From Eubacteriales bacterium (lineage in GTDB: Bacteria > Bacillota > Clostridia > Lachnospirales > Lachnospiraceae), in contig JAUNGB010000025.1 in NCBI GenBank assembly GCA_030524715.1, positions 1 through 57,546 on the forward strand: DNA of 57,546 nt, given 5' to 3'. Made by a program: the position numbers and the translations under genes. The notes beneath the pieces are model-generated. The model was not told where the DNA came from. It saw nothing but the letters and a program-made list of their open reading frames with translations, and did not search any database. This document shows, in pieces, positions 1-57,546 of this stretch. Positions within the stretch are counted from its first letter, which is position 1. Every line of letters begins with the position of its first letter.

Positions 1-2
1 AC

Positions 3-662
3 GGCGGTCAGCGTTCCAGTACCGCCATGCACTATCAGGTGGCGGAAGATCATGGGTTTACGGACATTGCCGACTTTGTTGTTCTGGATGAGGAAGGGTC
101 TGTCAGTTTGCCGGTGGAGGGCGGAACGCAGCTTACAGAAAATCTGGTGGGCGCCCATTTCCCGGAATATGACGGTTATCTGGTGCTTTCCCACTTTAAG
201 GGACACGCTATGGCGGGATTTGGCGGCGCAATTAAAAATATCTCCATTGGCCTTGGCTCTCAGGAGGGGAAATGCCTGATCCACACCGCAGGAGAAAGCC
301 ATACCAGTCCCTGGGGCGGCGAGCAGGATCCTTTTACGGAGAGCATGGCGGAAGCAGGGAAATCAGTGGTGGATGCCCTTGACGGAAATATCCTCTATAT
401 CAGTGTGATGAACCGTCTGTCCATTGACTGCGACTGCGATGGAAATCCGGCGGAACCGGATATGCACGATATGGGCATTCTGGCATCCGCAGATCCGGTA
501 GCTTTGGATCAGGCGTGTGTGGATCTGGTTTACGCCTCTCAGGATGATACGGCTTCCCTGATCCAGAGAATGGAATCCCGCAACGCCATTCATGTTCTGG
601 AACACGGAGAGGAAATCGGTCTTGGCAGCAGAAATTATCAGTTGGTGAGCATTGATGATTGA
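3..662 (+). CDS. DUF362 family protein, C-terminal part (5' end outside window)
   Basis: The reading frame is open from the window edge, and the residues before the first Met (GGQRSSTA) continue the family pattern, so this is the C-terminal part of a longer gene and not a gene starting at position 27. The recognisable DUF362 block is the segment LSHFKGHAMAGFGGAIKN, followed by conserved Gly/His-rich turns. DUF362 proteins are often fused to 4Fe-4S ferredoxin domains, but none is visible in the part seen here. The biochemical role of the family is not established. The stop codon overlaps the start of the following permease gene by 8 bases, so the two are co-transcribed and probably translationally coupled. 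Family call is fairly secure; function is unknown. Confidence 0.75.
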   Translation, partial: GGQRSSTAMHYQVAEDHGFTDIADFVVLDEEGSVSLPVEGGTQLTENLVGAHFPEYDGYLVLSHFKGHAMAGFGGAIKNISIGLGSQEGKCLIHTAGESHTSPWGGEQDPFTESMAEAGKSVVDALDGNILYISVMNRLSIDCDCDGNPAEPDMHDMGILASADPVALDQACVDLVYASQDDTASLIQRMESRNAIHVLEHGEEIGLGSRNYQLVSIDD

Positions 663-1557
663 AATTCTGCACCGGGAGTTTGTTTATCTCTGGTATTACT
701 TTGACGTACAGTTGCGGCAGATTTTCTGGTACTGGGTTCTGGGTATTGTATTAGGCTCCTGCGTTTCGGTTTTTCTGAAAGACAAGATTCATGGTCTTTT
801 ACGTTCCATGAGCGAAAGCAGGATGGGGCTTGTGGGAATTGTACCTGCAAGCCTTCTTGGAATTGCCTCTCCCCTTTGTATGTACGGCACGATTCCACTG
901 GCGGCGTCCTTTTCCAAAAGCGGGATGCGGGATGAATGGCTGGCGTCCTTTATGATGTGTTCCATCCTGCTGAACCCACAGCTTATTATTTACAGCACGG
1001 CGCTTGGAACGACCGCACTGGCAGTCCGTATCGTTTCCTGCTTTATCTGCGGGATTGCGGCGGGACTGCTGATCCGGTTCCTTTGTAAGGGAAAGCCGTT
1101 TTTCAATTTTGCAGGCTTTGAGGAGCCTCATAATCACGATACCGACCCGAATCTGTTCCTGCGCCTGATCAAAAATATCGGAAGGAACATCCGGGCAACC
1201 GGCCTTTATTTCCTGTTCGGAGTGTTCCTGTCAGCAGTGTTCCAGCGCTATGTGCCAGAGGATCTGATGACGACCTTCTTTGGCGGCAACGAGGCATTTG
1301 GGGTTCTGATGGCGGCGACCATCGGCGTACCGCTGTATGCCTGCGGCGGAGGTACGATTCCTCTGCTTCAGGCGTGGCTGATGGATGGGATGAGCATGGG
1401 CAGCGCGGCGGCGTTTATGATCACCGGGCCGTCCACCAAGATCACCAATCTGGGAGCGCTGAAAATCGTTCTGGGAATTAAAAATTTTGTAATCTACATT
1501 GCATTTGTGATGATATTTTCCTTTGCCACCGGGCTGGTGGTAAATTTTCTGGTATAA
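655..1557 (+). CDS. ArsP-like (UPF0718) membrane permease
   Basis: A 300-residue polytopic membrane protein with about eight hydrophobic segments in two halves. Each half carries a signature cysteine/glycine turn: SPLCMYGTIPLA near residue 80 and YACGGGTIPLL near residue 230. This is the pattern of the predicted permease family PF03773, which includes the ArsP organoarsenical efflux permeases. The ATG at 655 is preferred over a TTG at 652 and lies inside the end of the DUF362 gene. Family members move small metal- or metalloid-containing compounds across the membrane, but the substrate here cannot be read from sequence. No arsR regulator is nearby, so arsenic transport is not supported by context. 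Confidence 0.72.
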   Translation: MIEILHREFVYLWYYFDVQLRQIFWYWVLGIVLGSCVSVFLKDKIHGLLRSMSESRMGLVGIVPASLLGIASPLCMYGTIPLAASFSKSGMRDEWLASFMMCSILLNPQLIIYSTALGTTALAVRIVSCFICGIAAGLLIRFLCKGKPFFNFAGFEEPHNHDTDPNLFLRLIKNIGRNIRATGLYFLFGVFLSAVFQRYVPEDLMTTFFGGNEAFGVLMAATIGVPLYACGGGTIPLLQAWLMDGMSMGSAAAFMITGPSTKITNLGALKIVLGIKNFVIYIAFVMIFSFATGLVVNFLV

Positions 1558-1582
1558 ATGTTTTTGAACACTCAGGCAGCCA

Positions 1583-1660
1583 GAGTGTGTTTGAAAATTC
1601 ATTCCCGCAATCTGCATCCCTCACTTTGAGGTATATTGCCCAGCATTCGGTCGGGTATAT
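1583..1660 (+). repeat. Degenerate left end of the MITE-like element
   Basis: Starts GAGTGTGTTTGAAAATTC and continues almost identically to the left end of the complete element at 10886 for about 45 bases, then diverges. No matching right end is seen before the TetR gene. Probably a truncated or decayed copy. Confidence 0.6.
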
Positions 1661-1714
1661 CCTTTATTTGAGGGATTTTGGTGTTTTAATCAAAGGCGGA
1701 TTGTGTTAGTATGC

Positions 1715-1738
1715 GGCGGTATTTGAAAGAATACCGCC
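1715..1738. terminator. Perfect 9-bp hairpin between permease and tetR
   Basis: Arms GGCGGTATT and AATACCGCC with a 6-base loop lie between two convergent genes (permease on +, TetR regulator on -). No long T-run follows on either strand, so intrinsic termination is only plausible, not demonstrated. Confidence 0.35.
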
Positions 1739-1781
1739 CCGTCCTTTACAGCAGTCTGTTACTCTCCAAGAAGCTATATCC

Positions 1782-2375
1782 TCACCTGTTTGACATTAGT
1801 AAATTGTATTTTTCCTGTCCCTGTTTAGTAAAACAAGGAATGATAATACTCCAAACACAATTTAATATTGATGTATTATTTTCCTCCGTCTGGTAAAAAT
1901 CGGGTAAACCATAAACCATGAGTGTCATAATTGCATCCACTATATTGCCATATTCTTGAATAAAGTCTTTTTTCAATAATCCGGCATTTACAAAATTGTG
2001 AAAAGACTCTGTTAAAGCCTCTCTTAAATTCTTTAAAACAGATACTTGCATTTCATAGACTGCCGGACACATTTGAGCCAGTTGGACATAGTGACGATAA
2101 TAGTAAGGACGGCTGTTTTTCTGATCGGTAATGTCCAATAGTAATTGATTCAAGTCCTCAAACGTGCAAGGGGACTTTGGTTTTTGATATTTTTTGTGAT
2201 CTTGCAATAAAATTGCTTCAATTAAATCTTCTTTCTTTTTATAATGATACGTCAGATTACCTACGCTGATATTTAAAGCAGCGGCAATATCACGCATACC
2301 GGTATCGTGGAATCCTTTTTCATTAAATAATTGTCTCGCCGTATCCATGATCGCCTGTTTTATGTCTGATTTCAT
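1782..2375 (-). CDS. TetR/AcrR family transcriptional regulator
   Basis: A 197-residue protein with an N-terminal TetR helix-turn-helix (about residues 8-54: ARQLFNEKGFHDTGMRDIAA followed by ISVGNLTYHYKKKEDL). The rest is an alpha-helical ligand-binding and dimerisation domain of normal family length, too divergent to predict the inducer. It is divergent from the MATE efflux gene with about 98 bp between start codons. That gap holds two matching palindromes, so it very probably represses both itself and the pump, being released by a pump substrate. The regulator family is certain; the inducer is unknown. Confidence 0.9.
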   Translation of the reverse strand: MKSDIKQAIMDTARQLFNEKGFHDTGMRDIAAALNISVGNLTYHYKKKEDLIEAILLQDHKKYQKPKSPCTFEDLNQLLLDITDQKNSRPYYYRHYVQLAQMCPAVYEMQVSVLKNLREALTESFHNFVNAGLLKKDFIQEYGNIVDAIMTLMVYGLPDFYQTEENNTSILNCVWSIIIPCFTKQGQEKYNLLMSNR

Positions 2376-2400
2376 AGATTTTGAACCTTCTTCTTTTTTA

Positions 2401-2452
2401 TTGACATTTTAGCACGCCTGTGCTAAAATGTCAATTAGTACAACTGTACTAA
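2401..2452. promoter_or_regulatory. Symmetric divergent promoter with two tandem operators (tetR / MATE)
   Basis: Positions 2401-2434 form a perfect inverted repeat (15-base arms, 4-base centre). On + it reads TTGACA, 17 bases, TAAAAT; because the sequence is its own reverse complement outside the centre, the - strand reads exactly the same promoter toward tetR. Operator-like 18-mers of matching layout lie at 2409-2426 (TTAGCACGCCTGTGCTAA) and 2435-2452 (TTAGTACAACTGTACTAA), centres 26 bp apart. The first fills the spacer between -35 and -10 of both promoters, so bound repressor would block both directions. Confidence 0.85.
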
Positions 2453-2473
2453 AAAATAAGGAGATGGCAAGAT

Positions 2474-3886
2474 ATGAACGAATTACTTCCAGAGAAAACG
2501 AAAAATCCGCTTGAAAGCGGAGCCATTGGAAAACTGATTGCTAAATTCGCAATTCCGGCAATTATTGGAGGCTTAATCAGCGCCGCATACAATATTGTGG
2601 ACCAGATATTTATTGGCCAGAGTGTCGGATTGCTGGGGAATGCCGCAACCAATGTGGCATTCCCCCTTGTAACAATCTCAAATTCCCTTGCATTACTTTT
2701 TGGTGTTGGAAGCGCCTCAAATTTCAGTCTGGAATTAGGGGATAAACGAAAAGACAGTGCGGTACAATTTTATGGCAATGGTATTTCACTCCTGCTGGCG
2801 TCAGGTATCTTACTTTTTGTGATTGTACTTATGTTTTTACAACCTCTGCTGCTTTTCTTTGGCGCTACGGAAGACGTTCTTCCCTATGCTTTGACCTATA
2901 CGGGCATTACAACATTCGGACTTCCGTTTTCGATGCTAAGTATCGGAGGAGGGCATTTGATCCGGGCAGACGGCAGCCCGACTTATGCTATGCTTTCAAC
3001 TGCTTCAGGAGCGATTTTGAACTGCTTTTTAGACCCACTTTTTATCTTTGGCTTTGGTATGGGAATTGTGGGAGCCGCCTATGCAACGATAACCGGACAA
3101 ATTATTTCTGCGCTGCTTGTCCTGCATTATTTCAGAAAAAAATTCAAGACTACAAAATTAGAGCGCAGGCATTTTCGCCCCTCTGTTTCAAGGGCTAAGA
3201 TCATTGCATCTCTGGGCGCGGCGTCCTGTTTTAACCAGCTTGCTATGAGCTTGGTTCAAATTACATTGAACAATACGCTGCGCAGCTATGGAGCGGCTTC
3301 TGCTTACGGAAGTGACATTCCCCTTGCCTGTGTAGGCGTTATTTCTAAAGTCAATGTCTTGTTCATGGCGTTTGTTTTGGGGATCGCGCAAGGCTGTCAG
3401 CCTATTTTTGGATTCAATTATGGTGCAAAAAATTATTCGCGTGTGCGTGAAACTTATAAAAAGGCGGCAACGGCTGTTACTGTCATTTGTATGATATCTT
3501 TCTTGTGTTTCCAGATATTCCCCCGTCAGATCGTCAGCATTTTTGGGACGGGCAGCGAATTGTACTTTGAGTTTGCGGAAAAGTATTTCCGAATCTATCT
3601 GCTGTTTACGTTTATAAACGGAATACAGCCGCTTACATCAAACTTTTTTACGTCAATCGGAAAAGCAAAGATGGGAATTATTATGTCTCTCACACGCCAG
3701 ATTATTTTCCTGCTGCCCCTGATTTTAATCCTGCCCGTATTCTGGGGCATTGACGGCGTGATGTATGCCGGTCCGATTGCGGATGCTGCGGCTGTGGCTT
3801 TAGCCGGTTACTTTGCGTGGAGGGAAATGAAAAAAATGCGTATTGCTGAAACGGAACAGCAGCAATCCCGCGGATTTACCGTTTGA
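2474..3886 (+). CDS. MATE family multidrug efflux transporter
   Basis: A 470-residue, 12-segment membrane protein of the MATE family (MepA-like branch). Typical features are the N-terminal PAIIGGLISAAYNIVDQIFI segment, the duplicated six-helix halves, and the central ILNCFLDPLFIFGFGMG and C-terminal QPIFGFNYGAKNY segments. MATE pumps export cationic drugs, dyes and toxic metabolites in exchange for Na+ or H+. Full length, with AAGGAG 10 bases before the ATG. Expression should be controlled by the divergently encoded TetR protein through the operators just upstream. The next gene is about 340 bp away, so it is likely monocistronic. Confidence 0.93.
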   Translation: MNELLPEKTKNPLESGAIGKLIAKFAIPAIIGGLISAAYNIVDQIFIGQSVGLLGNAATNVAFPLVTISNSLALLFGVGSASNFSLELGDKRKDSAVQFYGNGISLLLASGILLFVIVLMFLQPLLLFFGATEDVLPYALTYTGITTFGLPFSMLSIGGGHLIRADGSPTYAMLSTASGAILNCFLDPLFIFGFGMGIVGAAYATITGQIISALLVLHYFRKKFKTTKLERRHFRPSVSRAKIIASLGAASCFNQLAMSLVQITLNNTLRSYGAASAYGSDIPLACVGVISKVNVLFMAFVLGIAQGCQPIFGFNYGAKNYSRVRETYKKAATAVTVICMISFLCFQIFPRQIVSIFGTGSELYFEFAEKYFRIYLLFTFINGIQPLTSNFFTSIGKAKMGIIMSLTRQIIFLLPLILILPVFWGIDGVMYAGPIADAAAVALAGYFAWREMKKMRIAETEQQQSRGFTV

Positions 3887-4222
3887 AGTTCCAGCGGGAT
3901 ATTTATAAGGACTTACGGATTCTGGTGAAGATATTCTTTTGAATAAAGCGACTTTTGATTGATACGGCAGCCTTTTTCTGTTATGATGGGTGGTGGGAAA
4001 AGGCTGCTAAAGCCGACGGAAAATCAAGGTTTGATGCGGAGGCAATGGAATGTATCATTTAGCAAAATATGTCCGGGAGTTGAAGCTGCAGGAAGGTGTA
4101 AATGACACTCCGGTATCATATTTAAAAATATATCGTTTTAATCCGGGGCGGGTTGTGTTATATTGAAAGAAAATGCAGCAAAGCGGAATGCGAATATCCG
4201 CTTTACAGGGGAGGTAAGCAAT
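3887..4222. other. Intergenic stretch with a 10-bp inverted repeat and a small ORF
   Basis: Contains the inverted repeat GCAGCCTTTT (3967-3976) / AAAAGGCTGC (3998-4007). A 38-codon ORF lies at 4050-4166, preceded by GGAGG at a normal distance; its product (starting MYHLAKYVREL) is not recognised and may be a gene remnant. One copy of the AAAGCGGA palindrome family lies at 4171-4208. Nothing else is evident. Confidence 0.4.
4171..4208 (+). repeat. REP-like palindrome, AAAGCGGA family, copy 1
   Basis: AAAGCGGA at 4180-4187 pairs with TCCGCTTT at 4197-4204 around ATGCGAATA. It matches copies at 29048, 42075 and 49351. It lies just upstream of the acetyltransferase ribosome binding site. Confidence 0.7.
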
Positions 4223-4786
4223 ATGGTATTAAGCACAGAACGGTTGCTTTTGCGTCCATGGAAGGAAACGGATGCAGAGAGCTTATATGAATATGCCAAA
4301 AATCCGGAAGTTGGACCGATTGCAGGGTGGCCGCCGCACAAAAATATTGAGGAAAGCCGTGACGTTATACAGAATGTTTTCAACGGAAAAGAGTGTTATG
4401 CGGTCTGTTTGAAGTCAGATAATCGGGCTATTGGCGCTATCGAACTGAAGATGAATGGCAATACGGATATGACGGATAAAGAGGATGAATGTGAACTTGG
4501 TTACTGGATAGGCCGGGAGTTCTGGGGACAGGGGCTGATTCCGGAAGCTGCCCGTGAGCTGCTGAGGCATGGTTTTGAGGATCTTGGCATGAATATCATA
4601 TGGTGTGGATATTACGAGGGAAATACGAAATCAAAAAGAGTGCAGGAGAAACTGGGTTTTATTTATCATCATACATGTACTGATGTGGCTGTGCCGCTCA
4701 TGGGCGAGACAAGAACCGGGCATACAAACTATATGACAAGAGAACAATGGGAAGCTGATAATTCCATACAGGAAGCAGTATTATAA
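4223..4786 (+). CDS. GNAT family N-acetyltransferase (RimJ/RimL type)
   Basis: A 187-residue protein opening with the RimJ/L-type start LSTERLLLRPWKETDAESLY. It also has GYWIGREFWGQGLIPEAARE, the acetyl-CoA pyrophosphate-binding region, near residue 100, and the late NTKSKRVQEKLGF motif. Members transfer acetyl from acetyl-CoA to an N-terminal or small-molecule amine; the acceptor is unknown here. The ATG at 4223 is chosen because GGGGAGG lies 8 bases upstream; the frame extends 5' to a TTG at 4163, but that part is encoded by a repeat palindrome. The Fic gene follows on the same strand after 67 bases. Confidence 0.88.
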   Translation: MVLSTERLLLRPWKETDAESLYEYAKNPEVGPIAGWPPHKNIEESRDVIQNVFNGKECYAVCLKSDNRAIGAIELKMNGNTDMTDKEDECELGYWIGREFWGQGLIPEAARELLRHGFEDLGMNIIWCGYYEGNTKSKRVQEKLGFIYHHTCTDVAVPLMGETRTGHTNYMTREQWEADNSIQEAVL

Positions 4787-4853
4787 TCTAAATACTATTA
4801 TATTGTGTGATTCTCTTTTAGCAGAGATTATTTTATATAGGGAGACCGATACT

Positions 4854-5657
4854 ATGCCGTTATTTGACAACGAAAATAGAATCTTACAGATTGAAACAGA
4901 AAAAGAGGAAATTTTCAAGCATATGGAAAATCCGTTGCTCAGTCAGCCGTTTACCGAAGATTTTGCCAGGAGATTTTCATGGAGCACGAATGCGATCGAG
5001 GGGAATACCCTGTCGCTGGAAGAAACGATCGCAGTGATCGATTACGATGAAGTAAGGTCAAATCATACCTATTCCGAATATACAGATGCGAAAAACGCCT
5101 ACTATGCAATCCGGAAAATGCTAATTCCTTTTACAAAGACAGTTATTGACGAAGAGTGGATCAAGAAGGCGAATGGCTATATCAGACATATGCAGGGGGA
5201 GTATAGAGATACCCCGGTTTATATTGGAAATCTGTCGGAAGCTGTATATTATCCGCCGGAACCGCAGGATGTGGCGGAACTTATGAAAGACTGGATCAGG
5301 GAAACAAATATAGAAGCAGTGACAGTAAAAGAGATTTTTGAAAAAATTGCAGCCAATCATATTCGGTTTGAACGGATACATCCTTTTTCAGATGGAAATG
5401 GCAGAACCGGGAGGATGATCGTTAACCAACAGTTGATCAATAACGGGCTGCTGCCTGTCTCAATCCAGCCAACCGGAAAGTACAGAGAAGCATTCAGAAG
5501 ATATGACAAAAGAGAAGATCTTTCAGAAATGGTCTACGTTTTGCTGAAAAGCGAACTGGAATCTTTTGACAGAGTCCGCAGTCTGGCTTTGAAACTTTCC
5601 CAGGACCGGGAGAAACAGAAAAAGGAAAGAGTATCCTCGGATTCCTCCGAAAGTTGA
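4854..5657 (+). CDS. Fic family protein (probable AMP transferase)
   Basis: A 267-residue Fic-domain protein. The catalytic loop HPFSDGNGRTGR (His176) matches the Fic consensus completely. An N-terminal inhibitory helix with T-N-A-I-E-G (residues 45-50) fits the (S/T)xxxE(G/N) motif, in which the Glu blocks ATP binding, so the protein should be self-inhibited. Fic enzymes usually attach AMP from ATP to a hydroxyl side chain of a target protein; the target is unknown. The ATG at 4854 is chosen for AGGGAG 9 bases upstream; a TTG 51 bases earlier has no site. No antitoxin-like partner gene is visible, as expected when the inhibitory helix is built in. The extreme C-terminus is charged and disordered-looking. 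Confidence 0.9.
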   Translation: MPLFDNENRILQIETEKEEIFKHMENPLLSQPFTEDFARRFSWSTNAIEGNTLSLEETIAVIDYDEVRSNHTYSEYTDAKNAYYAIRKMLIPFTKTVIDEEWIKKANGYIRHMQGEYRDTPVYIGNLSEAVYYPPEPQDVAELMKDWIRETNIEAVTVKEIFEKIAANHIRFERIHPFSDGNGRTGRMIVNQQLINNGLLPVSIQPTGKYREAFRRYDKREDLSEMVYVLLKSELESFDRVRSLALKLSQDREKQKKERVSSDSSES

Positions 5658-5733
5658 GTACACATCCAGCGACAGAGGAAAGTCCCTGATTATACAGTAT
5701 GCACGTAAGTTATACTACATTGCCGATTTGGCA

Positions 5734-5763
5734 TTGTACTTTTTCAGAGTTATGCTTTACAAT
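5734..5763 (+). promoter_or_regulatory. Probable promoter of first aldo/keto reductase
   Basis: TTGTAC, 18 bases, TACAAT, lying 71 bases before the start codon. It fits sigma-A reasonably but not perfectly. Confidence 0.4.
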
Positions 5764-5833
5764 AAGGATGAAAACAAGGAAGAAATAATTATTTCACTAT
5801 TGGTAAAGTATAAACGAACAGGAGGATATATCA

Positions 5834-6691
5834 ATGGAAAAAGTAATGCTGAATAATGGGGTAGAAATGCCATTGGAAGGTTTTGGAGTGTTTCAGATTC
5901 CGGATGCTGTACAGTGTGAGCAGGTTGTGTATGACGCGATCAGGACAGGGTATCGGCTGATCGATACGGCGTCTGCCTATGGAAATGAGGCGGCTGTCGG
6001 AAAGGGTGTTGCGAGAGCCATCGCAGACGGACTGGCAGCCAGGGAAGAACTGTTTATTACCACAAAGGTGTGGGTCAACGACATGGGGAATGAAGAGGAT
6101 GCCTATCAGGCAGTAAAGACATCCCTTGGGAAACTGGATATGGATCATGTGGATCTGATTCTTTTGCATCAGCCCATGAAAGATTATTTTGCGGCATACA
6201 GAGGCATCACAAAAGCTTACAGGGAAGGGCTGACCAGAGCGATCGGCGTTGCGAATTTTTATCCTGCAATTCTTACGAACCTTTGTGAGACGGTTGAAGT
6301 AATGCCTGCTGTCGATCAGGTGGAACTGCATCCTTTCTTTGCACAGGCAGGGGCATTGGAGAATATGAAAGCATACGGTGTGGTTCCACAGGCGTGGGGA
6401 CCGCTGGCGGAAGGCAAGCATGGTATCTTTACTGACCCGGAACTGACAGCAATTGGCAGTAAATATGGAAAAACGGCAGCGCAGGTAGCGCTCAGATGGA
6501 ACGTACAGCGTGGAGTTTCCATTATTCCGAAATCTGTTCATGTGGAGCGGATGGAGCAGAACATTGATATCTGGGATTTTACGCTGACGGAGGAAGAAAT
6601 GGCACAGATTGCCGCAAAGGATTTAGGACACAGTGAGATTGTAAACCATGATGATCCGGCATTTATAAAATTTGTATTAAACCTGCATTAA
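5834..6691 (+). CDS. Aldo/keto reductase
   Basis: A 285-residue NADPH-dependent oxidoreductase of the AKR superfamily (prostaglandin F synthase / 2,5-diketogluconate reductase-like branch). Catalytic tetrad residues are visible: Asp in LIDTASAYGNE with its Tyr, Lys in FITTKVW, and His in LILLHQP. NADP-binding residues lie near IIPKSVHVERMEQN. It reduces aldehydes or ketones; the substrate is not predictable. AGGAGG lies 8 bases before the ATG. A clear terminator follows, so it is its own transcription unit. The second reductase downstream belongs to a different AKR subfamily and is not a recent duplicate. Confidence 0.92.
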   Translation: MEKVMLNNGVEMPLEGFGVFQIPDAVQCEQVVYDAIRTGYRLIDTASAYGNEAAVGKGVARAIADGLAAREELFITTKVWVNDMGNEEDAYQAVKTSLGKLDMDHVDLILLHQPMKDYFAAYRGITKAYREGLTRAIGVANFYPAILTNLCETVEVMPAVDQVELHPFFAQAGALENMKAYGVVPQAWGPLAEGKHGIFTDPELTAIGSKYGKTAAQVALRWNVQRGVSIIPKSVHVERMEQNIDIWDFTLTEEEMAQIAAKDLGHSEIVNHDDPAFIKFVLNLH

Positions 6692-6727
6692 GTCAAATAC
6701 CCCGTTGCAAGTAAAATGTTTTGAAAG

Positions 6728-6774
6728 AGGAATACCCAGAGGAAAACTAAATTCTCTTCGGGTATTCCTTTTAT
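6728..6774 (+). terminator. Intrinsic terminator after first aldo/keto reductase
   Basis: AGGAATACCC (6728-6737) pairs with GGGTATTCCT (6760-6769), with an additional AGAG/CTCT pairing inside, followed by TTTTATT. Confidence 0.8.
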
Positions 6775-6945
6775 TGTGTCCGTTTGACTCATTGCTCGCG
6801 GGAATAAAGGGCACAAGGGCTGCGGCGGTTACATATAACCCGCAGGTATAAACTAAACAACAAATCGAGACTTCTGTCTTTGCTGCCTGCTGTCTATAAT
6901 CAGGACAAAGCTATAATCAAGGCAAATATAAGGAGGTCTTTGAAA

Positions 6946-7935
6946 ATGGAAAAAAGAAAACTTGGAAACAGTCAATTGTATGTCAATCCTGTCGGTCTGG
7001 GCTGTATGGGATTCAGTCATGGGTATGGCGCGCCTATGGAAAAGGCCGCGGCGGTCAGAACACTTCAGGAAGCCTGTGAAATAGGATATGATTTTCTGGA
7101 TACAGCGGAATCCTATTACGGTGCGAATCCCGACGGTACAATTTCCTATAATGAGGAGCTTGTGGGAGAAGCGGTAAAGGGAATTCGGGATAAAGTGGTG
7201 ATCGCTACGAAAATGGGCGTCAGCCATAATGCTGACCGCTCCCTGAAACTTGACAGCAGCCCGGAAACGATTCGGCGGAGTGTGGAAGTCAGTTTGAAAA
7301 AGCTTGGGACAGATTATATAGACCTGTATTACCAACATAGGATCGACCCGAAAGTAGAGCCGGAAACAGTTGCCGAAACCATGTCTGAACTGATAAAAGA
7401 GGGAAAAATCCGGTACTGGGGAATTTCAGAAGCAACGGAAGAATATCTGCGGCGGGCAAATGCCGTCTGCCCGGTTACCGCTGTTCAGAACAGGTATTCC
7501 ATGATGGCAAGATGGCATGAAACGATTTTCCCCGTATGTGAAGAACTGAATGTCGCCTATGTCGCTTTTTCTCCTATGGCGAATGGATTCCTCACAGGGA
7601 AGTATACGCCCGGAACAAAATTTGACAGCAGCCGGGATTACCGCGCGGATATGCCGCAGTATACCGAGGAGGGCTTTGCGAAAGCAAAAGAACTTCTGGA
7701 TATGCTGACGAAAATGGCGGCAGAGAAAAATGCGACGATGGGGCAGTTATCCCTTGCATGGATGATGAATAAAAAGCCTTATATTGTACCGATTCCCGGC
7801 TCCCGTAAACTGGAACGCCTGAAAGAAAATTTTGAAGCAGGCAATATCATTCTGACAAAGGATGAGATCACTATGATCGATTCCAGACTGGACACAATGG
7901 ACTTGGCGGTTTTCGGCGGCCACAGCGGCAGATAA
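6946..7935 (+). CDS. Aldo/keto reductase, AKR13-like (YghZ/IolS group)
   Basis: A 329-residue AKR with the start KRKLGNSQLYVNPVGLGCMG typical of the larger AKR subfamilies. Catalytic Asp and Tyr lie in DFLDTAESYYGANPDG, Lys in VIATKMG, His in YYQHRIDP. The cofactor-binding C-terminus has VPIPGSRKLERLKEN. It probably reduces small aldehydes or quinone-like compounds with NADPH. The ATG at 6946 has AGGAGG 9 bases upstream; the frame runs further 5' but lacks a site there. It ends 105 bp before the two-component system. Confidence 0.92.
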   Translation: MEKRKLGNSQLYVNPVGLGCMGFSHGYGAPMEKAAAVRTLQEACEIGYDFLDTAESYYGANPDGTISYNEELVGEAVKGIRDKVVIATKMGVSHNADRSLKLDSSPETIRRSVEVSLKKLGTDYIDLYYQHRIDPKVEPETVAETMSELIKEGKIRYWGISEATEEYLRRANAVCPVTAVQNRYSMMARWHETIFPVCEELNVAYVAFSPMANGFLTGKYTPGTKFDSSRDYRADMPQYTEEGFAKAKELLDMLTKMAAEKNATMGQLSLAWMMNKKPYIVPIPGSRKLERLKENFEAGNIILTKDEITMIDSRLDTMDLAVFGGHSGR

Positions 7936-7981
7936 GGCGGATATGCTTGGAACGGGGCGGTTTTTCTGGTAGAAAAACAGA

Positions 7982-7999
7982 CAGATCTATGGTAGAATA
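7982..7999 (+). promoter_or_regulatory. Promoter motif shared by the two two-component systems
   Basis: CAGATCTATGGTAGAATA lies 42 bases before the kinase start, with -10 TAGAAT at 7993-7998. The same 18-mer with one change (A to G) occurs at 22149-22166, upstream of the second two-component system. Confidence 0.5.
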
Positions 8000-8040
8000 C
8001 TGACAGATAGAAATTTATGTTATGTACCGGGAGGATTCTG

Positions 8041-9414
8041 ATGAGTTTATTTTTCCGCCTCAGCAGTGCAGGCTATCTCTACCTGATGATGGCTCTGTCG
8101 CTGTTCGTTCTGACAAGCAATATTTTGGGAAAAAAGATCAAAGGAGGACTGCTGGCTGTTTTTTGTATCTGCGCTGAACTTCTGCAATGGCTGACAGTGG
8201 GAATACAGATTTTATTAGCTGTCCTGAACGTCGGCGATTCCATCGTCGGAAGCTCCCTCTGGGATATTGTCTGCTACGCTCCTGTAGCTTTCGTTCTGGG
8301 TATTTTGCTGGCACGGTCGTTTCAGCTTCCATTGCTGCACACAGTCACAGCGGCTGTTTTGGGAACTTTCATCGTCAACACTGCCGGCTCTGTGATGGTG
8401 CAGGTTGTGGAGGCATACGCGCCTCTGTTTGACCGCAGGCATTTTCTTGTGTTTGTACGTTTGTACATACCTTATACCCTGACGTTTGCTGTGGCCTGTC
8501 TGGCATCCGTTATCCTGCGCAAATCAGAATTTTACCGCTACTTTTCGGCGCTGTTTTGCAGCCAGTTCCGTTCCGTACTAACCTTGCTGATCTGTTTCTC
8601 CCTGATGTGTACCATGCCCGTTCTGCGGTGGATCGCTCCGGACACAGATCCCGATGTGGCTTATTCTGCTTTTTTCTTTGTGTTTATTGTGGCAGGCTTG
8701 TTCCTGATCCAGTTTACTGCAATGTATGCGGCAGGACAAGATAAAATAAAAGCACAGGAGGAAATGATTCTTCAACAGCAGGCGCATATGGCGCTTTTGG
8801 AAGAGCTTCAGCAGGAAATCCGCGCTTTTCGTCATGATTTTACAAATCTGTTTTCCGGGCTGACGCTACAGGCCCAGGAGGGCGATCTGGCTGGAATACA
8901 GGAATTTATGAAAAAGACCAGCAGCTATTTCGATGAAAAACTGGGAAATGAAATCTCCCAGATGGACGGATTGAATAATATCGAGCTTTATCCGCTCCGA
9001 AGCCTGATCGCCACAAAGCTGGCAAAGATGCGTCAAAGGAACATCAAGGGAATACTGGAGGCTCTGTATCCTGTCCGAAAACGGCTGAGTATGGATACCG
9101 ACGATCTGCTCCGCGCCCTGGGGATTCTTCTGGACAACGCGATGGAGGCAGTTCCTTCAACAGAAGGGCTTGTGCGGGTGGTTCTTTTACAGGAAGAAAA
9201 AGAACTGTACCTTGCTGTGGTAAATAATTATGATAAAGTACCGGATCTGTCCGCGCTTTCCCATAAAGGCTACACCACAAAAGGGGAGGGACATGGCACC
9301 GGCCTTTCCAGCTACCGCCGGATTCTTTCGCGCTGCCGTGGCTGTGTATCCAGAACTTATCTGAAAGACAACATGTTTATTCAGGAACTGCACATCCCGG
9401 TTGTACAATCATGA
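8041..9414 (+). CDS. AgrC/ComD-like sensor histidine kinase (GHKL type)
   Basis: A 457-residue sensor with six or seven transmembrane helices in residues 10-230. A dimerisation helix with the phospho-acceptor region FRHDFTNLFSGL follows, then a GHKL ATPase domain with N-box DNAMEAV and G-box GHGTGLSSY. This is the architecture of AgrC-type kinases that sense peptides or other ligands through the membrane domain. The ATG at 8041 follows GGGAGG closely. It is followed after 16 bases by a LytTR response regulator, its obvious partner. No agrB/agrD pheromone genes are visible within the window, so the signal is unknown. Confidence 0.9.
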   Translation: MSLFFRLSSAGYLYLMMALSLFVLTSNILGKKIKGGLLAVFCICAELLQWLTVGIQILLAVLNVGDSIVGSSLWDIVCYAPVAFVLGILLARSFQLPLLHTVTAAVLGTFIVNTAGSVMVQVVEAYAPLFDRRHFLVFVRLYIPYTLTFAVACLASVILRKSEFYRYFSALFCSQFRSVLTLLICFSLMCTMPVLRWIAPDTDPDVAYSAFFFVFIVAGLFLIQFTAMYAAGQDKIKAQEEMILQQQAHMALLEELQQEIRAFRHDFTNLFSGLTLQAQEGDLAGIQEFMKKTSSYFDEKLGNEISQMDGLNNIELYPLRSLIATKLAKMRQRNIKGILEALYPVRKRLSMDTDDLLRALGILLDNAMEAVPSTEGLVRVVLLQEEKELYLAVVNNYDKVPDLSALSHKGYTTKGEGHGTGLSSYRRILSRCRGCVSRTYLKDNMFIQELHIPVVQS

Positions 9415-9430
9415 AAAGGAGAAGCTGTTT

Positions 9431-10159
9431 ATGATTCCTGTATATATTTGTGACGACGAATCGGTCATCCGAAAAAATCTGGAACAAATCATTGCCGATC
9501 AGATCATGATCCTGGACAATGATATGGGGCCGGTACGGGCAATGGAAGATCCTGATGAACTATTAAAAGCGCAAAAAGAAGATACGGTTCCCGCTGTCTA
9601 TTTCCTGGATATTGATTTCCCGGGAAAAATGAGCGGTCTGGAATTAGCCCAGAAGCTGCGTCAATATGACCCCCGTGGATTTATTGTTTTTATTACCGCG
9701 CACAGTGATCTGGCATTTGAAACTTTCCGGTTCCGGCTGGAGGCGTTGGATTATATCGTAAAAGGAAGCCGCGCCATGATGACTGAGCGGGTACAGAAAT
9801 GTCTGGAGAGTATCCGTGAACGGATGCAGGCCCAGCGTCCGGGACAGGGAAACTACTGTACTGTAAAGATTCTGGATACTATTCGCCACATTCCCATCGA
9901 AGATATTCTATATCTGGAAGCAGTTGGTTATCGCCATACTCTGCGGATGCACCTGACGGATGAACTGTTGGAATTTAACAGCAGTCTGGATCACTTCTCA
10001 AGGCAGCTTGGAGAAAATTTCTGGCGCTGCCATCGCGGTTTTCTTGTAAATCGATCCCATATCCGCACAGTGCATCTGAAAGAACAGATTGTGGAGCTTG
10101 ATAACGGAGAAAACTGTCTCTTATCCCGCAAGGCCAAAAGCGAATATCGCGCAGAATAA
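9431..10159 (+). CDS. LytTR response regulator (AgrA/ComE-like)
   Basis: A 242-residue two-domain protein. The N-terminal receiver has the acidic pocket IYICDDE and phospho-Asp in YFLDIDFPGK (about residue 60). The C-terminal LytTR DNA-binding domain shows DILYLEAVGYRHTLRMH and FWRCHRGFLVNRSHI. LytTR proteins bind pairs of short direct repeats upstream of target promoters. AAAGGAGA lies 8 bases before the ATG. It forms an operon with the preceding kinase and ends at a terminator, so the small gene behind it has its own promoter and is a natural candidate target. Confidence 0.92.
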   Translation: MIPVYICDDESVIRKNLEQIIADQIMILDNDMGPVRAMEDPDELLKAQKEDTVPAVYFLDIDFPGKMSGLELAQKLRQYDPRGFIVFITAHSDLAFETFRFRLEALDYIVKGSRAMMTERVQKCLESIRERMQAQRPGQGNYCTVKILDTIRHIPIEDILYLEAVGYRHTLRMHLTDELLEFNSSLDHFSRQLGENFWRCHRGFLVNRSHIRTVHLKEQIVELDNGENCLLSRKAKSEYRAE

Positions 10160-10169
10160 CTTTTCTCAG

Positions 10170-10201
10170 GGGATTTGCCAAAGGCAGATCCCAAGCTTTT
10201 T
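10170..10201 (+). terminator. Intrinsic terminator after the AgrCA-like pair
   Basis: GGGATTTGCC (10170-10179) pairs with GGCAGATCCC (10183-10192) through one G-U pair, 3-base loop, then AAGC and a TTTTT run. Confidence 0.75.
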
Positions 10202-10310
10202 GCATTTTGCGAAACGCCATAAACCATTCGCGAAAAATTTCGTCATTCCTCTTTTTCTCCTGTTATACTCAGATCATAAAACAAACGCCGGAAACGAGGA
10301 GGAACTGAGT

Positions 10311-10793
10311 ATGGCAAGCGAAAAAATTGTACATGATATTCTGAAAAAGGCAGGGTATTCCCCTATGGAAGACCGTTCTATTATTGTGACCTACGCTCCT
10401 GAAAATCTGAGCGAAAAGATTGTCCGTTTTTTCTCAAATGAGTTTTTTGTCCTGCAGATGTGCGAATCTTCGCTGGTACTGCTGCCCTTTGGGAGAATGT
10501 CTCTCATGCTGAAAAAAGATGTCGCGTTGGAGATTCCCTACAAAAATATCCATAAGGTAGATATTCGGGAAGATATGCTGAACTACCGTATCAAACTGGA
10601 GACAGATGACGGTATCATTGTACTTTCCGCCCAGCAGAAGGAACTCAGCGAGTTCCGTACTTCAGGCACCCTGTCAGTGGGGATGAGCGGACTGGGTTCG
10701 GGCATCACAGATTCCCAACATTTAAAGGTAAAAAACTGGCATCGTTCTAATCTGGACGCCACATTGGAAGCATTAAAAGTATTGAGCTGTTAA
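10311..10793 (+). CDS. Uncharacterised 160-residue protein, possible PH-like fold
   Basis: Not recognised with confidence. The middle section (residues about 50-110) alternates hydrophobic beta strands, for example FFVLQMCESSLVLLPFG and NYRIKLETDDGIIVLSAQ, suggestive of a bacterial PH-like barrel. There is no signal peptide or membrane helix. The ATG at 10311 follows GAGGAGG closely. A -10-like TATACT at 10264-10269 lies 41 bases before the start, after the terminator of the LytTR two-component system, so it is separately transcribed and could be a target of that regulator. That link rests on position only. Confidence 0.6.
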   Translation: MASEKIVHDILKKAGYSPMEDRSIIVTYAPENLSEKIVRFFSNEFFVLQMCESSLVLLPFGRMSLMLKKDVALEIPYKNIHKVDIREDMLNYRIKLETDDGIIVLSAQQKELSEFRTSGTLSVGMSGLGSGITDSQHLKVKNWHRSNLDATLEALKVLSC

Positions 10794-10885
10794 TGAAAAG
10801 AAATCATTGCTATTGAGGGATAACGGCTGCGGAGGTTACCATATATCAATGCGGTTATGTTTTGATATGAACAGAAAGATGCTAG

Positions 10886-11094
10886 AGCGTGTTTGAAAAT
10901 TCATTCCCGCAATCTGCATCCCCCACTTTGCGGTCTATTTGTCCCAAATTCGGTCAGCGGTCTTCGTTTCACTACGGTCGGCGCTTAACACTCGTCCACC
11001 GGACGAGCAGCGCCCCGCTATGCCTCCCTCATTTGTGCCAAATCTCCCACAAACTGTGACGCACATCTGACAGAAAGCAATTTTCAAACACGCT
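10886..11094. mobile_element. MITE-like element with 16-bp terminal inverted repeats
   Basis: 209 bp bounded by AGCGTGTTTGAAAATT (10886-10901) and its exact reverse complement AATTTTCAAACACGCT (11079-11094). The short frames inside do not resemble a transposase. Left-end (1583) and right-end (22065) partial copies, and a degenerate end at 42139-42152, occur elsewhere in the window, so it is a dispersed family. The flanks share only a short TAG-like sequence, so a target duplication is uncertain. Confidence 0.8.
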
Positions 11095-11169
11095 TTAGCT
11101 GAGATGGCTGTATATGATGCAGTTGGATTTACAACACTTGCAGAGCTTGTAAAATCCAAATTGGCATAA
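11095..11169 (+). pseudogene. rplT: C-terminal remnant resembling ribosomal protein L20
   Basis: Immediately after the MITE the frame reads LAEMAVYDAVGFTTLAELV and ends KSKLA-stop. This closely follows the C-terminal pattern of bacterial L20 (RK-LAEMA-D--GF--LVE--K--L). No other part of L20 is present, and the MITE boundary falls exactly at the edge of the similarity. Probably a fragment left by recombination or carried with the element. Short length limits confidence. Confidence 0.5.
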
Positions 11170-11195
11170 CGATATAGAGATATATGAAAGAACTG

Positions 11196-11254
11196 AGAGT
11201 ATTTTGTGTGGTTTCAGTGTCTAGCACATGATTCTACATGAGATACTCTTTTTT
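11196..11254 (+). terminator. Weak terminator-like structure
   Basis: AGAGTAT (11196-11202) pairs with ATACTCT (11243-11249) around a long loop, followed by a T-run. It could be the old terminator of the L20 fragment. Confidence 0.35.
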
Positions 11255-11313
11255 AGAGAATTATATGGTAAAAAATCTGCTGCATGGCATAATGAATTTG
11301 TCTGGAAAAAGCG

Positions 11314-11412
11314 TTTGAGGTCACAGGCTGTCACCTCAAAGCAGATAGTACATGGAATTTGGTATCACAGTTTGTGATTTCAACTTGAGATTCCAAACTG
11401 GAATCTCAAGTT
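11314..11412. repeat. Cluster of three palindromes downstream of the ROK gene
   Basis: Three unrelated inverted repeats follow one another: TTTGAGGT/ACCTCAAA (11314-11340), ATCACA/TGTGAT (11364-11378), and AACTTGAGATTCC/GGAATCTCAAGTT (11382-11412, a perfect 13-bp stem with a 5-base loop). None is followed by a T-run on either strand. Any could end the ROK transcript, which points this way. Confidence 0.6.
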
Positions 11413-11436
11413 TAGATGGCAAATGACAGGAACCAG

Positions 11437-12570
11437 TCATAAAGCATTGATGAAATTATCTATTATTTGGATTGCTGCTCCGGCAGCAGTTGCTTCCTGC
11501 TTATATCGGCAGGGGAAAACATAGTCTTTGGAATTTGGTGCAAATACGCTGATCTCATCTATTTTTTTATACAAATCTTTCATATAAGGTTCTATATGAT
11601 TTCCAACATATCCTCCAATGATAATAGAACAATCAAACATTTTTTTCTGGTTCAGAATCATAATGGAAAGATATTCCAGATAGGTATCCCAAATCTTTAC
11701 CGCTCCTTCGTCCTTTTGGGAAAGTAATTGAAAAAATTTCTCAAGATTCCCATCTGTATAGGAATCCAGCACACTTGCACTGCACTCTGTATCAAAACAT
11801 CCCATCTGTCCACAGTAACATTTTTTTTTGCTGTTTCTGTTTACAATGACGTGTCCAATCTCTCCTGCCAGACAATGATTTCCGCGATATATTTTTCCAT
11901 CCAGGATAATGCTGCTTCCGATACTGTTGTTAAGATTGAAATATATTACATTCTGGTATTCGGAAGTTTTCCATGTTTCTGCAATAGCTGCCGACTCTGA
12001 ATCATGAAACATCTTTGTAGGATAAGGAATATAGCGGGAGAGTACTTCTCTGGTAATTCCGGTAAAATCAGTAGTCATTCCATAGATAATAGACTCTCCA
12101 TCTTCTGATACAAGACTTGGTACAGAAAGTCCAATACCTAAGATCGCATCATCCGCCACACCGGCAGCTTCTTTTACCTTCTGGACAGTATTACCAATAA
12201 GCTGCAGATAGGATTCGGTCTGCAGATTGAGCGGCTCACGGAAACGTTTCATTTGAATAATATTTCCGGATAAATCCACACATACCGCAGTGATATGGTT
12301 CAGGGAGATGAAAACACCGATTGCATAGTAGCTGGTATTCAGAACCGAGTAGGAAGTGGCGCTTCGGCCTCCCGTATTGCGTACCTTTTCAATAGGGGTG
12401 ATAAGATGGTTGTCCTCAAGAAAGCCCATGCATTGCTTGATGGTGGGAAAGCTGAGCCCAAGCCCGATATACAGATCTTGTTTGGTGGCAGTTCCATGAT
12501 TAAGAATATAGCGGAAGACCGCCTGTTTATTTTCTGACTTTGTTTCTACTGTATTTGTTTTCTTTGCCAT
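11437..12570 (-). CDS. ROK family transcriptional repressor
   Basis: A 377-residue NagC/XylR-type ROK protein. The N-terminal winged helix-turn-helix (about residues 15-70) contains GTATKQDLYIGLGLSFPTIK. The sugar-kinase-like fold follows, with the ROK zinc motif in HVIVNRNSKKKCYCGQMGCFDTECSA split as CYCGQMGCFDTEC (three or four Cys as in the C-x-C-G-x-x-G-C-x-E consensus) and GIGLSVPSLV. The glycyl radical operon diverges from it. Four copies of a 16-base motif lie between them, overlapping its own -35, so it should repress both units until the imported sugar or a derivative is bound. Confidence 0.92.
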   Translation of the reverse strand: MAKKTNTVETKSENKQAVFRYILNHGTATKQDLYIGLGLSFPTIKQCMGFLEDNHLITPIEKVRNTGGRSATSYSVLNTSYYAIGVFISLNHITAVCVDLSGNIIQMKRFREPLNLQTESYLQLIGNTVQKVKEAAGVADDAILGIGLSVPSLVSEDGESIIYGMTTDFTGITREVLSRYIPYPTKMFHDSESAAIAETWKTSEYQNVIYFNLNNSIGSSIILDGKIYRGNHCLAGEIGHVIVNRNSKKKCYCGQMGCFDTECSASVLDSYTDGNLEKFFQLLSQKDEGAVKIWDTYLEYLSIMILNQKKMFDCSIIIGGYVGNHIEPYMKDLYKKIDEISVFAPNSKDYVFPCRYKQEATAAGAAIQIIDNFINAL

Positions 12571-12645
12571 AAACTAGTTACCTCGCACTTACGTTGTTAT
12601 ACATTTATGAGAAGAACCGTTGAAGGATCCATTCCATACAGATAT

Positions 12646-12674
12646 AGTATACCATTTTTGAAAACGATTTGCAA
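12646..12674 (-). promoter_or_regulatory. Promoter of the ROK gene
   Basis: On the minus strand TTGCAA (12674-12669), 17 bases, TATACT (12651-12646). The -35 lies inside the upstream operator copy at 12661-12676, which predicts autoregulation. Confidence 0.6.
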
Positions 12675-12802
12675 AACAATATATTTAACAAAAATCAAGT
12701 AAGAATATTAGGTATTTTATACAATTGACAATTTAAAGAAATCGATTTATAATTCAATTATCAAAACGAAATGCAAAACGATTTATAAAACGAAATGCAA
12801 AT
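12661..12802. promoter_or_regulatory. ROK operator array, 16-bp motif
   Basis: Copies of AAAACGAWWTGCAAAW stand at 12661-12676, 12763-12778 and 12787-12802; a weaker form AAAACGATTTATAAAA at 12775-12790 bridges the last two. One copy covers the ROK promoter. Two lie just downstream of the -10 of the glycyl radical operon, where bound repressor would block initiation or clearance and could loop to the first. Confidence 0.75.
12725..12753 (+). promoter_or_regulatory. Consensus promoter of the glycyl radical operon
   Basis: TTGACA, 17 bases, TATAAT: an exact sigma-A consensus, 81 bases before the activase start and directly followed by the ROK operators. A perfect promoter behind repressor sites indicates strong, tightly switched expression. 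Confidence 0.85.
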
Positions 12803-12833
12803 TATTTTGAAAATATAGAGGTGAGGGTGAAAA

Positions 12834-13679
12834 ATGACCGGAACAGTTTTTGATATAAAGCAAATGGCGGTTTTTGACGGACCCGGGATACGTACCACTG
12901 TGTTTTTAAAAGGATGTCCGCTTAGGTGCAACTGGTGCCATAATCCGGAGGGCTTATCCTTTGAACCAGAGCTGATGGTTTCAGATCATGGCTGCAGACA
13001 TTGCGGAAGATGCAGGGAGGTCTGTAAAAATCATGAACACTGTACAGCTTGCGGGGCATGTATCCGTGCCTGTCCTATGGGGCTTCGCAGAATCTGCGGA
13101 ACAAGGATGGAATCAAAGGCATTGGCAGAAAAGCTTCTGAAGGATGAAGAATTTCTGAAAAAGAACGGCGGCGGCGTTACTTTTTCAGGAGGAGAACCGC
13201 TGGGGCAGCCTGTATTTCTTCTGGAATGCCTGAAGGAATTGTCTTCCATACACAGGGCAATAGAAACAAGCGGTTATTGTTCGGCAGAATGGTTTACAAA
13301 GATTTTACAGGAACTGGACTACATTATGATGGACATCAAGGTTGTGGATGAAGAAAAGCATCTTTACTACACGGGTGTAAGTAACCGGAGGATTCTGGAA
13401 AACCTGAAAATCCTGAAAATGTCAGGAAAGCCTTTTCGGATTCGGATTCCGGTGATTCCGGGAGTAAATGATACAGAGAAGAATTATAAAGCTACAGCAG
13501 AGCTTTTGAAGGGAGCAAAGCATTTGGAAAAGGTGGAACTTCTTCCGTATCATCAGACGGCGGGCGCAAAGTACAAAATGGTGGGCAAAGAATATATACC
13601 CAAATTTCATGAGCAGCAATCCCCCAAAATGGGTACTGAAATATTCTTAAATGCCGGAATCCGCTGCGAATGTATATAA
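12834..13679 (+). CDS. Glycyl radical enzyme activase (radical SAM)
   Basis: A 281-residue radical SAM enzyme of the PFL-activase family. It has GPGIRTTVFLKGCPLRCNWC with the CxxxCxxC cluster motif for the SAM-binding 4Fe-4S centre. A two-cluster ferredoxin insert follows (CRHCGRCREVC and CTACGACIRACP, residues about 52-85), typical of activases for non-PFL glycyl radical enzymes. The SAM-binding GGVTFSGGEPL and a late IPVIPGVND are present. It abstracts a hydrogen from the glycine of its partner using reduced cluster and SAM. First gene of the operon; the enzyme it activates follows 31 bases later. Confidence 0.95.
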   Translation: MTGTVFDIKQMAVFDGPGIRTTVFLKGCPLRCNWCHNPEGLSFEPELMVSDHGCRHCGRCREVCKNHEHCTACGACIRACPMGLRRICGTRMESKALAEKLLKDEEFLKKNGGGVTFSGGEPLGQPVFLLECLKELSSIHRAIETSGYCSAEWFTKILQELDYIMMDIKVVDEEKHLYYTGVSNRRILENLKILKMSGKPFRIRIPVIPGVNDTEKNYKATAELLKGAKHLEKVELLPYHQTAGAKYKMVGKEYIPKFHEQQSPKMGTEIFLNAGIRCECI

Positions 13680-13710
13680 ATTAAGTTTCAGAAAGAGAGG
13701 AGAAACAAGA

Positions 13711-15774
13711 ATGACAGAATATATAAACAAATTGTTGGATCGTTTTATTGTTCAGAAGGATCAGAAAAATTACCGTATTCCAACGACTGACCCCTATGCT
13801 GAGGCGGCGGAGTATCAGGCAGAAAATCTTACAGATATGGAAAGAAGCGTGAGAAGACTGACCTATATGCTGGAAATGGAGCAGCCTCATGTATATCCTG
13901 ATGAAAAAATCGCCCTGATCCGTACTGTGCAGACAATTCCGGAAATATTTACGGAAAAAGAAAGACAGTCTTTGGCAAAGGAGCATTACATCCATGAACA
14001 GGGAAAGGTCTGCAATATCAATCCGGAATATATGCTTCTTGTAAATGCGGGATTTGATGAGAAACGGGTGGAGATTTCAAAGGAATTGGAAAATTCTTGT
14101 ACCAAAGAAAAGGAAACACTTCTTCATGCAATGCTGGATGTGATGGATAGTATCCAGAAGTTTGCAGAGTGTTACAGAAAAGAAGCGGAAAAAGTGGGGA
14201 ATAAAGTAGTAGCGGAAACCTTTTCCAAAATTCCCGCGCAAAAACCGGAAACATTTCTGGAAGCGTTACAGTTCCTCCGTCTTGTTCACTACTGCTTATG
14301 GAGCAGCTTCAATTATCATAATACGCTTGGTCGTTTTGACCAGTATATGTTTCCTTACTTTGACAGAGAAAGGAAAGCGGGTACCCTGACAGAGGAAGAG
14401 GCGCTGGAGCTGCTTGAGGAATTTTTCATTTCCTGTAATAAGGACAGCGATTTATATACCGGAATGCAGCAGGGCGACAATGGACAGAGCATAGTTTTAG
14501 GGGGATTAAATCCCGATGGAACAGAAAGCTTTAACGAGTTATCCAGACTGTGTATGCAGGCGAGTCTTGAACTGAAGCTGATTGATCCGAAGATTAACCT
14601 GCGTGTGAACAAAAACACACCTGTTGAATTGTATGAGTTTGGTTCCAAGCTTACCAGGCAGGGGCTTGGATTCCCACAATATCTTAATGACGATGTTGTG
14701 ATTCCCTGCTTGAAAAAATGGGGCTATGAGGATCAGGATGCCTATAACTATGCGGTCGCTGCATGCTGGGAGCATATCATCCCAGGGCGTGGAACCGATA
14801 TTCCGAATATCAATACTATGTCATATGTAAGGACAATTGTGGATACGCTGGAACAGCTTCCGGAATGTGAATCTTTTGATCAGTATCTGGAACTGGTACA
14901 TCAATCAATTCGGGAACAGGCTGAGGTATTGATGAATCAGGTGAAGAATGTTTACATGGAACCGGCTCCTCTTATGAGTCTGATGATGCAGGATACAATC
15001 CGGACGGGTAGGGATGTATCAAAAGGAAATTATTATAACAATTATGGTTTTCACGGTGCAGGTCTTTCTACGGCTGTTGACTCTCTGGCTGCAATCAGGA
15101 AATATGTATTTGAGGATAAAATGATTTCCGGTGCAGATATGGCAGATATGTGCCGTAACAATTTCCGTGGACATGAAGACATCCAGAATATGCTCCGTTA
15201 TGAAGCGCCGAAAATGGGAAATGACGATGATAAAGTGGATGAACTGGCGGTAACTCTTCTTGACTGGTTTGCGGATGCCCTGGAAGGCAGAACAAATGAC
15301 CAAGGCGGTATCTTTAGAGCTGGAACAGGATCTGCCATGTATTATGTTTGGGACTCCAAAGAAAGGATGGCAACGCCGGATGGACGCAGAGAGGGCGAAG
15401 AGCTTGCCTGCAATTATTCACCAAGTCTGTTTATCCGATGCGATGGCCCGGTTTCTATCCTGAAATCCTTCGCAAAACCGAATCTGGAAAGAGTAGCGAA
15501 CGGCGGTCCTTTGACCATAGAGCTTTCAGATACTATGTTCCGGAATGACGAGAGTATTAAGAAAGTAGGGATGTTTGTAAAGAGTTACATTGATCTTGGG
15601 GGATATCAGATGCAAATCAATGCAGTAAACAGAGAAAAGATGCTGGATGCAAAAGCACATCCTGAAAATTACAGAAATCTGATTGTCCGTGTATGGGGAT
15701 GGAGCGGATATTTTGTGGAACTGGATGAATGCTATCAGGATCATATTATTAAGCGGATGGAACTCGCTGTATAG
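13711..15774 (+). CDS. Glycyl radical enzyme of dehydratase/lyase type, substrate unknown
   Basis: A 687-residue glycyl radical enzyme. The thiyl cysteine is in AACWEHIIPGRG (Cys352), and the Glu two residues later (C-x-E) is the general base seen in eliminating members such as choline lyase and glycerol or hydroxyproline dehydratases; pyruvate formate-lyase has Cys-Cys instead. The C-terminal radical site reads RVWGWS with Gly663, about 25 residues from the end as expected. It is shorter than the best-known members (about 750-850). It is placed between its activase and a sugar-uptake cassette, so a carbohydrate- or polyol-derived substrate is inferred. The ATG at 13711 follows AGAGGAG closely. 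I cannot name the substrate. Confidence 0.93.
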   Translation: MTEYINKLLDRFIVQKDQKNYRIPTTDPYAEAAEYQAENLTDMERSVRRLTYMLEMEQPHVYPDEKIALIRTVQTIPEIFTEKERQSLAKEHYIHEQGKVCNINPEYMLLVNAGFDEKRVEISKELENSCTKEKETLLHAMLDVMDSIQKFAECYRKEAEKVGNKVVAETFSKIPAQKPETFLEALQFLRLVHYCLWSSFNYHNTLGRFDQYMFPYFDRERKAGTLTEEEALELLEEFFISCNKDSDLYTGMQQGDNGQSIVLGGLNPDGTESFNELSRLCMQASLELKLIDPKINLRVNKNTPVELYEFGSKLTRQGLGFPQYLNDDVVIPCLKKWGYEDQDAYNYAVAACWEHIIPGRGTDIPNINTMSYVRTIVDTLEQLPECESFDQYLELVHQSIREQAEVLMNQVKNVYMEPAPLMSLMMQDTIRTGRDVSKGNYYNNYGFHGAGLSTAVDSLAAIRKYVFEDKMISGADMADMCRNNFRGHEDIQNMLRYEAPKMGNDDDKVDELAVTLLDWFADALEGRTNDQGGIFRAGTGSAMYYVWDSKERMATPDGRREGEELACNYSPSLFIRCDGPVSILKSFAKPNLERVANGGPLTIELSDTMFRNDESIKKVGMFVKSYIDLGGYQMQINAVNREKMLDAKAHPENYRNLIVRVWGWSGYFVELDECYQDHIIKRMELAV

Positions 15775-15782
15775 GAGGAAGT

Positions 15783-16400
15783 ATGAAAATTTATGATGTA
15801 TATGACGCTGAATTTAAAGATTATGGCTGCGTGATCGAAGGATATGCGGCAGAACAGTTTCTGGAAGTCCTTGCGCAGAGAGAATGTCCGGATGGCGTAG
15901 TATACAAGCCATCGGATAAAGAACTGGAAGGGCTTCCGGCTGCAAAAGAAATACAGGAAACACTCTGTGGCCGGATGCCCATCCAGATTGGATATACAAA
16001 TGGACACTGCAGAAAAATGAATGCATTAGAATATCATAAAAGTTCAGAGATCAATGTGGCTGATCAGGATATTATCCTTTTTCTGGCGCTCCGGCAGGAA
16101 TTGGACGAAAGCTTTAGGATGGATACTGATAAAGTAAAGGCATTTCGGGTTCCCAGGGGCGTTATGGTAGAAATTTATGCAACGACTATGCATTACGCAC
16201 CCTGTCAGACTACGGATGCCGGGTACAGATGTATCGTGATTCTGCCAAGAGGAACGAATCTCCCTGTTAAAATTCAAACAGAGGCAAAAGGAGAACATCG
16301 TTTGATGACAGCAACAAACAAGTGGCTTTTGGGTCATCCGGAAGGTGGGCTGGAAGAAGGAACTTATATGGGATTGACAGGTAAAAACCTTGAAGTTTAA
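15783..16400 (+). CDS. DUF4867 family protein (cupin-like)
   Basis: A 205-residue protein matching the uncharacterised DUF4867 family as I recall it. Features include EYHKSSEINVADQDIILFLA near residue 85 and the HYAPC segment near residue 140, patterns resembling metal-binding cupin strands of sugar isomerases or lyases. No signal peptide. AGGAGG precedes the ATG, with 8 bases from the glycyl radical gene stop, so the two are tightly coupled. In this operon it probably acts on the same sugar, for example as an isomerase, epimerase or lyase upstream or downstream of the radical step. That role is inference. Confidence 0.75.
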   Translation: MKIYDVYDAEFKDYGCVIEGYAAEQFLEVLAQRECPDGVVYKPSDKELEGLPAAKEIQETLCGRMPIQIGYTNGHCRKMNALEYHKSSEINVADQDIILFLALRQELDESFRMDTDKVKAFRVPRGVMVEIYATTMHYAPCQTTDAGYRCIVILPRGTNLPVKIQTEAKGEHRLMTATNKWLLGHPEGGLEEGTYMGLTGKNLEV

Positions 16401-16431
16401 TAAAAAAATTTAATTAAGGAGGAGAAGTAAC

Positions 16432-17508
16432 ATGAAAGCAAAGCACATGATTCCTAAGAAGATGGTAGGAGCAACTCTGCCGGGAAACAGCACAGTGGAG
16501 ATGAAGGAGTTTGATGTTCCGGAACCGGGATATGGTCAGGTGCTGCTTGCCACAAGAGCAAGTACGATCTGCGGCTCTGATATCCGGGCAATTTACCACA
16601 AGCATGTGGGAAAAGGGGCCGAGGGATATATTCCGGGAATGATCGCGGGACATGAACCATGTGGCGTAGTTGCCAAGGTAGGACCAGGAACAAAACAGTT
16701 TAAAGAGGGCGACAGGGCGATTGTGTACCATATTTCAGGTTGCGGTGTATGCTATAACTGCCGTATGGGCTATGCGGTAGCGTGTACAAGTCCGAATCGT
16801 CAGGCGTATGGCTGGCAGCGTAATGGAGGTATGGCTCCTTATATTCTCTGCGATGAGAAAGATCTGATTGCTTTACCGGATGAGCTTACCTATAAGGATG
16901 GTGCATCTGTGGCATGTGGATTTGGTACCGCATACGAAGCGCTTCAGAAGATCGGCATCAGCGGAGACGATGCGGTTCTTGTAGTAGGACTTGGTCCGGT
17001 GGGGCTTGCAACACTTATGCTCTGTAAGGCAATGGGAGCAGAAAAATTAATTGGTGTGGAGATGAACGATTTTCGTATTGAGATGGCAAAGAATATGAAT
17101 CTTGTTGACTATGTATTTAAGCCGTCAGAGACTACAGTGGATGAAATCCTTGAACTTACAGGCGGGCATGGAGTAGAACGCGCCATTGATTGCTCTGCAA
17201 GTGATGCGGGAAGACAGACCGCAATCCGCGCAACGCGTGACTGGGGCAAAGTTGCACTTGTAGGGGAGGGAAATACCATGACCATCAATCCCAGCCCGGA
17301 TATGATGCATTCACAGAAGACAGTATATGGATCATGGGTAACATCCACATGGAAGATGATGGATTTGGTAGAGCATCTTGTTCGCTGGGGAATTCATCCG
17401 GGAGACCTTGTAACAGATGAGTTTCCGGTAGAAAGAGCCGACGAAGCTTATGCCCTGATGGCAGGCGGTAAGTGTGGAAAAGTTGCAATCGTATATCCAG
17501 ATGATTAA
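16432..17508 (+). CDS. Zinc-dependent medium-chain alcohol dehydrogenase
   Basis: A 358-residue MDR-family dehydrogenase. Catalytic zinc ligands are in TICGSDIR and GHEPCG. The structural-zinc lobe CGVCYNCRMGYAVAC keeps all four cysteines. The Rossmann fold has VVGLGPVGLA near residue 185, and an acidic residue at the end of the second strand (GVEMND) favours NAD+. Overall it resembles threonine or sorbitol dehydrogenase-like enzymes. In this operon it likely oxidises a polyol or sugar hydroxyl, or reduces the carbonyl product of the radical enzyme. The ribosome site AGGAGGAG lies 8 bases upstream. Confidence 0.92.
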   Translation: MKAKHMIPKKMVGATLPGNSTVEMKEFDVPEPGYGQVLLATRASTICGSDIRAIYHKHVGKGAEGYIPGMIAGHEPCGVVAKVGPGTKQFKEGDRAIVYHISGCGVCYNCRMGYAVACTSPNRQAYGWQRNGGMAPYILCDEKDLIALPDELTYKDGASVACGFGTAYEALQKIGISGDDAVLVVGLGPVGLATLMLCKAMGAEKLIGVEMNDFRIEMAKNMNLVDYVFKPSETTVDEILELTGGHGVERAIDCSASDAGRQTAIRATRDWGKVALVGEGNTMTINPSPDMMHSQKTVYGSWVTSTWKMMDLVEHLVRWGIHPGDLVTDEFPVERADEAYALMAGGKCGKVAIVYPDD

Positions 17509-17568
17509 GTGAATGTAATTTCGTAGTAAGGATAAAAGAAAAAACAGTTGAAAAAGGAGATTATAAAA

Positions 17569-18642
17569 ATGATGAAAAAATCAACTGCGTTTATCGCAAT
17601 ATCAGCAATGGTTGTATCATTAGCGGCACCTGCGGCAGTATATGCAGATGACGGCACTATAAAGGTTGGCTTCGCGATCAAGACAATGAAAGAACCATAT
17701 TTTGTAAAATTGGTGGATGGCCTTCAGGAAGCATGTGATGAAAAGGGATGGGAATTTTCTTATCTTACAGCGGATGATGATTCCATAAAGGAATCTGAAA
17801 ACATGGAAACCTTCATTACTCAGGGTATGGATGTTATTTTTCTGGACAGTGTAGATCCGGATGCCTGCATCCCGAGTATTGACGCGGCGGCAGAAGCAGG
17901 TATTCCTGTTATCAATCTGGATTCTGATGTCAACGGGGGAGACTATGTAACAACAGTCTATTCTAACAATGATGAAAACGGACGTTTGGCAGGCAATGAA
18001 TATATTAAATGGCTGAATGAGCAGGGACGTGAGGACGAAGAAATTGTTGCAATTCTGGTCAGCGGAACAAAGGGTAATGTAGCAGGCGTGGAACGCAGGG
18101 AAGGTCTTATGGCAGGTATCATTCAGGGACGTACGGAATGCTCGGATGAAGATGCCTTTGCGGCTGCTGAAGAAATGGAAGCACAACTCCAGTCAGGCGG
18201 TAAAGCCGAAAATACAGACGCTAATTTCCGCATTGTCGGACAGGGGTGGGGTAACTGGGTCATTGAAGACGGTCTCACTGCAACGGAGGATTTTATTACT
18301 GCAAATCCGGATGTAAACGTGATTCTGGGTGAGAATGACCAGATGTTATTTGGTTCCCTGACGGCTCTTGAGAACGCAGGGCTTACTGGTGTAGCGCTGT
18401 TGGCGGCTGCTGACGGTGCCTGTGATGCATATGATCTTATTAAAGAAAATGAAGATGCAGATAATCCGTATATTGCCACAGGACTTAATTCTCCTGTACT
18501 TGTAGGTCAGTATGGTATGGATATTGCGGCACAGATTGTGGAGGAAGGCGCTTCCTGGGATTCTTTTGACAAGATTACGAAGACAGAGGCGGCAGCTATT
18601 ACAGTTGATAATGTCGATGACTATTATGATATTGGATTTTAA
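17569..18642 (+). CDS. Sugar-binding protein of ribose-type ABC importer
   Basis: A 357-residue periplasmic-binding-protein type 1 (RbsB-like) receptor. A classical signal peptide spans residues 1-28 and ends AVYA before DDG. The mature part begins IKVGFAIKTMKEPYFVKLVD and has the sugar-clamp regions DSVDPDACIPSIDAAAEAGI and NVILGENDQMLFG. Unlike most Firmicute binding proteins it has no lipobox cysteine, so its attachment to the cell is unexplained. It is followed by a strong stem-loop and then the ATPase and permease genes; that hairpin probably keeps binding-protein mRNA in excess. Substrate is likely the carbohydrate handled by the operon. ATG chosen for AAAAAGGAGA upstream. Confidence 0.92.
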   Translation: MMKKSTAFIAISAMVVSLAAPAAVYADDGTIKVGFAIKTMKEPYFVKLVDGLQEACDEKGWEFSYLTADDDSIKESENMETFITQGMDVIFLDSVDPDACIPSIDAAAEAGIPVINLDSDVNGGDYVTTVYSNNDENGRLAGNEYIKWLNEQGREDEEIVAILVSGTKGNVAGVERREGLMAGIIQGRTECSDEDAFAAAEEMEAQLQSGGKAENTDANFRIVGQGWGNWVIEDGLTATEDFITANPDVNVILGENDQMLFGSLTALENAGLTGVALLAAADGACDAYDLIKENEDADNPYIATGLNSPVLVGQYGMDIAAQIVEEGASWDSFDKITKTEAAAITVDNVDDYYDIGF

Positions 18643-18668
18643 ATGAAAAAAGAATAATTCAGTAACAA

Positions 18669-18705
18669 TTTCTGCCTGATAAAGTTTTTCTTTATCAGGC
18701 AGAAA
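18669..18705 (+). other. Strong intercistronic stem-loop after binding-protein gene
   Basis: A perfect 16-bp stem, TTTCTGCCTGATAAAG / CTTTATCAGGCAGAAA, with a 5-T loop and no T-tail. This fits an mRNA-stabilising or partially terminating element that raises binding-protein levels over the downstream ATPase and permease. Confidence 0.75.
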
Positions 18706-18758
18706 CTCAATAGAAGATCAATAAGATCAATAGAAGACAAAACATCAGGGAGGTATTT

Positions 18759-20261
18759 ATGCAGGCGGCAAAATACAGATTGGAAATGATAGAAATTTCC
18801 AAACACTTTGGCGGCGTAAAAGCATTGGATAAAGTGTCGCTGCGAGTAGAACCCGGAGAAATTCACGCACTGATCGGTGAGAATGGAGCCGGAAAGTCTA
18901 CTTTGATGAAAATTTTATCCGGTGCTTATAACCGTGACCATGGCAAAATCCTAGTGGATGGACAGGAAGTAAAGATTACGAATCCGAAGGATTCGAAGGA
19001 TTTAGGGATAGCGATCATTTATCAGGAGTTTATGCTTGCACCGGATCTGACGGTGGCTGAGAATATTTTTATTGACAGACTGTCAGGTGACAGTAAGATT
19101 ATCAATTGGAATAAATTGCGCCAGGATGCCAAAAAGCAGTTGTCACGGTTGGGATTTGACGATATTGATCCTTCCGCAAAATGCGGGACGCTCAGCGTAG
19201 CATACCAGCAGGTAATAGAAATCTGCAAATGTCTTACGAGAGATGCAAAGATACTGGTATTCGATGAACCAACAGCGGTATTAACCTTTTCGGAGATCCG
19301 TAAGCTTTTTGAGGTGATTCAGAAACTGAAAAGTGAAGGTGTAAGTATTATCTATATTTCACATCGGTTGGAAGAAATATTTGAACTGAGCCAGCATATT
19401 ACCGTATTAAAAGACGGAACGTATGTTGATACGGTAGAAACCGCAAATTTTGACAAGCAGCGATTGGTTAATCTGATGGTTGGGCGTGAACTGACAGACC
19501 TTTTCCCGGCTCGTAATGCAAAAATTGGGGATGCTGTACTGAAAGTAGAGGATCTTCATGCGGGACAAATGGTTCAGGGAGTCAGTTTCGAAGTGAAAGC
19601 CGGGGAGGTTCTTGGGTTTAACGGGTTGGTGGGATCCGGCAGAACCGAGACGATGAGGGCTGTTTTTGGAGTTGATAAAAGAGATTCCGGACATATTTAT
19701 TATTTTGGCAGGGAAGTAAATTGGAAGAATCCGAAACAGGCGATAGAAGCGGGATTCGGACTTCTTCCGGAGGATCGGAAAAAGCAGGGACTCTTGCTTG
19801 AACAGAGTATCTGCATGAATACGACCCTTTCAAGCCTGAAAAAAGTAACTCATTATGGCTTTGTACTAAAGAAAAACAAGGAAAAGGAAATTGTCCGGAA
19901 TGCGTTGGCTGGGATTCAGACAAAATATGGAAGTATCAATGATAACGCAAATTCTTTATCAGGGGGAAACCAGCAAAAAGTAGCCCTGGCAAAATGGATT
20001 GTCGCAGAGTGTAAGTGCATGGTATTTGACGAGCCAACACGAGGTGTGGACGTTGGAGCCAAGACGGAAATATATAAGGTGATCAATAGCCTGGCCGAGC
20101 AAGGAGTTGCGATCATTATGATTTCCTCAGAAATGTCGGAGATTATTGGCATGTGTGACAGAGTTATCATTATGCATAACGGAAAAATCAGCGGCGAGGT
20201 TCAAAAGGAAGAAATGACGGAAAATATGTTGATTAAATATTCGATGGGAGTAAACGGATGA
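18759..20261 (+). CDS. Sugar ABC transporter ATPase, duplicated (RbsA-like)
   Basis: A 500-residue protein with two fused ABC domains, as in RbsA/MglA/AraG. The first Walker A is GENGAGKST near residue 44 with signature LSVAYQQ in place of LSGGQQQ. The second half has GLVGSGRTE in place of a normal Walker A and the signature LSGGNQQ near residue 405. Such asymmetric degeneration is usual in this family. It powers import through the membrane partner encoded next; the stop overlaps that start codon (ATGA). GGGAGG precedes the ATG at 18759. Confidence 0.94.
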   Translation: MQAAKYRLEMIEISKHFGGVKALDKVSLRVEPGEIHALIGENGAGKSTLMKILSGAYNRDHGKILVDGQEVKITNPKDSKDLGIAIIYQEFMLAPDLTVAENIFIDRLSGDSKIINWNKLRQDAKKQLSRLGFDDIDPSAKCGTLSVAYQQVIEICKCLTRDAKILVFDEPTAVLTFSEIRKLFEVIQKLKSEGVSIIYISHRLEEIFELSQHITVLKDGTYVDTVETANFDKQRLVNLMVGRELTDLFPARNAKIGDAVLKVEDLHAGQMVQGVSFEVKAGEVLGFNGLVGSGRTETMRAVFGVDKRDSGHIYYFGREVNWKNPKQAIEAGFGLLPEDRKKQGLLLEQSICMNTTLSSLKKVTHYGFVLKKNKEKEIVRNALAGIQTKYGSINDNANSLSGGNQQKVALAKWIVAECKCMVFDEPTRGVDVGAKTEIYKVINSLAEQGVAIIMISSEMSEIIGMCDRVIIMHNGKISGEVQKEEMTENMLIKYSMGVNG

Positions 20262-21208
20262 AAGGGAATAAAAATATCAAAAAAATATTAATTGAAAATA
20301 ATACATATCTGATAGCAATTGGACTGTTTATTGTCTGTGCTGTTGTTTCTGAAAGATTTCTGACGCTGATGAATATCAGAAACATAGCATTGCAGCAGGC
20401 GGGACCCATGTGTTGTGTACTGGGTATGCTGTTTGTAATTCTGACAGGAGGAATTGATCTTTCTGTAGGCTCAATGATGGCTTTGGGCTCATCATTGAGT
20501 GCATATCTGATCGTAAATGTGGGTCTTCATTTTATTCCTGCTATTATTGTAAGCCTTGCGGTTGGCATTCTTTGCGGAAGCTTTACCGGAATTTTGGTAG
20601 CTTATGGGAAATTTCAGGGATTTGTTGCTTCCCTCGCCATGATGACCATGGCAAGAGGCGCTTCACTTGTAATTACAAACGGAAGCCCAATCCGTCTTGA
20701 AAAGGACACTCTTGCAACTTTGGTAAATGGTTCTTACGGATATCCGATTTTGATTTTTATTGTGCTGATTATTGCTCTGCTCTGTTTTGTGCAGCACTAT
20801 ACTTCCTATGGACGAATTGTAATTGCAATCGGTTCTAATTCTCAGGCAGTAGAAATGGCCGGTATTCGTACAAAAAAGTACATTGTATCGGTGTATGCGC
20901 TTTCATCTATGCTTGCAGTGCTGGGAGGAATTTTTATCGCGGCAAGAGCTTCTACAGGCAGCGGTACTATAGGAGAAGGGCAGGAACTTGATGCTATTGC
21001 TTCCTGTGTAATTGGTGGCGCAAGTCTTGCCGGCGGTAAAGGCGGCGTATTCAAGGCTATTATGGGAGGTCTTGTACTGGCTTTAATCAGTAATATTATG
21101 AATCTGCTTGCTGTTCCGGCATACCCGCAGGACATTATCAAGGGAATTATTATTATCATTGCTGTACTCCTTCAGGTGTTTACAGATAGAAGCGAAGTAA
21201 CTGTATAA
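20258..21208 (+). CDS. Sugar ABC transporter permease (RbsC-like)
   Basis: A 316-residue membrane protein with 8-10 helices of the ribose/galactose permease family. It contains the typical ILTGGIDLSVGSMMALGS stretch and the late segment DAIASCVIGGASLAGGKG that contacts the ATPase. It is translationally coupled to the ATPase through a 4-base overlap and is the last gene of the operon, ending before a terminator. With the binding protein and single duplicated ATPase it makes a complete importer. Confidence 0.94.
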   Translation: MKGNKNIKKILIENNTYLIAIGLFIVCAVVSERFLTLMNIRNIALQQAGPMCCVLGMLFVILTGGIDLSVGSMMALGSSLSAYLIVNVGLHFIPAIIVSLAVGILCGSFTGILVAYGKFQGFVASLAMMTMARGASLVITNGSPIRLEKDTLATLVNGSYGYPILIFIVLIIALLCFVQHYTSYGRIVIAIGSNSQAVEMAGIRTKKYIVSVYALSSMLAVLGGIFIAARASTGSGTIGEGQELDAIASCVIGGASLAGGKGGVFKAIMGGLVLALISNIMNLLAVPAYPQDIIKGIIIIIAVLLQVFTDRSEVTV

Positions 21209-21245
21209 AAAGATAAACAGATACAAAGGCAACAATAGAAGTCTT

Positions 21246-21292
21246 GAACTGCCGGTATATCCTTATTTTTCAGGATTATCGGCAGTTCTCTT
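21246..21292 (+). terminator. Terminator of the glycyl radical operon
   Basis: GAACTGCCG (21246-21254) pairs with CGGCAGTTC (21280-21288), with a second TCCT/AGGA pairing inside; the following TCTTT is a weak T-run. Confidence 0.65.
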
Positions 21293-21365
21293 TGGACAGA
21301 ACACCGTGTGGCTACCTGTAATTTCCCATATTTTCCCTTTCAAAGGTTGTACGAATCGTTGTAAA

Positions 21366-21902
21366 TCACGTTATTTTCAATTCGTTTAGTGCTTCTATAA
21401 AATCATTTTGTACAATTTCCCATTTTTTTTCCGATATGTCTGGAACAGAATATAAAATCGGAATATCCCTGTCAGACTCTCCATTCATCAAATATTTGAG
21501 TTCATAAGCAAGCATATCGTCATCAATCTGCTTCCATTGATTATGTTCATTGTCTGTTAAATCTTCAAGTTCATATTTTTCCCAAATATAGCTCATAATC
21601 ATGGATTCAATCTGAACGTAATTGCTTAAATACTGCTTAACTGGTCTTATTATATCCGCTATATAAGCTTCACTCGCATCATGTAAAAGACAAGCTAATT
21701 GAACTCTTTCAGATAATCCCCTTGCTTTAGCTTCTTTCATGCAGTTAAGCGAATGCTGTCCCACTGAGTAAAACCGTTTTAGATGACCACCACCTCTGCA
21801 AAGCAAACTTAGTGCATGTGCAATATCTTCTGTACAAATGTTTTCCAAATCTATTTGCATGGGATTAAATTTTCTCCCGGAAAAAGTGTTCATATTATTC
21901 AT
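21366..21902 (-). CDS. HD-domain hydrolase (YfbR-like)
   Basis: A 178-residue metal-dependent phosphohydrolase. His of GQHSLNCM, His-Asp of LLHDASEAYI and a later Asp in IDDDMLAYEL give the H...HD...D metal-binding pattern of HD proteins, with the YfbR-like sequence context (RPVK after the HD). Family enzymes remove phosphate from deoxynucleoside monophosphates or related nucleotides, but the substrate is not fixed by sequence. The third possible Met (21902) is chosen because GGAGG lies 8 bases before it; longer frames lack a site. Convergent with the preceding operon. Confidence 0.82.
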   Translation of the reverse strand: MNNMNTFSGRKFNPMQIDLENICTEDIAHALSLLCRGGGHLKRFYSVGQHSLNCMKEAKARGLSERVQLACLLHDASEAYIADIIRPVKQYLSNYVQIESMIMSYIWEKYELEDLTDNEHNQWKQIDDDMLAYELKYLMNGESDRDIPILYSVPDISEKKWEIVQNDFIEALNELKIT

Positions 21903-22064
21903 ATTCATTTCCTCCAGCCTCGTCAGGTTTTTATGCTCAATCAGTGAATTAATGATATAATATCGGGATCTACGAACTAACGATAACATATCCCATGTTG
22001 GTTTTCAACCCTTCATATAAAAGCACGCAAAAATTGCTGCTTTGCATCATAGTTATTCATCTTG

Positions 22065-22088
22065 CAGAAAGCAATTTTCAAACACGCT
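22065..22088. repeat. Right end of the MITE-like element, isolated
   Basis: CAGAAAGCAATTTTCA and the following AACACGCT match the right terminal 24 bases of the complete element at 11071-11094 exactly. No left end is nearby, so it is a truncated copy. Confidence 0.65.
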
Positions 22089-22148
22089 CTGGCGCAGTGT
22101 GAAAAACGCCTGGCTCCGGATTTTTTTGTTTTGCAGTAGGAAAAGAGG

Positions 22149-22166
22149 CAGATCTGTGGTAGAATA
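22149..22166 (+). promoter_or_regulatory. Promoter motif of second two-component system
   Basis: CAGATCTGTGGTAGAATA, with -10 TAGAAT at 22160-22165, differs in one base from the motif at 7982-7999. About 85 bases of leader precede the response regulator. Confidence 0.5.
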
Positions 22167-22251
22167 ATGGAGAGTATACGATAAGTAGTTTACAAGTATC
22201 ACTGCCATGCAGAGATATCTTTTGGGGAACCCGTCTTGGAGGAAATAGGAT

Positions 22252-22920
22252 ATGCAGAATATATTAGTTGTGGAAGATGACCATGATCTGAATCAGGCGA
22301 TCTGTTATTCTTTAAAAAAATCAGGCTATGGGGTTTACGGCGTGGCTTTTATGGAAAAAGCAAAGAGGATTTTTGTTGAAAACCGGATAGATATGGTCCT
22401 TTTGGATGTGAATCTTCCGGACGGTGAGGGCTTCTCCTTTTGCCGGTGGGTAAAAGAGCAAAAAGAGATTCCGGTTATTTACCTGACGGCCAGGGATATG
22501 GAAGAGGACGCCCTGGCAGGCTATGAATCCGGGGCAGAGGATTACGTTACAAAGCCATTTTCAATGAAGATTTTGCTTAGAAAAATAGACGTCATTTTAA
22601 AAAGAACCGCTTCGGTCAACGGTACGATCTTTACAGACGAGCATTTATACATAGATCTGGATAATGCGAAAATGACGGTAAAAGGCCGGGAATGCCCCAT
22701 TACCCCCACAGAGTGCCGCCTGCTGCGGCTGCTTCTTATGAACCGGGGACAGCTTCTGACCTATGATCTGTTATTGGAGCGATTGTGGGATTGCGGAGGA
22801 CAGTTTGTGGACAGGCACGCGCTGGCAGTAAATGTAAATCGTCTCAGAGGAAAGATGGAAGATGAGCATCACAGGTATATTTCAAATGTATATGGGATGG
22901 GATATCAATGGATTGGCTGA
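22252..22920 (+). CDS. OmpR/PhoB-family response regulator
   Basis: A 222-residue regulator. The receiver domain has the acidic pair VEDDHD, phospho-Asp in MVLLDVNLPDGEG (about residue 53) and the conserved Lys in VTKPF. The C-terminal winged helix (about residues 130-220) ends in RLRGKMEDE and GMGYQW. Its stop overlaps the kinase start. The ABC exporter downstream and the TGTGA half-sites before it make this the likely activator of that exporter, as in BceRS/VraRS-type cell-envelope defence modules. Confidence 0.93.
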   Translation: MQNILVVEDDHDLNQAICYSLKKSGYGVYGVAFMEKAKRIFVENRIDMVLLDVNLPDGEGFSFCRWVKEQKEIPVIYLTARDMEEDALAGYESGAEDYVTKPFSMKILLRKIDVILKRTASVNGTIFTDEHLYIDLDNAKMTVKGRECPITPTECRLLRLLLMNRGQLLTYDLLLERLWDCGGQFVDRHALAVNVNRLRGKMEDEHHRYISNVYGMGYQWIG

Positions 22921-23837
22921 GGTGTCTCGTGATGCTCATTTTGTTTGCGGCGGTACTGGTATTGCTATGGAAAAACTACCGGATCAAAAAAGAAGCGAAG
23001 CTGTTTGCTGAAAAGGTGGAAGCTGCTCTGGATGCTATCGTAACAGGAAAAGAATGGAAGATGGAAGAAGAAGCGGAGGACAGCCTCTGGGGAAGAACAG
23101 GGACACAATTAGCAAAAGCCGGATACGTATTTCAGAAAAAGGAAGAAGACAGTATTCGTGAAAAAGAAAGAGTAAAGGGATTGATCTCTGATATTTCCCA
23201 CCAGACAAGGACGCCTGTCGCCAATATGAAGCTATATCTGGAACTCCTTGACGACGAAGAGCTTTCGCAAAACGGCCGTGAGTTTTTGGGAAAACTCAAA
23301 GAGCAGATGGAAAAAATAGATTTTTTAATGCAGAGCATGATAAAAATGTCAAGGCTTGAAACAGGAATTCTGCAAATACATAAAGAAGACAAAGACTTGT
23401 ATGAAACTATCCGACATGCAGTTGCCGATGTTGTTCCGGAGGCGGCCTCGAAGGGCATTGATCTGTACGTAAGCGGCGAAGAAAATATGAAGCTCCGTCA
23501 TGACGTCAAATGGACGGAGGAAGCGATTTATAATATTCTGGACAATGCAATCAAGTATACGGAGCCCGGCGGAAAAATCCATATCCGGGCAGAAAGACAG
23601 GAATTATTTTTCAGGCTCAGTATTTCCGATACGGGAAAAGGAATCGCCCCGGAGCGGCAGGCAGAGATCTTTACGAGATTTTACCGTGAACCGGAGGTTC
23701 ATGATAAACCGGGGGTTGGGATCGGATTATATCTTGCAAGAATGATCATGGAGCTTCAGAATGGTTACATAGAAGTACAGTCGGAAACAGGAAAAGGAGC
23801 GTGTTTCCGACTGTATTTCCCGGTGAAAGAACCATAA
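22908..23837 (+). CDS. Small membrane histidine kinase
   Basis: A 309-residue kinase with a single evident transmembrane helix (about residues 4-21) and almost no extracellular part. The HisKA H-box is SDISHQTRTPVANMK and the ATPase domain has DNAIKYTEPGG, DTGKGIAP and GVGIGLYLAR. Kinases with no sensor domain next to an FtsX-type exporter often take their signal from the transporter itself; that is an inference here. It overlaps the response regulator gene by 13 bases, so the pair is coupled. Confidence 0.92.
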   Translation: MDWLRCLVMLILFAAVLVLLWKNYRIKKEAKLFAEKVEAALDAIVTGKEWKMEEEAEDSLWGRTGTQLAKAGYVFQKKEEDSIREKERVKGLISDISHQTRTPVANMKLYLELLDDEELSQNGREFLGKLKEQMEKIDFLMQSMIKMSRLETGILQIHKEDKDLYETIRHAVADVVPEAASKGIDLYVSGEENMKLRHDVKWTEEAIYNILDNAIKYTEPGGKIHIRAERQELFFRLSISDTGKGIAPERQAEIFTRFYREPEVHDKPGVGIGLYLARMIMELQNGYIEVQSETGKGACFRLYFPVKEP

Positions 23838-23848
23838 GGCGGCCATTT

Positions 23849-23912
23849 GTCACAATCCTGTGATAATTGAAGATTGTGACTGGTTTGTGATTTTCAGAAG
23901 GTATTCTATAGA
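23849..23912 (+). promoter_or_regulatory. Putative response-regulator binding site and exporter promoter
   Basis: A perfect 9-bp inverted repeat, GTCACAATC (23849-23857) / GATTGTGAC (23872-23880), sits just after the kinase stop. TGTGA half-sites occur at 23859, 23875 and 23886, the last two 11 bp apart, the direct-repeat spacing favoured by OmpR-type regulators. TTGTGA (23885-23890), 16 bases, TATAGA (23907-23912) could be the promoter. Confidence 0.6.
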
Positions 23913-23940
23913 ATATCAAAAGAATAGAATATCAAAAGAA
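23909..23940 (+). repeat. 16-bp tandem duplication in exporter leader
   Basis: TAGAATATCAAAAGAA occurs twice back to back, directly before the ribosome binding site of the ATPase gene. Confidence 0.85.
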
Positions 23941-23952
23941 GGAGGCAAACCA

Positions 23953-24654
23953 ATGAAAGGATACATTGTAGAGACCAGAAATTTGAAAAAATACTATCAG
24001 ATGGGCGAAAATACGGTAAAGGCATTGGATGGCGTTGATTTTTGCGTGAAGGACCGGGAATTTGTGGCGATCATCGGGAAAAGCGGATCCGGGAAAAGTA
24101 CGCTTTTACATATGCTGGGAGGACTGGACAGGCCGACGGAAGGGGAAGTTCTGGTAGAGGGAAAGCGCCTTTTGGGGCTGAAAAAGGAACAGCTTGCCAT
24201 ATTTCGCAGAAGAAAGATCGGGTTTATTTTTCAGAATTATAATCTTGTTCCGGATCTTAATGTATATGAGAATGTTATTCTTCCGGTGGAACTGGACGGA
24301 AGAAGGGTTGATGAAGAATATGTGGATAGGATTCTGGAGCTTTTGGGGCTGTCAGAGAAGAGGAAGGCTCTTCCCGGAACGTTATCAGGCGGACAGCAGC
24401 AGAGGACTGCCATTGCAAGGGCTCTTGCGGCGAAGCCGGCCATTATTCTTGCTGATGAACCCACCGGGAATCTGGATTCCGTTACCAGCCATGAGGTGCT
24501 TGGACTTTTGAAAATGGCGGCGGGACAATTCAGCCAGACCCTGATCCTGATCACCCATGACAGGGATATTGCACAGCTTGCAGACCGTATCGTACATATT
24601 GAGGACGGAAGGATTGTGGGAGATACCGGGAAGGGAAGTGATTCCTATGCTTAA
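23953..24654 (+). CDS. ABC transporter ATPase (MacB/BceA type)
   Basis: A 233-residue ATPase with Walker A GKSGSGKST (about residue 41), Q-loop FIFQNYNL, signature LSGGQQQR, Walker B IILADEPTGNLD and the switch His in LITHD. This is the single-domain class that pairs with FtsX-type permeases. AAGGAGG lies 7-8 bases before the ATG at 23953; the frame extends upstream into the regulatory region but without a start signal. It overlaps the permease gene by 8 bases. Likely role: exporting or removing peptide antibiotics or bacteriocins from the envelope. Confidence 0.94.
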   Translation: MKGYIVETRNLKKYYQMGENTVKALDGVDFCVKDREFVAIIGKSGSGKSTLLHMLGGLDRPTEGEVLVEGKRLLGLKKEQLAIFRRRKIGFIFQNYNLVPDLNVYENVILPVELDGRRVDEEYVDRILELLGLSEKRKALPGTLSGGQQQRTAIARALAAKPAIILADEPTGNLDSVTSHEVLGLLKMAAGQFSQTLILITHDRDIAQLADRIVHIEDGRIVGDTGKGSDSYA

Positions 24655-27145
24655 GAATCCCAATCAGAAAGTGATCAAACGTATGGCGCGGAATGCTTTG
24701 AAGGTAAACAGGAGAAAGACGATTACCTTGTTCCTTGCGGTTTTTCTTTCCGCCTTTTTGGTATTCACCATATTTACAGTGGGAGATTCTTATTTCAGGC
24801 TGCAGAAAATTCAGAATATCCGTATGTCAGGAGCTGAGTATGATGCGATCATGTATGGAGTGACGGACGAACAGAGACAAATGTGCGAGAGTAACCCGGA
24901 TATCGTTCTGACAGGTACGATGGGAGTCTGCGGATGGGTAGAAAAAACAGAGCAGGATTCCACGCCTGATGTGGGACTGATCTGGGCGGACGCCGGATAT
25001 TGGGAGCAGATGATGGAGCCGGTCAGAGAAAAGCTGGAAGGAAAGTATCCGACGGCTTTTGACGAGATCATGGTCACAAAATCCGCCTTAAAGGAATGCG
25101 GTTACGAGGAGCTTGGCGTAGGGGATATCTTTTCTGTCTCTTACGGAACCCATGAGGGGATCTTTACAGGGGAATTCCGGATTTGCGGGATATGGGACGG
25201 ATATGGACCTAAGAAGCAGTTTTTTGTCTCGAAGGAATTTTATGACCGGTCGGGCTGGGAACTTTCTCAGGCGGCCTCCGGCCGTTATTTTATGGATTTT
25301 GAGCAAAAGCTTATGACAGAAAAAGAGCAGAATGCTTTTATCGAAAGTATGAAGCTTGGAAAGCAGCAAAATCTCTTCTTTACGGCGGATCTTGGGGAAT
25401 CGGTCGAGATCCTGGCAGGCCTTATCGGCCTGATCGCAGTTACCTGTTTGTGCGCGTACCTGCTCATTTATAATATCATGTATCTTTCCGTAGCGGGAAA
25501 GGTTCGTTATTATGGCCTGCTTCAGACTGTGGGAATGACTGAAAAGCAGATGAAAAGGCTGCTGAAGGAACAGATGCTGCTCATAGGATCGGCAGGCGCC
25601 GTTCTCGGATGCCTGTCAGGGACGCTGGTATCCTTTTTCCTGATCCCTGCTGTAGTAAAAACTCTGGGGATCCAGAGCAGGTATGTGGGAGAGGGGATGG
25701 TTCGCTTTCACCCGGCGGTACTGCTGGCAACTATTCTGTTGGTTGGGTTTACTATCTTTTTGGCCGGCCGGAAACCGGCAAAAATGGCGGCGGCTATCTT
25801 TCCCATAGAAGCGCTTGGTTATCGCCCGGCCCGCAAAACCGAAAAAGTAAGAAAGATGGGAAAGGGGAAATTAACAGCAAGGCTTTCTATGGAGCAGTTT
25901 ACAAAGGATAAGAAGAGAACTGCGGTGGTACTGTTGTCTCTGGCAGTCAGTCTGTCTGTGTACCTTTGTATTGTGACCATGCTGGACAGCCAGGCGTCAA
26001 GAACCATTGTGTCAAATTATATGGATATGGATATGGTCATTAAAAATGATACGGCATACAAAGAAAAAGCAGAAGACAGAAGAGACATTCTGGATGATGC
26101 TTTGGTGAAGTCCATCAAAGAAAATACAGGAGTCTCTGAAGTACATTCTATGGTATTTGCCGAGATTACAGTTCCGTGGGAACCGGATTTTGCCGAGCTT
26201 TGGATGAAAGAATTTTATGCAAAATGGATGAGTATTCCATATAAGCAGGAAAAGGAAGAGTATCAGAGCCATCCGGAGAATTTTGGCTCATCCCTGATCG
26301 GCATTGACGCCCGGGAGTTTGATTATTTGAATGAAACGCTTGAACAGCCGCTTAATAAAGAAGATTTTCTCCGTGGCGAAACCTGTATTGTTTATCGGAA
26401 TGGATTAGATCTGGAAGATGCGGATATCATAGGGAAAGAGGTGACCTGTGCTTTATATGAGGATCAGAAAAAGACCAAGAGCTTTATCATAGCGGGAGTT
26501 GTGGATGAATCTTATTATACGGCGCTTCTTGGATACCCGCCGACGATCATCGCCAGCGCCCAGGCGGTGAAAGCATTTGACGACAAAGCGATTACGCTGA
26601 AGACCAGCATAAAATATCACAAAGAATATGACAGAGATACAGAGCAGGAAATCCTGGCTTTATTAGAGGCCAATGACAATGCAAAAGACTTTTCCCGGGA
26701 ATCCAAGATCGAGGACGCGGACGAGATCGAAAAAGCACAGGGGAATATGCCGCAGGTGGGCTTCGGGATTGTGCTGATCCTGGCCTTTATCGGGATCATG
26801 AACTATATGAACACCTTTGTAGTAAATGTGCAGAGCCGGATGACGGAGCTTTCGGTAATGGAGAGTATCGGGATGACCACCAGGCAGCTTCTTGGAATGC
26901 TGGTCAGGGAAGGAATTCTCTATGCAGGCGGCGCATGGCTTATCACGCTGACAGCGGGAATGGGAGCAACGTATCTTCTTTATGAATCAATGAATTATCG
27001 GGGGATTGTGTTTTCAGTGCCGTTGCTTCCGCTTTTATCGGCAGTGGGGATCAGTTTTCTGGTTTGTACCATGATTCCAGCGCTTACATGGATAGTTTTG
27101 GAAAAGAATGGAACAGTTGTTGAGAGAATCAAAGGAATTGAATAA
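24647..27145 (+). CDS. FtsX-type ABC transporter permease
   Basis: An 832-residue permease made of two FtsX-like halves. Helix 1 (about residues 27-48) is followed by a large extracellular domain of about 200 residues, then helices 2-4 (about 250-390). Helix 5 near 430 is followed by a second large external domain and helices 6-8 in the last 150 residues (FGIVLILAFIGIMNYMNTF). That is eight helices with two external domains, unlike the ten-helix, single-domain BceB. With the ATPase and two-component genes it forms a four-gene stress-response exporter. Substrate unknown. Confidence 0.92.
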   Translation: MLKNPNQKVIKRMARNALKVNRRKTITLFLAVFLSAFLVFTIFTVGDSYFRLQKIQNIRMSGAEYDAIMYGVTDEQRQMCESNPDIVLTGTMGVCGWVEKTEQDSTPDVGLIWADAGYWEQMMEPVREKLEGKYPTAFDEIMVTKSALKECGYEELGVGDIFSVSYGTHEGIFTGEFRICGIWDGYGPKKQFFVSKEFYDRSGWELSQAASGRYFMDFEQKLMTEKEQNAFIESMKLGKQQNLFFTADLGESVEILAGLIGLIAVTCLCAYLLIYNIMYLSVAGKVRYYGLLQTVGMTEKQMKRLLKEQMLLIGSAGAVLGCLSGTLVSFFLIPAVVKTLGIQSRYVGEGMVRFHPAVLLATILLVGFTIFLAGRKPAKMAAAIFPIEALGYRPARKTEKVRKMGKGKLTARLSMEQFTKDKKRTAVVLLSLAVSLSVYLCIVTMLDSQASRTIVSNYMDMDMVIKNDTAYKEKAEDRRDILDDALVKSIKENTGVSEVHSMVFAEITVPWEPDFAELWMKEFYAKWMSIPYKQEKEEYQSHPENFGSSLIGIDAREFDYLNETLEQPLNKEDFLRGETCIVYRNGLDLEDADIIGKEVTCALYEDQKKTKSFIIAGVVDESYYTALLGYPPTIIASAQAVKAFDDKAITLKTSIKYHKEYDRDTEQEILALLEANDNAKDFSRESKIEDADEIEKAQGNMPQVGFGIVLILAFIGIMNYMNTFVVNVQSRMTELSVMESIGMTTRQLLGMLVREGILYAGGAWLITLTAGMGATYLLYESMNYRGIVFSVPLLPLLSAVGISFLVCTMIPALTWIVLEKNGTVVERIKGIE

Positions 27146-27166
27146 AAAAGCTTAAACAATGTGCTC

Positions 27167-27247
27167 CGCGAGGATGTGCAAGGATTCGGTTTGGAATTGT
27201 GTCAGCGTAGCTGACCCGAATCCCGCACCAGGACTCGCGAGCGAGTC
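27167..27247. repeat. Nested palindromic structure between exporter and polyol genes
   Basis: Nested pairs: CGCGAG (27167) with CTCGCG (27234), GGATTCGG (27182-27189) with CCGAATCC (27216-27223), and GTCAGC/GCTGAC (27201-27215). A second hairpin GACTCGC/GCGAGTC lies at 27232-27247 and competes with the outer pair. No T-run follows. Confidence 0.6.
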
Positions 27248-27274
27248 TTGAAATTAGGAGGAAGAGAAGATCAG

Positions 27275-28897
27275 ATGGAACTGAAATTAAAGGAATTGAA
27301 AAACACAGAAGCATGGGAAAAAGCAGGAATCGTACTTCCGGGCTATGAGATAGAGAAGATCCGTGCCGCATCTAAGGAGAAACCATTATGGGTGCATTTT
27401 GGGATCGGAAATATTTTTCGTGTTTTTCTCGGAGGGATAGCCGATCTGCTTTTGGAGCAGGGGGAACTGGACAGAGGGATTACCTGTGTGGAGACTTTTG
27501 ACTATGATGTGGTCGATAAGATTTATACTCCCTATGACAATTTGTCGCTGAGCGTAATTCTTCACGGGGATGGAACACAGGAGAAAAAAGTGCTGGGCTC
27601 TTTTGCGGAGGTGATCAGTGCCAGAAGTGAAGATGCGGAGTCTTTTCAGAGATTGAAGGAAATTTTCGCGTTGCCCGACCTGCAGCTTGTCTCTTTTACA
27701 ATTACAGAGAAAGGATATGCTTTACAAAATGCGGACGGCACATTTTCAGACATTGCAAGGAAGGATATGGAGGAAGGGCCGGAGAATGCAAGGAGTGCAA
27801 TGGCCATCGTTGCGGCAATGCTTCTGGAGCGTTTTCGTGAAGGAGGGCAGCCTGTTGCACTGGTATCCATGGATAATTGCTCCAGAAACGGCGAGAAGCT
27901 GAGAGAATCAATTCTTACAGTGGCGGACGAATGGAAAAAACGCGGATATGTGGATGAAAAATTCGTTGCTTATGTAAGTGATGAAAACAGAGTCTCTTTT
28001 CCCTGGACAATGATCGATAAAATCACGCCAAGACCAAGTGAAAAAATCGCGGAAGAGCTGGAAGCGGCCGGACTTCAGAACATGAAGCCGGTTATTACCT
28101 CGAAGAGAACCTACATAGCTCCTTTTGTGAACGCGGAGGGTCCGCAGTATCTGGTAATGGAGGATCATTTTCCCAATGGAAGGCCGGCATTTGAGAAGGC
28201 CGGCGTATATATGACAGACAGAGAGACAGTGAATAAATCCGAGCGAATGAAAGTAACGGTATGCCTGAATCCCATTCATACGGCTCTGGGGCCATATGGG
28301 TGCATATTGGGATATGATTTGTTTTCGGATGAAATGAAGGATGAAGATATGCTGAGGCTGGCAAGGCTTGTAGGATATAAGGAAGGGATGGAGGTAGTCC
28401 CGGATCCGGGAATCCTTTCGCCGAAGGCATTTCTGGACGAGTGCATGAATGAGAGATTTCCTAATCCGTATCTGGGAGATACCTGCCTGAGACTGAGTAC
28501 GGATGCGTCACAGGGATTGGGCGTGCGTTTCGGCGTTACTGTAAAAGCTTATATGGAAAAATACGGGGATGCAAAACGGCTTATGGGGATCCCGCTGGCA
28601 ATTGCCGGGTGGCTTCGATATCTGCTTGGAGTTGACGATGAAGGAAACAGTTACCAGCTTGCCCCGGATCCAATGGCAGAGGAAATGAAAGAGCGGCTTA
28701 AAGGGATTGTCATCGGGCAGCCTGACAGCTTCACGGATCAGTTAAAATGGATATTGTCCAATGAGAATGTATTTTTTGTAAACCTTTACGACGCCGGTAT
28801 CGGAGAACTGATCGAAGATATTTTCAGAGAAGAAATTGCAGGAACAGGCGCTGTAAGGAAAACACTTCAGAAATATCTGAAAAAAAGCCTGCTTTGA
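27275..28897 (+). CDS. Mannitol dehydrogenase family polyol/hexuronate oxidoreductase
   Basis: A 540-residue protein of the mannitol dehydrogenase (long-chain) family, which includes mannitol, arabinitol, fructuronate and tagaturonate oxidoreductases. It shows the N-terminal nucleotide-binding stretch VHFGIGNIFRVFLGG and KGYAL. The later MDNCSRNGE and catalytic-region TPRPSEKIAEE are in the expected order. It interconverts a polyol or aldonate with a ketose or ketouronate using NAD(H). The FGGY kinase follows after 11 bases, so the pair likely oxidises a polyol to a ketose and then phosphorylates it. Start at 27275 has AGGAGG 13 bases upstream, slightly long. Confidence 0.82.
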   Translation: MELKLKELKNTEAWEKAGIVLPGYEIEKIRAASKEKPLWVHFGIGNIFRVFLGGIADLLLEQGELDRGITCVETFDYDVVDKIYTPYDNLSLSVILHGDGTQEKKVLGSFAEVISARSEDAESFQRLKEIFALPDLQLVSFTITEKGYALQNADGTFSDIARKDMEEGPENARSAMAIVAAMLLERFREGGQPVALVSMDNCSRNGEKLRESILTVADEWKKRGYVDEKFVAYVSDENRVSFPWTMIDKITPRPSEKIAEELEAAGLQNMKPVITSKRTYIAPFVNAEGPQYLVMEDHFPNGRPAFEKAGVYMTDRETVNKSERMKVTVCLNPIHTALGPYGCILGYDLFSDEMKDEDMLRLARLVGYKEGMEVVPDPGILSPKAFLDECMNERFPNPYLGDTCLRLSTDASQGLGVRFGVTVKAYMEKYGDAKRLMGIPLAIAGWLRYLLGVDDEGNSYQLAPDPMAEEMKERLKGIVIGQPDSFTDQLKWILSNENVFFVNLYDAGIGELIEDIFREEIAGTGAVRKTLQKYLKKSLL

Positions 28898-28908
28898 GGA
28901 TGAGAAAC

Positions 28909-30321
28909 ATGAACAGGATGGGAATCGATATAGGCACAACGTCCATCAGTATAGTGCTTTTGGATACGAAAACAGGAAAACTGATGGCAAAGGAAACGGT
29001 GAACCATGATTCTTTTTTGAACGCAAGCCGCACAGCGGCCTGCGTTCATAAGCATGCAGCACAGTGGAATGCGAACGTCCGCTTTACGGATACGATACCG
29101 GAGGGAAGGATACAGGATCCGGAAAAGATATTTATTACTGTAGTACAGAAAATAGAAGAACTGATCCGGAATTATGGATGCCCGGAAGGAATCGGAGTCA
29201 CAGGGCAGATGCACGGAATGCTTTACGTGGATGAAAATGGGAATGCAGTCAGCCCATTGTATACATGGCAGGACGGAAGAGGAAATTTGCCTTTGGAAAA
29301 CGGACGGACAAGCGTGGAGCTTCTGAAGGATAAACTGAGAAATCCGGGAATGCTGGCATCCGGCTATGGAATCGTGACGCATTATTATCTTGGAGTTAAG
29401 GGTGAAATTCCGGAAAATGCGGTAAAAATGACCACCATCAGCGACTATATTGTTATGAAGCTCTGCGGACGGAAAAGCCCGGTAATGGGAATCGACATGG
29501 CCGCAAGCTGGGGAGGCTTTGATCTGGAAAAGAAAGAGTTCCGATATGAGGAACTGGCACAGGCGGGAGTGGATATTTCGTATCTTCCCCGGGTAGAAAA
29601 GCGGCATTGTCTGGCGGGAAAAACCACAGGAATAGAAAATATTCCGGCGGGGATTCCTGTGGCGTTGTCCATCGGGGATAATCAGGCAAGCTTTTTGGGA
29701 GCGGTCAGAGAGCTTCATGACGCGGTTCTTATCAATGTGGGAACAGGAAGTCAGGTTTCGTTTGCTTCAGAACGATATGTGCCATGCGAAGACAATCTTG
29801 AACTGCGTCCCTGCACAGACGACACCTATCTTCTGGTGGGCGCGTCTTTGTGCGGAGGCAGAGCCTATGCCATGCTGGAGCAGTTTTACAGAGAAGCCGC
29901 CGGGAACGGGGATAGCAGCTACTATGATGTGATGTACCGGCAGGCTGGGGAATTTATCAAAAAGTATGGGGCGGAAGCAGCGTGGAACGTACGGACGACC
30001 TTTTCAGGAACGAGAAGTAATCCAAAGGAAAGAGGACAAATAAGCAATATCAGCGTGGAAAATTTCTATCCCGGCGCATTGACGGTAGGAGTAATGAAGG
30101 GAATTTTGCAGGAACTGTATGAACAGTATCAGACGATGAGCCGCCTGACAGGGAAAAAGGCCGCATATCTGGTCGGCTCCGGAAACGGGCTCAGGAGAAA
30201 CCCGATTATGCAGAAGCTGGCGGAGGAAATCTTCGGACTGCCGCTTGGGATTCCCGAATATCAGGAAGAGGCAGCCTGCGGAGCCGCGTACCGATTATCT
30301 GATCTCAACGGTCTGGGGTAA
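28909..30321 (+). CDS. FGGY family carbohydrate kinase (sedoheptulokinase/xylulokinase-like)
   Basis: A 470-residue sugar kinase. It has the phosphate-1 loop MGIDIGTTSISIVLLD, the substrate-site segments GVTGQMHGMLY and TWQDGRG, the phosphate-2 loop LINVGTGSQVSF and the adenosine site near YLVGSGNGLRRNP. It transfers phosphate from ATP to a ketose; sedoheptulose and xylulose are both possible. The ATG at 28909 is picked for TGAGGA 8 bases upstream; 28900 and 28918 are alternatives. Oddity: residues about 36-62 (ASRTAACVHKHAAQWNANVR and following) appear inserted relative to family members, and are encoded by a dispersed palindromic repeat. Confidence 0.88.
   Translation: MNRMGIDIGTTSISIVLLDTKTGKLMAKETVNHDSFLNASRTAACVHKHAAQWNANVRFTDTIPEGRIQDPEKIFITVVQKIEELIRNYGCPEGIGVTGQMHGMLYVDENGNAVSPLYTWQDGRGNLPLENGRTSVELLKDKLRNPGMLASGYGIVTHYYLGVKGEIPENAVKMTTISDYIVMKLCGRKSPVMGIDMAASWGGFDLEKKEFRYEELAQAGVDISYLPRVEKRHCLAGKTTGIENIPAGIPVALSIGDNQASFLGAVRELHDAVLINVGTGSQVSFASERYVPCEDNLELRPCTDDTYLLVGASLCGGRAYAMLEQFYREAAGNGDSSYYDVMYRQAGEFIKKYGAEAAWNVRTTFSGTRSNPKERGQISNISVENFYPGALTVGVMKGILQELYEQYQTMSRLTGKKAAYLVGSGNGLRRNPIMQKLAEEIFGLPLGIPEYQEEAACGAAYRLSDLNGLG
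29048..29087 (+). repeat. REP-like palindrome, AAAGCGGA family, inside the kinase gene
   Basis: Starts ATAAGCATGCAGCACAGTGG. About 36 of 40 bases match the reverse complement of the intergenic copy at 42075-42113, and the frame stays open (HKHAAQWNANVRFT). Confidence 0.75.
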
Positions 30322-30342
30322 AGCAGATGTTCGCATACCGCT

Positions 30343-30375
30343 GTTACTGTCCGCATCTACGATATAAACAGCAAT
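30343..30375 (+). repeat. Degenerate copy of GTTACTGTT palindrome family
   Basis: GTTACTGTCCGCATC followed by AACAGCAAT resembles the arms of the perfect copy at 55404 with an eroded centre. Confidence 0.45.
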
Positions 30376-30413
30376 TTCCTCTTTCTAAAAAAATCATAAA
30401 ATTCAAGTGGAAA

Positions 30414-30443
30414 TTACAAATTTGCAAAAAAGTATGCTATAAT
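30414..30443 (+). promoter_or_regulatory. Promoter of DUF1002 gene
   Basis: TTACAA, 18 bases, TATAAT, with an 80-base leader before the start codon. Confidence 0.65.
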
Positions 30444-30523
30444 GAGTGCACTGAACCGGCAGAGGCACAAAATCCCGGCAGAAGAACTTAAGGCAAACTA
30501 TAAGGGTTATGGAGGATGATATT

Positions 30524-32161
30524 ATGAAGAAAAGAAACATACTCAGCGCATTATTGTGCAGCATGTGCCTGATCACAGCCAATTCCATTCCTGCAATGGC
30601 AGACGCGGTAAAGGTAGTGACACTGGGCGCGGATCTTACCCAGGATCAGAAAAACACAATGATGAGATATTTTAAGGTGGATTCCAATCAGGTACAGACG
30701 CTTACCATTACGAATCAGGATGAGAGAGATCATTTAAGCGCTTATGTTCCTCTTGAGCAGATCGGAACAAGGACTGTAAGCTGCGCTTATGTAAAACCCA
30801 CCACTTCAGGTGGAATCAAGGTTCGTACCGCCAATTTAAACTGGGTTACCTGCAATATGATCGCAACAACTCTGTCAACATCCGGAGTTTCCAACTGTGA
30901 GGTCGTGGCGGCATGCCCGTTCGAGGTATCAGGGACAGGAGCGCTGACAGGTATCCTGATGGCATATGAAAGTGCAAGCGGAGAGAAGCTTGACGAGACA
31001 AAGAAGGAAATCGCCACAGAAGAAATGGTGGTCACCGGAAATCTGGCGGAGCAGATCGGACAGGATGATGCGACGAATATTATCAATCAGGCAAAGATGC
31101 AGGTGGTACAGAACAACATCCAGGATGCAGACGAAATTTATAATATCGTTGTAAATATTGCTGAACAGAATAATATGCAGGTAGGAAGCGACCAGCTTGA
31201 TAAGATCGTATCCCTTCTGGAAGAGATCGCGCAGCAGAATTACAACTACGACGATATGAAAGAAACTCTTGAAACTGTAGAACAGAACGTAACAGGCGAA
31301 GCAGACGATACTACCGATGAGCTCGATGAGGACAGCATTGTCGGCGATCTTGACGAAAGTATCTTAGGCGACGACGTTATTGCAAGCTCTACGGTAGATC
31401 CGACCCTGGAAGAGGAAACAAGAACAGAAGAATCCGATGATGAGTGGGATTACGTAGAGAGCAATGGAGACGAAGAAACTCTTGCAGAAGAAAGTGAAGG
31501 AAATACGGAAGACGCTGCTTCCGAAGATGAGTGGGATACGGAAGATTACAGTTCCGAAGACGGCTGGGATACGGAAGACACCGGCTCCGAGGATACATGG
31601 AATGAAGAGACTTCCGATTCGGACAGCGGCTGGGATACAGAAGACACCGGCTCTGACGGGGAATGGTATGAAGAAAATCCGGAAGAAGGCGATGCATCTG
31701 TAGATACCCTGAGCGCTGATTCTTTAAGTGAAGAATCCAAAGCACTCTATGAGCGTGCAAAGACCTTCTGTGCAGGCGAATATGAAGGGGATGCCGCTTC
31801 TCTGACATCTGCAATGGGCGAGGGCGCTGTTGCATCCGTCACCCTGGATGGAGAAACAGGAGCTAAGGTTTCTGAAAGAGTCCTTCAGGAATATCTGAAG
31901 GTACTGAACGACGGAGGCGCTTCTTATGTTTCGTCTGACAGTGACGTCTATATGACTGCAGAGCTGAACATGATCGATTCCGCAATGAAGAAGGTATTCG
32001 GTCTGGAGACAGACGACAGCGGTGCAGAAGATGTCCTTGCTAATGTAACGGAGGAAGAGAAGTCCCTGCTTTACAGCGATACTATGACATTCTTTGAGAA
32101 CCTCTACGGAGAAAGCGCCAAATCCTATGACGAATTAGTAGAGACGGATATGGCTGAATAA
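30524..32161 (+). CDS. Secreted DUF1002 protein with acidic repeat region
   Basis: A 545-residue exported protein. The signal peptide (residues 1-26) ends AMADA. Residues about 30-255 match DUF1002 (for example SAYVPLEQIGTRTVSCAYVK and ACPFEVSGTGALTGILMAYE), a family of unknown function widespread in Clostridia and Bacilli. Residues about 258-393 are extremely acidic, with near-repeats of the type SEDGWDTED and GSEDTWNEE, and low-complexity DNA to match. A short ordered C-terminal domain follows. It has no cell wall anchor motif, so it may be secreted or held by charge; cation binding by the acidic tail is a guess. The ATG at 30524 follows GGAGG. Confidence 0.85.
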   Translation: MKKRNILSALLCSMCLITANSIPAMADAVKVVTLGADLTQDQKNTMMRYFKVDSNQVQTLTITNQDERDHLSAYVPLEQIGTRTVSCAYVKPTTSGGIKVRTANLNWVTCNMIATTLSTSGVSNCEVVAACPFEVSGTGALTGILMAYESASGEKLDETKKEIATEEMVVTGNLAEQIGQDDATNIINQAKMQVVQNNIQDADEIYNIVVNIAEQNNMQVGSDQLDKIVSLLEEIAQQNYNYDDMKETLETVEQNVTGEADDTTDELDEDSIVGDLDESILGDDVIASSTVDPTLEEETRTEESDDEWDYVESNGDEETLAEESEGNTEDAASEDEWDTEDYSSEDGWDTEDTGSEDTWNEETSDSDSGWDTEDTGSDGEWYEENPEEGDASVDTLSADSLSEESKALYERAKTFCAGEYEGDAASLTSAMGEGAVASVTLDGETGAKVSERVLQEYLKVLNDGGASYVSSDSDVYMTAELNMIDSAMKKVFGLETDDSGAEDVLANVTEEEKSLLYSDTMTFFENLYGESAKSYDELVETDMAE

Positions 32162-32168
32162 TATTTTA

Positions 32169-32229
32169 GCCAGAAGCTGAACTGTTTGGCCAGAAGCTGA
32201 ATTGCTTGGGCAGAAGCCGAAATTATTCG
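32169..32229 (+). repeat. Three tandem 20-bp repeats after DUF1002 gene
   Basis: GCCAGAAGCTGAACTGTTTG, then two increasingly diverged copies (32189-32208, 32209-32229), between the stop codon and the terminator. Confidence 0.75.
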
Positions 32230-32254
32230 GATGGAAACTGCTTTTTATGACCAG

Positions 32255-32297
32255 AAAAAACCGTACTGTGGGAATACCCTGCAGTACGGTTTTTTGT
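32255..32297. terminator. Bidirectional intrinsic terminator
   Basis: AAAAAACCGTACTG (32255-32268) pairs perfectly with CAGTACGGTTTTTT (32282-32295), giving A-run and T-run flanks. It ends the DUF1002 transcript. Confidence 0.9.
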
Positions 32298-32407
32298 AAA
32301 TTAAAAAAACTCCGTTTTGTTCTGAAGCGTACAATACTGAACTTTCTTAATATATAAAAAGTACTTCACGATAAAACTGACCTTTAAAAAAGTATAAAAA
32401 CTGGACA

Positions 32408-32436
32408 TTGAAAAGGGGACACATATTGCATATAAT
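32408..32436 (+). promoter_or_regulatory. Promoter of ECF S-component gene
   Basis: TTGAAA, 17 bases, TATAAT, only about 25 bases before the start region, so there is no room for a riboswitch. Confidence 0.7.
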
Positions 32437-32468
32437 GAGCAGGAAAAAAAGGAAAGGCAGTGAGAGAG

Positions 32469-33071
32469 ATGAATAAACAGAACACAACGATTTTAAAACT
32501 TGCGGAGACAGCTATTTTGGCAGCCCTTTGCTTTGTTTCCTTCACGTTTTTGCAGATTAAGATTCCTGTACCTGGCGGAGACGCCACATCCCTTCATATC
32601 GGAAACGCTTTCTGCGTGTTGGGAGCGCTTCTTCTGGGCGGATGGTACGGCGGCCTTGCAGGAGCCCTTGGAATGACGATCGCGGATATTCTGGATCCTG
32701 TTTATATTGTAGGAGCCCCGAAGACCTTTGTTCTGAAGCTTTGCATTGGTCTGATCACAGGACTGGTAGCCCATAAGATCGCTAAGATCAACGAAAGCAA
32801 TGATAAGAAGTATGTATTTAAATGGAGCGTGATCGCATCAGTAGCAGGCCTTGCTTTCAATGTTGTAGCGGATCCTATTGTCGGATATTTTTACAAACAG
32901 TATATTCTGGGTCAGCCTCAGCAGATGGCGGAAGCTCTGGCAAAGATGAGCGCGGCGGCAACCTTTATTAACGCGGTGGTATCTGTGATCCTTGTAGCTT
33001 TTTTATATAATGCCGTAAGGCCCGCACTGATCAAAATGCAGATTTTACAGATCAAACCCAAACAAGTATAA
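32469..33071 (+). CDS. ECF transporter S component
   Basis: A 200-residue, six-helix substrate-binding subunit of an energy-coupling-factor vitamin importer. It begins with the helix AETAILAALCFVSFTFLQIK, contains SLHIGNAFCVLGALLLGG and ends with a basic tail. The family appears to be the riboflavin-type ECF S group (PF07155, formerly DUF1393), but S-component specificity is hard to assign from sequence. No A, A' or T components are adjacent, so it must use the shared module encoded elsewhere. The ATG at 32469 is preferred over a GTG at 32460. Confidence 0.82.
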   Translation: MNKQNTTILKLAETAILAALCFVSFTFLQIKIPVPGGDATSLHIGNAFCVLGALLLGGWYGGLAGALGMTIADILDPVYIVGAPKTFVLKLCIGLITGLVAHKIAKINESNDKKYVFKWSVIASVAGLAFNVVADPIVGYFYKQYILGQPQQMAEALAKMSAAATFINAVVSVILVAFLYNAVRPALIKMQILQIKPKQV

Positions 33072-33098
33072 GGCTTATTGCAGAATAAGATAAAAAAA

Positions 33099-33190
33099 TT
33101 CCACCTGTGTGGTTGCTAATCCAACAGCAAACTTTCATCGCAATAAATTGCATGAAAGTCTGTTGCCGGATTGCAACCGCACAGGTGGAA
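33099..33190. repeat. Long near-perfect hairpin after ECF gene
   Basis: TTCCACCTGTGTGGTTGC (33099-33116) pairs with GCAACCGCACAGGTGGAA (33173-33190) with one G-U, and the inside continues to pair through ACTTTCAT/ATGAAAGT. There is no T-run on +; a seven-T run would follow on the minus strand. Confidence 0.75.
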
Positions 33191-33270
33191 AAATATTGTG
33201 AAATAATAGAAAGAAATTTTGAATACATACAGGAAATATTCTGAATAATAAAGAAAATTGTAATGACGTT

Positions 33271-33354
33271 AAGATGCTTTCCGGAAAAAGACGATTATAG
33301 AGTAAGCTTTTCATATACTCTGAAACGGATCGTTTTTCGGAAAGCATCTTTTTC
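33271..33354 (+). terminator. Long-stem terminator-like hairpin
   Basis: AAGATGCTTTCCG (33271-33283) pairs with CGGAAAGCATCTT (33338-33350), with further pairing inside (ACGAT/ATCGT, AGAGTA/TACTCT), then TTTTC. It sits between the ECF gene and the methyltransferase. Confidence 0.65.
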
Positions 33355-33454
33355 GTTAAGGGAATGACTGGAAAAATATAAATAACTGTGATAGAATGTA
33401 GGGAAATGTTGAGTAAAAGGATTTGATTTATGGAATCCTGAAGGGAGAATGATC

Positions 33455-34657
33455 ATGAGCCTTGCTGTTGTAACCCTGAAAAAGGGGGAAGGGCGGATTC
33501 TGAAATCCGGCGGAATGTGGATTTTTGACAATGAGATCGCCAGTATCATGGGAATCTTTATAAACGGAGAAATCGTACTGGTGCGGGACTTTGACGGATA
33601 TCCTATGGGGAAAGGCTTTATCAATACCAATTCTAAGATCGCTGTGCGGATGCTTACCAGAAATCCGGAGCAGGAGATTGACAGGGCCTTTTTTGAAAAA
33701 CGTGTGCGGGAAGCATGGGAATATCGCAAAAAGGTTGTGGATACCGGATGCTGCAGGCTGATCTTCGGGGAAGCCGATTTCCTGCCCGGCTTCGTTATGG
33801 ATAAATTTTCAGATGTTCTTGTGGTGCAGTCTCTGGCTCTTGGAATCGACCGTTTTAAAGAAACCATCGTAGAGCTTATGAAAGAAGTCCTTAAAGAGGA
33901 CGGCATAGTTATCCGGGGCGTTTATGAAAGAAGCGACGTGAAGGTACGCAGGCAGGAGGGAATGGAGCTTTATAAGGGATTTATCGGGGAAGAATTCCCG
34001 ACTCTGGTGGAAATTGAAGAAAACGGCGTGAAATATCAGGTGGATATCAGGGATGGGCAGAAAACAGGCTTCTTCCTTGACCAGAAATATAACCGTCTTG
34101 CCATTCAGAAGCTGTGCAAAGACGCCAGGGTACTGGACTGCTTTACCCATACAGGTTCTTTTGCATTAAATGCGGGAATTGCAGGAGCAAGGGAGGTTAT
34201 CGGTGTGGACGCCTCCCAACTGGCAGTAGATCAGGCGACAGAGAATGCCCGCTTAAACAATCTGGAGGGCAGCGTTAAATTTCTCTGCGAAGATGTGTTT
34301 GAACTTTTGCCCAGACTTGAAGCCGAGGGCGAAAAATTTGATGTGGTTATCCTGGATCCTCCGGCGTTTACCAAATCCCGCAGTTCTGTTAAAAATGCTG
34401 TGAAAGGATACCGGGAAATTAATCTCCGCGCCATGAAGCTGGTGAAGGACGGAGGTTTTCTGGCAACCTGTTCCTGTTCCCATTTTATGGATTATGAGCT
34501 GTTTACTCAGACCATCGGCCAGGCGGCGAAAAATGTCCATAAACGGCTCCGACAGGTGGAATACAGGACCCAGGCGGCAGATCACCCCATTCTGTGGGCG
34601 TCAGATGAGTCTTATTATCTGAAATTTTATATTTTTCAGGTTTTGGATGAAAAATAG
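33455..34657 (+). CDS. Class I 23S rRNA methyltransferase, RlmI-like
   Basis: A 400-residue protein with an N-terminal PUA-like RNA-binding domain (about residues 1-75). A central linker domain follows, then a SAM-dependent Rossmann domain (VLDCFTHTGSFALNAG near residue 228). The m5C-type catalytic segments are DPPAFTKSR and CSCSHFMDY, the latter carrying the candidate catalytic cysteine. This is the architecture of RlmI, which methylates C1962 of 23S rRNA in E. coli; the exact target here is inferred from family. The second of two nearby ATGs (33455) has the better-spaced AAGGGAG. Single-gene unit. Confidence 0.9.
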   Translation: MSLAVVTLKKGEGRILKSGGMWIFDNEIASIMGIFINGEIVLVRDFDGYPMGKGFINTNSKIAVRMLTRNPEQEIDRAFFEKRVREAWEYRKKVVDTGCCRLIFGEADFLPGFVMDKFSDVLVVQSLALGIDRFKETIVELMKEVLKEDGIVIRGVYERSDVKVRRQEGMELYKGFIGEEFPTLVEIEENGVKYQVDIRDGQKTGFFLDQKYNRLAIQKLCKDARVLDCFTHTGSFALNAGIAGAREVIGVDASQLAVDQATENARLNNLEGSVKFLCEDVFELLPRLEAEGEKFDVVILDPPAFTKSRSSVKNAVKGYREINLRAMKLVKDGGFLATCSCSHFMDYELFTQTIGQAAKNVHKRLRQVEYRTQAADHPILWASDESYYLKFYIFQVLDEK

Positions 34658-34761
34658 AACTCAGATGAATAAGGTTCAAATGAATAGGATTTAATGAATG
34701 GGTTTCGGATGAATAGAGTTCAGATGAATAGGTTTCATAAAAATAAGTTTCACATAAAAAG
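34658..34761 (+). repeat. Degenerate 15-bp tandem repeat tract
   Basis: About seven imperfect copies of a unit like TTCAGATGAATAGG run head to tail between two genes; the last copies drift to TTTCACATAAAAAG. Confidence 0.75.
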
Positions 34762-34806
34762 TAAAGAAGTATAGTTGTTTTATAGCAAAGAAAGAGAGGT
34801 AGAAAC

Positions 34807-35316
34807 ATGAGCTTTCAGGAAGTAAAAGCAGAAGAACTGGTAATGAATCCGTTTACCAAGATTGGGAAGGAATGGCTTCTTATCACTGCGGGAAATGAAC
34901 AGAAATGCAATACAATGACCGCAAGCTGGGGCGCGATGGGAGTTATGTGGGGCAAAAATGCAGTGACTGTATATATCCGCCCGCAGAGATACACAAAGGA
35001 ATTTGTGGACAGAGAGGACACCTTCACGATTTCTGTTCTTGGAGAGCAGTACCGTAAGGCTCTGGGCTTCTGCGGTAAAGTAACCGGAAGAGATACGGCT
35101 GATAAGATCAGGGAAGCCGGACTGAATCCTTATGCAGTGGAAGGCACTGTGGGGATCGCGGAAGCAGATATGATCCTGGTCTGCAGAAAAATGTATCACG
35201 ATACGATCAAGCCGGAATGCTTTGACGACGGCGCAAACGATGAGAAATGGTATCCGGAGAAGGATTACCATACTATGTACATTGCCGAGGTGGTAAAAGT
35301 CCTGGTACGAGGATAA
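34807..35316 (+). CDS. Flavin reductase-like domain protein
   Basis: A 169-residue protein of the FMN-binding split-barrel (flavin reductase-like) family. It shows NTMTASWGAMGVMWGKNAV and VYIRPQRYTKEFVDREDTF, typical of the FMN phosphate-binding strand and loop. Such small proteins bind FMN and transfer electrons or reduce flavin with NAD(P)H; many in clostridia have no assigned substrate. AGAGAGG lies just before the ATG. The preceding tandem repeat tract supplies its leader, and a zinc-ribbon protein follows after 24 bases, possibly co-transcribed. Confidence 0.88.
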   Translation: MSFQEVKAEELVMNPFTKIGKEWLLITAGNEQKCNTMTASWGAMGVMWGKNAVTVYIRPQRYTKEFVDREDTFTISVLGEQYRKALGFCGKVTGRDTADKIREAGLNPYAVEGTVGIAEADMILVCRKMYHDTIKPECFDDGANDEKWYPEKDYHTMYIAEVVKVLVRG

Positions 35317-35340
35317 GGTTCAGGCGTTGGGAGGAATTTC

Positions 35341-35748
35341 ATGAAAGATAAGTTTAATAAATTTATGCAGGGACGTTATGGTATCGATCAGTTGTCGAGG
35401 TTTACAATGGGAGCTGCCCTTGTGATGATCGTTCTGGCGATCTTCCTTCAGAGAAGCTACGTGGGTACGCTGCTGGATACAGTAGGGCTTTTGCTGATCG
35501 TCTATACCTATTTTCGGATATTTTCCAGAAATATCCAGAATCGTTATGAAGAGAATCAGAAATATTTAAATGCGACAGGGAAGCTGCGTATGCGGATCGG
35601 ACGGGAAAAGAATATGATGGAGCAGAGAAAGACTCATCATATTTATACCTGCCCCGGATGCGGGCAGAAGATCAGGATCCCGCGGGGAAAGGGTAAAATT
35701 GAGATTGACTGTCCTAAATGTCATACAAAGTTTATTAAGAAAAGCTGA
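35341..35748 (+). CDS. Small membrane protein with C-terminal zinc ribbon
   Basis: A 135-residue protein with two hydrophobic helices (about residues 22-37 and 41-58). A basic linker follows and then a C-terminal zinc ribbon with CPGCG and CPKCH as the two knuckles. It precedes the DUF5685 and DnaJ-domain genes, and these three may form a functional set. Function unknown; the ribbon could recruit a partner or sense redox or metal. Confidence 0.78.
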   Translation: MKDKFNKFMQGRYGIDQLSRFTMGAALVMIVLAIFLQRSYVGTLLDTVGLLLIVYTYFRIFSRNIQNRYEENQKYLNATGKLRMRIGREKNMMEQRKTHHIYTCPGCGQKIRIPRGKGKIEIDCPKCHTKFIKKS

Positions 35749-35766
35749 TGGTGATGAAAATCAACC

Positions 35767-35804
35767 ATTACTGTTTATAGTTGTCAGATTCAGACAGCAG
35801 TAAC
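35767..35804 (+). repeat. Degenerate GTTACTGTT-family palindrome
   Basis: ATTACTGTTTATAG and GACAGCAGTAACGG form an imperfect inverted repeat with a central GTC/GAC pair. It lies just before the DUF5685 gene. Confidence 0.45.
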
Positions 35805-35826
35805 GGAGCAGCAGACAGGAGGCGCT

Positions 35827-36681
35827 ATGTTTGGTTATATTGTCCTGAACCAGCCGGAGATAAAGTTTAAGGATTATGATATATACAAGTCTTTTTATTG
35901 CGGACTGTGCCGTGAGCTGAAGGAAAAGTACGGACTTGCCGGACAGCTTAGCCTGACCTATGATATGACGTTTGTGATCCTTCTTTTAAGCGGGCTTTAT
36001 GAGCCGCCTACGCGCAGGGGCACGACCCGCTGCGCCGTTCATCCGGTACGCAGGCAGACGGTGAGGAAAAATGAGATCACAGAGTATGCGGCGGATATGA
36101 ATCTGCTTCTTACTTATTATAAATGTATGGACGACTGGAAGGATGAGAAAAAGGTTGTGCGTTTGGGGTATGCCAAACTTCTTGAGGGGAAAAATAAGGA
36201 GACAGAGGCAGCATACCGCAAAAAAGCAGAGGCCATCGTTACTCATCTGAATTCATTGTCTGCACTGGAAAAGGCAGGAGAAACAGATCTTGACAAAATG
36301 GCAGGTACTTTTGGAAAGATCATGGAGGAGATTTTGGCCTACAGAGAAGATTCCTGGGAGCCGGCCCTTCGGCGGATGGGCTTTTATCTGGGGAAATTCA
36401 TCTATCTTCTGGATGCCTATGAAGATGTGGAAAAGGATATAGAAAGCGGAAATTACAATCCCTTTTCTGAAGATTATATAATGGAGGGGTTTGAAGACCA
36501 GGTACGTCAGATTTTAATACTGATGCTGGCTGAAACCTGTAGGGAATTTGAAAAACTTCCTATTATAAAATACGCAGATATCCTGCGGAACATTTTATAT
36601 TCCGGCGTTTGGTGCCGCTTTGAAACGGTGTCAAAAAAGCGGAGGGAAGAGCAGGAGAAAAAGAATGTTAGATCCATATAG
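35827..36681 (+). CDS. DUF5685 family protein
   Basis: A 284-residue, mostly alpha-helical protein that begins [20 protein letters not shown] and continues with a [12 protein letters not shown] stretch, the hallmark start of DUF5685. A few conserved cysteines (residues about 24, 27 and 67) could bind metal. [20 protein letters not shown] near residue 200 resembles the aspartate-rich segments of isoprenoid-type helical folds, though that is only a resemblance. Function unknown. It overlaps the DnaJ-domain gene by 17 bases, so the two proteins are likely made together. Confidence 0.8.
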
Positions 36682-37300
36682 TGTACTGGGAATATCCAGA
36701 GATGCAACGGATGAAGAGGTCAAGAAGGCTTATCGCCGCCTGAGCCGGAAATATCATCCGGATGCAAATATTAATAATCCGAATAAAGAACAGGCGGAAG
36801 AAAAATTCAAAGAGGTCCAGCAGGCCTATGATCAGATCATGAAAGAGAGGGAATACGGCTCCGAAGCTTATGGAAACGCAGGGGGATTCGGAGGCTTCGG
36901 AAATCAAACGTCCGGAGGCTATCAGGATGAAGAGGCCATGCGCAGGCAGGCAGCGGCAAACTATATTCAGAGCGGACATTACCAGGAAGCGCTCAATGTG
37001 CTTTCTTCTCTTTCTCAGAGAAACGGACAGTGGTACTATCTTTCTGCTATGGCAAATATGGGACTTGGAAACAATGTGAGCGCTCTGAACCACATCCGTG
37101 AGGCAGTGCGCTTGGAGCCGAATAATACTCAGTACCGGATGCTTCTCCAAAGAATGGAGGGCGGCGGCGCCTGGTATCAGGAACAGCAGGATCCCTTCGG
37201 AGGGATGCCTATGGCAGGCGACGGGTTCTGTATGAAGCTTTGTCTGGCAAATATGGTATGCAGCCTTTGCTGTCCCGGAGGCGGCGTCCTGTGCTGTTGA
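36665..37300 (+). CDS. J-domain (DnaJ-like) protein with cysteine-rich tail
   Basis: A 211-residue protein with an N-terminal J domain (residues 1-68) containing the HPD triad in RKYHPDANI, which stimulates the DnaK ATPase. A Gly-rich linker follows and then a TPR-like helical pair ([20 protein letters not shown] and after). The short tail has seven cysteines ([18 protein letters not shown]) that may be hydrophobic or metal binding. It lacks the DnaJ zinc finger and substrate domains, so it is a specialised co-chaperone rather than DnaJ itself. The start overlaps the DUF5685 gene. Confidence 0.88.
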
Positions 37301-37319
37301 GAAGAACCGTACCGTATTC

Positions 37320-37351
37320 GTTACTGTTTGCACCGCAGGGGTGAACAGCAA
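37320..37351 (+). repeat. GTTACTGTT palindrome family, copy
   Basis: GTTACTGTTTGCACC pairs with GGGTGAACAGCAA. It is a near copy of the perfect palindrome at 55404-55436, 20 bases after the J-domain gene. Confidence 0.7.
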
Positions 37352-37392
37352 TCAGGATTCTTGATATATGTATAAATTTTTCGTTAAAGTAA

Positions 37393-37421
37393 TTGACAAT
37401 TGCTTTTGAGAATATTACTAT
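37393..37421 (+). promoter_or_regulatory. Promoter of ddh
   Basis: TTGACA, 17 bases, TACTAT, 43 bases before the start codon. The leader is too short for a lysine riboswitch. Confidence 0.7.
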
Positions 37422-37464
37422 ATTAAAGTGTTAAATTGTCGAAGAAGCATAGGAGGAAATCAGA

Positions 37465-38451
37465 ATGAGTATTCGTATTGGAATTTTAGGCTACGGAAAT
37501 CTTGGCCGCGGTGTGGAATGCGCCATCAAACATAATCCGGATATGGAACTGGTCGCTGTTTTTACGCGCCGTGATCCGAAGAATGTCAACATTCTCACAG
37601 AGAGCGCTGCGGTATATCATGTAGATGAAGCAGAAAAGATGAAGGACAAGCTGGACGTCCTGATCCTTTGCGGCGGAAGCGCAACGGACCTTCCGGTGCA
37701 GACGCCGAAATACGCCCAGTGGTTTAATGTGGTGGACAGCTTTGATACTCACGCAAAGATCCCGGAGCATTTTGAAAATGTGGACAAAGCGGCGTCAGAG
37801 AGCGGCCATGTGGGAATTATTTCCGTTGGCTGGGATCCGGGAATGTTTTCTTTGAACCGTATGTATGCAAATGCGATCCTGACCAACGGCAGGGATTATA
37901 CCTTCTGGGGCAAGGGCGTAAGCCAGGGGCATTCCGACGCCATTCGCCGTATTGACGGCGTTAAGAACGGAAAGCAGTATACAATTCCTGTAGCGTCTGC
38001 GCTGGAGGCTGTCAGAAAGGGAGAGAATCCGGAGCTTACTACACGTCAGAAGCATACGAGAGAGTGTTTTGTAGTACCGGAGGAGGGCGCTGATCTTGCA
38101 CGGATCGAGCAGGAGATCAAGACGATGCCCAACTACTTTGATGAGTATGATACTACCGTACATTTTATTACGGAGGAAGAAATGGAACGCGACCACAGTG
38201 GGATCCCTCACGGCGGTTTTGTGATCCGTTCCGGTAAAACGGGCTGGAATGACGAGCACAGCCACGTGATCGAGTACAGCCTGAAGCTGGATTCCAATCC
38301 GGAATTTACTTCTTCTGTAATTGTTGCATATGCAAGGGCTGCATACCGTATGAGTAAGGAAGGCCAGACAGGCTGCAAAACAGTATTTGACGTAGCGCCT
38401 GCATATTTAAGCGCAAAGGACGGGGCGGAGTTAAGAAAGCATCTTCTGTAA
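37465..38451 (+). CDS. ddh: meso-Diaminopimelate D-dehydrogenase
   Basis: A 328-residue enzyme with the N-terminal NADP-binding fold RIGILGYGNLGRGVE. Characteristic Ddh blocks follow: DVLILCGGSATDLP, VDSFDTHAKIPEH, SVGWDPGMFSLNR and WGKGVSQGHSDAIRRI. It converts tetrahydrodipicolinate with ammonia and NADPH directly to meso-diaminopimelate, the one-step lysine/peptidoglycan branch. Its presence predicts mDAP-type peptidoglycan. Full length, single-gene unit with its own promoter and terminator. AGGAGG lies a few bases before the ATG. Confidence 0.96.
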   Translation: MSIRIGILGYGNLGRGVECAIKHNPDMELVAVFTRRDPKNVNILTESAAVYHVDEAEKMKDKLDVLILCGGSATDLPVQTPKYAQWFNVVDSFDTHAKIPEHFENVDKAASESGHVGIISVGWDPGMFSLNRMYANAILTNGRDYTFWGKGVSQGHSDAIRRIDGVKNGKQYTIPVASALEAVRKGENPELTTRQKHTRECFVVPEEGADLARIEQEIKTMPNYFDEYDTTVHFITEEEMERDHSGIPHGGFVIRSGKTGWNDEHSHVIEYSLKLDSNPEFTSSVIVAYARAAYRMSKEGQTGCKTVFDVAPAYLSAKDGAELRKHLL

Positions 38452-38490
38452 AAATATCATCTTAAAATATTATCTTATACGATGGCAAAG

Positions 38491-38522
38491 GGTGAGGCAT
38501 CTTCGGTGTTTCACCTTTTTTT
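38491..38522 (+). terminator. Intrinsic terminator after ddh
   Basis: GGTGAGGCA (38491-38499) pairs with TGTTTCACC (38507-38515), followed by seven Ts. Confidence 0.8.
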
Positions 38523-38544
38523 CTGGATGAATAGTAGTTACGGC

Positions 38545-38575
38545 GTACTGTTTGCACCTCAGGTGTGAGCAGTAA
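38545..38575 (+). repeat. GTTACTGTT palindrome family, copy
   Basis: GTACTGTTTGCACC / AGGTGTGAGCAGTAA, differing from the perfect copy by a few bases. It lies between the ddh terminator and the next promoter. Confidence 0.7.
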
Positions 38576-38605
38576 GGTTATGACAAAAGAATTACGAGTT
38601 TATTA

Positions 38606-38634
38606 TTGACGTGTACAAAGGTTTGTTATATAAT
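38606..38634 (+). promoter_or_regulatory. Promoter of cell wall hydrolase gene
   Basis: TTGACG, 17 bases, TATAAT, with about 88 bases of leader. Confidence 0.7.
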
Positions 38635-38722
38635 GAGGTCATAAAGCTGTAATAAGATTGTAAAGAAAACAAGCAAAAACGAAACAGGGGATTCACGATT
38701 TAGAAAGAAAAGGAAGGTAAGT

Positions 38723-40225
38723 ATGCAAAACGCATGTAAGAAGTTTAGAATCGGGCGGCTGCTGCTGCTTCTGATGGTGTTTGTTGCGGCAGTTGCGATC
38801 CGTGTATCTGCATCAGATGTACAGGCTGCTACGAAGACTGGATTTCAGACCATTAACGGAAAAACATACTATATCGACAAGGACGGCTCCAAGCATAAGG
38901 GATGGCTTGAGCTGAACGGAACGAAATATTACTTTGACAGTAAGACAGGAGTCCAGCAGAAGGGCTGGATGACTGACAGCAAAGGAAACAAACGTTACTT
39001 TACAAGCAAGGCCGGCGCCATGGTAACAGGCTGGCTGGAGAACAGTAAAGGACAGAAACGCTATTTTGACAAGTCAACCGGGATTATGAAAACCAAGTGG
39101 ATGACTCTGAGCGGTAAGAAATATTATTTTTACAGTAAATCAGGGGTCGCTGCAACAGGATTCCTGGAGGACAGCAAGGGAAATACCAGATATTTTTATT
39201 CCGGTTCCTGCGCCATGGCAACAGGCTGGCTTACCAATACAAAAGGCGAAAAACGCTATTTTGATCTGGAAGACGGTGTGATGGCTACCGGCTTTAATAA
39301 GATCGAGGGAAAAACCTACTACTTCTATTCCGTTAGCGGCAAGATGGCTACCGGATGGGTGGAGAATGAGAGCAAGGGAGTAAGCTACTACTTTGATCCG
39401 GAAACAGGCGAGATGTATACCGGAACCCATACCATTGACGGTAAGGAATACACCTTCAGCAGCGAAGGCGTTTATATTCCGGCTCTGACTCCCGGAATTG
39501 ATATTGTGCAGCCTACATCAGGCAAGACGATCAAGAATTATCTGGCAGGCGCTCTTCAGCCGGTAGGACAGGCTCTCTATGTATGGGGCGGCGGCTGGAA
39601 CGATTCCACCAGAAAGGGCGTCAGCCCTACATGGCAGGAATGGTATTCAAGCCAGAGCAGCAGCTATGATTACAACAATTACCGTGATCTGAGCACGGCA
39701 AACAGAGCCAAGGGACTTGACTGCTCCGGTTTTGTAGGCTGGGCCGCTTATCAGGTAATGCACAGTAAATCAGGCGTTGGATCCGGTTATACAGTTGTAT
39801 CCGGTGAGGTTGGTTCTTATTATAAATCCTTAGGATGGGGAACTATCCTGACACAGGCAAACCTTGCAGCCAGTGATTATACGCTGAAAGCAGGCGATGT
39901 GGGATATAACAGCGGACATACCTGGATCGTTCTCGGACAGTGCTCCGATAAGAGTATTGTAATTATTCATTCTACCCCTCAGGCAGGATGCCAGATTTCG
40001 GGAACACCGACGCCGTCCGGAGATTATTCCAGCGAGGCGATCACACTTGCCAAGAAGTATATGTCCAAGTATCCGGGATATACCAAGTATGATTATCATC
40101 CATCAAGCGGTCAGTATATCCGTAACGGTAATTATCTCAGATGGAACAACGATACCCTGTCAGATCCGGAGGGATATCGGAACATGACCGCAAATCAGAT
40201 TCTTTACGATTTATTCGGCTATTAA
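38723..40225 (+). CDS. Secreted cell wall hydrolase with choline-binding-type repeats
   Basis: A 500-residue exported protein. The signal region spans residues 1-36. Residues about 40-250 are a run of roughly 20-residue cell-wall-binding repeats (GWLENSKGQKRYFDKSTG-like, with aromatic GW and YYF positions). Residues about 280-470 form an NlpC/P60-like domain with catalytic Cys334 in GLDCSGFVGWAA and His399 in NSGHTWIVLG. It should cleave peptide stems in peptidoglycan while bound to wall polymers. It has its own promoter and a strong terminator. The adjacent gene encodes a second NlpC/P60 enzyme with a different N-terminus. Confidence 0.9.
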   Translation: MQNACKKFRIGRLLLLLMVFVAAVAIRVSASDVQAATKTGFQTINGKTYYIDKDGSKHKGWLELNGTKYYFDSKTGVQQKGWMTDSKGNKRYFTSKAGAMVTGWLENSKGQKRYFDKSTGIMKTKWMTLSGKKYYFYSKSGVAATGFLEDSKGNTRYFYSGSCAMATGWLTNTKGEKRYFDLEDGVMATGFNKIEGKTYYFYSVSGKMATGWVENESKGVSYYFDPETGEMYTGTHTIDGKEYTFSSEGVYIPALTPGIDIVQPTSGKTIKNYLAGALQPVGQALYVWGGGWNDSTRKGVSPTWQEWYSSQSSSYDYNNYRDLSTANRAKGLDCSGFVGWAAYQVMHSKSGVGSGYTVVSGEVGSYYKSLGWGTILTQANLAASDYTLKAGDVGYNSGHTWIVLGQCSDKSIVIIHSTPQAGCQISGTPTPSGDYSSEAITLAKKYMSKYPGYTKYDYHPSSGQYIRNGNYLRWNNDTLSDPEGYRNMTANQILYDLFGY

Positions 40226-40270
40226 GCAACCATTTTACTATCGTGCAATAATCTGTAAAAATGCTATTAA

Positions 40271-40313
40271 AAAGAAAGAAGGAAGCGATGAAATATCGCT
40301 TCCTTCTTTCTTT
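40271..40313. terminator. Perfect 19-bp stem terminator
   Basis: AAAGAAAGAAGGAAGCGAT (40271-40289) pairs perfectly with its complement (40295-40313) around GAAAT. The T-rich 3' arm ends CTTTCTTT; it could act in both directions. Confidence 0.75.
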
Positions 40314-40466
40314 GATTTCAAAAACATTAAGAGATGTTACGAAATATTAAAATTTGTATTCTTTAATGCTTGCATTATTTATTGCGATGTGTTAATATAT
40401 AAAAGAAATCGAGATAACTATTACAGAAATATTACAGATTTGATAAGAATTACGAGGGTGAAAGTC

Positions 40467-41843
40467 ATGAAAAAAAGAATTGTATGTCTGACGTTAGCAC
40501 TTATATTAAGCGCAGCACAGGTAGTCAGTGTAAGCGCATCGAGAGAAGAAGAACTGAGAGAGGAACAGGCATGGACCAGCGCGCAGCTTGATGCTACATA
40601 CTCCAGGATTGATGAACTCTGGTGGGCGAAAGAACAATTGCAGAATGAAATTGCTGCCCTTGATGAAAGCCTTGTAAACGTCATGGTATCCATTGACGTT
40701 CTGAAGGGAGATATTTCCGATAAAGAAGCTGCTATAGCTCAGACACAGACAGATTTAACGAAAGCACAGAAGGCGAAAGATAAACAATATGAAGCCATGA
40801 AGAAACGTATCCAGTATCTGTATGAAAAGGGCGGAGACGACGCCTGGTTCCAGATGATGATGGGCGCTGAGAATTTATCCGAACTTTTGACCAAGGCGGA
40901 ATATACACAGAAAATGTATGACTACGACAGAGAACGTCTTGAGGTCTATGCAAATACCATCGAGCAGGTTCAGACACTCAGCCAGAGATATGAGTCGGAA
41001 AAAGCAGAGCTGGAAAGCATGAAGCAGGAATATGAAGCAGAATCCGCAAATCTTCAGTGGCAGATCGACGAAAAACAATCCGCATCTGCAGACTGCGACA
41101 ATGAGATTGCTTACGCACAGCAGATGGCTACAGAATATGCAAACCTCATTGCAGAGCAGCAGGCTGAGATCGAGCGTCTGGAAGCCGAGAGAATTGCAGC
41201 AGAGGAAGAGGCAAGGCGTCAGGCGGAAGCAGAAGCGGCTGCTGCGGCTGCCGCAGCGGCAGAAGCAGAGGCACAGGCTCAGGAAGAAGCAGAGCCGGTT
41301 TATGATGAGGAAGGCAATGAAGTAGACGTATATGAAGCGGCAGAATCCGGAGAGACTGTTTATGATGAAGAAGGAAACGAGGTTGATGCAAGCGAAGCTG
41401 TTTATTCTTCTTCCGGTACAGACTATGACGAGTATGGCAATGTGATCGACAGTGATAATACTGTATCCGATACTTCCCAGTATACAAGCAGCGGTTCAGG
41501 TACGGGTTCATCCGTAGTAGACTACGCAACTCAGTTTGTGGGTAATCCTTATGTATGGGGCGGTACAAGCCTTACAGACGGCGCTGATTGTTCCGGATTT
41601 GTACAGAGTGTTTATTCCAATTTCGGCGTAAGCCTTCCGAGAACATCCTATGAGCAGCAGAATGCAGGATATGAGGTTCCGTATTCTGAGGCACAGGCAG
41701 GGGATCTGATCTGTTACGGCGGCCATGTTGCGATTTACATGGGCGACGGCAAGATCGTTCACGCGTCTAATTCTGTAGATGGAATTAAAGTCAGCGATAA
41801 TGCTGCCTACAGAACGATTCTTTCTGTAAGAAGATTAGTGTAA
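40467..41843 (+). CDS. Coiled-coil NlpC/P60 peptidoglycan hydrolase (PcsB-like)
   Basis: A 458-residue secreted protein. The signal peptide (residues 1-25) ends VSAS. Residues about 26-275 are a long charged coiled coil, as in PcsB/CwlO-type hydrolases that are switched on by FtsEX. An Ala/Glu-rich run and two near-identical acidic repeats (VYDEEGNEVD at about 278 and 298, weakly again at 318) form the linker. The C-terminal NlpC/P60 domain has Cys375 in DGADCSGFVQS and His420 in ICYGGHVAIY. It likely cuts D-Glu/diaminoacid bonds during septation or growth. ATG chosen at 40467, with GAGGGTG just upstream. Confidence 0.92.
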   Translation: MKKRIVCLTLALILSAAQVVSVSASREEELREEQAWTSAQLDATYSRIDELWWAKEQLQNEIAALDESLVNVMVSIDVLKGDISDKEAAIAQTQTDLTKAQKAKDKQYEAMKKRIQYLYEKGGDDAWFQMMMGAENLSELLTKAEYTQKMYDYDRERLEVYANTIEQVQTLSQRYESEKAELESMKQEYEAESANLQWQIDEKQSASADCDNEIAYAQQMATEYANLIAEQQAEIERLEAERIAAEEEARRQAEAEAAAAAAAAAEAEAQAQEEAEPVYDEEGNEVDVYEAAESGETVYDEEGNEVDASEAVYSSSGTDYDEYGNVIDSDNTVSDTSQYTSSGSGTGSSVVDYATQFVGNPYVWGGTSLTDGADCSGFVQSVYSNFGVSLPRTSYEQQNAGYEVPYSEAQAGDLICYGGHVAIYMGDGKIVHASNSVDGIKVSDNAAYRTILSVRRLV

Positions 41844-41926
41844 GAAATACAGCGGCTGTCCGGTAATGGCAGTGAAGAGACTGGACAGACAGGAAATACA
41901 TATGGTTTAATATAGCATATGTGCAG

Positions 41927-41957
41927 GGGACTTTCCGAAGATGGAAGGTCCCTTTTT
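41927..41957 (+). terminator. Intrinsic terminator after PcsB-like gene
   Basis: GGGACTTTCC (41927-41936) pairs with GGAAGGTCCC (41943-41952), then five Ts. Confidence 0.85.
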
Positions 41958-41973
41958 ATAGTTTTATAGTTTC

Positions 41974-42027
41974 ACGAAAAAGTATCCCCCCGGGAGGCTT
42001 GTTGAGGAAGCCAGGATTTTTTATAAT
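41974..42027 (+). promoter_or_regulatory. Box-A promoter of the methyltransferase-deacylase gene
   Basis: The 30-base box (41974-42003) starts ACGAAAAAGTATCCCCCCGG. Its end supplies the -35 (TTGTTG, 41999-42004), followed by 17 bases and TATAAT (42022-42027). It is 25/30 identical to the box at 44717-44746, which occupies the same place in another promoter. Confidence 0.7.
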
Positions 42028-42037
42028 GAAAAAAGGT

Positions 42038-42133
42038 TCATAGCCGCTCTTAAGGGGAAACCAGTGACGTGTGTAAAGCGGACATTCGCATTCCGCTTTG
42101 CCGCATGCTTATCTGTGCTCAAAACGGCTATGA
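42038..42133. repeat. Composite palindromic element in the 5' leader
   Basis: Outer inverted repeat TCATAGCCG (42038-42046) / CGGCTATGA (42125-42133). Inside it lies the AAAGCGGA-family palindrome (42075-42099) in reverse orientation. A degenerate MITE end (TTTTTAAACACACTCTAG) follows at 42138. It sits between the promoter and the start codon of the next gene, so it will be transcribed as a leader hairpin. Confidence 0.7.
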
Positions 42134-42172
42134 TAATTTTTAAACACACTCTAGAAACAGCAGGAGAATATT

Positions 42173-44638
42173 ATGGGAAAATTACAAGAGGAAATACAGA
42201 GCTACTGGACAAAACGCGCCGGAGGATATTCAGAATATAATCAGCAGGAGCTGTTGGACGAAAGAAGAGGAAAATGGAAAACGGCTTTGCTTAAACGGAT
42301 CGGGCAGCAGTTTCCGGGGAGAGCGCCGGAAACGATTAAGGTGCTGGACATCGGAACAGGACCGGGATTTTTTGCTATTTTGCTGGCGGAGGCAGGGTAC
42401 CGCGTAACTGCTGTGGATGCCACAGAGGAAATGTTAAAGGAAGCGAAGCGGAACGCTGGCTGTCTGGAAGAGAAGATTCAGTGGGTACATGGAGATGTAC
42501 AGAAGCTGGAGCTTATGGACGGGCAGTTTGACGTGCTTGTTACCAGAAACGTCACCTGGAATCTGGAGCATCCGGCGCAGGCATATGAGGAATGGCTTCG
42601 GGTGTTGAAGGAAGGCGGGATTCTTCTGAATTTTGATGCGGACTGGTACGGACATTTATTTAATAAAGAAAAACGTGCGGCCTATGAAGAAGACCGCAGG
42701 CAGGTAGAAGAGAACAGATTAGAGGACTATTACCTTGATACAGATATTGATGCCATGGAGGACATCGCAAGACAGGTACCCTTAAGCAGCCTGCCAAGAC
42801 CCTCCTGGGATATCCGCGCTATGGAAGAGGCCGGATATACAGAGGTAGTGTGTGAGGAAGAAATCTGGAAGGAAGTCTGGACAGAAGATGAGAAGGTCAA
42901 TTACGCTTCTACCCCTATGTTTTTGCTGACAGGAAAAAAGGGAAAATCAGAGGTATTCTGTCTGGGAGGGCTGAAAGTCCGCCCCGGGGAGCGGGTCAAT
43001 GGCTGGATGACGTTTCAGGACGGCGGGATCAGGCTCCCGGCGACTATTTTAAACGGGAAAGAACCCGGAAAGACCGTATTGATCACCGCGGGTATCCATG
43101 CCGGGGAGTATGTGGGGATTCAGGCTGCCATAGAGCTTGCACAGAAACTGAAAATTGAAAAGGTAGTGGGAACCATCGTTATTCTGAAAGTCGTAAACCG
43201 TCCTGCATTTGAGAAAAGAAAGGGAAGTATGGGGCTTGAGGACGGAAAGAACCTGAACAGGGTTTTTCCGGGAAACCCTGAAGGAACGGAGATGGAGCGT
43301 CTTGCCTGGGTGATTTCCCAAAAAGTGCAGCCTGCTGCGGATTATTATATTGACCTTCACAGCGGGGACGACTATGAACAGCTTACCCCTTATGTGTATT
43401 ATGCGGGGATGGCATCCCCGGAAGTAGCCGCTTTATCGAGAAAAATGGCGGAACAGGTGGATGTTCCTTATATGGTGAAATCCAATGTCGCCTCCGGCGG
43501 CTCCTATAATTATGCGGCGTCACAGGGAATTCCAAGTATTCTCATTGAGAGAGGCGGCATGGGACAGTGGAGCACCGAAGAGGTCCGTTCCACCAGACGT
43601 GATGTGCGGAATATTCTCTGCCATCTGGGCGTTTATAAAGGTCAGAAGGATTTTCGTAAATATTTTCCTCTGGATGTGGCGGATGTACGCTATCAGGATG
43701 CGGCACACGGAGGATGCTGGTATCCCCGTAAGTCTGCAGGCGATATGTTCCGGAGAGGCGAGGTACTGGGAGAGGTTCGCGACTATGAAGGGAATGTAAT
43801 GGAGGTAAGTATCGCCGAGTATGACGGAGTGGTCCTTTACCAGTCAGCGACTCTTCAGGTAGTGGAAGACGGCCCGATGATCGCCTACGGACGCATTGTG
43901 AAGAATTTTGACGACAGAAAAGAGCGTATTGTTCAATATTGGAGTAAACGAAGCGACAGCTTTTTGGAACAGAGGCGTAAAGAACTTCACAGTTCTATGG
44001 CAAAGCGGTGGATAACTGAGATTCAAAAGCAGCTTCCGGTGGATAAGCCGCTGAAAATTCTGGATGTAGGGTGCGGTTCCGGATTTTTTACTATTTTGCT
44101 GGCAAAGCAGGGACATGAAGTGATCGGTACAGACTTGACTCCTGAGATGGTGCAAAATTCCATATCCCTGGCAAAAGAAGAGCAGGTGAATGCTGTTTTT
44201 CAGGTGATGGATGCGGAAAATCTTGATTTTGCTGATGAAACCTTTGATGTGGTGATTTCCAGAAATCTCACCTGGACTCTGCCTCATGCGGAACTGGCGT
44301 ATCAGGAATGGAACCGCGTGCTGAAAAAAGGCGGAGTTTTGTTAAACTTTGACGCCAATTATGGGCTGAGTGACTTTTCCGATACTTCGAACCTTCCGAA
44401 GGATCACGCCCATAACAAGCTTGGAGATGAATTGATGCGGGAGTGCGAGGAGATTAAGCGTCAGCTTCCCATTAGCTCCTACAGCCGTCCCGCCTGGGAT
44501 CTGGAGGTTTTGGGACAGTTGAAGTTTCAGGAATTTTCTATTGATCTGGGCATCAGCAAACGGATTTATGTGGATAAAGACGAGTTTTATAATCCTACCC
44601 CGCTGTTTATGCTCTTTGCAAAGAAAATGGCAGAATAA
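42173..44638 (+). CDS. Methyltransferase-AspA/AstE deacylase-methyltransferase fusion
   Basis: An 821-residue protein of three enzyme domains. Residues 1-255 are a class I SAM methyltransferase (motif I VLDIGTGPGFFAI at 57-69). Residues about 262-575 are a zinc deacylase of the succinylglutamate desuccinylase/aspartoacylase type (His309 and Glu312 in GIHAGE, His396 in DLHSG, catalytic Glu459 in LIERGG). Residues about 583-821 are a second methyltransferase (ILDVGCGSGFFTI at 629-641). The two methyltransferases are homologous to each other (both start with YW-KR and share RN-TW-L), so the gene arose by duplication around the deacylase. Own promoter; the Nik/Dpp-type transporter follows. Likely handles a small amino-acid-like molecule; substrate unknown. 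Confidence 0.88.
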   Translation: MGKLQEEIQSYWTKRAGGYSEYNQQELLDERRGKWKTALLKRIGQQFPGRAPETIKVLDIGTGPGFFAILLAEAGYRVTAVDATEEMLKEAKRNAGCLEEKIQWVHGDVQKLELMDGQFDVLVTRNVTWNLEHPAQAYEEWLRVLKEGGILLNFDADWYGHLFNKEKRAAYEEDRRQVEENRLEDYYLDTDIDAMEDIARQVPLSSLPRPSWDIRAMEEAGYTEVVCEEEIWKEVWTEDEKVNYASTPMFLLTGKKGKSEVFCLGGLKVRPGERVNGWMTFQDGGIRLPATILNGKEPGKTVLITAGIHAGEYVGIQAAIELAQKLKIEKVVGTIVILKVVNRPAFEKRKGSMGLEDGKNLNRVFPGNPEGTEMERLAWVISQKVQPAADYYIDLHSGDDYEQLTPYVYYAGMASPEVAALSRKMAEQVDVPYMVKSNVASGGSYNYAASQGIPSILIERGGMGQWSTEEVRSTRRDVRNILCHLGVYKGQKDFRKYFPLDVADVRYQDAAHGGCWYPRKSAGDMFRRGEVLGEVRDYEGNVMEVSIAEYDGVVLYQSATLQVVEDGPMIAYGRIVKNFDDRKERIVQYWSKRSDSFLEQRRKELHSSMAKRWITEIQKQLPVDKPLKILDVGCGSGFFTILLAKQGHEVIGTDLTPEMVQNSISLAKEEQVNAVFQVMDAENLDFADETFDVVISRNLTWTLPHAELAYQEWNRVLKKGGVLLNFDANYGLSDFSDTSNLPKDHAHNKLGDELMRECEEIKRQLPISSYSRPAWDLEVLGQLKFQEFSIDLGISKRIYVDKDEFYNPTPLFMLFAKKMAE

Positions 44639-44716
44639 GCGGGGGATGGGGATAAAAAAGGAACTCCCTGCTGAAAGAATCCGCGGAATATCAACAATTT
44701 TGGCGCCGGAAAAAAA

Positions 44717-44769
44717 ACGAAAAAATAACCCCCGGGGCGGCTTGTATTAATGTGGTAATTTGTTAAAAT
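44717..44769 (+). promoter_or_regulatory. Box-A promoter of the first Nik/Dpp transporter operon
   Basis: The box (44717-44746) starts ACGAAAAAATAACCCCCGGG. It supplies TTGTAT (44742-44747) as -35, then 16 bases and TAAAAT (44764-44769). It shares 25 of 30 bases with the box at 41974. Confidence 0.65.
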
Positions 44770-44972
44770 GTTTTCAATGACACAGGATAGTGTCTGAGAA
44801 TCACTCATATGATTGCGTGTCATACCTCCACCCAAAACAAGACATGCAGATACAGGAGATTCCCTCCGCAGGGCAGTTGTAGGATGAGCAGCCTATAGCT
44901 GCCTTTTTTCTAAATCTGACATTGAGTGCGCGCGTGCAATAATGCAATATAAAAAAATAAGGAGTGGCAACT
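44770..44972 (+). promoter_or_regulatory. Transporter leader with an internal terminator
   Basis: Downstream of the box promoter the leader has a GACAC/GTGTC hairpin (44779-44794). Then comes a full intrinsic terminator: GGCAGTTGTAGG (44872-44883), 8-base loop, CCTATAGCTGCC (44892-44903), six Ts. It lies 64 bases before the binding-protein start, so it could attenuate the operon; it might alternatively just end read-through from upstream. No known riboswitch was recognised. Confidence 0.55.
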
Positions 44973-46562
44973 ATGAAACTGAGAAAAATTACCAGCCTGT
45001 TATGCGCCTTTGCCATGACAGCAGCACTTTTTACATCCCAGGCAATAACGGTCAGCGCGGATGCGTCAGATAACAGCGTGATCGTAACCATGCCGACAAC
45101 GTCCGAACCGGAATCAGGCTTTGATCCCGCCTATGGCTGGGGCGCCGGAGAGCATGTACATGAGCCTCTCATTCAGAGTACGCTGGTGCGTACCACAAAA
45201 GACCTTGGTATTGAGAATGATCTGGCAACAGAATACGGCTGCAGCGAGGATGGGCTTACCTGGACAGTTAAGATACGCGATGACGTGAAATTTACGGACG
45301 GGGAGCCTCTTACAGCAGAGGATGTAGCTTTTACCTATAATCTTTGCCGCGATAACAGCTCCGTAAATGATTTTACCATGCTGAAGGAAGCGGTTGCCGT
45401 GGATGATACGACTGTGGAATTCCATATGAATGAGGCCTATTCCATCTGGCCCTATACCATGGCGATTGTAGGAATTGTTCCGGAACACGCCTATGATGAA
45501 AACTACGGACAGAATCCCATCGGTTCCGGGCGTTATATCATGAAACAGTGGGACAAAGGCCAGCAGGTTATCTTTGAGGCAAACCCGGACTACTATGGAG
45601 AAGCTCCGAAAATGGAGAAAGTAACCGTTCTTTTTATGGAAGAGGATGCTGCCCTTGCAGCGGCAATGGCAGGACAGGCGGATGTTTCCCACACGGCAGC
45701 TTCCTACAGCGACCAGACGGTGGATGGCTACAGCCTGCTGAATGTAGCCACTGTGGATAACCGCGGTTTTAACCTTCCCTGTACAGAGCCGGAGGAAGCA
45801 GACGGCATCACACGCGGCAATTCCTTTACGGCGGATGTCAATGTGAGGCGTGCCATTAACCTGGCGATTGACAGAGAGGAAATGATCCGGAACGTGCTGA
45901 ACGGTTATGGAACCGTTGCCTACAGTGTCTGTGATAAAATGCCATGGTATAACGACGCCGCGGTTATGGAATATGATCTGGACGCTGCAAAGGCTCTGAT
46001 GGAGGAAGCCGGATGGACAGAAGGCGAAGACGGGATCCGCGAGAAGGATGGAGAAAAAGCAGAATTTACCCTGATGTTCCCCGGCAGTGATTCTGTCCGT
46101 CAGGCGCTCGCAGAGGATACTGCAAACCAGTTGAAGGAGCTTGGCGTGGAAGTAAAGACAGAAGGCGTAGGATGGGATACCGCTTATGACCGTGCGCAGT
46201 CTGAACCGCTTGTATGGGGATGGGGAGCCCACAGCCCTATGGAGCTTTATAATATTTACCATACCATTAAGGATACAGGCTCCGCCGAATATTCTCCATA
46301 TGCCAACGAAACGGTAGATCAATATATGGATGAGGCGCTTCAAAGCTCTGATCTGGAGGAATCCTATGACCTTTGGAAGAAGGCCCAGTGGGACGGAATC
46401 ACAGGAATCACACAGGACGGAGATATTCCGTGGATTTGGCTGTGCAACATCGACCATCTGTATTTCGTACGCGACGGTTTGAAGGTCGCCGACCAGAAAA
46501 TTCATCCTCACGGACATGGATGGTCCATCGTAAATAATGTTGATGAATGGGAATGGGAGTAA
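44973..46562 (+). CDS. Family 5 solute-binding protein (dipeptide/nickel type), first transporter
   Basis: A 529-residue extracellular solute-binding protein of the DppA/NikA family. The signal peptide spans residues 1-29 and ends TVSADAS. The family core includes PAYGWGAGEHVHEPL, VKIRDDVKFTDGEPLTAEDV and VRRAINLAIDREEMI. Substrates of the family are peptides, nickel chelates or opine-type metallophores. A cysteine at residue 11 lies inside the hydrophobic core and does not make a convincing lipobox, so type I cleavage is likely. AAGGAG is 9 bases before the ATG at 44973. First gene of a five-gene transporter operon. Confidence 0.92.
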   Translation: MKLRKITSLLCAFAMTAALFTSQAITVSADASDNSVIVTMPTTSEPESGFDPAYGWGAGEHVHEPLIQSTLVRTTKDLGIENDLATEYGCSEDGLTWTVKIRDDVKFTDGEPLTAEDVAFTYNLCRDNSSVNDFTMLKEAVAVDDTTVEFHMNEAYSIWPYTMAIVGIVPEHAYDENYGQNPIGSGRYIMKQWDKGQQVIFEANPDYYGEAPKMEKVTVLFMEEDAALAAAMAGQADVSHTAASYSDQTVDGYSLLNVATVDNRGFNLPCTEPEEADGITRGNSFTADVNVRRAINLAIDREEMIRNVLNGYGTVAYSVCDKMPWYNDAAVMEYDLDAAKALMEEAGWTEGEDGIREKDGEKAEFTLMFPGSDSVRQALAEDTANQLKELGVEVKTEGVGWDTAYDRAQSEPLVWGWGAHSPMELYNIYHTIKDTGSAEYSPYANETVDQYMDEALQSSDLEESYDLWKKAQWDGITGITQDGDIPWIWLCNIDHLYFVRDGLKVADQKIHPHGHGWSIVNNVDEWEWE

Positions 46563-46566
46563 ACAA

Positions 46567-47562
46567 TTGTTGAAACATAATTTACAGTTTGCTGCGAAAA
46601 ATTTCATAAGGGTCCTTTTGCTTTTGTTTGCGGTGAGTATCGTAACGTTTGCTCTGGTAACTGTCTCCCCCATTGACCCGCTTCAGGCCAACGTGGGGCA
46701 GGCAGCCCTTGGTTCCATGAGTGAAGCCCAGAAGGAAAAGCTGAAATCCTACTGGGGCGTGGACAAAGCCCCGCTGGAACGATATCTGAACTGGGCGAAG
46801 GATATGGTAAGAGGGGACATGGGAACGTCCCTTCTTTACCGTCAGCCGGTGACAAAGGTAATAGCCGTGAAATTATCCAACTCACTGTTTTTGATGGGAC
46901 TTGCCTGGGTGATTTCAGGGCTTCTGGGATTTATTCTTGGAGTGACCGCAGGCGTATTCCGGGGACGTCTGCCGGATAAAATAATCAGGGGATATTCTCT
47001 GGTAATTGCCAGTACCCCTGCCTTTTGGCTGGCATTGCTTCTGCTGATCATATTCAGCGTATGGCTTGGGCTGTTTCCTATTGGCTTGAGTGTTCCTATT
47101 GGAGTGGAGGCCGGCAGCGTTACTTTTCTGGACAGGGTGCGGCATGCGATCCTTCCGGCCGTGACCTTAAGCATCACCGGAATTTCCAACATTACCCTGC
47201 ATACCAGAGAGAAAATGATCGAGATTATGGAGAGCGACTATGTGCTTTTTGCAAGATCCAGAGGGGAATCTGTCCGGAGTATTGTGTGCAGGCATGGGTT
47301 GCGCAATGCCTTGCTTCCGGCCATGACTTTGCAGTTTGCCTCTATCAGTGAAATCATCGGCGGCTCTGTTATGGTAGAACAGGTCTTTTCTTATCCGGGA
47401 CTGGGGCAGGCGGCTGTGGCTGCAGGAACAGGAAGCGACGTGCCGCTGCTGATGGGCATTACATTGATTACGGCGGCAATTGTCTTTTTGGGGAATTTTA
47501 TCGCCAACCTTTTATACGGCGTGGTTGACCCGCGTATCCGAAGGGGAGGGCATAGAGAATGA
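46567..47562 (+). CDS. ABC permease, DppB/NikB type, first transporter
   Basis: A 331-residue membrane subunit with the usual first helix followed by an extracellular part (DPLQANVGQAALG, then LERYLNWAKDMVRGDMGTS). The cytoplasmic coupling loop lies around ILPAVTLSITGISNITLHTREKM split as AVTLSITGISNIT and TREKM. I place the start at the TTG at 46567, with GGGAG 7 bases upstream and directly after the binding-protein stop; an ATG at 46537 inside that gene is the alternative. It overlaps the next permease by 4 bases. Confidence 0.88.
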   Translation: MLKHNLQFAAKNFIRVLLLLFAVSIVTFALVTVSPIDPLQANVGQAALGSMSEAQKEKLKSYWGVDKAPLERYLNWAKDMVRGDMGTSLLYRQPVTKVIAVKLSNSLFLMGLAWVISGLLGFILGVTAGVFRGRLPDKIIRGYSLVIASTPAFWLALLLLIIFSVWLGLFPIGLSVPIGVEAGSVTFLDRVRHAILPAVTLSITGISNITLHTREKMIEIMESDYVLFARSRGESVRSIVCRHGLRNALLPAMTLQFASISEIIGGSVMVEQVFSYPGLGQAAVAAGTGSDVPLLMGITLITAAIVFLGNFIANLLYGVVDPRIRRGGHRE

Positions 47563-48380
47563 AAATAAACCAGAGACAAAAAGCCAGAGTATTATTGGCT
47601 GTCGCAATTATTTTTCTGACGGCGGTAGCCGTTTCCGGCAGCCTTCTTCGGGAAGAAGCCATGGTGACGGATTTTTCAAGGAAAAATATTGCGCCGTGCC
47701 TCCAATATCCGTTCGGGACGGACTGGCTTGGCCGGAATATGTTTTACCGGACGCTGACCGGGCTTTCTATGAGTATTCTGATCGGCATCAGCGCGGCAGC
47801 CGTAAGCGCAGTGCTTGCCATGATTCTTGGAATTGCGGCGGCTGCATTGGGAAAAAGGGCGGACTTGGCCATTACCTTTGTAATTGATATGATCCTTGGG
47901 ATTCCCCATATTTTGTTATTGATCCTGATCTCCTACGCGATGGGGAAGGGGCTGAAGGGAGTTATTGTGGGCGTTGCCCTGACTCATTGGACTTCCCTCG
48001 CAAGGCTTATCCGCGGAGAAGTGATGCAGCTTAGGGAAAGCGAATATATCCTTATCGCGGAAAAGCTAGGTCACAGTAAGCTGAAAATTGCGGTTAAGCA
48101 TATGGTTCCCCATTTACTGCCGCAGTTTCTTGTGGGATTGGTGCTGATGTTTCCTCATGCAATTCTTCATGAGTCAAGTATCACGTTTCTGGGTTTTGGT
48201 CTTTCCGTGGAGCAGCCGGCAATCGGAATTATCCTGTCAGAAAGCATGAAATACCTGATTATGGGAAAATGGTGGCTGGCGCTTTTTCCGGGTATGATGC
48301 TGGTGCTGACAGTGGTATTGTTCGATCTGGGCGGTGAATCCCTTCGGAAAATTCTGGATCCCAGCAGTGTGCATGAGTAG
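47559..48380 (+). CDS. ABC permease, DppC/NikC type, first transporter
   Basis: A 273-residue partner permease. It has the family N-terminal helix, the FGTDWLGRNMFYRTLTGLSM motif, and the coupling segment THWTSLARLIRGEVMQLRES followed by EYILIAEKLG. It forms the translocation pore with the preceding subunit. It is translationally coupled through an ATGA overlap and followed after 14 bases by the ATPase. Confidence 0.92.
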   Translation: MKINQRQKARVLLAVAIIFLTAVAVSGSLLREEAMVTDFSRKNIAPCLQYPFGTDWLGRNMFYRTLTGLSMSILIGISAAAVSAVLAMILGIAAAALGKRADLAITFVIDMILGIPHILLLILISYAMGKGLKGVIVGVALTHWTSLARLIRGEVMQLRESEYILIAEKLGHSKLKIAVKHMVPHLLPQFLVGLVLMFPHAILHESSITFLGFGLSVEQPAIGIILSESMKYLIMGKWWLALFPGMMLVLTVVLFDLGGESLRKILDPSSVHE

Positions 48381-48394
48381 GAGGCAGGGCGAAG

Positions 48395-49354
48395 ATGATG
48401 TGTATAGATAAAAATAATATATTGGAGATCCATGATCTGTCAGTTTCTTTTATGCAGTATGAAAACAGCAGAAGTACAAGGAAGACAGAGCTTCCGGTGA
48501 TTTCCAGGCTGTCAGTGGCCGTAGGACCGGGAGAGATCGTGGCGGTCGTAGGCTCCAGCGGTTCCGGGAAAAGCCTTCTGGCTCATGCTATCCTGGATAT
48601 GCTCCCTTATAATGCGAAGATAAGAGGAGAAATGTATTTCCGCGGAGAAGCGCTGACGGCGGAGAAGATTCATGAGCTTCGGGGAACCAGGATCGCTTTT
48701 GTTCCCCAGAGTACTACTTATCTGGATCCTCTCATGACAGTGGGGGAGCAGGTGAGCGGAACAAGAAAGGACAGGGAGCGAATAAAAAAGCAGCGGAGCC
48801 TGTTCCGCAGATATGGACTTGGCCCGGAGGTAGACAGGAAATATCCTTTTGAATGCTCCGGAGGGATGACAAGGCGTGTGCTTCTGACTTCCGCCCTGAT
48901 GGGAAATCCGGAATTGATCGTTGCGGATGAGCCGACGCCTGGTATGGATCTGGCATTGGCCAAACGTTCTATGGAGGATTTTCGGAAATTTGCGGACGAA
49001 GGAAATGGAGTTCTGCTGATTACCCATGATATTGAACTGGCGCTGGAGGTCGCGGATAAAATTGCTGTTTTTTATGCGGGAACTACCGTTGAAGAAGCGA
49101 TGGTTTCAGATTTCCGGTCAGAAGAAACTCTGCGTCATCCTTATACAAAGGCGCTTTGGAGAGCATTGCCCCAGAATGGCTTTCAGCCGCTTCCCGGAAG
49201 CCAGCCTTATGTGAAGGACATGCCAAAGGGATGCCCTTTCGGGCCGAGATGTGAATTTTTCGGAGAAGATTGCCGGGGGGAGATTCCGCAGGTTCAGCTT
49301 GGAAACGGGACGGTGCGGTGTGTGATCAAGTCGCGCAGCGACCTGCGTCCATAA
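48395..49354 (+). CDS. ABC ATPase, DppD/NikD type, first transporter
   Basis: A 319-residue ATPase. Walker A is GSSGSGKSLL (Ser/Leu after the Lys), signature region ECSGGMTRR, Walker B LIVADEPTPGMD and switch His in LITHD. The C-terminus keeps the oligopeptide-transporter extension with a cysteine motif (CPFGPRCEFFGEDC), which binds an iron-sulfur cluster in some family members. AGGAGG lies 10 bases before the ATG. A palindromic repeat follows and separates it from the short second ATPase. Confidence 0.92.
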   Translation: MMCIDKNNILEIHDLSVSFMQYENSRSTRKTELPVISRLSVAVGPGEIVAVVGSSGSGKSLLAHAILDMLPYNAKIRGEMYFRGEALTAEKIHELRGTRIAFVPQSTTYLDPLMTVGEQVSGTRKDRERIKKQRSLFRRYGLGPEVDRKYPFECSGGMTRRVLLTSALMGNPELIVADEPTPGMDLALAKRSMEDFRKFADEGNGVLLITHDIELALEVADKIAVFYAGTTVEEAMVSDFRSEETLRHPYTKALWRALPQNGFQPLPGSQPYVKDMPKGCPFGPRCEFFGEDCRGEIPQVQLGNGTVRCVIKSRSDLRP

Positions 49355-49386
49355 GCATATAGCAAAGCGGAATGTCCGCTTTACGT
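49351..49386 (+). repeat. REP-like palindrome, AAAGCGGA family, copy
   Basis: ATAAGCAT then AAAGCGGA (49364-49371) and TCCGCTTT (49375-49382). It starts inside the stop codon region of the first ATPase gene, so the operon's intercistronic space is made of this element. Confidence 0.75.
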
Positions 49387-49487
49387 ATGGCGGAGGCATG
49401 CTGCGGCAGTCGGACAATATGGAGAGAATTGGAAATTCAGAAATGAATCCGGTGATGCGAAAAACAAAAGGATACAGGAGGAATTTC

Positions 49488-50084
49488 ATGATCTTAGAGG
49501 GAAAGAATCTTACATTTACATATGACGGCCGGAAGGCGCCTGTTTTTTCCGGAGTAAATCTGCAGGTGGAAAGCCATGAAAGGGTTGCTGTCCTTGGACC
49601 CAGCGGATTCGGGAAGACGACCCTTTGTAAGGTATTGAGCGGCTATCTGAAGCCCAGGGAAGGGGAAGTCCTTCTGGACGGCAGGCCGCTTCCGAAAAAA
49701 GGATACTGTCCGGTGCAGATGATCTGGCAGCACCCGGAGCGGGCTGTGAACCCCAGGCTTAGAATGTGTGACACTCTTGCGGACGGGCAGGATATTGAAG
49801 AAAGAATTGTCCGGGAGCTTGGAATAGAACCCGACTGGATGAACCGCTATCCACAGGAGCTTTCCGGCGGGGAGCTGCAGCGCTTTTGTATTGCCCGGGC
49901 ATTGGGAAAGGATACCCGGTTTTTGATCGCAGACGAGATCAGCACCATGCTGGATCTGATTACCCAGAGCCAGATCTGGGCGTTTTTGTTGAAAGAGATA
50001 CGGGAACGGGAGATCGGTCTGGTTGTGGTCTCCCACAGTGAGCCGCTTTTACAGCAGGTGGCTGTACGGAGGGTTCAATTTTAG
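49488..50084 (+). CDS. Short ABC ATPase, DppF/NikE type, first transporter
   Basis: A 198-residue ATPase with Walker A GPSGFGKTT, signature LSGGELQRF, Walker B FLIADEISTMLD and switch His in VSHSE. It is much shorter than the usual 250-330 residues: the region between Walker A and signature is trimmed and the C-terminal oligopeptide extension is missing. All core motifs remain, so it is probably active as the second ATPase of the heterodimer. AGGAGG lies 7 bases before the ATG at 49488. Last gene of the first transporter; a small TTTTAGC/GCTAAAA hairpin overlaps its stop. Confidence 0.88.
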   Translation: MILEGKNLTFTYDGRKAPVFSGVNLQVESHERVAVLGPSGFGKTTLCKVLSGYLKPREGEVLLDGRPLPKKGYCPVQMIWQHPERAVNPRLRMCDTLADGQDIEERIVRELGIEPDWMNRYPQELSGGELQRFCIARALGKDTRFLIADEISTMLDLITQSQIWAFLLKEIREREIGLVVVSHSEPLLQQVAVRRVQF

Positions 50085-50228
50085 CTTTTTCTTGCTAAAA
50101 TAAGTAGAAATTGAAAACAATTTGTGAATAATTGCTGAAAATTGATGATTGTTCGGCAAGGAATGTCTGAGAGCGCCGGATGGTTATGAAATTTGCGGGT
50201 AAAAGCGGAGAGGAAGCAGAGAGAAGAG

Positions 50229-51173
50229 ATGTGGAAATATATTGTAAAGAGACTACTGCAATTAATTCCGATTCTGATAGGGATCACATTTTTATCCTTT
50301 GCCATGATGCGTCTGGCGGGCGGAGATGCCGTTACCTATATGTATGAGAATGCAGGTACGGCAGTTTCCCAGGAGATTATCGATGAGGCTAAGGCGAAAT
50401 ATGGATTGGATAAGCCGTTTCTGGTTCAGTATGTCAACTGGCTCGGCGGCATGCTGACAGGTGATATGGGAGAAAGCTATGTATCTCATAAGGATGTGTT
50501 TGAAACTTTTGTTTCAAAGCTGCCTGCGACATTGCTTTTAACGCTGTCGTCGATTCTGCTTACGGTTATCATCGCGATTCCGCTGGGGATTTTATCGGCG
50601 GTCAGGCATAACAGGTGGATCGATTATCTGATACGCTTTTTAAGCTTTATCGGTAATTCCATGCCAAACTTTTTTGCGGCGCTGGTTCTGATGTATTTTC
50701 TTTCGATTCGACTGCAGTGGCTCCCTGTTATTACTACTGACAATACGGTGGTCAGTTTGATTTTGCCTACCCTGACTTTGACTCTTTCCATGGCCTCAAA
50801 ATATACAAGACAGGTGCGAACGGCTGTTCTGGAGGAACTGAATAGGGATTATGTAGCCGGGGCAAAGGCGCGGGGTGTCCGCGGCCATGTAATTATCTGG
50901 AAAAGTGTTATGAAATCCTCGATGCTGACGATCATTACCTTACTTGCGCTATCCATCGGAAGCCTGCTGGGAGGAACAGCGATCGTAGAAAATATTTTCA
51001 TGTGGGACGGGGTCGGAATGCTGGCGGTGGATGCGATCACCATGCGCGATTATCCCATTATTCAGGCTTATGTGGCATGGATGGCAATTATTTATGTGGC
51101 AGTAAATCTGGTAACGGATATTATTTATCATTATCTGGATCCCCGTGTGCGATTGGGAGGTAATGAAGCATGA
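50229..51173 (+). CDS. ABC permease, DppB/NikB type, second transporter
   Basis: A 314-residue membrane subunit beginning WKYIVKRLLQLIPILIGITF, with RLAGGDAVTYMYENAG as the external loop and the helical core and coupling loop following. It starts a second, separately organised transporter (permease, permease, binding protein, two ATPases). It is only moderately similar to the permease at 46567, so this is not a recent tandem duplication. It is 144 bp after the first transporter; no clear promoter was found, so co-transcription is possible. Confidence 0.92.
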   Translation: MWKYIVKRLLQLIPILIGITFLSFAMMRLAGGDAVTYMYENAGTAVSQEIIDEAKAKYGLDKPFLVQYVNWLGGMLTGDMGESYVSHKDVFETFVSKLPATLLLTLSSILLTVIIAIPLGILSAVRHNRWIDYLIRFLSFIGNSMPNFFAALVLMYFLSIRLQWLPVITTDNTVVSLILPTLTLTLSMASKYTRQVRTAVLEELNRDYVAGAKARGVRGHVIIWKSVMKSSMLTIITLLALSIGSLLGGTAIVENIFMWDGVGMLAVDAITMRDYPIIQAYVAWMAIIYVAVNLVTDIIYHYLDPRVRLGGNEA

Positions 51174-52024
51174 TGAACGATAAGAACGTTACGGTCCGTG
51201 AACAGAAGATTAAGAAGAACCATATAAAAGCCAAGCTGATATTTTTCCTGGCGCTTGCGGCGGCGCTTCTGTTGATTGCAATTTTTGCAAAATATCTTTG
51301 CCCCTATGATCCCTACGAGCAGAATCTTATGGATGCTCAAAAGCCGCCCAGTGCGGCGCATCCTCTTGGGACTGACCGTTATGGGCGCGATATGCTTTCG
51401 CGTGTTATCATTGGAAGCACAACGAGTATTTTTGCAACCCTTGTTCTGGTCGCGATTATAACCATTGTGGGAACTGCTATCGGCATTGTCTGCGGATGGT
51501 GCGGAGGAAAAGCAGACACGATCCTGATGCGTATTTCAGATGTTTTTCTGGCTTTTCCCGGATTGGTATTTGCCCTTGCGGTGGCGGGCGTTCTGGGAGG
51601 CGGCGTGCAGAATGCCATTATTGCCCTGGGGGCAATAAGCTGGCCTAAGTATGCACGTTTGGCAAGAGGGCTGACTCTGGCGCAGAAGGATTCCACATAT
51701 TTGATGGCGGCAAGGCTGGCGGGAAGCAGTACTCCCAAGCTTCTGGTGAAACATATTCTTCCAAATATCGCCGGATCGATCCTGGTTACTTCTGTCCTGG
51801 ATATTGGGACGATGATGATGGAACTTGCAGGCCTTTCTTTTCTGGGACTTGGGGTAAAACCGCCTATGGCTGAGTGGGGAAGCATGATCAGTGACGGACG
51901 CGTGATGCTTCAGACTGCTCCCTGGATGGTGCTTGCGCCGGGCGGGGCAATCTTTGTTACTGTTATGATCTTTAATCTGCTGGGGGATACGGTGAGAGAC
52001 TTTATGGATCCAAAGCAGAGATAG
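51170..52024 (+). CDS. ABC permease, DppC/NikC type, second transporter
   Basis: A 284-residue partner permease with a charged cytoplasmic N-terminus and first helix FFLALAAALLLIAIFA. It has the family block HPLGTDRYGRDMLSRVIIGS and the coupling loop KYARLARGLTLAQKDS. The start overlaps the previous stop (ATGATG, the first ATG used here). It forms the pore with the preceding permease. The binding-protein gene follows after 67 bases. Confidence 0.93.
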   Translation: MMNDKNVTVREQKIKKNHIKAKLIFFLALAAALLLIAIFAKYLCPYDPYEQNLMDAQKPPSAAHPLGTDRYGRDMLSRVIIGSTTSIFATLVLVAIITIVGTAIGIVCGWCGGKADTILMRISDVFLAFPGLVFALAVAGVLGGGVQNAIIALGAISWPKYARLARGLTLAQKDSTYLMAARLAGSSTPKLLVKHILPNIAGSILVTSVLDIGTMMMELAGLSFLGLGVKPPMAEWGSMISDGRVMLQTAPWMVLAPGGAIFVTVMIFNLLGDTVRDFMDPKQR

Positions 52025-52091
52025 CAAAGAACTCGCCTTGCCGGATTCTTTGCACTTTGTAAAAAATAAATGAGAAAGTTGAGGAATGAAC

Positions 52092-53645
52092 ATGAGAAGG
52101 AAAGTTATAGCAGCGCTGTTCGCATGCGCAATGGTTTCTGCAATGACAGCGATGCCTGTTTTTGCAGAGGGAGAAAAGACATTTGTTTATGGCACTACCG
52201 GATACGGGGTGGAAATGGGCGACGAAGGCCTGAATCCGCATAATAATTATTCCGGCTGGAGCGCGCTTCGTTATGGCGTGGGAGAAACATTGTTTAAGTA
52301 TAATGACAATATGGAAATTGAGCCGTGGCTGGCTACTGATTATGAATTCGTGGATGATACTACCGTTAAGATTACGCTGCGTGACGGCGTTCAGTTCTCC
52401 AGTGGAAGGGATATGGACGGGGAAGCCGTAAAAGAATGTCTTGATCATCTTCTTGCAGTACATGACCGTGCTCCAAGTGATTTAAAAATTGACCATATTG
52501 ATGCAGACGGAATGACGATCACGATTTATACTACGGAGCCATGTCCGGCGATCATTAATTACCTTGGCGATCCCTACGGGGCGATCATTGATATGGATTT
52601 CGGAACGGACGGAGTAGAGGGAGATTCCACAGGAACCGCAAATGTAGCGGGTACCGGTCCATATATTGCCACAAATGTTACAGATACTCAGATCGATCTG
52701 GTAAAGAATGAGAATTATTGGGGCGGAGAGGTGAATGTTGACAAGGTTGTTGTGAAGACCTTCAGCGACGCAAGTTCTCTGGCGGCTTCTCTCCAGACAG
52801 GAGATATTCAGGGGACTTATGGACTGGCCTATGATAGTTATGCGTTATTTGACGGAAATCCGGAATATACTATTAATTCCTGCGCTACCAGCCGATGCTT
52901 CTTTGGGCAGTTTAATTATGATTCCGAAATCATGCAGGAGGAAGCGGTGCGTAAGGCTATCACCATGGGAATTGATAAAGAAGGCTTTTGTTCTGTACTG
53001 CTGGGGGGACGCGGAATTCCGGCAAAGGCAGCATTTCCCAGCAGCTTCAGCTATGGTAATGAGGCGGTAACCGTCCTTGATTATGATCCGGAAGGCGCAA
53101 AAGCCGTTCTTGAAGAGGCTGGCTGGACAGATACGGACGGCGACGGATATGTTGATAAAGACGGACAGAAGCTTACGGTTCGCTGGCTGACTTATCCTGG
53201 GCGTCTGGAACAGCCGAAGCTGGCGGAATATGCGCAGGCTACCCTGAAGGATATCGGGATTGAAGTAGATGTAAACTGTACTCAGGATCATTTGAGCGTT
53301 CTTGAGACAGGAGCATATGATATTTATTTAAGCTCTCTTACAACCGCGCCTACCGGCGACCCGGAGTATTTCTTTACTACATGTGCGCTGGAAAGCTCTG
53401 CAAAGAACCGTTCCAATCATAAGATTGAGGAAGTTGAAACCCTGTATGAGCAGCTTCATCAGGAGTTTGACAGCACAAAGAGAGGTGAGCTTGCTGTTCA
53501 GATGCAGCAGGCAATGCTGGATGAAAGTGCAATTTTCTTTGTATCCCATTTAAATATGGGAATTGTCACTAAGGCAAACGTAACAGGTATGGCTGCGCAT
53601 CCGTGTGATTACTATGAGATTACTGCGGATTTGAATGCGGAATAG
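52092..53645 (+). CDS. Family 5 solute-binding protein, second transporter
   Basis: A 517-residue DppA/NikA-family binding protein. The signal peptide ends MPVFAEG (residues 1-26). The core includes YGVGETLFKYNDNMEIEPWL, VKITLRDGVQFSSGRDMDGE and EEAVRKAITMGIDKEGF. A cysteine at residue 12 (LFAC) is near the start of the hydrophobic stretch; it could be read as a poor lipobox, but the downstream type I site is better. The second ATG (52092) fits TTGAGG better than 52086. Substrate class: peptide, nickel or metallophore complex; cannot be resolved. Confidence 0.9.
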   Translation: MRRKVIAALFACAMVSAMTAMPVFAEGEKTFVYGTTGYGVEMGDEGLNPHNNYSGWSALRYGVGETLFKYNDNMEIEPWLATDYEFVDDTTVKITLRDGVQFSSGRDMDGEAVKECLDHLLAVHDRAPSDLKIDHIDADGMTITIYTTEPCPAIINYLGDPYGAIIDMDFGTDGVEGDSTGTANVAGTGPYIATNVTDTQIDLVKNENYWGGEVNVDKVVVKTFSDASSLAASLQTGDIQGTYGLAYDSYALFDGNPEYTINSCATSRCFFGQFNYDSEIMQEEAVRKAITMGIDKEGFCSVLLGGRGIPAKAAFPSSFSYGNEAVTVLDYDPEGAKAVLEEAGWTDTDGDGYVDKDGQKLTVRWLTYPGRLEQPKLAEYAQATLKDIGIEVDVNCTQDHLSVLETGAYDIYLSSLTTAPTGDPEYFFTTCALESSAKNRSNHKIEEVETLYEQLHQEFDSTKRGELAVQMQQAMLDESAIFFVSHLNMGIVTKANVTGMAAHPCDYYEITADLNAE

Positions 53646-53658
53646 GAGATCATGAATT

Positions 53659-54498
53659 ATGGAACCATTGCTACAGGTAGAACACGTTACTGTCTGTTAT
53701 AATGGGAACCCTGTTGTGCAGGATGTCAGCTTTACATTAGAAAAAGGTGAGATCCTTGGGGTGGTTGGTGAGTCCGGCAGCGGCAAAAGTACGATCATCA
53801 AAGCAATCATAGGACTTCTGGGAGAGGGCGGTATGGTTACCCGCGGTGATATTTATTATCAGGGCCGGAATGTGGTGGATATGCCGCAGAAAGAGAAACG
53901 CAGGCTTCTGGGGCCGGAGATCGGTATGGTATTCCAGGACTGCAAAGCTGCCCTGTGCCCTATCCGCACTGTCGGCGCCCAGATTTATGAGAGCCTGTCA
54001 GAGCATGAGAAGGTAACGAAGGAAGAAACCTATGAACGTGCAGGCATTTTGATGAAAAAAACAGGCATGGATGATTATCAGAGAGTATTAAACAGCTATT
54101 CTTTTGAATTATCCGGCGGCATGAACCAGCGTGTGGGGATCTGTGCGGCGATGATGATGAAGCCTTCCCTGCTTCTTGCTGATGAACCTACCAGTGCGCT
54201 GGATGTGACGGTGCAGAAGCAGGTGGTGGAGGAAATGAAGCTGATGCGCAGAGAGTATGGAACGGCAATGATTCTGGTGACTCATAATATCGGGGTGGTA
54301 AACGCCATGGCAGACCATGTGCTGGTTCTTAAGCAGGGCAGGATGATGGATTATGGACCTGCCGACCGGGTACTGAGCCACTCGGAAAATGCCTATACCA
54401 AAAAATTAATGGATTCTGTACTGCACTTACGGAGGAATAGAAATGTCGGAGGTCATTTTAGAAGCAGAACATTTGAAGAAGGTGTTTCAAACACGTAA
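53659..54498 (+). CDS. ABC ATPase, DppD/NikD type, second transporter
   Basis: A 279-residue ATPase with Walker A GESGSGKST, Q-loop MVFQDCKAALCPIRT, signature LSGGMNQRV, Walker B LLLADEPTSALD and LVTHN with the switch His. It lacks the long C-terminal oligopeptide extension. The final 56 bases overlap the start of the next ATPase gene in another frame, which indicates tight coupling. Confidence 0.92.
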   Translation: MEPLLQVEHVTVCYNGNPVVQDVSFTLEKGEILGVVGESGSGKSTIIKAIIGLLGEGGMVTRGDIYYQGRNVVDMPQKEKRRLLGPEIGMVFQDCKAALCPIRTVGAQIYESLSEHEKVTKEETYERAGILMKKTGMDDYQRVLNSYSFELSGGMNQRVGICAAMMMKPSLLLADEPTSALDVTVQKQVVEEMKLMRREYGTAMILVTHNIGVVNAMADHVLVLKQGRMMDYGPADRVLSHSENAYTKKLMDSVLHLRRNRNVGGHFRSRTFEEGVSNT

Positions 54499-55201
54499 GG
54501 ATTCTTTTACTGCCGTTGATGATGTAAGCTTTAAGCTGGAGAGAGGCGAATGTCTTGGAATCGTCGGGGAATCCGGTTCCGGAAAAAGTACCATTGCAAA
54601 AATGCTCACTCATCTGACGGATATTACCGGGGGAAAGGTGGTTCTTTTTGGAGAGGATATTACCTGTGTAAAGGGCAGGGAACTTCGAAAAATTTATCAG
54701 AAGATGCAGATGGTGTTTCAGATGCCTATGGAATCCTTTGATCCCCGCCGTACGCTGGGAGACGGTATTGGAGAAAGCCTCCGGAATCTGGGGATGGGCA
54801 GGAAAGAGACAAAGAAAAAGGTGGAAGAGCTTCTGATTACCTGCGGACTGACACCGGAATTTGCACGCCGTTATCCCCATGAGGTGAGCGGAGGGCAGTG
54901 CCAGAGAGCGGCGATCGCCCGTGCGCTGGCTGTAGAGCCGGAAATCCTGATCTGTGATGAGGCTACCAGCGCCCTTGATGTAACAGTCCAGAAACAGATC
55001 CTGGAGCTTTTGGTCGAATTGAAGGAAAAGAAAAATTTATCATTTCTCTTTATCTGCCATGATCTGGCGCTGGTACAGGCGTTTTGCGAGAGAGTTTTAG
55101 TTCTGTACCGCGGAAAGACAATGGAAATGGGAATTACGGATGAGATTATTAATTATCCGAAAACTGATTATACAAGAAAACTGATCGATTCAGTATTATA
55201 A
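54443..55201 (+). CDS. ABC ATPase, DppF/NikE type, second transporter
   Basis: A 252-residue ATPase with Walker A GESGSGKST, Q-loop MVFQMPMESFDPRRTLG, signature VSGGQCQRA, Walker B LICDEATSALD and FICHD. It is the partner of the preceding ATPase and ends the second transporter. Its start lies inside the previous gene with GGAGG upstream. A strong 22-bp stem terminator follows. Confidence 0.92.
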   Translation: MSEVILEAEHLKKVFQTRKDSFTAVDDVSFKLERGECLGIVGESGSGKSTIAKMLTHLTDITGGKVVLFGEDITCVKGRELRKIYQKMQMVFQMPMESFDPRRTLGDGIGESLRNLGMGRKETKKKVEELLITCGLTPEFARRYPHEVSGGQCQRAAIARALAVEPEILICDEATSALDVTVQKQILELLVELKEKKNLSFLFICHDLALVQAFCERVLVLYRGKTMEMGITDEIINYPKTDYTRKLIDSVL

Positions 55202-55210
55202 CGAAGATGG

Positions 55211-55263
55211 GCATCCTCCCGCTTAGCGCTTTAAGTGAGCAAAGCGCTAAGCGGGGGGGATGC
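55211..55263 (+). terminator. Strong hairpin after second transporter operon
   Basis: GCATCCTCCCGCTTAGCGCT continues into TT (55211-55232) and pairs with 55241-55263 around AAGTGAGC. It is a very stable 22-bp stem with only TTATC after it. Confidence 0.75.
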
Positions 55264-55403
55264 TTATCTGTACTTGAAAGAGCATTTTGTTCTTGACTGT
55301 AACATACATATCTGTTATAATAAACAAATCTTAAACACTTTCTAAGTTTTATCATCGGCTATATCAGCCAATTTATCACATTTTTGAACGCAGACAGGCA
55401 ATC

Positions 55404-55436
55404 GTTACTGTTTGCACCGCAGGTGTGAACAGTAAC
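55404..55436 (+). repeat. GTTACTGTT palindrome family, most complete copy
   Basis: GTTACTGTT and AACAGTAAC arms with an inner CACC/GGTG pair (TG mismatches between them). Related copies lie at 37320 and 38545, with degenerate ones at 30343 and 35767. Confidence 0.8.
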
Positions 55437-55479
55437 AAGTATTTCCCTGCTTTAAATGCGCGGGGGACTGGTTTTTGTA

Positions 55480-55508
55480 TTGCCATATAGCACAAAATGT
55501 ACTATAAT
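55480..55508 (+). promoter_or_regulatory. Promoter of the PD-(D/E)XK-like gene
   Basis: TTGCCA, 17 bases, TATAAT, with only about 14 bases before the start codon. Confidence 0.7.
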
Positions 55509-55522
55509 GAAGGGAGAAGAGA

Positions 55523-56176
55523 ATGACAGATGGAAAAGTTCAATGGCACCCCGGGTTTAATCAGGCTTTTCAGATCGAATTAGGTGAAGAGCTTGCCAAG
55601 GTGCATATTGAAACAGAACATTTGCTTGGCAAAAAGCCTATGCAGATTGACACATTAGTCATTACAAAAGAAAAAGGTACAAAAATACATAAAAACATCG
55701 GACGGATTTTTCGGAGATATAATATTTTGGAATACAAGTCTCCGGATGATCATATCAGCATCAACGACTTTTATAAAGTTTATGGATATGCCTGTTTTTT
55801 TGTGTCCGATACAGAGAAAGTCGGAGAAATAGATCCACAGGAACTGACGATTACCTTTGCCTGCTACAAATACCCTCGGAAAATGTTGGCACATATTCGT
55901 AAGCTGCGGGGAATTACAGTAGAAAAATATGGAGATGGAATTTACTATCTTTTGGGAGATCCGTTTCCAATGCAATTGCTGGTTATCAGGAAGCTATCAA
56001 AAAAAGATAATTATTGGCTTCAAATCCTTCGTAATGATTTACAATCCGGCGGGGAAATTCAGGAATTGATAGAGCGCTATGAACCTGTGAAAAATCAGCC
56101 TCGTTTTCAGGCTTTGATGGATGTGCTCACGCAGGCAAACAGAAAAGAAGTTGAGGAGAAAAACTTATGTAAATAA
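55523..56176 (+). CDS. Putative PD-(D/E)XK-like protein of unknown role
   Basis: A 217-residue cytoplasmic protein. An early Glu (HIETEHLLG), Asp in QIDTLVITK and then NILEYKSPDD give the D...E-x-K spacing of the PD-(D/E)XK nuclease fold, followed by ISINDFYKVYGYACFFVSD. Proteins of this type are common in Lachnospiraceae, sometimes mis-annotated as isopropylmalate dehydrogenase, as I recall. No partner gene (methylase, transposase) is adjacent except the IS607-type element, whose recombinase starts 57 bases later but which does not look like part of the same unit. Nuclease activity is unproven. Confidence 0.6.
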   Translation: MTDGKVQWHPGFNQAFQIELGEELAKVHIETEHLLGKKPMQIDTLVITKEKGTKIHKNIGRIFRRYNILEYKSPDDHISINDFYKVYGYACFFVSDTEKVGEIDPQELTITFACYKYPRKMLAHIRKLRGITVEKYGDGIYYLLGDPFPMQLLVIRKLSKKDNYWLQILRNDLQSGGEIQELIERYEPVKNQPRFQALMDVLTQANRKEVEEKNLCK

Positions 56177-56232
56177 ATAAGTTAACAAAGGTGATTAAAT
56201 ATGTTTGAATATGCTTAAATGGGTAAAATGTT

Positions 56233-56904
56233 ATGAACACATCAAACATCACAAATTATAAGCCAAAAGATTTTGCAGAACTGTTAGGCGTGTCTGTTAA
56301 GACTTTACAGCGTTGGGATAGAGAAGGAACTCTAAAGGCAAACCGAACTCTAACTGATAGGCGTTATTACACTTATGACCAATATCTTCAATTTAAAGGC
56401 ATAAATACCGAAAATGATCAACGTCAGGTAGTTATTTATGCCAGAGTTTCAACAAGAAACCAAAAAGATGATTTACAAAATCAGATTGCATTTTTACGAC
56501 AGTTTTGTAATGCGAAAGGAATTATTGTTGACCAATGTATTGAAGATTATGGAAGCGGCCTTGATTACAATCGCAAAAAGTGGAACGAATTATTAGATGA
56601 AGTAATGGAGCAGAAAATTAAAACCATAATCGTAACCCATAAAGACCGATTTATCCGCTTTGGTTATGACTGGTTTGAAAAATTCTGTATGAAGTTCAAC
56701 ACAACCATAGTGGTAGTAAATAACGAAGAGCTGTCACCACAAGAAGAACTCGTGCAGGATATTGTTTCAATACTTCATGTGTTCTCTTGTAGATTGTATG
56801 GACTTCGTAAGTATAAAAAGCAAATAGAAAGGGATGAGGAAATTGCTAAGGAGCTTCAAGACAGAAATCAATCCGTCAGAGAAACAGAAAGTCAAGATCC
56901 GTAA
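56233..56904 (+). CDS. tnpA: IS607 family serine recombinase TnpA
   Basis: A 223-residue recombinase. The N-terminal MerR-like helix-turn-helix (residues about 8-55: KPKDFAELLGVSVKTLQRWD) precedes the serine-recombinase catalytic domain with VVIYARVSTRNQKDDL, where the Ser of RVST is the nucleophile. Arg-containing segments follow (TIIVTHKDRFIRFGYDWFEK). This order, with the DNA-binding domain first, is the IS607 arrangement. It overlaps tnpB by 71 bases in another frame, the usual coupling of these two genes. It catalyses cut-and-paste movement of the element without conserved target duplication. Confidence 0.93.
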   Translation: MNTSNITNYKPKDFAELLGVSVKTLQRWDREGTLKANRTLTDRRYYTYDQYLQFKGINTENDQRQVVIYARVSTRNQKDDLQNQIAFLRQFCNAKGIIVDQCIEDYGSGLDYNRKKWNELLDEVMEQKIKTIIVTHKDRFIRFGYDWFEKFCMKFNTTIVVVNNEELSPQEELVQDIVSILHVFSCRLYGLRKYKKQIERDEEIAKELQDRNQSVRETESQDP

Positions 56905-57546
56905 GACAATTGGAACTTGTAGATTTATGTATAACTTTTATCTTGCTCACAATAAAGAACTCTATGAAAACGGTAAAAAGTTTATAAGCAGTCATAAATT
57001 TAGAGTCTGGCTTAATCATGAATATATTCCAAATCATCCGGAGTATTCCTGGATTAAAGAAGCATATTCAAAAGCAGTAACACAGTCAGTGAATCATGGA
57101 GAAACCGCATTTAAAAGATTTTTTGAACGAAAAAGTGCTTTTCCTAATTTCAAAAAGAAAGGCAGATCTGACGTGAAGATGTATTTCGTAAAGAATAACC
57201 CGAAGGATTGTGGATGCGAAAGACACAGAATCAATATCCCATCGCTTGGATGGGTCCGTATGAAAGAAAAAGGATACATTCCTACTACAAAAGATGGATA
57301 TGTAATTAAAAGCGGCTCGGTTTCAATGAAAGCTGGCAGATTTTATGTTTCAGTTCTCGTAGAGGTTCCTGACAATAAGCAAGCCAATAAATTTAATGAA
57401 GGAATCGGTATTGACCTTGGATTAAAGGATTTTGCTATTGTTTCAAATGGCAAGACTTACAAGAACATTAATAAATCAGCAAGAGTAAAGAAGCTTGAGA
57501 AACAACTTATCCGGAAACAGAGAAGTCTTTCCCGCAAATATGAAAA
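56834..57546 (+). CDS. tnpB: TnpB RNA-guided nuclease, 5' part (continues past window)
   Basis: The frame is open from the ATG at 56834 to the window end, giving 237 codons. It starts RKLLRSFKTEINPSEKQKVK, has the TnpB N-terminal block KTIGTCRFMYNFYLAHNKEL, a KRFFERKSAFPNFKKKG segment, and the first RuvC motif as GIGIDLGLKDFAIV with its catalytic Asp. TnpB is the ancestor of Cas12 and cuts DNA guided by an RNA made from the element's right end. The zinc finger, remaining RuvC motifs and guide RNA lie beyond the window, so intactness cannot be judged. Inside tnpA's end, without a strong ribosome site. Confidence 0.88.
   Translation, partial: MRKLLRSFKTEINPSEKQKVKIRKTIGTCRFMYNFYLAHNKELYENGKKFISSHKFRVWLNHEYIPNHPEYSWIKEAYSKAVTQSVNHGETAFKRFFERKSAFPNFKKKGRSDVKMYFVKNNPKDCGCERHRINIPSLGWVRMKEKGYIPTTKDGYVIKSGSVSMKAGRFYVSVLVEVPDNKQANKFNEGIGIDLGLKDFAIVSNGKTYKNINKSARVKKLEKQLIRKQRSLSRKYE

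Follow-up and report, generated by a model that had tools for sequence, protein, structure and literature searches.

A methyltransferase-deacylase-methyltransferase fusion protein that most likely belongs to a nickel/cobalt-acquisition regulon in Lachnospiraceae

Described systems that resemble the locus reported here do so part by part. DoeB (N-acetyl-L-2,4-diaminobutanoate deacetylase; structure 6twm, equivalog model TIGR02994) is a free-standing enzyme of ectoine breakdown, and the plant phosphoethanolamine N-methyltransferases (5wp4, 5wp5) have two methyltransferase domains per chain, which carry out successive methylations in a plant lipid precursor pathway. On the transport side, the binding proteins and permeases beside the gene discussed below are nearest to the NikA/YntA-type nickel importers (SaNikA, YpYntA), for which no methyltransferase-deacylase partner is described among the literature matches listed. 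The Cnt staphylopine system shares the importer superfamily and the general logic of metal-ligand traffic, but the importers found here do not reach the Cnt transporter cut-offs. What follows concerns a gene in which a deacylase resembling the first of these enzymes is fused between two methyltransferases. It lies in a window (by which we mean the whole 57,546-nucleotide stretch of DNA that was analysed) that is one entire contig of its source genome.

Architecture of the fusion and its distribution

The fusion gene occupies positions 42173..44638 of the plus strand as one uninterrupted open reading frame encoding 821 amino acids, with an ATG start that is preceded, as judged by eye, by a GGAG-type ribosome site. 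Its product begins with a class I SAM methyltransferase domain, MT1 (42173..42937, residues ~1-255), continues with an AstE/AspA-type (DoeB-like) zinc deacylase domain (42944..43897, residues ~258-575) and ends with a second class I SAM methyltransferase domain, MT2 (43904..44635, residues ~578-821). The Pfam models Methyltransf_11 and Methyltransf_25 each match in two stretches (166.5 and 155.7 bits, respectively, the best stretch being residues 629-724), and both copies qualify as class I SAM methyltransferases, with the glycine-rich SAM motifs DIGTGPG and DVGCGSG; among the 25 listed of 83 NCBIfam matches, no named methyltransferase equivalog (UbiE, ArsM, BioC, UbiG and others) reached its cut-off. 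The best solved profile matches of the methyltransferase family are the plant enzymes mentioned above, which, unlike the fusion, are without a deacylase domain. The central domain belongs to the family AstE_AspA_cat (PF24827), which it matches at residues 298-484 with 98.5 bits against a cut-off of 25, and its closest solved relatives are 3cdx, 3na6 and DoeB. With DoeB it shares the AstE/AspA catalytic domain, in which the HxxE, NLNR and H motifs align; DoeB, however, has no methyltransferase domains, and the score of the fusion against the DoeB equivalog model (111.2 bits against a cut-off of 402.7) stays below that threshold.

Following the ASPA literature, we take the HxxE motif and a further His to be zinc ligands, an NxR motif to concern the substrate, and a Glu to be catalytic. 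Residues H309, E312, H396, N360, N362, R363 and E459 are invariant in an alignment of 12 full-length orthologues, where the SAM-motif glycines of MT1 and MT2 do not vary either, and in an alignment of 34 rows H309, E312, H396, N360 and R363 are still invariant, with N362 and E459 present in at least 90%. The description given in an earlier note on this DNA, of two homologous methyltransferases (MT1 and MT2 share 39% identity across 237 aligned residues) around a complete AstE-like zinc domain with intact ligands, is thus borne out by the reading frame, the Pfam matches and the alignments, and the key residues, whose loss from homologues was to be looked for, are kept in both alignments. The note also knew of no described enzyme with this domain order, and the literature search yielded, among the matches listed, no characterised orthologue and no published account of an MT-AstE-MT enzyme or of its regulon, and nothing was found in it that links aspartoacylase, nickel and clostridia.

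The pattern of conserved residues bears directly on one possible explanation, namely that the AstE part serves mainly in metal handling (as a chaperone or in sensing), with the methyltransferases modifying proteins or other targets and not an imported ligand. The lone AstE relatives in two genomes (G001 and G005) do have His-rich C-terminal tails, which would suit such a role; however, it is the catalytic residues that are kept and not only the metal ligands, while in a scan for His-rich segments a density of six His in 30 residues was reached by no fusion protein, and we regard this explanation as very improbable.

Chance, an assembly artefact and decay can all be ruled out as the origin of the fused frame, since it recurs at full length in the same form in its own genome and in 11 of 36 other genomes of the same genus (Blautia), at 59-71% identity, and since 26 fused MT1-AstE-MT2 frames (one of them cut by a contig end) are present in 77 loci taken from public records. 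These 77 loci derive from the 80 best of 372 relatives (the more distant relatives including Fusicatenibacter, Lactonifactor, Clostridium magnum and Acetobacterium), and they further contain 31 AstE-MT2 and 2 MT1-MT2 fusions and, as separate genes, 36 MT1, 11 MT2 and 11 lone AstE, one of the last being a 98-residue fragment. The two MT1-MT2 fusions without AstE lie at L150:7983-9530 and L153:8001-9494; L150 also has a P-type ATPase in the vicinity and, further downstream, an AstE gene. Within the genus, a separate MT1-type gene lies near AstE-MT2 in six genomes (with an intervening reading frame in G020, and with a diverged MT1-type gene, 38% identical, in G036), and in G012 only the last part of the locus is visible, at a contig end. 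Outside the family, AstE of the fusion type is rare, occurring in 9 of 291 genomes of the class, its own included (E 1e-40).

In a tree built from 99 domains (thinned from 161 at 82% identity), MT1 (45 rows) and MT2 (54 rows) form two separate clades, each with support of 100/100. These clades are old, and a recent tandem duplication of one methyltransferase can be rejected. The fused or unfused state of MT1 requires 12 changes on the tree, at least nine of which are forced by well-supported branches. Judged by this tree, two distinct methyltransferases, MT1 and MT2, were recruited at an early date, and the junction with MT1 is labile; as it has opened or closed repeatedly, a single polypeptide is not essential. 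The emphasis originally placed on one polypeptide must therefore be softened, since many close relatives encode MT1 as a gene of its own, although the fusion itself is real.

The promoter element and the genes behind it

Downstream of the fusion gene, the window contains two ABC importers of the Opp/Nik type, all of whose genes are on the plus strand. Importer 1 comprises a solute-binding protein (44964..46562), whose nearest solved relative is the Yersinia nickel-binding protein YntA (3ry3/4ofl, 341.7/339.3 bits), permeases B (46537..47562) and C (47559..48380), both PF00528, and two ATPases (48395..49354, PF00005 and oligo_HPY; 49398..50084, PF00005). Importer 2 has permeases B (50193..51173) and C (51170..52024), which exceed the NCBIfam cut-offs for the nickel permeases Opp2B (366.5 against 350) and Opp2C (313.7 against 300), a solute-binding protein (52086..53645) whose nearest solved relatives are the nickel-binding protein 3t66 and SaNikA, and two ATPases recognised by profile match (53659..54498 and 54443..55201). 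Both binding proteins score below the nickel cut-offs, that of importer 2 with 308 against 600 (Opp5A_nikA) and 199 against 393, and that of importer 1 with 132.5 against 600 and 173 against 393 (TIGR02294).

Upstream of the fusion gene, at 41983..42002 on the plus strand, is the putative promoter/operator element TATCCCCCCGGGAGGCTTGT, which fits the pattern TAWCCCC-N3-GGNGGSTTRY without mismatch and overlaps the -35 box. The fusion promoter itself has TTGTTG as its -35 (41999-42004) and TATAAT as its -10 (42022-42027), with a 17-bp spacer. A second copy, TAACCCCCGGGGCGGCTTGT, precedes importer 1 at 44726..44745, also on the plus strand, followed by a -10 TAAAAT at 44764-44769, and the two upstream regions have a 29-bp stretch in common. 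In 99 of 115 site contexts, the best -10-like hexamer follows the element at a distance of 18-20 nt, and a match to TATAAT in at least five of six positions is found in 94, against 29 in shuffled tails.

When gene starts were scanned for the element (at most two mismatches, within 250 bp, one fusion and one MT1 start having been dropped for their short flanks), it was found before 20 of 25 fusion starts, 27 of 35 MT1, 10 of 31 AstE-MT2, 15 of 60 PermB, 3 of 7 SBP1, 3 of 6 CbiM, 3 of 52 SBPni and 1 of 2 MT1-MT2, and before none of the 11 lone AstE, 11 MT2 and 25 LysR starts, the controls giving 2 of 550 for unlabelled genes and 0 for the reversed pattern; it must be remembered, in reading these counts, that the pattern was drawn from part of the same loci. 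Scans of genomes are the more independent tests. Across the genus, 28 sites were found in 20 of 41 genomes with no control hits, and across the family 74 exact sites in 54 of 397 genomes with two control hits. Sixty-three of the latter sites were fetched, and the 62 with a downstream reading frame stand before 24 Opp/Nik-type importers (one operon, with two sites, being counted twice), 14 CbiMQO systems, 10 MT/AstE operons, 2 CsoR-type genes and 12 others. Of these others, a Peripla_BP_2 or FecCD importer is present in four and a regulator gene lies directly behind the site in one (L345), while several look unrelated (4-alpha-glucanotransferase, CTP synthase, LUD proteins, with FTHFS further down).

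Variants of the element also occur. Three Acetobacterium loci (L135, L136, L148) have a more palindromic form with two mismatches, TAACCCCCCATGGAGGTTGT, placed between LysR and the AstE-adjacent importer, and L151 has a variant, while Clostridium magnum L138 and L165 give only matches with three mismatches, which are about as frequent as control hits. Some of the genes behind the element may be recorded individually. Other methyltransferases follow it directly at L317:3564-4184 and L339:186-770, both belonging to the 12 other sites, that of L317 (one of the four Peripla_BP_2/FecCD sites) being followed in turn by a Peripla_BP_2 protein. At L257:482-1228 and L316:3418-4164, a 249-residue PIG-L-like protein stands between the element and an SBP61-type binding protein; its Pfam match is weak, being below cut-off in L316 and absent in L257, and in L257 the usual zinc motifs look degenerate by eye, but it is perhaps another ligand-processing protein. 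In one genome (G033) the reading frame behind the element, L243:1-1225, appears by eye to be a class II (B12-dependent) ribonucleotide reductase.

A candidate regulator and the link to nickel

Among described regulators, the RcnR/CsoR family and InrS are the closest: CsoR sites are described as G-tract pseudopalindromes (PMC3902906), while RcnR is reported to bind TACT-G6-N-AGTA and InrS to act also at the nik import operon (PMC7055735). On grounds of association, an RcnR/CsoR-type protein is a candidate regulator of the element-bearing promoters, its binding to the element being putative. The protein encoded in the source genome, C84, is assigned to this family by its PF02583 match and Cys-His-Cys metal set, and it is similar to PF02583-type proteins of L304, L306, L165 (G149) and L136 (Acetobacterium), the group being 56-78% identical to the L304 protein. 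All five have His-rich N-termini; those of L304 and L306 lie behind the element and that of L165 adjoins AstE. The regulator of L328 is more distant (48%) and is without the His-rich N-terminus. The Cys-His-Cys set is present in all the regulators listed, and also in more distant paralogues.

In a family sample of 299 genomes from 298 genera, this regulator subfamily (called on an 84-residue core at E 1e-18 or better, with identities down to 42%) is present in 37 of 37 element-bearing genomes as against 50 of 262 others, those 50 having the regulator without an exact site (p 2e-23, uncorrected for relatedness and completeness). It is found in 21 of the 27 genomes with AstE and in all 13 of those with fused AstE-MT2, and nine regulator-site pairs lie within 10 kb of each other. 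In the source genome itself, no element site was found at the regulator gene.

A second association concerns the CO dehydrogenase of acetogens, which requires nickel. Calling Ni-CODH by TIGR01702 at E 1e-50 (3 of the 64 genomes so called score below the family cut-off, and none of these carries AstE), we find it in 19 of 19 same-genus genomes with an AstE-MT2 locus (counting the source genome and G012) as against 10 of 18 without, most of the genomes that lack Ni-CODH being less than fully complete. The family sample gives 18 of 27 AstE genomes against 46 of 272 others (p 1e-7, again uncorrected for relatedness and completeness), and 24 of 37 element-bearing genomes against 40 of 262 others. 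Where MT2 is fused to AstE, Ni-CODH is present in 12 of 13 genomes, and AstE without fused MT2 is hardly tied to it (6 of 14, p 0.05). The exact element occurs in only 9 of the 27 AstE genomes, against 28 of 272 others (p 0.002).

Taking together the position in the operon, the promoter element and the co-occurrence with the regulator and with Ni-CODH, the fusion most likely belongs to a nickel/cobalt-acquisition regulon; nickel is the metal favoured, but it could be cobalt. The same evidence supports, in its general direction, the earlier suggestion that a small molecule such as a metallophore is handled next to an importer. A study of Acetobacterium wieringae reports NikA-type genes, but describes the import and export systems that balance its nickel as yet to be identified (PMC10134865).

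It could also be argued that what the importers carry is a nutrient, either peptide-like or an N-acyl amino acid, which the fusion degrades or detoxifies, the metal link then being a by-product of the kinship between NikA and Opp. Importers of the Opp/Nik superfamily do also transport peptides, and DoeB, with its role in ectoine breakdown, is a close characterised deacylase; this account nonetheless explains neither the sharing of an element with CbiMQO and with a metal-type repressor nor the association with Ni-CODH, and it seems distinctly unlikely.

Neighbouring genes and the fate of an imported ligand

Within the family sample, AstE occurs at 32 places in its 27 genomes (E 1e-60 or better), of which 28 were mapped, the other four (in G000 and G005) being the window and separately mapped loci. 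In 19 of the 28, AstE has an Opp/Nik-type importer no more than ~10 kb away, where 0.7 would be expected from the 108 binding-protein genes in 86 Mb, and L213, which has a binding-protein gene, makes a twentieth. The remaining eight (L203, L208, L214, L221, L222, L223, L224 and L228) have no importer nearby, although L203, which begins at a contig end, yet has two importer ATPases, and L221 ends at one. An importer is near AstE in 55 of 67 AstE loci from public records, and several AstE-importer gene pairs overlap or abut. Eight further loci from the wider class include five with an importer (L165, L166, L167, L168, L170) and three without (L169, L171, L172). CbiM/CbiQ, P-type metal ATPases, ArsR and the PF02583 repressor recur in a minority of AstE loci, and at the loci of some lone AstE genes a P-type metal ATPase is found together with ArsR.

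The reading that we prefer, to which we would give an even chance, is that the fusion works in the cytoplasm as the ligand-processing enzyme of a system for acquiring nickel (or cobalt) and dismantles an imported ligand. Metal shortage would cause the RcnR/CsoR-type regulator to let the element-bearing promoters fire; the YntA/NikA-type importers would then bring in the metal on an N-acyl-amino-acid-like organic ligand, whose acyl bond the AstE domain would hydrolyse, and MT1 and MT2 would methylate donor atoms of the ligand or of its product, so that the metal would be released, its re-chelation prevented, and it could reach nickel enzymes such as CO dehydrogenase. In this scheme we infer that the domains are active, what they act on and in which sequence, which sign the control has, and that the ligand is dismantled and not made. 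Processing of an imported ligand is favoured by the sharing of the promoter element with importers of chelated divalent metals, and by the fact that AstE and the methyltransferases each occur beside importers without the other, a pattern that would fit separate action of each on the ligand brought in. The His-rich tails of two lone AstE proteins, and the metal ATPase and ArsR genes near others, also count in its favour.

The main rival would have the fusion produce all or part of a small metallophore, with AstE removing an N-acyl protecting group and MT1 and MT2 methylating an amino-acid-derived chelator, which would be exported and then re-imported by the adjacent importer under common metal control. 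The regulon evidence would fit this equally, as MT and AstE genes share the element with importers, and MATE-like proteins (recognised from one MATE reference) do lie near AstE in 8 of 67 public and 3 of 28 family loci. On the other hand, annotation by eye of the clustered unlabelled neighbours of the 77 loci revealed no recurrent scaffold-building or other biosynthetic enzyme, and pairs of methyltransferases and AstE are each found with importers where the other is missing; we think synthesis unlikely on balance. That neither a recurrent biosynthetic neighbour nor a constant exporter was seen hints at dismantling as the direction.

Several observations nevertheless weigh against ligand processing: the loci without an importer (8 of 28 in the family, 3 of 8 at class level); the 9 of 27 AstE genomes without Ni-CODH, and the restriction of the exact site to as few; the sub-threshold nickel scores of the binding proteins, and a regulator gene in the source genome that has no site of its own; and the breadth of the regulator call, given the lowest identities accepted and a metal set that distant paralogues share.

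Stated in its fullest form, the proposal would be of a new route by which a redox-inert metal is released from its carrier, in which one multifunctional enzyme disarms an imported Ni/Co chelator by deacylation and two distinct methylations, within an InrS-like regulon of gut and acetogenic Firmicutes; this is possible, but we put it forward tentatively. If true, disarming of the chelator would be the nickel counterpart of the reduction or esterase cleavage that serves for ferric siderophores. The element, the candidate regulator, the importers and CbiMQO offer a testable regulon, and the set of enzymes should reveal the carrier molecule, and with it a new nickelophore or else a new means of dismantling one.

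As to the rest of the window, an Rfam search of it gave no matches at gathering scores. The genes upstream of the fusion include cell-wall type proteins and others, and at the contig end (56233-57546) there appear, by eye, to be an IS607-type serine recombinase and then a TnpB-like reading frame.
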